Part shown: one piece after another, positions 1-37,124 of the stretch
Layout of the letters: each line of letters begins with the position of its first letter
Numbering within the stretch: the first letter of the stretch is position 1
NCBI GenBank assembly: GCA_023254435.1
Contig: JALRLM010000447.1
Span: forward strand, 1 to 37,124
Source: Hydrocarboniphaga sp.
GTDB lineage: Bacteria > Pseudomonadota > Gammaproteobacteria > Nevskiales > Nevskiaceae
Reading direction: 5' to 3'
Length of the DNA: 37,124 nucleotides
Position numbers and translations under genes: made by a program
The notes under the pieces: model-generated
What the model was told of the DNA's origin: nothing
The model's input: only the letters and a program-made list of their open reading frames with translations
Databases searched by the model: none

Positions 1-1
1 C

Positions 2-2191
2 CTGCTGCGACACCTGCGCTTCGGCGCCGAGGTGCAGAGCGCGCATTACGACGAGCAGGGCCAGCTCTGGCGCGTGCAGCTGCGCAGCGGCGAGGAACTG
101 CGGTCGCGCATCCTGATCAGCGGCGTGGGCCAGCTGAGCCGGCCCGCGCTGCCCAATATTCCGGGCCTGCAGGATTTCGCCGGCCGCAGCTTTCACTCCG
201 CCGACTGGGACCCGCAGTACGCGCTCGAGGGCCAGCGCGTGGCGGTGATCGGCACCGGCGCCTCGGCGATCCAGTTCATTCCGGCCATCGCGCCGCGCGT
301 GGGCCTGCTCAAGGTGTTCCAGCGCTCGCCGGCCTGGATGATGAAGCGCGCCGACCGTGCCTACACCGGCATCGAGAAGCGCCTGTTCGCCGCCGTGCCG
401 CTGCTGGCGCGCCTGCACCGGCTGCAGATCTATCTGCGCTACGAGATGCGCGCGCTGGCGTTCACGCGCTTCTCCTCACTCATGAAGATCGCGGTGGAAT
501 GGCCGTTCCAGCGCATGCTCAAGCAGCAGGTGCACGATCCTGAGCTGCGCGCGCGGCTGGTGCCCGACTATCCCATCGGCTGCAAGCGCATCCTGCTCAG
601 CGACGACTACCTGGGCACGATGAATCGCGCCAACGTCGAGCTCGTCACCGACGGCATCCGCCGCGTCACCGCCCAGGGCATCGAAACCATCGACGGTCGC
701 GTGCACGAGGTCGATGCCATCGTCTACGGCACCGGCTTCGCCGCCACCGAATTCCTCGCGCCGATGAGCATCACCGGCCGCGACGGCATCGATCTGAATC
801 GCGCCTGGAAGAACGGCGCCATGGCCTACCTGGGCCTGACGGTTCCGGGCTTCCCCAACTTCTTCATGCTTTATGGGCCCAACACCAATCTTGGGCACAA
901 CTCCATCGTCTACATGCTCGAAAGCCAGATCGCGCACGTGATGCGCTGCCTGCGCCACATGAAGACGCTGCGCGTCAACACGATCGAAGTGCGCGGTAAC
1001 CGCTATACACGCTACAACGCACAGGTACAGCGCCGGCTCGGCGGCACGGTGTGGAACGGCTGCAAGAGCTGGTACGTGGACGCCAATGGCCATAACAGCA
1101 CCAACTGGCCGGGCTTTACATACTCGTATCGCTGGATGGCGCATCACGCCAGCCTGAGCGCCTATCACTGCAGCAACGTCGACGCCGATGCCACAGGCTA
1201 TCGCCATGTCACCATCGCCGAACCGCGCGAGCTGCTCGAGCGCGCCAGCGCGCAACTGATGCGGCTGGTACTGCGCTTCGGCTTTCGCCCCTTCATCGGA
1301 CCGCCGTTTCCGGTGTTCTTCCAACGTCGCGTCGTCGACGTGTTCGCCTTGCTGATGCCGGCACGCTTCGGTGCCCACGTGCAGCGCGAGCGCATCGCGG
1401 GCCGGCGTGTGGACATCGTGCGGGCACCCCGGTCATCGTCATCGGCGGATACGTCGTCGGCCGCGATTCTCTACCTGCACGGCGGCGCCTTCTGCCTGGG
1501 CGGGCCGCGCACTCATCGCAGCATCTCGAGCCGCCTCGCGCTCGACTCGGGCCTGCCGGTCTGGCTGCCCGACTATCGCCTGGCGCCCGAGCATCCCTAC
1601 CCCGCCGCCGTCGACGATGCGCTGGCCTGCCTGCACGAGATGAACCGGCGCGGCTACGCAACCGATCGCATCGTCATCGCCGGCGATTCCGCCGGCGGCG
1701 CGCTGGCGCTCGACCTGGCACTGCGTCTGCGCGAGCAAGGCCAGACAGCGGCCGGGCTCGCGCTGATCTCACCGGTGACCGACCCGCTGCTGCGCGGCGA
1801 CAGCCTGCGCACGCTCGCGCAGGACGACCCCATGATCCGCAACGGCTGGCTGCAGCAAGGCCTGGGCTGGTACGGCAAACCCAGCTCGCACTCGGTGCTC
1901 GATGCCGACCTGCGTGGATTGCCGCCGATATTGATCCAGGTCGGCGAGCAGGAGATTCTGCTGTCCGACTCCACGCGCCTGGCCGAGCACGCCGCGAGCC
2001 AGGGCGTGGCGGTGACGCTGGAGCGCCACGAAGCACGCTGGCACGTGTTTCACCTGCAGTCGTTCTTTCTGCGATCGGGCGACGCGGCGCTGGCGACGAT
2101 GGCCGACTTCTGCCGGCACCGGGCGCTCGCCGACGAAGCCGTGCCGCATCGCGCCCCGCCCGGCGCGACGGCGCTGCAGGCCAACAGCTAG
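2..2191 (+). CDS. Partial (5' end outside window) Baeyer-Villiger-type flavin monooxygenase fused to a C-terminal HSL-family alpha/beta-hydrolase (esterase)
   Basis: Frame open from base 2. BVMO fingerprint FAGRSFHSADWD (FxGxxxHxxxWD) and second dinucleotide motif VIGTGASA; C-terminal half has HGGAF, GDSAGG and late D/H residues of an HSL esterase. Confidence 0.88.
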   Translation: MLRHLRFGAEVQSAHYDEQGQLWRVQLRSGEELRSRILISGVGQLSRPALPNIPGLQDFAGRSFHSADWDPQYALEGQRVAVIGTGASAIQFIPAIAPRVGLLKVFQRSPAWMMKRADRAYTGIEKRLFAAVPLLARLHRLQIYLRYEMRALAFTRFSSLMKIAVEWPFQRMLKQQVHDPELRARLVPDYPIGCKRILLSDDYLGTMNRANVELVTDGIRRVTAQGIETIDGRVHEVDAIVYGTGFAATEFLAPMSITGRDGIDLNRAWKNGAMAYLGLTVPGFPNFFMLYGPNTNLGHNSIVYMLESQIAHVMRCLRHMKTLRVNTIEVRGNRYTRYNAQVQRRLGGTVWNGCKSWYVDANGHNSTNWPGFTYSYRWMAHHASLSAYHCSNVDADATGYRHVTIAEPRELLERASAQLMRLVLRFGFRPFIGPPFPVFFQRRVVDVFALLMPARFGAHVQRERIAGRRVDIVRAPRSSSSADTSSAAILYLHGGAFCLGGPRTHRSISSRLALDSGLPVWLPDYRLAPEHPYPAAVDDALACLHEMNRRGYATDRIVIAGDSAGGALALDLALRLREQGQTAAGLALISPVTDPLLRGDSLRTLAQDDPMIRNGWLQQGLGWYGKPSSHSVLDADLRGLPPILIQVGEQEILLSDSTRLAEHAASQGVAVTLERHEARWHVFHLQSFFLRSGDAALATMADFCRHRALADEAVPHRAPPGATALQANS

Positions 2192-2196
2192 GCCAC

Positions 2197-2230
2197 AAAA
2201 AACGCGGGCGCCTGTACAAGGCCGCCCGCG
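2197..2230 (-). terminator. Rho-independent terminator downstream of bacterioferritin
   Basis: Stem CGCGGGCG/CGCCCGCG (2203-2210 / 2223-2230), followed on the minus strand by a T6 tract (aaaaaa at 2197-2202). Confidence 0.7.
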
Positions 2231-2266
2231 CTCCGGAGCGCCCGCCGTGGCGGACGACTCGACCAC

Positions 2267-2749
2267 TCAGCCGATGTGAGCCTTGAGCTGCACGTAGTTC
2301 TGCAGGCCCATGCTCTTGATCAGGCCCAGCTGCTGTTCGAGCCAGTGCGCATGATCTTCTTCGGTGTCCTTGAGCTGCGGCAGCAGCAGGTCGCGGGTCA
2401 CGAAGTCGCGCTCGCTCTCGCACAGGGCGATGGCGTCCTGCAGGTTCTGGCGCACCTCGTACTCGGTGTCGAGGTCCTTCTGCAGCATTTCCTCGACGGT
2501 CTTGCCCGAGGTGAACGGCAGCGGGCGCATGTCCGGCTCGCCGTCCAGGAACAGGATGCGGCGCACCAGCACGTCGGCGTGCGCGGTTTCTTCCTGCATT
2601 TCGTGATCGAGGCGCTCGTAGAGCTTGTGCAGGCCCAGATCGGCATAGCGGCGCGAGTGGATGAAGTACTGGTCGCGCGCCATCAGCTCTCCACGCAGGA
2701 GCTTTTCGAGACACGCCACCACCGCCGCCGAACCTTGCATGACATCCAT
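2267..2749 (-). CDS. bfr: Bacterioferritin
   Basis: 160 aa, ferritin-like; LLRGELMARDQYFIHSRRYADLGLHKLYERLDHEMQEETAHAD is typical of Bfr. Confidence 0.93.
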   Translation of the reverse strand: MDVMQGSAAVVACLEKLLRGELMARDQYFIHSRRYADLGLHKLYERLDHEMQEETAHADVLVRRILFLDGEPDMRPLPFTSGKTVEEMLQKDLDTEYEVRQNLQDAIALCESERDFVTRDLLLPQLKDTEEDHAHWLEQQLGLIKSMGLQNYVQLKAHIG

Positions 2750-2874
2750 CCACTCAGAAAATGTGTGCGCAGTATGCCGCCCCGAAATTTTTCATGACGA
2801 AACGTCAAACGTAGCGATAAGTGTTCGCAACGGGCGTCGGACCCGGCACCGCTCGCAACGCGGGCCCGGCGGGC

Positions 2875-3804
2875 TTAGGCCTGCGCCAGCGCGTAGTCGA
2901 TGGCCGCGCACACCGCCGTCACCTGCGCCACGATGCACTGCTCGGGCGTAGCCGAGGGGCTGTCCGGATAGACCTCGGTGGTGGTCCTGTAGCGCGCATC
3001 GGTGATGCCCGCGCACAGGCCCAGCGGCTGCAGCGCGTATTCGATGACGCCGGGCGCCACCACGCGCGAGCCGATGATCTCGCCATTGCGATCCGCCGGT
3101 GCGATATGCGTGACCTGCGCCACCGCCGCGATGACGGCCTGCTGGAACGCGGTCTGCGGATGTTCGCTGTCGTCGACCAGATAGAAACCGTCGGGAATCT
3201 CGCCGGGTTCGTAGGGCTTGCCGTCGCGCGCGGCCAGCGCCGGGCGGAATTCGGATTCGTCGGTGTCGGTGGTCTCGTGCAGATCGACATGCAGCAGGAC
3301 GCGATCGCGCAGCGGGGCGATCAGCGCGAGCAGGGCCGCCGACTCCTGCGCCGGACTGTCGGCATGAAACGAGCGGTTGGGATCGACCGCATGCGGATTC
3401 CAGCGCTGGATCACCTCGTAAGCCCAGGGGCTCACGCAAGGCGCGACGAGCAGGTTTGCGCGAGCGGCGTAATGCTCGGCATGACGTTCGACGAAACGCA
3501 GCGCGCCGTGCACGCCGCTGGTTTCGTAGCCATGCACGCCGCCGGTCACGAGCACCACGGGCAGGTCGTCGCGCCAGCCGCGGCTCCTGATCGCCAGCAG
3601 CGGAAAGCGCTGCGGATCGTGGTCGAGACGACCGTATTCGATCACGTCGAAGCGTGCGCGCAAGGCCTCGACGGCGCGCAGCACATCGGTCTCGTAGAGA
3701 CGCTGGCGCGTCTGCCGGGCGCGCCAGGCCAGGACCTCGGCCGCGCCCCAAGGCTGGCCGGGCGTGCCGATGGGATAGGGGTCGGTCGATGCGGCTGTCG
3801 GCAT
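2875..3804 (-). CDS. M14-family metallocarboxypeptidase / succinylglutamate desuccinylase-like protein
   Basis: 309 aa; VTGGVHGYETSG (HxxE-type zinc motif), DPNRSFH and LHVDLHE motifs of the M14 superfamily. Confidence 0.75.
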   Translation of the reverse strand: MPTAASTDPYPIGTPGQPWGAAEVLAWRARQTRQRLYETDVLRAVEALRARFDVIEYGRLDHDPQRFPLLAIRSRGWRDDLPVVLVTGGVHGYETSGVHGALRFVERHAEHYAARANLLVAPCVSPWAYEVIQRWNPHAVDPNRSFHADSPAQESAALLALIAPLRDRVLLHVDLHETTDTDESEFRPALAARDGKPYEPGEIPDGFYLVDDSEHPQTAFQQAVIAAVAQVTHIAPADRNGEIIGSRVVAPGVIEYALQPLGLCAGITDARYRTTTEVYPDSPSATPEQCIVAQVTAVCAAIDYALAQA

Positions 3805-3882
3805 GGTCTGCGGTCCGTGTTTCGGTGGGTCCGGCGGCGCCGGGCCTGCGTGGCAGCATGGTACGCCGCCTGGCGCGGCGCA

Positions 3883-4158
3883 TCAGGCGGCGTCGGGGCT
3901 TACACGGAACTCGCCGGCATAGCGGAACAACATCAGGCGATAAGGCCATGCCGACACCCAGTCCAGCCCCAGGCCGAGCCAGGCGAAGTGGACCAGCTGC
4001 AGCCCTCCCAGGGTCAGCAACAGCAGCAAACCCGGGTCACGCGACTGGCGCTGATCGCGATACGACTCGCCTGCGAAATGCGTCAGCGCCAGCAGCAGGG
4101 CGCTGAAGATCGAGAATCCACAGAGCAGGACGGCGAGGTCGATCATGGTGAAAGGCAA
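3883..4158 (-). pseudogene. Small membrane protein; possibly the truncated N-terminal membrane domain of an AraC-type regulator
   Basis: 91 aa with two hydrophobic segments; FSIFSALLLALTHFA..YRDQRQSR..LLLLLTLGGLQLVHFAWL..WVSAWPYRLMLF resembles from memory the N-terminal TM region of AraC regulators, then ends abruptly. Confidence 0.35.
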
Positions 4159-4270
4159 AGGGTTTCATCTGCAGCAGCTGACGCCCACTATAGGGCGCAG
4201 GCCACGCAGGATGCGCATGGCCGCGCGAAGAGCGCCACGAACCTTATCCTCGAATCCACTCCTGGACGAC

Positions 4271-5086
4271 ATGAACGCCCACGATGAAAACGGTCCCGTT
4301 GCGGCGCTGCCTTCGGCCGTGGTCGGCCGGATTCGCGAGCGCCTGCGCACGCTCGAGCAGGCGCATGGCGTCCACGTCCTGCATGCCATCGAGTCGGGTT
4401 CGCGCGCCTGGGGCTTCGAAAGCCCGGACTCCGATTTCGACGCCCGGTTTCTCTACGTGCACGCGCCGGACTGGTACTTCTCGGTCTTCGAGCAGCGCGA
4501 CGTCATCGAAACGCCCATCGAGGACGAAGGCGGCGTGGTGTTCGACGTCAACGGCTGGGATCTGCGCAAGGCGCTGCGCCTGCTGGCCAAGAGCAATCCG
4601 GTGCTGATCGAATGGCTGCAGTCGCCCATCGTCTATGCGAGCGCGCCGGATTTCGCCGGCGAGATGCTGGCGCTGGCACGGCGCTTTCATTCGCCCAAGG
4701 CCTCGCACTATCACTACTTTCACATGGCGAGGAAGAACTTTCGCGAGCACCTGCTCGGCGATCGCATCCGGCTCAAGAAATACTTCTACGTGATTCGCCC
4801 GGTGCTGGCCTGCCTGTGGATCGAGCAGGGCAAGGGCCTGCCGCCGATGACCTTGCACGAGCTGCTGGCCGGCGTGCTGCCGCAGGGGCCGGTTCGTGCA
4901 GCCATTCTGCAACTGCGCGACCGCAAGATGCGGGAGCCGGAGTTTGGCGAAGGCGCGCCCGTCGCCGCGGTTCAGGATTTTCTGGCCGGGCAAATCGATC
5001 GCCTGTCGCTCGTCGCGACGCCGGAAGCGCCGCTCACGTCGGGCGCGCCCCTGGACGACTTCCTGCGTCGATGGTCACGTCGCTGA
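4271..5086 (+). CDS. Nucleotidyltransferase-superfamily protein (RlaP/PF10127-like)
   Basis: GSRAWGFESPDSDFDARFLYV matches the GS..(W/R)G..S..SD.D pol-beta nucleotidyltransferase core. Start chosen at ATG 4271 (MNAHDENGP), inside the longer listed ORF. Confidence 0.78.
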   Translation: MNAHDENGPVAALPSAVVGRIRERLRTLEQAHGVHVLHAIESGSRAWGFESPDSDFDARFLYVHAPDWYFSVFEQRDVIETPIEDEGGVVFDVNGWDLRKALRLLAKSNPVLIEWLQSPIVYASAPDFAGEMLALARRFHSPKASHYHYFHMARKNFREHLLGDRIRLKKYFYVIRPVLACLWIEQGKGLPPMTLHELLAGVLPQGPVRAAILQLRDRKMREPEFGEGAPVAAVQDFLAGQIDRLSLVATPEAPLTSGAPLDDFLRRWSRR

Positions 5087-5108
5087 TCCATGCGGCCTCG
5101 TGGGCCCG

Positions 5109-6035
5109 CTAGCCGCGCACGCCCAGCCATTTCAAGGCGGCGCCCAAGGCCTTTTGCAGCGCGCCGAGCGGTGCGACGACGAACGAGTCCATGACGATCT
5201 CCTGGGCCCGATCGCCGGCCGCGCGCAAACGATCGTCGAGTTGCCGCAGGGTTTCGACGGGCATCACCAGGCTGGCCTCGCCGGGCTGATGGCGGCTGCC
5301 GACGTCGAACAGCCGGCCATCGCGCGATATCTCGATATGGCTGCCGAGGACCGCCGAAACCGTATGCGTCTCCGAAAACGCCGCGAGACGGCCGATGCTG
5401 GCGCGATAGGCGTTCCAGTCCTTGACCAGCACGCGCCCCGGGTAAAGCGTGTCGCCCGTCAGCAGCCAGCCGCTGCGCCCGTCGTAGACGGCAATGCCCT
5501 GCTCGTGATGCCCCGGAGCGGGAATGATGTCGAGCCTGCGCTGGCCCAGGTCCAGCGTGGCCAAGCCTTCGGGCCACTGCGTGAGACCGAATTGCGTCCG
5601 TACGGCCTGCAGATCGGGCTCGATCAGACTCACGCCGGGCTGCCCGCGAAACTGCGCATCCGCCGCGATGTGATCGCCGTGCCCGTGCGAATGCGCCACC
5701 AGCACCCTGCGAATCGAGCGATCGTGACGCGCAATGAGCGCCTGCACCGTATCGTAGAGCGGAAAGCGCTCGCGCTCCACCGTTGCACCCGTGTCCTGCA
5801 CGAACACCGTGTGCTGCCCGAACAGCACGTACACGAACGGCGCCTCGAAATGGACGCACTTGTTCTGGCGCAGGATGTAGCTGTCGCGATCGAACTCGAA
5901 CACCTCGATCGCGGGACCGCGATCGTCGGCGCAATCGGCGGAACCATGACGCCATACATGATCCGCGACATCGCCAGCCATGCTCGCCTGCGCGAGCAAC
6001 AAGCCCCCAACGAGCACCGCACTGTGTCCGCTCAT
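5109..6035 (-). CDS. Metallo-beta-lactamase-fold hydrolase with signal peptide
   Basis: AHSHGHGDH (HxHxDH), TGDTLYPG, LGSHIE; N-terminus MSGHSAVLVGGLLLAQASMAGDV looks like a signal peptide. Confidence 0.85.
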   Translation of the reverse strand: MSGHSAVLVGGLLLAQASMAGDVADHVWRHGSADCADDRGPAIEVFEFDRDSYILRQNKCVHFEAPFVYVLFGQHTVFVQDTGATVERERFPLYDTVQALIARHDRSIRRVLVAHSHGHGDHIAADAQFRGQPGVSLIEPDLQAVRTQFGLTQWPEGLATLDLGQRRLDIIPAPGHHEQGIAVYDGRSGWLLTGDTLYPGRVLVKDWNAYRASIGRLAAFSETHTVSAVLGSHIEISRDGRLFDVGSRHQPGEASLVMPVETLRQLDDRLRAAGDRAQEIVMDSFVVAPLGALQKALGAALKWLGVRG

Positions 6036-6120
6036 TTTGCTGTCTCGCTCGCATTCTTCGTGGGGCAAAGCCAGTCAGGCCTTGCACATGCGGAACTCGA
6101 TGCAAACTCCGAACCCATAG

Positions 6121-6369
6121 GATGGTTGGTCACGTGCGGACAAGCTTTTCGATGCGATCGAGGGCGCCATCGACAAGCTCAGCGATTTTCCTGAGCGCGG
6201 AGAGCACCCGCCCGAGGCGAGCTCACTTGGAATCAAGCAGTTTCGGCAGGCCCACCACAAGCCCTACTGGATGATCTCCCAAGTGAGTCTGAACGCCGTC
6301 GTGGTGTTGCTCGTCGCGCAAGGCTGACGGGACATGCAAACGCTGCTTCAGCAAAGGCCACTGCCCTGA
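6121..6369 (+). pseudogene. Relic of a ParE/RelE-family toxin (N-terminus missing, internal stop)
   Basis: Frame-1 translation ADKLFDAIEGAIDKLSDFPERGEHPPEASSLGIKQFRQAHHKPYWMISQVSLNAVVVLLVAQG*RDMQTLLQQRPLP*. Upstream in-frame stop at 6118-6120; TGA at 6325-6327 sits where family members usually have Arg (G-R-R-D-M-Q). Confidence 0.72.
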
Positions 6370-6493
6370 TTCAGACCGATTTGTCGGATCGTCAAGATGC
6401 GCCGATTGAGCAGGGACCTCGGTCCCCACTCCATCGGGATGCGCGACGAAGTGGATCGAACCGGCCAGCGGCAGAGTATCTTGGGCAATGTCC

Positions 6494-7558
6494 CTAGACA
6501 GACTTCGCCAGCAGCCCGCGATCCTTGGCCAGGGTCATGGCCGTGTCTTCGATCATGTCTTCCTGGCCGCCGATCATCTTTTTTCGGCCGAGTTCGACGA
6601 GGATGTCGCGCGCCGGCACGCCGTACTTGGCCGCTGCGCGATTCGCGTGCAGCAGGAACGTGGAGTACACGCCCGCGAAGCCCAGCGTCAGCGACGCACG
6701 ATCCACACGGACGATGTGCTCCATCATCGGGAAGATCAGGTCTTCGGTGAGGTCGGTCAGCTTGAACAGGTCGCAACCAGTCTCGATGCCCATGCGATCG
6801 CAGACGGCGACAAAGACTTCGAGCGGCGTGTTGCCGGCTCCGGCGCCCAGACCGCCCACCGAAGCATCGATGCGCGAGGCCCCCGCTTCGACGGCGGCGA
6901 TGGAATTGGCCACGCCCATGCCCAGATTGTGGTGGCCGTGGAAGCCGATCTCAGTCTCGGGCTTTAGCACTTCGCGCAGCGCGCTCACGCGCGCCTTGAC
7001 GTCGGCCGGCAACATGTAACCGGCCGAGTCGGTGATGTAGACGGTCTGTGCGCCGTAGCTCTCCATGAGCCTGGCCTGTTGCGCCAGACCCGCGGCATCG
7101 TTGAGATGCGCCATCATCAGAAAGCCGGTGGTATCCAGGCCGAGTTTGCGCGCGTAGGCGATGTGCTGCGGCGAGGTATCGGCCTCGGTGCAGTGCGTGG
7201 CCACGTGCACGCTGCGCACGCCGTGATCGTAGGCTTCCTGCAACTCCTTCATGGTGCCCAGACCCGGGATCAACAACACCGAGACCTTGCTGCGCTTGAG
7301 CTTGGGAATGACGGCATCCCAGTACTCCACGTTGGAGTGCAGCGCAAAGCCGTGCTGCAGTGAATTGCCGCCCAGTCCGGCGCCATGCGAAACCTGGATC
7401 AGCGGCACGCCGGCATCATCGAGCGCCGTCGCCACGCTCACCATCTGCGCAGCCGGTATCTGCTCGCGCTTGGCGTGCATGCCATCGCGCAGGCTCATGT
7501 CGTGCACGATCACCTTGCGGCCCTTGAGCGAGTCCGCCTCATTCAACAGAGTACTCAT
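6494..7558 (-). CDS. dmpG: 4-hydroxy-2-oxovalerate aldolase
   Basis: [35 protein letters not shown] 7558 overlaps the upstream aldehyde dehydrogenase stop (ATGA). Confidence 0.93.
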
Positions 7559-8472
7559 CACGCAAGCTCCTTGATCGTCGAGTTCGTCTGCGCCGACAGC
7601 CACTGTTCGGCGAACAGCTCCGCGCTGCGCGTGGCAGCGGCGGTCATGATGTCGAGATTGCCGGCGTAGCGAGGCAGGTAATCGCCCAGCCCGGCCACTT
7701 CCATGAAGGTGGCCACGCGCTTGCCGTCGAACACAGGACCGTTGACAAGCCGGTAGCCCGGCACGTACTTCTGCACTTGCTCGATCATGGCCAGGATCGA
7801 CGCCGTGATCCGCGGCTGATCGGGTTCTTCATCGGTCAGGCAATAGATGGTATTGCGCATGATCATCGGCGGATCGGCCGGGTTGATGATCGCCAGCGCC
7901 TTGCCTTCGCGCGCGCCGCCAACCTTGCAGATCGCGTTGGAGGTGGTGTACGTGAACTCGTCGAGATTGGCGCGCGTACCGGGCCCGATCGAACGCGACG
8001 ACAGGCTGGCCACGATCTCCGCATAGCCCACGCCCTGCACGCGGCTCACGGCATTGACGATCGGAATCGTCGCCTGCCCCGCGCAGGAGATCATGTTGAC
8101 GTTCATCACGCGCTGCTCGGCCAGCCCGGCGAGATTCACCGGCGGCACACACAGCGGGCCAATCGCGGCCGGCGTGAGGTCGACCATGAGCACGCCCAGC
8201 TCATTGAGCTTGCGCGAGTTATCCGCATGTACGTAGGCCGAGGTGGCGTCGAAGGCGATCTGCACGCCGTCGGCCTTCACGTGCGGCAACAGGCCGTCGA
8301 CACCGTCGGCGGTGGTCTTCAGACCGAAGTCGCGCGCACGCGCCAGGCCCTCGGAAGTCGGATCGATGCCGACCATCCACACCGGTTCGAGCAGCGCGCT
8401 GCGGCGCAGCTTGTAGATCAGATCGGTGCCGATGTTGCCGGGCCCGATGATGGCGCACTTGATCTTGCTCAT
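7558..8472 (-). CDS. dmpF: Acetaldehyde dehydrogenase (acetylating)
   Basis: [38 protein letters not shown] active-site Cys context; start at 8472 rather than the extended ORF start. Confidence 0.93.
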
Positions 8473-8726
8473 GAGGCATCTCCTTCGCCGTTGGCGATGA
8501 CCGCGATCTTCTCCACCGGACTGACGGGGGAGCCGGCGGCCGCGCGATCGGCCGCGGTGACGCCGGCGATCGCGAAGTTTTCCGGCGGCAGATTGTGGAT
8601 AAGGATGCGCACCTGCTCGCGGCGCACGCCGAGCACCTCGACCACGGTGTCGGTGACGGTTGTGCACAGGCGGCGCTTCTGCTCGGTGGTGCGGCCTTCG
8701 AGCAGGTGGAATTCGATGATCGGCAT
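8469..8726 (-). CDS. dmpI: 4-oxalocrotonate (2-hydroxymuconate) tautomerase
   Basis: 85 aa, Pro-2 start [29 protein letters not shown] overlap with dmpF. Confidence 0.85.
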
Positions 8727-8757
8727 GAGTGACCTGTCGGATCGTGATGAGTGAAAA

Positions 8758-9546
8758 TCAGGCGAAGCGAAAGCTCACGCTGCCCATGTCCTGAAAGCGC
8801 GCGACGATGCTGTCGCCGCGGGCCACTGCAATGGCCTCGGTGATGCCGCCGGTCATGATGAAGCTGCCGGCCGGCAGCACTTCGTCACGATCGGCCAGGT
8901 GATCGAGCAGCATGAGAATGGCGTTGGCCGGATGGTTGACCACCGCGGCGCTCGCGCCGGTGGCCATGATCTCGCCGTTCTTTTCGATGACGACGCCGAC
9001 CGTGCGCAGATCGAGCTCGCGCGGATCACGCGGACGTCCGCCGGTGACATAGCGCGAGGACGAGCCGTTGTCGGCAGTCACGCTCACCAGGTCGAACTTG
9101 AACTTCTCGTAGCGCGAATCGATGACTTCGACGGCTGGAATCACATAGGCCGTCGCATCGATCACCTGATCGATCGTCAGGCCCTTGCCGGCGAGCGGCT
9201 TGTCGAGCACGAAGGCGATCTCGGCTTCCACGCGCGGATGCACGAGCTCGTCGATGGCGATGGCGCTGTTCTCGGGACGCGCCATGGCATTGCTCAGAAT
9301 GCCGAAGCTCGGCACGTTCACACCCATCTGCTGCATCTTGGCCTTGGACGTGAGCCCGGCCTTGAGCCCGACCATGCGTTCGCCGCGCGCCATCCAGCGC
9401 CGACGCAGCTCGTCCTGCACGCGGTAGGCATCCGCGATGCTCATCTGCGGATGTTCGTCGGTGAGCTTGGCTATCGTGTGCGCTTGGTCCTGCGCCTGCA
9501 GCACGCGCGTCGCCAGATCGAAGATGACCGCATCGGGCAGGCTCAT
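8758..9546 (-). CDS. dmpH: 2-oxo-3-hexenedioate (4-oxalocrotonate) decarboxylase
   Basis: FAH-superfamily VGLKAGLTSKAKMQQMGVNVPSFGILSNAM, HPRVEAEIAFVL; distinct from its neighbour hydratase. Confidence 0.9.
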   Translation of the reverse strand: MSLPDAVIFDLATRVLQAQDQAHTIAKLTDEHPQMSIADAYRVQDELRRRWMARGERMVGLKAGLTSKAKMQQMGVNVPSFGILSNAMARPENSAIAIDELVHPRVEAEIAFVLDKPLAGKGLTIDQVIDATAYVIPAVEVIDSRYEKFKFDLVSVTADNGSSSRYVTGGRPRDPRELDLRTVGVVIEKNGEIMATGASAAVVNHPANAILMLLDHLADRDEVLPAGSFIMTGGITEAIAVARGDSIVARFQDMGSVSFRFA

Positions 9547-10343
9547 GCGCGGCCTCCGGTGAAATGAATGGCACAGGAACCGAGACCGCCAACGATGCAG
9601 TTGAGCGTATCGCCGGCCACCACGGGCACCAGCGTGGATTGCGAGCCCGATAGAATCACCTCGCCCGCGCGAAACGGAATGCCGAGCGCACCGAGCGTGT
9701 TGGCCAGCCACACCACCGCATTGACCGGCCCGCCTTGCACGGCCGCACCGGCCGCGGTACTGAACAGCTCGCCATTGCGCTCCAGCACCATGCCCGCGAG
9801 GTTCAGGTCGAGCTTGTTCGGTGACATCCGGGTCTTGCCGAGCAGATACACGCCGCAGGAAGCATTGTCGGCCACTGTGTCCTGGATGCGGATCTTCCAG
9901 TCGGTGATGCGCGAATCGACGATCTCGAAGCAGGGCACCACATAGTCGGTGGCGCGCAGCACGTCGGTGGCGGTGATGCCCGGGCCGTTCAGATCATGCT
10001 TGAGCACGAAGGCAATCTCGGCTTCCGCGCGCGGCTGGATCAGATCGGCAAGCGAAACATCCTGCCCTTCCTCGAAGGCCATGGCCGAAGTCAGCTGGCC
10101 GAAGTCAGGCTGCGTGACACCGATCAAGTCCTGCACAGCCTTGCTGGTGACACCGATCTTCTTGCCGACGATGGTCTCGCCGCATGCGAGCCGGCGCGCG
10201 ATCATCTGCGACTGGATGCGGTAGGCATCTTCGACCGTGATGTCGGCTTCGCGCGAGCTCAGTGGTTCAAGCGTGCGCCGCTCGACCAGGGCCTCGTAGA
10301 GTTCGTCGCCGTAGCGACGGATGCTGTCGGAGTTCAGAGCCAT
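9543..10343 (-). CDS. dmpE: 2-oxopent-4-enoate (2-hydroxypenta-2,4-dienoate) hydratase
   Basis: GKKIGVTSKAVQDLIGVTQPDFGQLTSAM, QPRAEAEIAFVL; overlaps dmpH by ATGA. Confidence 0.9.
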   Translation of the reverse strand: MALNSDSIRRYGDELYEALVERRTLEPLSSREADITVEDAYRIQSQMIARRLACGETIVGKKIGVTSKAVQDLIGVTQPDFGQLTSAMAFEEGQDVSLADLIQPRAEAEIAFVLKHDLNGPGITATDVLRATDYVVPCFEIVDSRITDWKIRIQDTVADNASCGVYLLGKTRMSPNKLDLNLAGMVLERNGELFSTAAGAAVQGGPVNAVVWLANTLGALGIPFRAGEVILSGSQSTLVPVVAGDTLNCIVGGLGSCAIHFTGGRA

Positions 10344-10348
10344 GGCGA

Positions 10349-11832
10349 TCAGAGCTTGATGCAGATGTTGCGCAGTTCGGTGTAGAACTCCAGCGAGTGC
10401 ACGCCGCCTTCGCGGCCGATACCGGATTGCTTGGAGCCACCGAAGGGCGTGCGCAGGTCACGCAGGAACCAGGAATTGACCCAGGCGATGCCGACATCGA
10501 TGCGCGCGGCCACCCGATGCGCACGCGACAGATCGCGGGTCCAGATCGCGGTCGACAAGCCATACGGTGTGTCGTTGGCCAGGCGAATCACTTCATCTTC
10601 GCTGTCGAAGGGCGTGATGTGGCAGCAGGGGCCGAAGATTTCTTCGCGGATCACCGTGGCGGTTTCCGGCAGGCCAGTCCAGATCGTCGGCTGCACCCAG
10701 GAACCGTTGGCGAGCGCCCCCGGCTGTCGGGCACGGCGCCGCCGGTGACCACGTTGGCACCTTCGGCGCGCGCCTTCTCGTAGTAAGAAAGCACTTTCTG
10801 CCGATGCTCCTGGCTGATGAGCGGACCGAAAGTCGTCGCGCGATCTTCCGAAGCACCGGGCTTGAGCGCTTCGGCGCCGGCCTTGAGACGGCTCACGAAG
10901 CGATCGAAGATCGGCCGCTCCACGTAGAGCCGCTCGGTGCCCAGGCAGACCTGGCCACAGTTGAGGAACACCGAACGCATGCAGCCTTCGATGGCCGCAT
11001 CCAGATCGCAGTCGGCAAACACCAGACCGGCGTTCTTGCCGCCGAGTTCGAACGACACATCGCGAATGCCATCGGCCCCGGCCTTCATGATGGCCGCGCC
11101 CGTGCGTGTCTCGCCCGTGAAGGTGATGGCCGCCACGCCCGCGTGGCGCGTGAGGAACTCGCCGGCCGAATTCGGACCCAGGCCGTGCACCACATTGTAG
11201 ACGCCCTTGGGTATGCCCACCGCGTTCATGACTTCGCCGAGCAGCGTCGCGGTGCCCGGTGTCTCTTCCGACGGCTTGACGATGACGGTGTTGCCGCAAG
11301 CCAGTGCCGGCGCGACTTTCCAGGTCATCAGCAGCAGCGGCGCGTTCCACGGGCAGATCACGCCGATCACGCCCTTTGGCACGCGAATGGCGTAGTTCAG
11401 CGCCCCGGCACCGTCGGGCGTCGGCGTCTGGAAGGCCTCGGTGGCCACGTTCTTGACCACGTCGGCAAAGATCTTGAAGTTGGCTGCGCCGCGCGGCACG
11501 AAAGCATGTTCCATCATGCTCTTGGGCTGGCCGGTATCGGCCATTTCGGCCGCGACGAAATCATCGAAGCGGCGCGTGATTTCATCTGCCACCTTGTGCA
11601 GCAGCACGGTGCGCTGCTCCACGCTCATCTTGCCCCAGGGGCCGTGCATGGCCTCGCTGGCGGCGCGCACGGCGGCATCCACTTCGGCCTGGCCACCTTC
11701 GTGGATATGGCCGATCAGCGCGTTGTCGGTGGGGCGGCGCTTCTCGAAGCGGCGCCCGCTCTCGCTGGCGATGAACTCGCCACCGATGAAGTGGCGGAAC
11801 TCGCGTGGCGTCGTGGACTGCGCAATGTTCAT
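10349..11832 (-). pseudogene. dmpC: 2-hydroxymuconic semialdehyde dehydrogenase, interrupted by an apparent -1 frameshift
   Basis: N-terminal ORF 10651-11832 (FELGGKN, NCGQVCLG) runs out of frame after GGAVPDSRG; the C-terminal half continues in a different frame (ALANGSWVQPTIWTGLPETATVIREEIFGPCCHI...FGGSKQSGIGREGG). The switch lies at the C5/G5 run 10717-10721. Confidence 0.88.
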
Positions 11833-12269
11833 GTCGTTTCTCCTGTGATCGCTGCGACGCCGGCCTGCGCGCAGGCCGCGTCCTGTGATTCGCTACCGCC
11901 CGATACGCCAATGGCGCCGATCAATTCACCATCGATGCGCAGCGGCAGGCCACCGCGAATCAGGCTGAAGTCCGGGTGCTGCATCAGTCCTTCGCGCACG
12001 CGGCGGTCCTCGTGCGCAAGAATCTGTTCGGCCAGCTCGGGCTCGATGCCCAGGCCCGCCGCGCTGCGTGCCTTCCTGCACGCCATGTCGATCGAAACCA
12101 GAAACGCGCCGGGCATGCGCACGAAACCGGCGAGACGGCCCGCCGTATCGACGACGGCGACGTTGACGCGAATGCCAATGCTCTGGGCCTGTCCAACGGC
12201 CGCAGCGAGCACTCGCAGCGCCGCGTCATGCGTGATGACGGCCTCACGCACGAATGCAGCACCGCTCAC
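11829..12269 (-). CDS. GlcG/HbpS-like DUF336 (PF03928) protein
   Basis: VNVAVVDTAGRLAGFVRMPGAFLVSIDMACRKARSA...GGLPLRIDGELIGAIGVSGG. Confidence 0.85.
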   Translation of the reverse strand: MSGAAFVREAVITHDAALRVLAAAVGQAQSIGIRVNVAVVDTAGRLAGFVRMPGAFLVSIDMACRKARSAAGLGIEPELAEQILAHEDRRVREGLMQHPDFSLIRGGLPLRIDGELIGAIGVSGGSESQDAACAQAGVAAITGETT

Positions 12270-12589
12270 CGCAGCGCTCCGTCACGCTTGCCCGCCACTG
12301 CCGACACCAGCCGGCCGACCGCGCGCAGACGCAGATCGCTGCGCGGATACAACCGGCAGGCCAGCGAGTAACCCTGGCGCTGCGCTTCGGCATCGACCTG
12401 CGCTTGACTCATGGTGCCTGCCTCCCATTCACCTTCGACGATCTGCACGCGACAAACGCCGCAACCGCCACTGCGACAACCCACCTTCAGGGATTGGCAG
12501 CCCGATGCCAGCATGGCGCTCAGCACGGCCTGATCCTGATCGCAGACGAAGCTATGACTGCCCTCGTCGATCGTGACGCGAAAGCGCAT
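12266..12589 (-). CDS. dmpQ: Plant-type [2Fe-2S] ferredoxin, DmpQ/XylT-like
   Basis: CRSGGCGVCRVQI plus distal Cys (SLACRLYPRSDL); located in a meta-pathway operon. Confidence 0.8.
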   Translation of the reverse strand: MRFRVTIDEGSHSFVCDQDQAVLSAMLASGCQSLKVGCRSGGCGVCRVQIVEGEWEAGTMSQAQVDAEAQRQGYSLACRLYPRSDLRLRAVGRLVSAVAGKRDGALR

Positions 12590-12677
12590 GCTGCGACCTC
12601 CTCCTGCTCATGCTCGTCGCGCGCCTGAACCGCAGCGCTGTCGGTGTTCATGCTGCTGACAGTACGACTCGCCACCG

Positions 12678-12724
12678 ATACGGTCTAATACCTTTAATCC
12701 GAACTTTCGATACCGGTGCAGTAT
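12678..12724 (-). promoter_or_regulatory. Two-part LysR-type operator upstream of the lower meta operon
   Basis: ATACGGTCTAATAC (12678-12691), 18-nt spacer, then ATAC-CGGTGCA-GTAT (12710-12724), matching the ATAC-N7-GTAT (T-N11-A) recognition site; lies between divergent LysR and ferredoxin genes. Confidence 0.7.
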
Positions 12725-12751
12725 CATCAAGACCTGCCCTCGAGAACGCCG

Positions 12752-13663
12752 ATGAATCTCAACGCCATCGAAATCCGTCACCTGCGCTATTTCGTCGTGA
12801 TTGCCGAGAGCCGCAGCTTTCGCGCGGCCTCCGAGCGCCTGCACATTTCGCAGCCGCCGCTCACGCGACAGGTACAGCAGCTCGAAGAACTGCTCGGCAC
12901 GCAGCTGTTCGTGCGCCAGCCGCGCGGCATCGACCTGACGCCGGCCGGCCGCATCTTCTACGAAGACGCGCGCAACATCCTCACGCTCACCGAGCAGGCC
13001 ATCGACCGCATGCGCCTTGCCGGACGTGGCGAACTCGGACGCCTCGACGTGAGCGTGTTCGGCTCGGCCGCGCTCGACGTGGTGCCGCGCATCATCCAGA
13101 GCTTTCGCAAGCAGTACCCACAGGTGCAGATCGTGCTGCACAACCTCGATCGCGCCGGGCAGATCAAGGCGCTGCAGGAACGCCGGCTCACGGTGGGCTT
13201 CAACCGCTTTTTCGGCGAGGAGATCGATCTCGAATGGGAGTCGATCCTGACCGAGCGTCTGCACGTAGCGGTACCGGCGGCGCATCCGTTCGCCGAGCGC
13301 AGCAACGTGGCGCTCTCCGAGTTGCAGGGACAACCGCTGGTGCTGTATCCGCGCAATCCGCGTGGAGGCTTCATCGATCACCTGCAGCGCCTGTTCTTCG
13401 ACCACGAACTCACACCGACGATCGTGCAGGAGGTCGACGACGTGGTGACCGCGGTCGCCCTCGTCTCCGCGGGCGCCGGCATCAGCATCGTCGTCGACTC
13501 GGCCTGCAACCTGAGCCTGCCCGGCGTGGTCTACGTGCCGCTGCGCGAGAAGGACCGTGCGAGCATCCAGCTGTGCATGATCCATCGCTCGGACGACGAG
13601 TCGCCGCTGCTCAAGGCTTTTCTCGCCGTCGCAAGAGACCAGAAGCGCGCGCGGAAACGCTAA
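12752..13663 (+). CDS. LysR-family transcriptional regulator (CatR/BenM-like class)
   Basis: IRHLRYFVVIAESRSFRAASERLHISQPPLTRQVQQLEELLGTQLFVR HTH domain. ATG at 12752 preferred over the GTG at 12716, which lies within the operator. Confidence 0.92.
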   Translation: MNLNAIEIRHLRYFVVIAESRSFRAASERLHISQPPLTRQVQQLEELLGTQLFVRQPRGIDLTPAGRIFYEDARNILTLTEQAIDRMRLAGRGELGRLDVSVFGSAALDVVPRIIQSFRKQYPQVQIVLHNLDRAGQIKALQERRLTVGFNRFFGEEIDLEWESILTERLHVAVPAAHPFAERSNVALSELQGQPLVLYPRNPRGGFIDHLQRLFFDHELTPTIVQEVDDVVTAVALVSAGAGISIVVDSACNLSLPGVVYVPLREKDRASIQLCMIHRSDDESPLLKAFLAVARDQKRARKR

Positions 13664-13670
13664 GTGCGCC

Positions 13671-14732
13671 TCAGATGTTGCGGAACAGGGGGCTCTTGGC
13701 CTGCTGCGCATCGGCGGCCGAGATGAACTTCTCGTTGTAGATGTCGCGCTCGTAAAGGCGGCCTTGCATCAGCGCGGTGATGCAGGCGTCGATCATCAGC
13801 GGAGGACCGCACAAGTACGCTTTGTGCCCGCGAAAGTCACCGTCGAAGCAAGCCCGCGCGGCCTCGTGAACGAAGCCACGATAGCCTTCCCAGTCGCTGC
13901 CTTCGGGCTCGTGCGACAGCGCCGGAACGTAGCGGAAGTTCGGATACCGCCCGGCGAGTTCCAGAAACTGCTCGTGGTAGTAGAGCTCGTTACGCGAGCG
14001 CTGGCCGTAGACCAGCGTGATCGGCTGTTGGCTATTACCTTCGAGCAGATCGACGATCATGCTGCGCGGGCTCGAAAGACCCGAGCCACCCGCCATGAAC
14101 AGCATCGGCTGCCGAGCCGACTTGCGCACGAAGAAGCGGCCATAGGGACCGGCGACCGAGAGCCTCTGCCCGGCGCCGAGTGACTCATGGATCCAGCCGG
14201 TGCCCGCACCACCCGGCACAATGCGGATATTGAGTTCCACTTCGTTGCCGGACGAGGGCGGATTGGCGAGCGAAAACGCACGCGTGATGGTTCCGCCCGG
14301 AACCGGAATGCTCAGGTTCACGTACTGTCCGGCCTGGAAATGCATCGGCTCATCGAGCCGGATGAAGACCGCCTTGATCGTCGGCGTCAGCGATTCGACG
14401 CGTGTCACCGTGCCTTCGAAGTCCCGCACCGGAATCACTTCGGCATCGGGCTCCTCATCGATGTCGGCTTCGATGACGACGTCCGATTGCGGGCGAGCGC
14501 AGCAGGCCAGGGTCTTGCCCTCCTCGCGCTCGAAATCCATCAGTGCAAACGGAGACGCCTCGCCATGATCGACCTCGCCTTCGCGCACCTGCACCTTGCA
14601 GGTCGCGCACAAGCCGTGGCAACAGGCATGCGGCAACCATATGCCGGCACGTAAGGCGGCATCGAGTATGGTCTGCTCGTCCTCGATCTCCAGCGTCTGC
14701 CCGAGCGGTTCGATCGTCAGTTGATAGCTCAT
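13671..14732 (-). CDS. dmpP: Phenol hydroxylase reductase component (P5)
   Basis: N-terminal [2Fe-2S] CCHGLCATC..C, FAD/NAD reductase domain (ITRAFSLANPP, FMAGGSGLSSPRSM, YLCGPPLMIDA). Confidence 0.94.
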   Translation of the reverse strand: MSYQLTIEPLGQTLEIEDEQTILDAALRAGIWLPHACCHGLCATCKVQVREGEVDHGEASPFALMDFEREEGKTLACCARPQSDVVIEADIDEEPDAEVIPVRDFEGTVTRVESLTPTIKAVFIRLDEPMHFQAGQYVNLSIPVPGGTITRAFSLANPPSSGNEVELNIRIVPGGAGTGWIHESLGAGQRLSVAGPYGRFFVRKSARQPMLFMAGGSGLSSPRSMIVDLLEGNSQQPITLVYGQRSRNELYYHEQFLELAGRYPNFRYVPALSHEPEGSDWEGYRGFVHEAARACFDGDFRGHKAYLCGPPLMIDACITALMQGRLYERDIYNEKFISAADAQQAKSPLFRNI

Positions 14733-14734
14733 CG

Positions 14735-15094
14735 TCAGCCGGCCCCGTTGTGACCGTCGAGGCCCGGCGTGCGGAAGCGGATCTGCTCCTTGTGCCGTAG
14801 TCCGTGATCGGCGAGCGAGCGCCCGGGCTCGGGCACGAAAGCTCCGCTCGCCGTCGACCACTGCACCGCGCTCCAGTCGATCCTGGCGAAATCCGGATGC
14901 GAGCCGTAGATGCCCGGCAGCACCTTTTCGATCAGCGCCCCGAACGGCATCTGCGGAGGCACCGGGATGCACATTGGAAAACCGAACATGATGTGCTTGT
15001 CCCAGCTGATGTTGAGCAGCTGCTGGCCGTGGAATTTTTCCACTCCATCTTTGTAGTCGCCGTGATAACCCGGCTTGATCGCCTTGACTGGCAT
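14735..15094 (-). CDS. dmpO: Phenol hydroxylase subunit P4
   Basis: MPVKAIKPGYHGDYKDGVEKFHGQQLLNISWDKHIMFGFPMCIPVPPQ. Confidence 0.92.
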   Translation of the reverse strand: MPVKAIKPGYHGDYKDGVEKFHGQQLLNISWDKHIMFGFPMCIPVPPQMPFGALIEKVLPGIYGSHPDFARIDWSAVQWSTASGAFVPEPGRSLADHGLRHKEQIRFRTPGLDGHNGAG

Positions 15095-15123
15095 CGTTTT
15101 TCTCCTCGTCTGGGCTGGTGTTT

Positions 15124-16722
15124 TCAGGTGGTCTTGCGAACGGCGTCGGTGATCGCGCCTTCGTGCATGTTGGCCGGACGCGCGGTCCAGCTTTCCCAGC
15201 GCTGGGCATCGACGTGATCGCGCATCGAGCCGCCGTCGACGCCAGGCTTGATGCCCATGTAGTCCAGCGCGGCCGCCATCGGATTGAAATCCGCTGCGCT
15301 CGGGTCGACACCTTCCTTGAAGCAATTGCCCTGATAGATCTGATGCACCGGCATCCAGGCGTGCACATACTTCTCGGGTTCGTCGTGGAAGATGTCGCTG
15401 CAACCGTCCGAGCAGAAGTGGAAGATCTCGCCCTGATACTCGCCCTGGCGATGCACGAACTCGCTCGCATCGTCCGGCTCGGTATACAGACATGGCCACT
15501 GGCAGACCTGGCAAAGCTTGGGCAGCGTGCTGCTGCGGAACGGCGTGCCCTTGTCTTCGAGCTCGCGCCAGTACTCGAAGCGCGGACGGTAGTAGCGATC
15601 GAAGGTCTCCGGGTACTTCTCGGAGAACCAGTCCATCTCCTCCTTCGACGGCAACCAGATCGGAAAGCCGAGCGCATCGCGCACGGTGTAGAACACGCTC
15701 CACATTTCGTGGCTGACGCGATGCTTTTCCTTGACCGTGACATCGGCGTACTTCGGCGGCTTGATGCCGTAGCGCGCAAGGTCGGAAAACAGCGCTCCGC
15801 CGTTCTCCTCGTAGTAGATGGTCCAGGCTTCGGACCAGGACATCACACGCTTGGGCAGCATGTAGTCCATCATCGTCGCGAGCAGAGCCAGCAGGCGGTA
15901 GCCGCGCCAGAACCACTTGTCGATCCACTTCTGCACGAGCGGAACATTGGCCGGATCCTGTTCGAGCAGGAACTTGATGACCTCGATGCCGAGCGTCATG
16001 TGGCGCGCTTCGTCGGACTGTGCCGAGAAGCCGAACGAGACCGTCGACATGTCGCCGTTGAACGCCGCACCGGACATCCAGGGCATGAAGGCGAGATTGG
16101 TCAGCACGTACTCGAAGGCGAACGAGATCGCGACGATGAATTCGAACGGACCGCTGGCGACCGCGTCCTCGAAAAAGGACTTCGGAATCGACAGATACCA
16201 GACGCGATCGAACTGGTGCGGAAACTCCGCCATGCCTTCGAAGTAACGGTTGTAATGGCTGATCGCGTGAATCTGCGTGGTGGCATGACGCAGTTCATCG
16301 ATGGCCTGCATCTGCGCCGCGATACGCGGGCCGACACCCGGAAGTTCGCGGCCCAGGATGTTGAATCCGCGATGCGAGGCGTATTCGAGCCCGACGATGC
16401 CGTTCAGGAACACCTTGAGCGCCTGCACGTAGCGCACATCGGTCACGTTGAACTGGCCGTTGTTCTGCTGGAAGGCGTCGATGATGGCGTAGAGCTTGCG
16501 CTCCTTCTCACCCTGATATTTCCAGTACGCATCCATCGTCAGACGAAACGGGTCTTCCCACTTGTCCCAGTCGTGAATCTTGACGCCCTCGAAATCGACC
16601 GTGCGGAAGATGTCTTCCTTTTTCTGGTAGCTCGGCTCCCAACCGAGGCCACGCGTCAGCAGCGCGTAGTTTTCCTTGAGGTTGAGCTTCTTGGCGGGCT
16701 TGCGGTCACCATCGGCGGCCAT
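15124..16722 (-). CDS. dmpN: Phenol hydroxylase large (diiron oxygenase alpha) subunit P3
   Basis: MAADGDRKPAKKLNLKENYALLTRGLGWEPSYQ; diiron motifs DELRHATTQ and DEARHMTLG. Confidence 0.95.
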   Translation of the reverse strand: MAADGDRKPAKKLNLKENYALLTRGLGWEPSYQKKEDIFRTVDFEGVKIHDWDKWEDPFRLTMDAYWKYQGEKERKLYAIIDAFQQNNGQFNVTDVRYVQALKVFLNGIVGLEYASHRGFNILGRELPGVGPRIAAQMQAIDELRHATTQIHAISHYNRYFEGMAEFPHQFDRVWYLSIPKSFFEDAVASGPFEFIVAISFAFEYVLTNLAFMPWMSGAAFNGDMSTVSFGFSAQSDEARHMTLGIEVIKFLLEQDPANVPLVQKWIDKWFWRGYRLLALLATMMDYMLPKRVMSWSEAWTIYYEENGGALFSDLARYGIKPPKYADVTVKEKHRVSHEMWSVFYTVRDALGFPIWLPSKEEMDWFSEKYPETFDRYYRPRFEYWRELEDKGTPFRSSTLPKLCQVCQWPCLYTEPDDASEFVHRQGEYQGEIFHFCSDGCSDIFHDEPEKYVHAWMPVHQIYQGNCFKEGVDPSAADFNPMAAALDYMGIKPGVDGGSMRDHVDAQRWESWTARPANMHEGAITDAVRKTT

Positions 16723-16760
16723 CGGGTTCTCCTGATCGGTACGGTTGGAGAGAAATCCGC

Positions 16761-17045
16761 TTACGCGGTCTTCCACTCGAGAATGAATTCGTCTTCGGAT
16801 TCGTCGACCTCGCCCGCGAGCGAGATCAGGTTGATCTGCATCTCGCGCAGGTCGAAGCTGCGGCCCATGCGCTCCTCGATCGACTCGCGGCGAATCACCA
16901 GACGCCCCGGGCAGTCGATCTTGACCATCGCCGGATACTCATTGACCTGTGCATTCGGGTTGTCTTCGTGGATCGCATCGATGATCGCGAGCGTGTCGTT
17001 GTTGGCCTGCAGGGCGATGAAGACCGGTTGTGCGGATCGGCTCAT
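16761..17045 (-). CDS. dmpM: Phenol hydroxylase regulatory/effector subunit P2
   Basis: 95-codon MmoB/DmpM-type protein MSRSAQPVFIALQANNDTLAIIDAIHEDNPNAQVNEYPAMVKIDCPGRLVI. Confidence 0.92.
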   Translation of the reverse strand: MSRSAQPVFIALQANNDTLAIIDAIHEDNPNAQVNEYPAMVKIDCPGRLVIRRESIEERMGRSFDLREMQINLISLAGEVDESEDEFILEWKTA

Positions 17046-17053
17046 GGCGGGCC

Positions 17054-18049
17054 TCAGACCGTCAGACCGAGCTTGGCCGCACGCGCATCGAGCTGCGCGA
17101 GCACCGCAGCCAGCGCCTGCTCCGACGCATCGCCGAGCAGGGACTGCGACAAGGGCCTCAAGGCTTGCGCCATGCGATCGCGCCAGTTGCGGAACCACTG
17201 GCTGATGCGCTCCCTGTTCTCCGGATTCTCGGCCGCCGCGGTCTTGATCGTCGCGTCGACCCACTTCGCGGTTTCCTCATACCAGCGCAGCAGATAGTCG
17301 GTCAGCGACGACAGGGCCGAACCGGCGCGCGCAGCGACGTGCTGGTCGAACTGCTGGTAGAACAGCGGATACACCAGGCCGTCGGCCGCGAGATTCTGCG
17401 CCACCAGCACTTCGAACCAGTCGCGCGTCACGAACAAGGCCTCGACTTCTCGACGCAGACCCTGCCAGAGCGGCTCATCGATCCACAGTGAGCGTCCAAT
17501 GCTCAGCGATTCGCCGGTGTTGCCATCGAGCAGCAGGCCGATGCGCGAGAGATGCTGAGCCATGCCGAGACGATCGGTGGTCACCATGATCGCGGCCTGG
17601 GTGACAGCGGTGCCGTAGCCGTAGGCGGCCACGTGGCAGTTACTCATGTTCGCGCCCCACTCGTAGTGGCGCAGCGGCAGCAACGCGAACACGATGGATT
17701 CGCGCACTTCATCGGGCAGCAGGCGCAGCAGATCACGCTTCTCGGCGAAATCGAGCTGGCGATCGAGCGCATCCTGCTGCTTGGCCCGCGTCGTCGTGTA
17801 GCTGCCGTAGTAGAACTGACGCGGATCCTTGAGCGCATACCAGTCGCGCATCGTCACCACGGTTCGGCGACGATCGTAGATTTCGCCGTCCGGATCCCAC
17901 AGCGGCTTGTAGTGCAGGTTCACCTCCGGCTGCACGTCGTACGCAATCTCCTGATAGCGCGTCGCCGGCTTGTCGCCGAAGCGACGGGCCAGGTGCCCGA
18001 AGGTGTTCCGGACCGGCTTGACGCCGTTCGTCCTGATTTCGACCGCCAT
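17054..18049 (-). CDS. dmpL: Phenol hydroxylase beta subunit P1
   Basis: MAVEIRTNGVKPVRNTFGHLARRFGDKPATRYQE...; ATG at 18049 within the longer ORF. Confidence 0.92.
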   Translation of the reverse strand: MAVEIRTNGVKPVRNTFGHLARRFGDKPATRYQEIAYDVQPEVNLHYKPLWDPDGEIYDRRRTVVTMRDWYALKDPRQFYYGSYTTTRAKQQDALDRQLDFAEKRDLLRLLPDEVRESIVFALLPLRHYEWGANMSNCHVAAYGYGTAVTQAAIMVTTDRLGMAQHLSRIGLLLDGNTGESLSIGRSLWIDEPLWQGLRREVEALFVTRDWFEVLVAQNLAADGLVYPLFYQQFDQHVAARAGSALSSLTDYLLRWYEETAKWVDATIKTAAAENPENRERISQWFRNWRDRMAQALRPLSQSLLGDASEQALAAVLAQLDARAAKLGLTV

Positions 18050-18075
18050 GCCACTTCTCCTCTTGTAGATGATGT

Positions 18076-18345
18076 CTAGTCGGTGAGGCCGGGCTTGCCG
18101 TAACGCCACTTGGCCTGCTCGAGCTCGACGGCCTGCGCCTGCTCGGGTGTGAGTTCGATGCAGCGGTTGGTCTCGCAGAACTCGGTGAACGCCGCCTCGC
18201 TGAGCACGAGATCGACCATCAGATCGGCCGATCCGATACCGAACGAAAATTCGACGTAACCGTGCTCGTTGGTTCGCTGGCGCCTCACGAATCGCACACT
18301 GGTGTCGACTTCCTCGAACAGCGCCTTGCCGGGGCTGGTGCTCAT
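18076..18345 (-). CDS. dmpK: Phenol hydroxylase assembly subunit P0
   Basis: MSTSPGKALFEEVDTSVRFVRRQRTNEHGYVEFSFGIGSADLMVDLVLSEAAF. Confidence 0.88.
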   Translation of the reverse strand: MSTSPGKALFEEVDTSVRFVRRQRTNEHGYVEFSFGIGSADLMVDLVLSEAAFTEFCETNRCIELTPEQAQAVELEQAKWRYGKPGLTD

Positions 18346-18431
18346 CGAAACGCGTTCTCCTGATATCCGTACGCACCGCTGATGGGTCGTTGTCGGCCGC
18401 TCGTGCGGCTCGCTTTTTCGCGGCACTACAT

Positions 18432-18447
18432 GGCAGCAGACATGCCA
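18432..18447 (-). promoter_or_regulatory. Sigma54 (-24/-12) promoter for phenol hydroxylase operon
   Basis: Minus-strand TGGCATGTCTGCTGCC matches TGGCAC-N5-TTGCW with invariant GG/GC and correct spacing, about 87 bp upstream of dmpK. Confidence 0.72.
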
Positions 18448-18554
18448 GCGTCGAAGGCCGGAATGCCGCGCTCACGCATCGAATTGAGCGCACAAGGATT
18501 TATTGCGATCCAAGCTCAGGCCCGAAGTGCCTTGCGAAACCGGGATCACCACCG

Positions 18555-18573
18555 GGATCGATCAATTGATCAA
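18555..18573. promoter_or_regulatory. DmpR-type UAS (inverted repeat)
   Basis: GGATCGATCAATTGATCAA with palindromic core GATCAATTGATC (18560-18571), about 120 bp upstream of the sigma54 -24 element. Confidence 0.68.
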
Positions 18574-18697
18574 ATCGCGCGCAAGCCCTCACTTCTGCGG
18601 ATAGACGAAATGCTCGCGCTGCGCTGCAACACGCTCGCGAGTAGGCGATCGCCGAAAGCTTGTTCTATGCTCCGGACCAGGAGATAGGTGCGATCCC

Positions 18698-20431
<1,734 letters not shown>

Positions 20432-20449
<18 letters not shown>

Positions 20450-20860
20450 GGCGGCGACGCGTGCGGCCACTTCGGCCGCACGCAGCACCGAAGCCGGCAC
20501 TCCGCCGATCGCCCAGTTCTCCGGTGAGATCGGCCAGCAGCCTCCACGCACGCATTCACGCCTGACGCCGAGGATGTCGACGATCAGATCGGTGAAGCCG
20601 ACGAGCAGGCGCTGCCGTTCTTCGACTGGCCGCCCTTCGAGCACGAGGAAATGGAAGTACGGCGCGTGCTCCGCGCCAGCCTCCACCGATACGCCGCCGA
20701 CCGCGATGCGTTTGGCGGCATACGCCTCGACGAACACGCGCACGCGCTCGATCGGACTCTTCAGGCTCTCAGCGTAGAAGCGGCTCGTTTCCGCCAACAG
20801 TCGCTCGCACTGTGCATCGCTGTAGCATCCGTCGGCGAGATGAATCGTGAGGATGGGCAT
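20432..20860 (-). CDS. Tandem-fused tautomerase-superfamily protein (two 4-OT-like halves)
   Basis: [11 protein letters not shown]..(R/V)..VGGVSVE and [32 protein letters not shown] are repeats of one fold; the second half closely resembles the 4-OT at 8469-8726. Confidence 0.75.
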
Positions 20861-20875
20861 TGGTGTTCTCCAGCC

Positions 20876-21628
20876 TCAGGGAAGGCCCTTGCGCCGTCCC
20901 GCATCCATAAACAGCGTGCTGCCCGCGAAAGCATCGGCTTCTCCGGCGAGCAGCATCTCCACCGCCCAGGCAATCTGCTCGACCGAGGTGAAGGCACCGA
21001 TCGCGGATTCGCGCTTCATGTCGGCGTAGATCGCATCGACGTTCGAACCAGACAAGGCAGCTCTGGCTTCGGCGACGCGGCGCAGACGTTCGGTATCCGC
21101 GGGCCCCGGCGCGATCAGATGCGCCGTGATCTGGCGCTCGCCATAAGCCCACGACAGCTGGCGAATCAGATTGGCGAGCGCCGCATTGGCGACGCCCGCG
21201 GTGGCTGCGTAGGCGGTCGGTTCGAAACCGTAGTGACCGCCTATCGCAACCAGCCTCGACTGTCTCGTCAAACGATGGTCGACTGCGCGCACCAGCCTCA
21301 GCATGCCACCAACCTTGATGTTTACTGCATCGACGATGGCCTGGGTCGGGGCCTCGCGCACACCACCTGCGGTGGCGACGCCGGGGCCATGCACGATCAT
21401 GCGAACCGGCCGATCGAGATGCGCGCCGATCGACTCGATCGCACTGTCCGACGCGATATCCGCCGCGCACGCGACAATACCGGGTGCCTCGGCAACCAGC
21501 GACGCGAGCGAAGCCTCCGAACGCGCCACCGCGACCACTTTGAGTCCGCACTGCGCCAGCCGACGCGCAATGACCTGGCCCATCGCGCCGGTGCTACCGA
21601 CGACGACAGCGATTTCCCCTGTGCTCAC
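20876..21628 (-). CDS. Divergent short-chain dehydrogenase/reductase-family protein
   Basis: Rossmann N-terminus VVVGSTGAMGQVIARRLA, SDR-like length; YxxxK region reads YAATA (Lys absent). Confidence 0.75.
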   Translation of the reverse strand: MSTGEIAVVVGSTGAMGQVIARRLAQCGLKVVAVARSEASLASLVAEAPGIVACAADIASDSAIESIGAHLDRPVRMIVHGPGVATAGGVREAPTQAIVDAVNIKVGGMLRLVRAVDHRLTRQSRLVAIGGHYGFEPTAYAATAGVANAALANLIRQLSWAYGERQITAHLIAPGPADTERLRRVAEARAALSGSNVDAIYADMKRESAIGAFTSVEQIAWAVEMLLAGEADAFAGSTLFMDAGRRKGLP

Positions 21629-21637
21629 GGGCGCTCC

Positions 21638-22570
21638 TCAGGTCAGAACGGTGAGGAAGCTCTCACGCACGACATTGTCCTGTGCGAAGGTCGCCCCGCC
21701 GAGATCGGTGGTGTCCCAGACTATCGTCGGCGTATCCGGATAGTGCACGTAGCCCTCGGCGAAGACTTCGTTGCGATTGCCGGAGGGATCGAAGAAGTAG
21801 ATCGTCGCCCCGCGCGTCACCCCGTGGCGATTCGGGCCGACATCGACCGGAATGCGGTACTTGCCGATCTTGTCTGCTGCTTTGATAACGTCGTGAGCGG
21901 ATTCGAGCAGGAACGAAACGTGATGGAAGCGATTCGGCTCCGGCTGCAGCACGAAAGCGATGTCGTGAGGCTTGGTCGAACAGCTCAGGAACACCGCGAG
22001 CGAGATTCCGCTTTCGTGATCGATGATGCGTTCGGACAGATCGAAATCGAAGACTTTGGTAAACAGCTCGACGTTCTGGTCGATATTGTTTCCACCGAGC
22101 AGTGCGTGATCGAGACGGTTGATGTTGAAGCCGCGAATCACGCCTTCGTCCGGAGTGGTCCCCGGATTCAGGGTTCCGAGCGTATTGCCGATCTGCTCTT
22201 TTTCCGCGTAGAGCTGCATGCAGTGCCCGCTCGCCAGCGTGAATTCGATTCGGCGACCGGACTTGGGATAGAAGCCCGCCTCGATGTGGCGAACCTCGAG
22301 ACCGAAGTCGCGAACCTTGGCTTCGAATTCGGTCAGCGTGCGATCGTCGTAGACCTTCATCGCGACATAGTCGAGGCCCGGCGAATCGGATTCGCGCAGT
22401 ACCAGGCAGTGATGATCGTGTTCATCCCAGGCTTTGTAATAGACCTGGCCTTTGTCGTCCTGCATGACTTCGTGCAGGCCCATGCGATCGCCGTAATGCA
22501 GGCGCGCCGCCTTCATGTCCATCACCCGCATCGCCACTTCGCCCAACCGCAGTACGCCGCGCATTGCCAT
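21638..22570 (-). CDS. dmpB: Catechol 2,3-dioxygenase (extradiol, VOC superfamily)
   Basis: MRGVLRLGEVAMRVMDMKAARLHYGDRMGLHEV...RLDHALLGG...NRFHHVSFLLES...YFFDPSGNRNEVFAEGY. Confidence 0.94.
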   Translation of the reverse strand: MAMRGVLRLGEVAMRVMDMKAARLHYGDRMGLHEVMQDDKGQVYYKAWDEHDHHCLVLRESDSPGLDYVAMKVYDDRTLTEFEAKVRDFGLEVRHIEAGFYPKSGRRIEFTLASGHCMQLYAEKEQIGNTLGTLNPGTTPDEGVIRGFNINRLDHALLGGNNIDQNVELFTKVFDFDLSERIIDHESGISLAVFLSCSTKPHDIAFVLQPEPNRFHHVSFLLESAHDVIKAADKIGKYRIPVDVGPNRHGVTRGATIYFFDPSGNRNEVFAEGYVHYPDTPTIVWDTTDLGGATFAQDNVVRESFLTVLT

Positions 22571-22644
22571 TGATTCTTCCTCCAGTAAGAGCCCTTCGAA
22601 GAGCCGTCGTTGTCATCCGAAAACCACTCGGTCAGCACTTCGGT

Positions 22645-22660
22645 AGCAGCGCTCATGCCA
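22645..22660 (-). promoter_or_regulatory. Sigma54 promoter for catechol 2,3-dioxygenase unit
   Basis: Minus-strand TGGCATGAGCGCTGCT; same architecture and TGGCAT-N5-CTGC core as the dmpK promoter. Confidence 0.68.
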
Positions 22661-22758
22661 GCGCTTTCGATACCCGACACCTCTTCACAGACCATTGATC
22701 CGAAATACTTTTCTCAGCCACCCAACACAATCCGAGAATGCTGCGCCGCGGCACTTTC

Positions 22759-22768
22759 ACCAATTGGT
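22759..22768. promoter_or_regulatory. Candidate secondary activator site (palindrome ACCAATTGGT)
   Basis: 10-bp palindrome centred 43 bp (about four helical turns) from the main UAS at 22796-22811. Confidence 0.45.
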
Positions 22769-22795
22769 CGAATCGCTTCCAAAGCCCTCGAAAGC

Positions 22796-22811
22796 GGATC
22801 GATCAATTGAT
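22796..22811. promoter_or_regulatory. DmpR-type UAS overlapping the 3' end of the RND permease gene
   Basis: GGATCGATCAATTGAT, 16/16 identical to the UAS at 18555-18570; includes the permease stop codon (22803-22805). Confidence 0.65.
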
Positions 22812-25253
22812 GACGCGAGGGGAGCCAGCAGCCAGACGCGACGTGGCTTGCGTCGCGTTCTCGGGCTCGCGTCCCGGCTTGAGTAGGAAGTGCCCGAGCG
22901 CCGGCAGCAGGATCAGTGCACCGAGCATGTTCCAGACGAACATGAAGGCGAGCAGGATGCCCATGTCGGCCTGGAACTTGATCGGCGAGAACGCCCAGGT
23001 CGCGACGGCGATACCGAGCGTGATGCCTGTCAGCACCACGACACGGCCCGTGAACTGCAGCGCTTCGTAGTAGGCCTGCGACAGACTCAGTCCACGACGC
23101 AGTCCAGCCAACGTCACCGTCAGCACGTAGAGCGCGTAGTCGACACCGATGCCGACACCGAGTGCGATCACTGGCAAGGTCGCCACTTTCACGCCGATGT
23201 TCAGACTCACCATGAGCGCCTCGCACAGCACCGAGGTGAGCATCAGTGGAAGCACCGCGCAGACCACCGCGCGCCAGGAACGGAAGGTGACGAAGGCGAG
23301 CACGATCACCGCCAGGTAAACCAGCGCAAGCATCTGAAGATTGGCCTTTCGCACGACGATGTTGGTGGCCGCCTCGATGCCCGCGTTGCCGGCGGCCGGC
23401 AAGAACTTCACGCTGTCGCTGTTCTGCTCATTTGCGAAGGTTCTGACAGCCGCAACCACGCTATCGAGCGTATCGGCCTTGTGATCGCGAAGGTAGGCGT
23501 AGACCGTCAGCAGATCGCAGTTCTGATTGAACAGCTCGCGCGGAGCCCGCGTGAACACGGCGTTGAGCATGTCCTGGCTGCGCGGGATTTCGTACCACTT
23601 GAGGCTGCCTTCGTTGAGCCCCGCCGAGGCCCGCTTGCTGAGCGCCGCGAGCGACTGCGTTCCCTCGACTCCGGGCAGCTGTTGCAGGCGATACTCGAGC
23701 GCATCGACCTTCGTGAGCGTGCCGTATAGCGCGCATTCGAACTGCGGCGTCGTCACCATGGTGACGAAGGTGTCGCTGCTCGCCGCGTAGTTCTGCGCGA
23801 TGAAGGCGTTGTCCCGGTTGTAGCGCGAGTCGGGGCGCAGCTCCGGCGCTCCGGCGCTGGTATCGCCGATTTTCAGATTCGTGCTCACCGCAAATCCGGC
23901 TCCACCCAACACCAGTGATGCGACGATTGCGATCGTCGCCCACTTGCGCGTGGTGAAACGATCGAGAAACACCCAGAAGCGATGCTTGGTCTGTTCTGCG
24001 GCCTCACTTGCAACGGCTTCCGATCGCAGGCTGCGCGCCGCGGCCTTGTCGCTGACGCCGGTGTACGAAAGCAAGATCGGCAGCAGCACGAGATTGGTGA
24101 AGATCAGCAAGGCGACGCCGATGCTCGCGGTTATCGCAAGATCCTGGATCACTTCGATCTTGATGATCATGAGCACCGCGAAGCCAACCGCATCCGCGAG
24201 CAGCGCCGTCAGCCCGGCGACGAACAGGCGCCGGAAGGTGTAGCGCGCCGCGACCAGGCGATGCGTACCTCGACCGATGTCCTGCATGATGCCGTTCATC
24301 TTCTGCGCGCCATGACTCATGCCGATCGCAAAGACCAGGAATGGCACGAGTATCGAGTACGGATCGAGCTCGAAGCCGAGAACCGGCAGCAGGCCGAGCA
24401 GCCAGACCACCGCGATCATCGAGCAGAGCATTACCAGAGCGGTACTGCGTGCGCAGCGCGTATAGCCGTACAGCACCGCGCTGCAGACCGCGACCGCGCA
24501 AGCGAAGAACAGCAGCACCTGGCGCATGCCGTCGATGAGATCGCCGACCACCTTGGCGAAGCCATTGACGTGGATGCGAACGTGCTCGGACTGGTACTTG
24601 TCGCGCAGCGACTCGATGCGCTGGGACAGTTCGGCGTAGTCGATGCCTTCGCCGGTTTCGGCGATTTTGTCCTGCAAGGGAACCAGCACCACGCTCGATC
24701 GATAGTCAGGCGCGACCAGCAGGCCAATCTCGCCCGAGCGCTCGGTGTTGATGCGTACCTGTTCGATTGCCTGTGGCGAGCCGTCGTAGTCGTCCGGAAC
24801 GACCGGGCCACCATCGAGTCCGTCCTCGGTCACTCCGGTCCAGCGAACGGCCGGGCTCCACAGGCTCTTCATGTACGGACGATCGACTTCCGGATACAGG
24901 AAGACTTCGTCGTTGATCTTGCGCAGCACCTCGAGATACTCGGCGTCGAAGATGCTGCCATCCGCACTCTCGACCGCGATGCGCAGCGTATTGCCGAGCC
25001 CGCCGAGCTGGGCCTTGTGAGCGAGATAGTTCTGGATGAAGGGATGCGAGGTCGGCAACATCTTCTCGTAGGCTGCGTTGAGCCGCAGTCCGAACGAGAA
25101 GTAAGCGAGCACCACGGTGACGATCGCGCAGACCAGCAAAATCGGCAGCCGGTGATTGAACAGGGCGCGCTCGGCGATGGAGCCGGATCGGGCGTCGAAT
25201 TCTTCGAGCCGGCGGATAACCGGCTCGGTTGCGGCAGCGGAATGAGCGTTCAT
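22803..25253 (-). CDS. MMPL/RND-superfamily permease
   Basis: 817 codons; duplicated SSD/MMPL-type TM blocks, GMSHGAQKMNG and GVGIGVDYALYV motifs. ATG 25253 overlaps the upstream stop. Confidence 0.88.
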   Translation of the reverse strand: MNAHSAAATEPVIRRLEEFDARSGSIAERALFNHRLPILLVCAIVTVVLAYFSFGLRLNAAYEKMLPTSHPFIQNYLAHKAQLGGLGNTLRIAVESADGSIFDAEYLEVLRKINDEVFLYPEVDRPYMKSLWSPAVRWTGVTEDGLDGGPVVPDDYDGSPQAIEQVRINTERSGEIGLLVAPDYRSSVVLVPLQDKIAETGEGIDYAELSQRIESLRDKYQSEHVRIHVNGFAKVVGDLIDGMRQVLLFFACAVAVCSAVLYGYTRCARSTALVMLCSMIAVVWLLGLLPVLGFELDPYSILVPFLVFAIGMSHGAQKMNGIMQDIGRGTHRLVAARYTFRRLFVAGLTALLADAVGFAVLMIIKIEVIQDLAITASIGVALLIFTNLVLLPILLSYTGVSDKAAARSLRSEAVASEAAEQTKHRFWVFLDRFTTRKWATIAIVASLVLGGAGFAVSTNLKIGDTSAGAPELRPDSRYNRDNAFIAQNYAASSDTFVTMVTTPQFECALYGTLTKVDALEYRLQQLPGVEGTQSLAALSKRASAGLNEGSLKWYEIPRSQDMLNAVFTRAPRELFNQNCDLLTVYAYLRDHKADTLDSVVAAVRTFANEQNSDSVKFLPAAGNAGIEAATNIVVRKANLQMLALVYLAVIVLAFVTFRSWRAVVCAVLPLMLTSVLCEALMVSLNIGVKVATLPVIALGVGIGVDYALYVLTVTLAGLRRGLSLSQAYYEALQFTGRVVVLTGITLGIAVATWAFSPIKFQADMGILLAFMFVWNMLGALILLPALGHFLLKPGREPENATQATSRLAAGSPRVIN

Positions 25254-26341
25254 GGCGTCGAAGCGGTTTCGAGATTCGCCGGTGCGATGCGCGTCAGTCC
25301 GCGCACGCCGGCCAGGACGAGGCCACCGTCGGCAGCGACGACGACGCTCGTGAACGAGAACGACTGCGGCGGCTTCACCGCATGGAAGGCGGATTCTCCG
25401 CGGCGGCGGCGCAAGACCCGGCCGGCCTCGTCCACCAGAACGAGCGAGCGATCCGGCAAGCTCGTGGCCGCTGTCACCGTAATCGCCTGCCCGAGATCGA
25501 GCGTCTGCCACGATGCACCACCGTCGCCCGATTGCAGCGCATTACCGCGCAAGCCGTAGGCGATCAGTCCGGCATCGGTTTGTTCGGCGACGCCGAAGTA
25601 GGTTCCGCGATATGGCGTCGTCAGCGTCTGGAAGCGAGCGCCATCATCACTCGACTCGAACAAGGCGCCCTGCTCTCCGGCGATGTAGTACCGATCGGCC
25701 GTTGCATACAGGCGATACAGATGCTTGCCGCGCGGATTGTCGAGCGCATCGCGACGCGACTGCCAATGCTGTCCAGCATCGCGGGTCTCGAAGATAGCGC
25801 CGTAAGCCCCGATCGCAAACCCATGCTCGGGCGTGAGGAAGCACACGTCGAGCAGCGGATTGTCGAGCGACGCATCGACTGCCTGCGTCGCATCGCGAAG
25901 CCGGCGCTGCGCGGCCGGTTCGTCGGTCGCTGCGGCTTTGGCCGCTTCGAGTTCGAGAGCGGCGCCCTGCTTGCCGTCGAGCACCCGCGTCCAGCTTTCG
26001 CCGCCGTCATCGCTACGCAGAATCAGGCCGGCATGACCGACGGCCCAGCCGGCTTTCGGCGTCGGAAACGACAGAGCGGTCAGCGTGACACTGGTCGGAA
26101 CCTTCGCCTGGCGCCAGCTCGCTCCATTGTCGTCGGACAACAGCACGATGCCGCGCTCGCCTACGGCCACCAGCCGATCACCGGCGCGCGTCACCGCGAG
26201 CAGCACGCCGGTTTCGGGGTGTCGCGCCATCTCGGCTGGACGACTCAAGGGATCGGTCGTCGGCGCTGCAATCGCGAAACCGACGGGCCATGTCGCCAGC
26301 GCCAGTAGAGCCGCTCGTCCCAGCATGAGAGGGCGCTTCAT
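25250..26341 (-). CDS. YCF48/BNR-repeat beta-propeller protein, exported
   Basis: Signal peptide MKRPLMLGRAALLALATWPVGFAIAAP; repeats LLSDDNGASWRQ, LRSDDGGESWTRV, FETRDAGQHWQS, FESSDDGARFQ, QSGDGGASWQ. Confidence 0.85.
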   Translation of the reverse strand: MKRPLMLGRAALLALATWPVGFAIAAPTTDPLSRPAEMARHPETGVLLAVTRAGDRLVAVGERGIVLLSDDNGASWRQAKVPTSVTLTALSFPTPKAGWAVGHAGLILRSDDGGESWTRVLDGKQGAALELEAAKAAATDEPAAQRRLRDATQAVDASLDNPLLDVCFLTPEHGFAIGAYGAIFETRDAGQHWQSRRDALDNPRGKHLYRLYATADRYYIAGEQGALFESSDDGARFQTLTTPYRGTYFGVAEQTDAGLIAYGLRGNALQSGDGGASWQTLDLGQAITVTAATSLPDRSLVLVDEAGRVLRRRRGESAFHAVKPPQSFSFTSVVVAADGGLVLAGVRGLTRIAPANLETASTP

Positions 26342-26351
26342 CGCTGCCGCC

Positions 26352-27707
26352 TCAGCGCGCCGCTTCGTCGGCGACCGCATCGCCGGTGAAGTAAGTCTCC
26401 GGCTTGCGCGGCACGATGCGGTAATACTCTTCGTTGAGCGCCTGCACGGAGCTATAGGTATTGGCCTGCAGGTTATAGATGGTCGCCGGCTTGACGAGCA
26501 CGCCAGGCAACGAGGGCATTACGAAAGGCGTCATCTGCGTGGTGCGCCAGAGCTTGCCCTCGGCGTCGTAGCCGTCCATGAGCAACAGCACCCAGCTGTC
26601 CTCGTCAAAGTAGAAGCGGCGCGTGGGCACCGCGTGGCGCTTGCCCGACGCAACCGTGGCTTCCACTTCCCAGACGCGATGCAGCTCCCAGCGCAGCTTG
26701 TCCGGATTCAGATGGAACTTGGAGTAAGCCTCGTCGACCTTTGCGGTGACGAGGGCGTTGCTGTTGTACGGGACGTAGAGCTCCTTCTTGCCGATCAACT
26801 TCCAGTCGTAGCGATCGACTGCACCGAGAAAGCCCTGCACCTCGTCGAAATAGTTCGCGCCCGAGGCGACGAAGTCCGGCGTGTCGTAGGCCACCGTCGG
26901 AGCACGGCGCACACGACGCTGGCCGACCAGATACTGCCAGGCCTGGCGATAGCTCTTGGGGTTGATGCTGTCACGGATCACCAGCGATTCACCGGCCTTG
27001 AACGGCGGCGCCGTGGTGCTGAAGCGCTGGATGAAGTATTCGCCCGACCACGACTCCGGCGAGCCATCCTTGTAGTAATACGGATACTGGAACGACTCGT
27101 CATTGCGCGTGGCCAGCGTGCGTTGGCCATCGGCGGTGCCCACCAGATTCTTGAACCCGAGCTCGGTGGATTCGGCCTCCAGGCGCAGCTGGTAGTTCCA
27201 GATGACTTCGGAACCGTTCTTGGGAATCGGAAACGGAATGCCACCGTAGCAGTTCTGCACCGAGTTGCCGTTGACGACGGTGGTGCAGCGCGTGGCGTTC
27301 TTGTAGGTGTTGTCGTAGACGTACTGCGGAGCAGCGGCCGTGCGATGCGTGGGGTAGACATCGACGTGGAAGCTGTCCGGGTATTTTTTCAGCAGCGCCT
27401 GAGTGCCATCGCTGAGCTTGTCGGCGTGCGCCGCCATGGTCTTGGCATCGATCTTCAGCAGCGGCTTTTCATCGGCAAAGATCGTGGTGGGAATGTCGCC
27501 CATCTTGCCACCCGGCAATGCCGTGGTTTGGCCACCTTTCCATTCGGGAATCGAGCCGTCCTTGTTGCCTGCTTTTTCGCCGCCCAGCGGCGTCAGCGCG
27601 CCCTTGAGCGTTTCGGCTTCCTGCGCGCTGACGGCCGCGCTCGCACTGGTCGTTGGCAGCAGGGCCGATGCCGCCAAAGCCGCCACTGCTATGTGTTCGA
27701 GTTTCAT
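26352..27707 (-). CDS. DUF1329 (LolA/LolB-like) periplasmic/outer-membrane protein
   Basis: 451 aa with signal peptide; IPEWKGG, GGIPFPIPKNGSEVIWNYQLR, RRFYFDEDSWVLLLMDGYDAEGKLWR typical of DUF1329. Confidence 0.85.
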   Translation of the reverse strand: MKLEHIAVAALAASALLPTTSASAAVSAQEAETLKGALTPLGGEKAGNKDGSIPEWKGGQTTALPGGKMGDIPTTIFADEKPLLKIDAKTMAAHADKLSDGTQALLKKYPDSFHVDVYPTHRTAAAPQYVYDNTYKNATRCTTVVNGNSVQNCYGGIPFPIPKNGSEVIWNYQLRLEAESTELGFKNLVGTADGQRTLATRNDESFQYPYYYKDGSPESWSGEYFIQRFSTTAPPFKAGESLVIRDSINPKSYRQAWQYLVGQRRVRRAPTVAYDTPDFVASGANYFDEVQGFLGAVDRYDWKLIGKKELYVPYNSNALVTAKVDEAYSKFHLNPDKLRWELHRVWEVEATVASGKRHAVPTRRFYFDEDSWVLLLMDGYDAEGKLWRTTQMTPFVMPSLPGVLVKPATIYNLQANTYSSVQALNEEYYRIVPRKPETYFTGDAVADEAAR

Positions 27708-27721
27708 GTTCTGATCTCCTC

Positions 27722-29419
27722 TTAGAAACTGCGCTTGATCGACAGGCTCGCGAAGTCGCGATCGGCGTAGTACTGGTCGTAACTGGCAAACGTGGTTTCA
27801 TCAGCCTGCAGCGAAGGCGCAGGGCCTTTGGGACCGTAGTAGTGGGTCACCTGAAGGCTGGCGCGCCAGACCTTCTTGTAGTCGACGTTCACGCCCACGC
27901 TGATGTCGCCACCGTGTTCGGGCGAGAGCTGGATGACCGCCGAGCGGCCGTCGATGCCGTAGCCGATGCCGATCGGAATCTGCAGGTCCACGTTCGGCAG
28001 CACTTGGAAGTATTCGGGCTGGAACACCATCCGCACGAAGCTCGCATTGCGCGTGTGCGTGCTATTGAGCACACCGTCAGGGAAGGCCGGATTGCTCGGG
28101 TTGCGGTCGACGCTGAGCAGGCGGTTGAATGCGAACTCACCGACCACGCTGGCACCGTCCCAGGCGAACGAACCCGGATAGACGCTGATGGCCGAGAGGT
28201 TCACATGCAGCGTGTTGCCGAGCGCGTAGGGCGTGTTGCGATCGTTGTCGAGCGTCGGGTCGAAGTTGACGACCAGATCGCCCAGCGGATGCAGCGGCGT
28301 ATGGCGGCGCGTGGAGACTTCACCGGCCACATTGGTCTCACCGACCACGGTCGAGAAGCTCGCACCGTAGACGGTGATGTCGCGTGCATACGCCAAGTAG
28401 TAGGTACCGCCACCGTAGAGTCCGTCCGCATCAGTGGCGTTGAACACCGGGATTGGAGACTTCTCGTCGTACCGGGCCGCGTAGAGGCCGTAATCGACGT
28501 CGCTACCCGGAATGCGGAACTTGATGCGCCCGCCGAACTGGCCGTGGTCACGGCCGCTCTGATCGGCGATGCGGTTGGCCGCGCCTCCCGTGGGCGTCAG
28601 CAACAGATCGGCACCGGCACCGACGAAGTCCGCCGGGCTGAAGTAGCTGCCCGAAGCTGGCAGACGCAGCCCACGCCAGTCGAACTGATAGTAGGCGCCG
28701 ATCGATAAATCCGAATTGATCTGCAGGTTGGTCGACACCTGGCCAACGGGCAGCGCGATCTCCTTGAACTGCGAATTCGGGATCGAATAGAGCTTGATGA
28801 GGTCGATGGGCCCTTGCGCAGCCGCGATGCCATTGGCACCGAGAAACAGCGTCTCACCGTAGACCAGCGTGAAGCGGCCCGCGCGCCCACTGAGCTTCAT
28901 GCCATCGGCGAAGTCGAGGTTGCCATAGACGAATGCATCGAAGAACTCGGCCTTGCGGCCCATGACATTGCGCGCCGACGAGGCGAGCTCGTTGTTCGCG
29001 CCGCCCGTGAGCGCCTGCTGGCGATTGGGCAGCGACGAGTACGGCGCCGTGGTCGGAAAATCGAAGTCGTCCTGCCGATAGACCGTGTCGTACCAGCCGG
29101 CACCGGAGACACGCACACCGAAGGCGCGTTGGTACGAGAGTTCGAGTTCGCTCAGCAGATCAACGCGATTGTTGATCATGCCGCCATCGAAATTCAGGTC
29201 ACCAAAGTCCACGTTGGGATTGGCCGTCGATGCTGCGACGCTCTGGCTCGGGTCTTCGATGCGAAAGGCTGCGGTGTACTTGAGCGTGTTGTCCCAACGG
29301 ACTTTCAGCGCCGGCACGCCGGTATCGATGCCGAAGGCCTCAGCCAGGTCTGGCCGCAAGGCCGCACACAGCAGCGCCGCTGCCACCACTCTTGAAGCGT
29401 TCCGTTTTGCATTGTTCAC
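27722..29419 (-). CDS. DUF1302 outer-membrane beta-barrel protein
   Basis: Signal sequence, alternating barrel strands, terminal Phe (SIKRSF). GTG 29419 preferred: minus-strand GGAGGAG Shine-Dalgarno lies just upstream. Confidence 0.85.
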   Translation of the reverse strand: MNNAKRNASRVVAAALLCAALRPDLAEAFGIDTGVPALKVRWDNTLKYTAAFRIEDPSQSVAASTANPNVDFGDLNFDGGMINNRVDLLSELELSYQRAFGVRVSGAGWYDTVYRQDDFDFPTTAPYSSLPNRQQALTGGANNELASSARNVMGRKAEFFDAFVYGNLDFADGMKLSGRAGRFTLVYGETLFLGANGIAAAQGPIDLIKLYSIPNSQFKEIALPVGQVSTNLQINSDLSIGAYYQFDWRGLRLPASGSYFSPADFVGAGADLLLTPTGGAANRIADQSGRDHGQFGGRIKFRIPGSDVDYGLYAARYDEKSPIPVFNATDADGLYGGGTYYLAYARDITVYGASFSTVVGETNVAGEVSTRRHTPLHPLGDLVVNFDPTLDNDRNTPYALGNTLHVNLSAISVYPGSFAWDGASVVGEFAFNRLLSVDRNPSNPAFPDGVLNSTHTRNASFVRMVFQPEYFQVLPNVDLQIPIGIGYGIDGRSAVIQLSPEHGGDISVGVNVDYKKVWRASLQVTHYYGPKGPAPSLQADETTFASYDQYYADRDFASLSIKRSF

Positions 29420-29561
29420 GCTGGCTCTCCTCCGCACTTGTTATCGTTCTGCCGCGTTGGCGGCGGCCCCGCAGGGGGCTCTGGTTCTATGAGGAGCGGA
29501 CCGCGTGATGACGAACGCCGCATCGCTCCTGATGCGGAGCGAACGGTATCCACGGCAAGCC

Positions 29562-29608
29562 ATACCGTCTAATACTGATGGAACAACATTGAGATACCTG
29601 ATCGGTAT
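29562..29608 (-). promoter_or_regulatory. Two-part LysR-type operator upstream of the DUF1302-DUF1329-YCF48-RND operon
   Basis: ATACCGTCTAATAC (29562-29575), 18-nt spacer, ATAC-CTGATCG-GTAT (29594-29608); same order, spacing and orientation as 12678-12724. Confidence 0.7.
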
Positions 29609-29673
29609 TCCACTGGCCGCAACTCGGCTCGTGTGCCGGGGCCGTGTACGTCGTGCACGGTGAACATCGCCCA

Positions 29674-29706
29674 TAGAAAACGGAGGGCTATGCCAGCAGA
29701 GCCCTC
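29674..29706 (-). terminator. Candidate Rho-independent terminator (minus strand)
   Basis: Stem GAGGGCT-N10-AGCCCTC (29683-29706) followed on the minus strand by CCGTTTTCT. Confidence 0.5.
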
Positions 29707-30143
29707 AGGCGCGCAAAACTCGTGGATTTCAGTGGTGGCGCTCGTCCTTGGCCGTCATGCCGTGTTGCGGCGCGTTGAAGATCGACAATCGCAAGGGGGC
29801 GTTTTGAGCGCTATTCCTCACAAGTGTATTTGTGAACTCTGGCCTTCGAGGGGATCGCCAAGAGGTTGGCCGCGGTTCAGTAGCCTCGCTCGATCCCCAG
29901 GTGGACGGTAGGCAATTAATTTTGTAGACAACGCGCGGGACGGGACTTTGGCTGCTGCCTCTCGTCGGCGCGAAGCGAGTCGTGCTGCGGGATGATCATC
30001 GCAGGAGCCACTGCTGCAGCGACTACCGCGCCCCAGAATCGCCTGCTACCCACTGTTGCTCAGCGAGCGCTATCGGCGCTGAGTTTCTTCTCCGTTACGA
30101 ATTCATTCGCAGCGATCAGCAAGCATCCAGCGATGCACCCGCA

Positions 30144-31979
30144 TCACTCCACCGTCACGCTCTTCGCGAGGTTGCGAGGCTGGTCGACATCGGTGCCGCG
30201 CAGCACGGCCACGTGATACGCCAGCAGTTGCAGCGGCACGGTGTAAACGAGTGGCGACTGGATGGCTTCGATGTGTTCGGGCATCAGCATCACTTCGACG
30301 CCGTCTTCGGGCTTGAAGCCGGTGTTGGGGTCGGCGAAGACGAACAGCTGGCCGCCACGCGCGCGCACTTCCTGCAGGTTGCTCTTGAGCTTTTCGAGCA
30401 GGGCGTTGTTGGGCGCGACCGCGATCACGGGCATGTCGGCGTCGACGAGCGCGAGCGGGCCGTGCTTGAGTTCGCCGGCCGGATAGGCTTCGGCGTGGAT
30501 GTACGAAATCTCCTTGAGCTTGAGCGCGCCTTCGAGCGCGACCGGGTAGGTCGGGCCGCGTCCCAGGAATAAAGCGTGGCGCTTGTCGGCGAAGTGCTTG
30601 GCCCACTCCTTGATCTGCGGCTCAAGCTTGAGCGTGTGCTCGACGATTTCGGGCACGTGCGCGATCTGTTTGACGAAGGCCGCTTCGGTCAGCGCGTCCA
30701 TGCCGTTGTGGCGCGCCAGGACGATACCGAGCAGCGATAGCGCGGCGAGCTGCGTGGTGAAGGCCTTGGTCGAGGCGACGCCGATTTCGGGGCCGGCGCG
30801 CGTCATCAAGGTGAGATCGGCTTCGCGCACCAGCGAAGATTCGGGCACGTTGCAGATCGCGCAGGTGGCCAGGTAGCCGAGCTTGCGCGCTTCGCGCAGC
30901 GCGGCGAGCGTATCGGCGGTTTCGCCGGACTGCGAGATGGCGACGAACAAGGTGTCGGGCGGCACCACGGGATCGCGATAGCGATACTCGCTGGCCACTT
31001 CGACCGTGCACGGCAGCTTGGCGCCCTGCTCGACGTAGTAACGCGCGATCAGGCCGGCGTGATAGCTGGTGCCGCAGGCGACGATGTGTACGTTGCGCAC
31101 GCGCGGCAGGATGGCTTGCGCCTTCGGGCCCATCGCTGCTTCGAGCACGGACTTGCCGGTGATGCGTTCGGCCAGCGTGTCGGCGATGGCGCGCGGCTGC
31201 TCGTAGATTTCCTTGAGCATGTAGTGCGCGTATTCGCCGCGTTCGACGCTGTCGGCCGACAGCGTCGATTCGCGCAGCGCGCGCTCGGCCGGCGCACCGC
31301 TGGCATCGAGGATGCGGATACCGGACTGGCGCACTTCGGCGACGTCGCCTTCTTCGAGGAACTGGAAGCGGCGCGTCACCGGCAGCAGCGCCTGCACGTC
31401 GGAGGCGACGTAGTTTTCGTTATCGCCGTGGCCGACGACGACGGGGCAGCCCATGCGCGCGGCGACCACGCAGTCGGGATCGCGCGCGGAAACCGCGACG
31501 ATGGCGTAGGCGCCGTGCAGGCGCTTGACCGCGACCTGCATGGCCGCGAGCAGCGTGCCGCTCTGCTTGAGGCATTCGTTGAGCAGATGCACCACGACTT
31601 CGGTGTCGGTCTCGCTCGTGAAGTCGTAGCCCTTGTTGCGCAGTTCGGTGCGCAGCTCGTCGTGGTTCTCGATGATGCCGTTGTGGACGAGCGCGACCTG
31701 GCCTTCGGAGAAGTGCGGATGCGCGTTGCGTTCGCTGGGCACGCCGTGCGTGGCCCAGCGCGTGTGCGCGATGCCCCGCAGGCCGGCGATGGGATGCTGC
31801 GCGATGCCGTCGGCCAGATGCTGGACCTTGCCCTGGGCGCGACGACGGTCGAGCCTGTCGTCGGCCGTCAGCAGTGCGACGCCGGCCGAGTCGTAACCGC
31901 GATATTCCAGGCGGCGCAGACCTTCGATCAGGATGGGAGTGACGTCACGGGCAGCGACGGCGCCGACGATTCCGCACAT
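30144..31979 (-). CDS. glmS: Glutamine-fructose-6-phosphate aminotransferase
   Basis: MCGIVGAVAARDVTPILIEGLRRLEYRGYDSAG; SIS domains; C-terminal LAKSVTVE. Confidence 0.97.
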   Translation of the reverse strand: MCGIVGAVAARDVTPILIEGLRRLEYRGYDSAGVALLTADDRLDRRRAQGKVQHLADGIAQHPIAGLRGIAHTRWATHGVPSERNAHPHFSEGQVALVHNGIIENHDELRTELRNKGYDFTSETDTEVVVHLLNECLKQSGTLLAAMQVAVKRLHGAYAIVAVSARDPDCVVAARMGCPVVVGHGDNENYVASDVQALLPVTRRFQFLEEGDVAEVRQSGIRILDASGAPAERALRESTLSADSVERGEYAHYMLKEIYEQPRAIADTLAERITGKSVLEAAMGPKAQAILPRVRNVHIVACGTSYHAGLIARYYVEQGAKLPCTVEVASEYRYRDPVVPPDTLFVAISQSGETADTLAALREARKLGYLATCAICNVPESSLVREADLTLMTRAGPEIGVASTKAFTTQLAALSLLGIVLARHNGMDALTEAAFVKQIAHVPEIVEHTLKLEPQIKEWAKHFADKRHALFLGRGPTYPVALEGALKLKEISYIHAEAYPAGELKHGPLALVDADMPVIAVAPNNALLEKLKSNLQEVRARGGQLFVFADPNTGFKPEDGVEVMLMPEHIEAIQSPLVYTVPLQLLAYHVAVLRGTDVDQPRNLAKSVTVE

Positions 31980-32046
31980 GGGATTTCCGGGGTGAACTGG
32001 CCCGACAGTTTACCCGCCCGGGCCGGTGGGCACGCGCCGGGGCGAC

Positions 32047-32664
32047 TCAGGGACGGGCGGCGGGGCGCTCGGCGATGCGGTCGCGCCAGGCTTGCAGATG
32101 CACCAGGCCCTCGCCGCCGGCCGAGAACTTGAGCAGGCGAGCGAACTCCAGCGCGCAGAACAGCGTGATGTCGGCGACGGTGTAGCGCGCGCCGGCGACG
32201 TAGGGCTGAGCGGCAAGGCGCGCGTCGAACCAGGCCGCCGCCTCGCGCAGGCGCTCGCTTTGCACGCGGCCGTAGTCGCCGAACTGCGGCTGTTCCACGC
32301 TGGCGAATCCCGGATGCGAGTGGCGCACGCCGTTCATGCAGGGGGCCAGCAGGGACCATTCGGCCTGGCGATCGGCCATCTCGATGAAGGCGCGCTCCTC
32401 GGCATCGAGGCCCATGAGATTGGGCTCGGGGAAGCAGGCTTCCAGGTAGCTGCAGATGGCGCGGCTTTCAGACAGGCGGCGGCCATCGTCGAGTTCGAGC
32501 ACGGGCAGCGCGGGCCGCGGCGCCATGCCGGCGACGGGCGAATCGCGATGCTCGCCGGTGCCCAGATTCAGCAGCACCACCTCGATGTCGGCGATACCTT
32601 TCTCGGCCACGAACATCTGCACGCGACGCGGATTGGGTGCCAGCTTGGCGGTGTAAAGCTTCAT
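32047..32664 (-). CDS. Glutathione S-transferase family protein
   Basis: MKLYTAKLAPNPRRVQMFVAEKGI, PALPVLELDDGRRLSESRAICSYLE thioredoxin-fold and C-terminal helical domain. Confidence 0.9.
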   Translation of the reverse strand: MKLYTAKLAPNPRRVQMFVAEKGIADIEVVLLNLGTGEHRDSPVAGMAPRPALPVLELDDGRRLSESRAICSYLEACFPEPNLMGLDAEERAFIEMADRQAEWSLLAPCMNGVRHSHPGFASVEQPQFGDYGRVQSERLREAAAWFDARLAAQPYVAGARYTVADITLFCALEFARLLKFSAGGEGLVHLQAWRDRIAERPAARP

Positions 32665-32695
32665 CGGCGGAATCCTTTTGCGGCGAGGCGCTGCG

Positions 32696-34060
32696 CTATT
32701 TCTTGGTCGGACGCTTCCAGCCCGGCACGGTCTTTTGTCCGCGCGCGCGGCAGATGCTGAGTTGATCGGCCGGCGCGGTCTGCGTGATGGTGGAGCCGGC
32801 GGCGATGAAGGCACCGTCGCCGATGCTCACGGGCGCCACCAGCTGGCTGTCGCTGCCGATGAAGGCACCGTCGCCGATCACGGTTTCATGCTTGTTGGCG
32901 CCGTCGTAGTTGCAGGTGATGACGCCGGCGCTGATGTTGACGTCGGCGCCCACCTTGGCATCGCCGACGTAGGCCAGATGCCCGGCCTTGGTGGCACGAC
33001 CCAGGCGACCTTTCTTCACTTCGACGAAATTGCCGATGTGCACCTGGTCGTCGAACACGCTCTCGGGCCGCACGCGCGAGAACGGCCCGATGCGGCAGGC
33101 GGTGCCCGCGATCAGGCCCTCGAGCACGCTGTGCGACAGCACTTCGCTGCCCGCACCCAGGCTGACGTTGCGCAACACGCTGTACGGGCCGATGCGCACG
33201 CGATCGCCCAGCGTGACCACGCCTTCGATCACCACGCCGACGTCGATGAACACGTCCTGGCCCACGTTGAGTTCGCCGCGCAGGTCGAAGCGCGTGGGGT
33301 CGGCCAGCTGCACGCCGCTGCGCATCAGCGCCTCGGCCTGGCGGCGCTGGAACAGGCGCTCGGCACGGGCCAGCTGCAGGCGATCGTTGACGCCTTCCAC
33401 GGCCTCGGCGTCGCTGGCTTCGACGGTCTTGACCTCGATGCCCTCGGCCACCGCCAGCGCCACGATGTCGGTCAGGTAGAACTCGCCCTTGGCGTTGTCG
33501 TTGCGCACCTGGGCGATCCAGCGTTTGAGGCTGCCAGCCGGTGCCGCCAGCAGGCCTGTGTTGATCTCGTTGATGGCTTTTTGCTGGGTGCTGGCATCGT
33601 TTTCCTCCACGATGCCGAACACGCGGCCGAAGCTGCGCAGGATGCGCCCGTAGCCGGTGGGGTTGGGCAGCTTGACCGTCACCAGCGTGAGCCCATCGCG
33701 CGCCGATTCCACCAACGCAGCCAGCGTCTGCGCTGGAATCAGCGGCACATCGCCATAGAGCACGAGCACGGGCGCCTCGTCGGGAATGCCCGGCAGCGCC
33801 TGCTGCACGGCGTGCGCGGTGCCCAGTTGCTCGGCCTGCACCACGGTCTGCGGCATCGCGCCCTCGCGCTGCCTGAGCCAGCGCTGCACCACCTCGGCGC
33901 CGTGGCCGAGCACCACGTGGCACTGCGCGCCGCTGCTCTGCGCCAGCCCCAGCACGTGGTCGAGCATGGGCCGCCCGCCGACCGTGTGCAGCACCTTGGG
34001 CAGGGCGCTGTTCATGCGGGTGCCGCGGCCGGCGGCAAGGACGATGGCGTGGAAGCTCAT
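32696..34060 (-). CDS. glmU: Bifunctional UDP-GlcNAc pyrophosphorylase / glucosamine-1-P acetyltransferase
   Basis: VLAAGRGTRMNSALPKVLHTVGGRPMLDHV and left-handed beta-helix repeats in the C-terminus. Confidence 0.96.
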   Translation of the reverse strand: MSFHAIVLAAGRGTRMNSALPKVLHTVGGRPMLDHVLGLAQSSGAQCHVVLGHGAEVVQRWLRQREGAMPQTVVQAEQLGTAHAVQQALPGIPDEAPVLVLYGDVPLIPAQTLAALVESARDGLTLVTVKLPNPTGYGRILRSFGRVFGIVEENDASTQQKAINEINTGLLAAPAGSLKRWIAQVRNDNAKGEFYLTDIVALAVAEGIEVKTVEASDAEAVEGVNDRLQLARAERLFQRRQAEALMRSGVQLADPTRFDLRGELNVGQDVFIDVGVVIEGVVTLGDRVRIGPYSVLRNVSLGAGSEVLSHSVLEGLIAGTACRIGPFSRVRPESVFDDQVHIGNFVEVKKGRLGRATKAGHLAYVGDAKVGADVNISAGVITCNYDGANKHETVIGDGAFIGSDSQLVAPVSIGDGAFIAAGSTITQTAPADQLSICRARGQKTVPGWKRPTKK

Positions 34061-34142
34061 GAGGGACGATCAGGTTTCGAAACGGCCGCCAGTTTAGGCA
34101 TGGGCGGCGCGCCATGGGCAGCCGCTCGGCGATGGACGGATC

Positions 34143-34172
34143 TTGCATTTTATTTCGCACGCGAAATATATT
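34143..34172 (+). promoter_or_regulatory. Sigma70-like promoter with embedded MarR-type operator
   Basis: -35 TTGCAT (34143-34148), 18-bp spacer, -10 TATATT (34167-34172); perfect inverted repeat TATTTCGC-AC-GCGAAATA at 34151-34168. Confidence 0.65.
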
Positions 34173-34200
34173 GATTCCAGTCCACCTGCGGGAGCCGTCG

Positions 34201-35058
34201 ATGTCCTCCGAAGCGATCGAACTATCCGCCGCCGATGGTTTCAAGCTAGGCGGCACGCTGCATCGTCCGTCCGGCGTGCCACGTGCCGTCGTGCTCGTGC
34301 ATCCCGCCACGGCCGTGCCCGAACGCCTGTACCTGCCCTTCGCCGGCTTTCTGGCCGAACAGGGCTTTGCCGTGCTGACCTACGACTATCGCGGCATCGG
34401 ACGCTCGCGGCCGCGCTCGCTGCGCGGCTTTGCGGCGCGCATGCGCGACTGGATGGAGCTCGACGTCGCCGCCGCCACCGACTGGGCCCGCGCGCAGTTT
34501 CCGGAGCTGCCGCTGCTGGCCGTGGGCCACAGCGTGGGCGGACACGCGCTGGGCATCAGCGACGCCACGCGGCATTTGCGTGCGGCGGTGATGGTGGCCA
34601 GCCACGCCGGCTACACGCGGCGCATCACGGGCTTCGTCGAACGTGCGCGAGCGCGCCTGCTGCTGCACCGGATCGCGCCCGCGCTCACGCGCGCGCTGGG
34701 CTACATGCCGGGCCGTGCGGGGCTGGGCGAGGATCTGCCGGCCGGCGTACTGCGCGAGTGGGAGCACTGGTGCCGGCAGCCCGATTACTTCTTCACCGAT
34801 GCCACGCTGCAGGCACGCCAGCGCTTCGCCGACAAGCGTCTGCCGCTGATGGTCCTGGGCATGAGCGACGACCCCTGGGCCAATCCCGCCGCGATCGACG
34901 CGCTGGTCCGCCACTTCGAGAATTGCGAGATCGAGCGGCGCGCCATCACGCCCCGTTCGGTCGGCGTGGCCGCCATCGGCCACATGGGCTTCTTCCGCCG
35001 TGCGATGCGTCCACAACTATGGCCGCAGGTCAGCGACTGGCTGCTCGCGCACGCCTGA
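34201..35058 (+). CDS. Alpha/beta-hydrolase
   Basis: GHSVGG nucleophile elbow, YDYRGIGRS, late His in IGHMGFF; ATG 34201 preferred over 34114. Confidence 0.85.
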   Translation: MSSEAIELSAADGFKLGGTLHRPSGVPRAVVLVHPATAVPERLYLPFAGFLAEQGFAVLTYDYRGIGRSRPRSLRGFAARMRDWMELDVAAATDWARAQFPELPLLAVGHSVGGHALGISDATRHLRAAVMVASHAGYTRRITGFVERARARLLLHRIAPALTRALGYMPGRAGLGEDLPAGVLREWEHWCRQPDYFFTDATLQARQRFADKRLPLMVLGMSDDPWANPAAIDALVRHFENCEIERRAITPRSVGVAAIGHMGFFRRAMRPQLWPQVSDWLLAHA

Positions 35059-35127
35059 GGCCGGGCGACGACGGGCGCGCCGCTGCGTCTATGATGCGGC
35101 TCGCTTCCTGCCGCTGAACTCCTCTCG

Positions 35128-35568
35128 ATGGCCGAACCGCGCGACCGCCGCCTCGTCTACCTGCTCAACATCGGGCAGCGGCGGCTCAATCGCTGGATCG
35201 AAGCGCGACTCGGCGCCGAAGGCGGCGCCTCGGCGGCACAAGGCGGCGCGCTGTTCTACCTGGCCCAGCACGACGGGGTGCTGATCGGCGAAATCGCCGC
35301 CGCGCTCGATCTGGCGCCTTCGGCCATGACCGGGCTCGCCGATCGCATGAGCAAGGCCGGCTATGTCGAACGGCGTCGCGACACCATCGACGGCCGCGCG
35401 ATGCGCCTGCACCTGACGGACTCGGGTCGCGAAGCACTCGCCGTCGCCAGGCGTGGCTTAGCCGACATCAATGCACGGCTCGCCGACGGCTTCAGCGAGC
35501 AGGAGCTCGAAGTGGTCGCGCGCTGGCTCGAAAGCCTGCAGCACAAGTTTGCAAGCGAGGCACGCTGA
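35128..35568 (+). CDS. MarR-family transcriptional regulator
   Basis: Winged HTH: IGEIAAALDLAPSAMTGLADRMSKAGYVERRRDTIDGRAMRLHLTDSGREAL. Confidence 0.88.
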   Translation: MAEPRDRRLVYLLNIGQRRLNRWIEARLGAEGGASAAQGGALFYLAQHDGVLIGEIAAALDLAPSAMTGLADRMSKAGYVERRRDTIDGRAMRLHLTDSGREALAVARRGLADINARLADGFSEQELEVVARWLESLQHKFASEAR

Positions 35569-35625
35569 GCGCCTTGCAGGCGGCCTAGAATCCCTTTCGA
35601 CGCCGCCTTCCATCGAGAACCCCGC

Positions 35626-36156
35626 ATGCAGAACTTCGCCAGCCTGATCGGACAATGGGGCGAGTTCTTTTCGACCACCGCGCAGATCAGCGGCGGGCTC
35701 GTGGGCCTGGTCTTCGTGGCGCTCACGTTCAAGCCGCAGGCGCTGGGCATCGCGGGCGAGCCCGGCGACCGCACGCTGCGCCGGCTCGCGCGCCAGACCT
35801 TTCTCGACTTCCTCAACGTAATGCTGGTATCGCTGCTCATGCTCGTGCCCTACTCCGAGCTGCAGATCGGCGCCTCGATCGCGCTCGTGGGCGGCATCGG
35901 TTTCGGCCGCGGCCTGCAGCGCGTGGTGGCCGTGCTCGCAGGTCCGGAGGCCAGGCCAAGAGCCGAGGTGGTGCGCCTGTTCCTGCTGTCGACCGTCGGC
36001 AACCTGCTGCTCGTGATCGCCGGTCTGGCCGCCGCGATCGGGCGCATTGACGACACCGCGTTCTGGTCGCTGGTGTTCACGTCCATGATCCTGCTGCTGG
36101 TCTCGGGCACGCGCAGCGCCTGGATGCTGCTGATGCACGAGGCGCTCGAGGACTGA
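35626..36156 (+). CDS. Integral membrane protein of unknown function
   Basis: 176 aa, about four to five hydrophobic segments; no recognised catalytic motif. Confidence 0.65.
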   Translation: MQNFASLIGQWGEFFSTTAQISGGLVGLVFVALTFKPQALGIAGEPGDRTLRRLARQTFLDFLNVMLVSLLMLVPYSELQIGASIALVGGIGFGRGLQRVVAVLAGPEARPRAEVVRLFLLSTVGNLLLVIAGLAAAIGRIDDTAFWSLVFTSMILLLVSGTRSAWMLLMHEALED

Positions 36157-36193
36157 GCGCGGAACGCCGATCGCCTGCCTAGCCGCCCGCAAC

Positions 36194-36223
36194 GAAAAAG
36201 CCCCGGAGGACCGGGGCTTTTTC
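36194..36223. terminator. Bidirectional Rho-independent terminator between convergent genes
   Basis: GAAAAAGCCCCGG-AGGA-CCGGGGCTTTTTC, perfect stem with A5/T5 flanks. Confidence 0.9.
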
Positions 36224-36252
36224 GTACAGCGCTGCAACCGAGCCCGAAAGCT

Positions 36253-36675
36253 TCAGTGGCCAGCGATGTTGTGCAGCTTGCGGGCAAACTCGAGACGCGC
36301 GGCGGCTTCGACGAGTTCCTGCTGAGCCTTGGCCAGATCGGTGCTGGTCTTGGCGCCGGCGAGCTTCTCTTCGGCATCCTGCTTGGCCTTCAGCGCGGCC
36401 GCTTCGTCGGCGTCCTTGCTGTGCAGGGCGCTGTCGGCCAGCACGGTCACGAGGTGCGGCTGCACTTCGAGAATGCCGCCGGTGACGAAGAACGAAAGCT
36501 CCTGGCCCGACGTCGTGCGCACACGCACGGTGCCGGGCTTGAGGCGCGTCAGCAGCGGCGAGTGACGCGGCGCGATGCCGACTTCACCCATCTCCGCCGG
36601 AGCGAAGACCATCGCGGCCTCGCCCTTGTGGAGGTGGCCTTCGGCGCTGACGATGTCGACTTGCAGTTGTGCCAT
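36253..36675 (-). CDS. atpC: F1 ATP synthase epsilon subunit
   Basis: MAQLQVDIVSAEGHLHKGEAAMVFAPAEMGEVGIAPRHSPLLTRLKPGTVRV. Confidence 0.95.
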   Translation of the reverse strand: MAQLQVDIVSAEGHLHKGEAAMVFAPAEMGEVGIAPRHSPLLTRLKPGTVRVRTTSGQELSFFVTGGILEVQPHLVTVLADSALHSKDADEAAALKAKQDAEEKLAGAKTSTDLAKAQQELVEAAARLEFARKLHNIAGH

Positions 36676-36682
36676 GGTTTAG

Positions 36683-37124
<442 letters not shown>

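Follow-up and report, generated by a model that had tools for sequence, protein, structure and literature searches.

AphT, a LysR-type regulator of the CatR/ClcR type, controls lower meta-pathway genes in Betaproteobacteria. Its regulon has been studied in Comamonadaceae and Rhodocyclales, including Comamonas testosteroni TA441, and the predicted AphT regulon of Methylibium petroleiphilum PM1 adds the exporter genes COG4447, COG1033, PF07044 and DUF1302 (PMC6449761). In Acinetobacter, BenM and CatM recognize a site 1 of the form ATAC-N7-GTAT together with further sites overlapping the -35 element, and BenM can occupy either of two sites at the promoters it controls (PMC6628147). For LysR regulators generally, one activation site reportedly has no deduced conserved motif, and DntR structures back the sliding of one dimer (PMC4730206). 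The AmeABCD cassette of Castellaniella defragrans, located within a catabolic island, combines an RND transporter of the HAE3 type with one outer-membrane and two periplasmic proteins, and its deletion lowers monoterpene tolerance (PMC6394551).

We analysed a 37,124-nucleotide stretch of DNA from Hydrocarboniphaga sp. (hereafter the window), in which an initial annotation had proposed that a single LysR controls two operons through matched operators. The principal elements are as follows.

12752–13663, plus strand: LysR regulator, CatR/ClcR/BenM-like (AphT-like), with an ATG start at 12752 and Pfam LysR domains
6494–12589, minus strand: meta-pathway operon encoding ferredoxin, an HbpS-like protein, 2-hydroxymuconic semialdehyde dehydrogenase (HMSD, frameshifted), DmpE, DmpH, acetaldehyde dehydrogenase and 4-hydroxy-2-oxovalerate aldolase
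22803–29437, minus strand: exporter operon encoding a DUF1302 outer-membrane protein, DUF1329, a YCF48-like protein and an HAE3-kind RND transporter (AmeABCD-like)
12678–12724, minus strand: putative composite LysR operator 1, between lysR and the ferredoxin/meta-pathway operon, 5' of the latter
29562–29608, minus strand: putative composite LysR operator 2, upstream of DUF1302

Our preferred reading is that the two operons very probably belong to one regulon, in which the LysR encoded at 12752 acts through a recognition site (RBS) and an activation element. The two operators, each 47 bp long and 17 kb apart, carry the sequences quoted in the initial annotation at exactly the positions it gave. 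Its description of the pair also held in detail: the 14-mers differ at one base, both spacers are 18 nt, the two sites point the same way with respect to the minus-strand operon downstream, and the centre-to-centre spacing, given as ~33 bp, measured ~32.5 bp. Within the window, ATAC-N7-GTAT occurs twice (12710–12724 and 29594–29608; 0.06 expected by chance), the 14-mer ATACSGTCTAATAC is found without mismatch at exactly two places (12678 and 29562), and the wider element GTATTRGACSGNAT, also without mismatch, is confined to these two operators. A weight matrix built from other genera only scored operator 1 at 46.8 and operator 2 at 47.7, compared with a maximum of 11.7 in 40 simulated windows and just 4.7 at the third-best place in the window. 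Across the 4,115,135-base source genome, the full composite gave exactly two matches, even at three mismatches, and a reversed control gave none in the whole 4.1-Mb draft. This assembly comprises 606 contigs and is 86.55% complete, so further sites may lie in the absent parts.

Such likeness could in principle reflect chance or a recent DNA duplication with no regulatory meaning, as the genome holds just two copies and both are richer in AT than their surroundings (64.6% GC). However, a second copy with at most one mismatch over 22 fixed bases is expected ~3e-5 times per genome by simple arithmetic. The operators have essentially only the motif positions in common, and their differing spacers and flanks show that neither is a block copied from the other. 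Moreover, Hydrocarboniphaga effusa carries an orthologous pair and other genera carry matching sites; this cross-genus conservation contradicts chance and simple duplication, which we reject as extremely improbable.

The internal layout of the operators was resolved into the following elements.

12710–12724, minus strand: putative RBS of operator 1, ATACTGCACCGGTAT, centred at ~-65
12678–12691, minus strand: activation element of operator 1, GTATTAGACCGTAT, with GTAT half-sites at 12688–12691 and 12678–12681, 10 bp apart
12682–12687, minus strand: probable -35 of operator 1, TAGACC, assigned by its fit to TTGACA and a 17-bp spacing
12659–12664, minus strand: probable -10 of operator 1, TACTGT, with a predicted start near 12652
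29594–29608, minus strand: recognition site of operator 2, ATACCGATCAGGTAT, a full ATACC-N5-GGTAT
29562–29575, minus strand: activation element of operator 2, GTATTAGACGGTAT, with a probable -35, TAGACG, at 29566–29571
29543–29548, minus strand: probable -10 of operator 2, TACCGT, with a predicted start near 29536

Read toward the operons, the ATAC-N7-GTAT RBS comes first, followed by GTATTAGACSGTAT with two direct GTAT half-sites around the probable -35. The recognition half-sites start at positions 0 and 11 and the activation half-sites at 33 and 43. In both operators a probable -10, TACYGT, lies 17 bp past the probable -35, and the start predicted from these elements is ~65 bp from the RBS centre. 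The predicted elements thus show the geometry of LysR-type promoters, with an RBS near -65 and an activation site overlapping -35. The earlier assignment of an RBS at -65 and an activation site at -35 fits this geometry, but the 14-mer does not repeat the ATAC-N7-GTAT palindrome: it consists of two direct GTAT half-sites, with starts 10 bp apart, that bracket the probable -35. The AphT motif (AkACC-N5-GGTAT, T-N11-A) is matched fully by ATACCGATCAGGTAT and at all but one base by ATACTGCACCGGTAT. The ATAC-N7-GTAT site, the overlap with -35 and a BenM-like regulator are shared with the BenM/CatM system (PMC6628147), whereas the predicted targets here are meta-pathway and exporter genes, and the activation element is formed by two direct half-sites around -35. 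A literature search for TATTGGAC together with LysR returned nothing relevant, with older LysR papers thinly covered.

We aligned 20 sites in the operon direction; the near-identical loci of G005, G065 and G072 among them are not independent. The common layout is G-ATAC-N6-GGTATC, a spacer with an A-rich end, GTATTRGACSGTAT, 13 bp and TAnnnT. The ATAC and GTAT of the RBS are near-invariant, the inner GTA is invariant and the inner GTAT nearly so, and the four positions of the outer, promoter-proximal GTAT are kept at 18, 15, 16 and 17 of 20. Between the half-sites lies T-R-G-A-C-S, a probable -35 hexamer assigned from the alignment alone. Its T, G, A and C positions are invariant or near-invariant, and at the second base, where TTGACA has T, all 20 sites carry A or G. 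TAnnnT, 17 bp further on, is the probable -10 hexamer, with T, A and T each conserved in 17 of the 20 sites.

We infer from these sequences how this LysR might bind, switch between two positions, respond to an inducer and induce the operons. One dimer of the LysR tetramer would anchor on the palindromic RBS near -65, while the second dimer would pick between two GTAT half-sites that lie one helical turn apart and straddle -35. With no inducer, the second dimer would sit on the promoter-proximal GTAT and cover -35. With a phenol-pathway metabolite bound, it would move to the distal GTAT and aid RNA polymerase at a weak -35, TRGACS, which lacks the second T of TTGACA. The lower meta-cleavage operon would thereby be induced together with the AmeABCD-type exporter operon. 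Studies of BenM and DntR favour such a shift between sites. Operator 1, situated between lysR and the ferredoxin gene, probably autoregulates lysR as well. As for the inducer, cis,cis-muconate looks unlikely, since the draft genome has just a weak, partial intradiol dioxygenase match.

A simpler account of the 14-mer treats it as a -35 element plus one half-site that acts by plain RNA polymerase recruitment, with no two-register switch. The sites of G008, G017, G019 and G032 point this way: they have lost the outer GTAT and retain the inner GTAT and the -35, so a two-register switch may not be general. By contrast, most of the 20 sites keep the outer GTAT even though it falls on the far side of the -35, and BenM employs two alternative promoter sites. 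We consider plain recruitment a serious contender that falls somewhat short of even standing. The two-position switch, taken alone, ranks between doubtful and evenly balanced, and we propose only tentatively that GTATTRGACSGTAT is a sequence-readable two-register switch bracketing a deliberately weak -35. The activation element lies beside related LysR-controlled operons in Alpha-, Beta- and Gammaproteobacteria, so that, on this tentative reading, the activation sites of this LysR subfamily might be predicted from sequence, among them the one reported to have no deduced motif. The ~20 aligned operators, with readable activation half-sites, -35 and -10, offer a test set for LysR activator switching.

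The regulator encoded at 12752 has BenM, CbnR and CatM as its best solved relatives, and the closest named genome, H. effusa AP103, has a LysR with 94% identity to it (L048). In a tree, the protein clusters with its counterparts from H. effusa and G075, within a larger clade whose members are mostly meta-linked; plasmid-encoded homologues with meta linkage from Sphaerotilus (49%) and Burkholderia (43%) served as AphT proxies in this comparison. Domains, solved relatives and tree together identify a CatR/ClcR-type LysR, as in an AphT-type regulon. BenM and CatM proper were rejected as identities, as the protein scores 183.7 and 162.5 bits against NCBIfam cut-offs of 600 and 580, far under both, a further difference from the Acinetobacter system.

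We then asked where the composite occurs in the family. Scanning 58 genomes with at most two mismatches yielded 17 sites in 8 genomes, and a reversed control yielded no matches. All sites lie in LysR/meta-pathway/DUF1302 clusters, as judged with window proteins as probes, with their targets 3' and in the same orientation; for one site, at L101:8450 in G012, which sits within a meta cluster, the target is less certain. H. effusa retains both operators at the 17-kb distance (operator 1 at L092:143–189, operator 2 at L092:17022–17068) and has two further sites 5' of DUF1302, in two near-identical extra clusters. Those DUF1302/DUF1329 clusters (L094 and L095) lie ~203 kb apart, each with this operator and a DmpR-like gene. 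Sites in G075 precede a ferredoxin operon, catechol 2,3-dioxygenase (C23O) and DUF1302, and those in G018 lie 5' of HMSD and between DUF1302 and lysR. The composite was thus not frequent at unrelated loci in this genome or its relatives, which leaves the initial proposal standing on this point.

The site also tracks the regulator. Of 37 family genomes, nine encode a close LysR, defined by about 49% identity or more; a site occurs in eight of them at three or fewer mismatches and in the ninth at four. Only 2 of the 28 genomes without a close LysR have a site, each located where another LysR gene starts (hypergeometric ~1e-5, calculated by hand). Plasmids of Burkholderia anthina, Sphingopyxis granuli and Sphaerotilus sulfidivorans carry similar composites, with 17–18-nt spacers, next to meta-pathway-linked LysR genes, and pTB30 has a weaker composite before a chlorocatechol-type operon. 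Control of both operons by this LysR is therefore supported by a composite that follows its lineage, with the same genes, in several genera, and by a constant orientation and a -10 at a fixed distance that places the RBS at ~-65.

Another LysR, such as a CatR/BenM paralogue, might instead bind operator 2 or both operators, in which case no single regulon of the 12752 gene would exist. CatR/ClcR/BenM-type motifs are near-identical and allow partial mutual substitution (PMC6449761), 26 LysR matches at E ≤ 0.001 are present in the genome, and in relatives a related element is found at the starts of LysR genes of ~34% identity. However, the next-best LysR in the source genome is just 34% identical, operator 1 adjoins this lysR, both sites score equally, the composite follows this LysR lineage from genome to genome, and both gene sets recur in the published AphT regulon. 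We therefore regard control by another LysR as unlikely and retain the 12752 product as the predicted regulator of both operons. The other LysR group in relatives (L111, L116, L122 and L124–L126) has a ATACYGNCYAATAC-like element at its own gene starts, with three mismatches to the composite.

In a class-wide scan of 369 genomes at two mismatches, there was one outside match and one control match, which puts outside matches at chance level; few of the sampled genomes carry a close LysR. A tight composite pattern gave zero matches in the taxonomic order of G295, a genome whose LysR is 45% identical.

The initial annotation treated the second operon as a LysR target, and this was supported, but the operon opens with an AmeABCD-type exporter. 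The full exporter set (DUF1302, DUF1329, YCF48-like and HAE3-type RND genes together) is present; for the RND protein the HAE3 model is the sole NCBIfam match, at 147.5 bits, under its cut-off of 351.9. The C23O, short-chain dehydrogenase (SDR) and tautomerase-like genes lie 3' of the exporter genes and have DmpR-UAS/sigma54-like promoters of their own. A DmpR-type UAS-like sequence, GATCGATCAATTGAT, occurs in two exact copies (18556–18570 and 22797–22811), and the sigma54-like element TGGCAT-N5-CTGC lies at 18433–18447 and 22646–22660, both on the minus strand. These pairs precede the phenol hydroxylase genes and the C23O-SDR-tautomerase genes. H. effusa keeps the sigma54-like element at each of the two promoters, as well as the UAS 5' of C23O. 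No LysR site was found 5' of C23O in this window, where the UAS and sigma54-like element stand instead. Given these elements, the DmpR/MobR-type regulator encoded at 18698 probably drives both the hydroxylase and C23O, with the LysR probably serving the lower pathway and the exporter; transcription of the exporter operon may also run on into C23O.

This arrangement closely resembles the AphT regulon, with an odd palindromic motif, sites at lower meta genes and an NtrC-type (AphR/DmpR-type) regulator predicted for phenol hydroxylase, and, as in M. petroleiphilum, the four exporter genes. Unlike the described cases, it occurs in Hydrocarboniphaga and its relatives, outside the studied Betaproteobacteria, and uses two separate promoters, each with a matched RBS and activation element. 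The dual-operon scheme of the initial annotation is thus supported but not new: almost the same scheme had earlier been predicted for AphT of Betaproteobacteria (PMC6449761), and by its predicted elements the locus is an AphT-like example in another lineage.

The exporter set has the composition and catabolic setting of AmeABCD (PMC6394551), which is linked to monoterpenes, whereas here a common operator links it to phenol/catechol degradation. A poorly characterised DUF1302/DUF1329/YCF48/RND envelope exporter is thereby tied to phenol catabolism in several genera, and this tie through a common conserved operator favours a function in the export of solvents or aromatics. Of the five DUF1302 genes in the source genome, only the window copy has the composite; the other four (G000 contigs C321, C548, C170 and C187; L143–L146) are without it.

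In the meta-pathway operon, the HMSD gene is frameshifted at ~10690–10745 on the minus strand, near a GGGGG run. The H. effusa homologue is a single frame, and the frameshift could be an assembly error. At 32–2191, one open frame, read by eye, joins a flavin monooxygenase-like to an alpha/beta hydrolase-like segment; in Burkholderia sp. 383, separate flavin monooxygenase and alpha/beta hydrolase genes are predicted AphR targets (PMC6449761).
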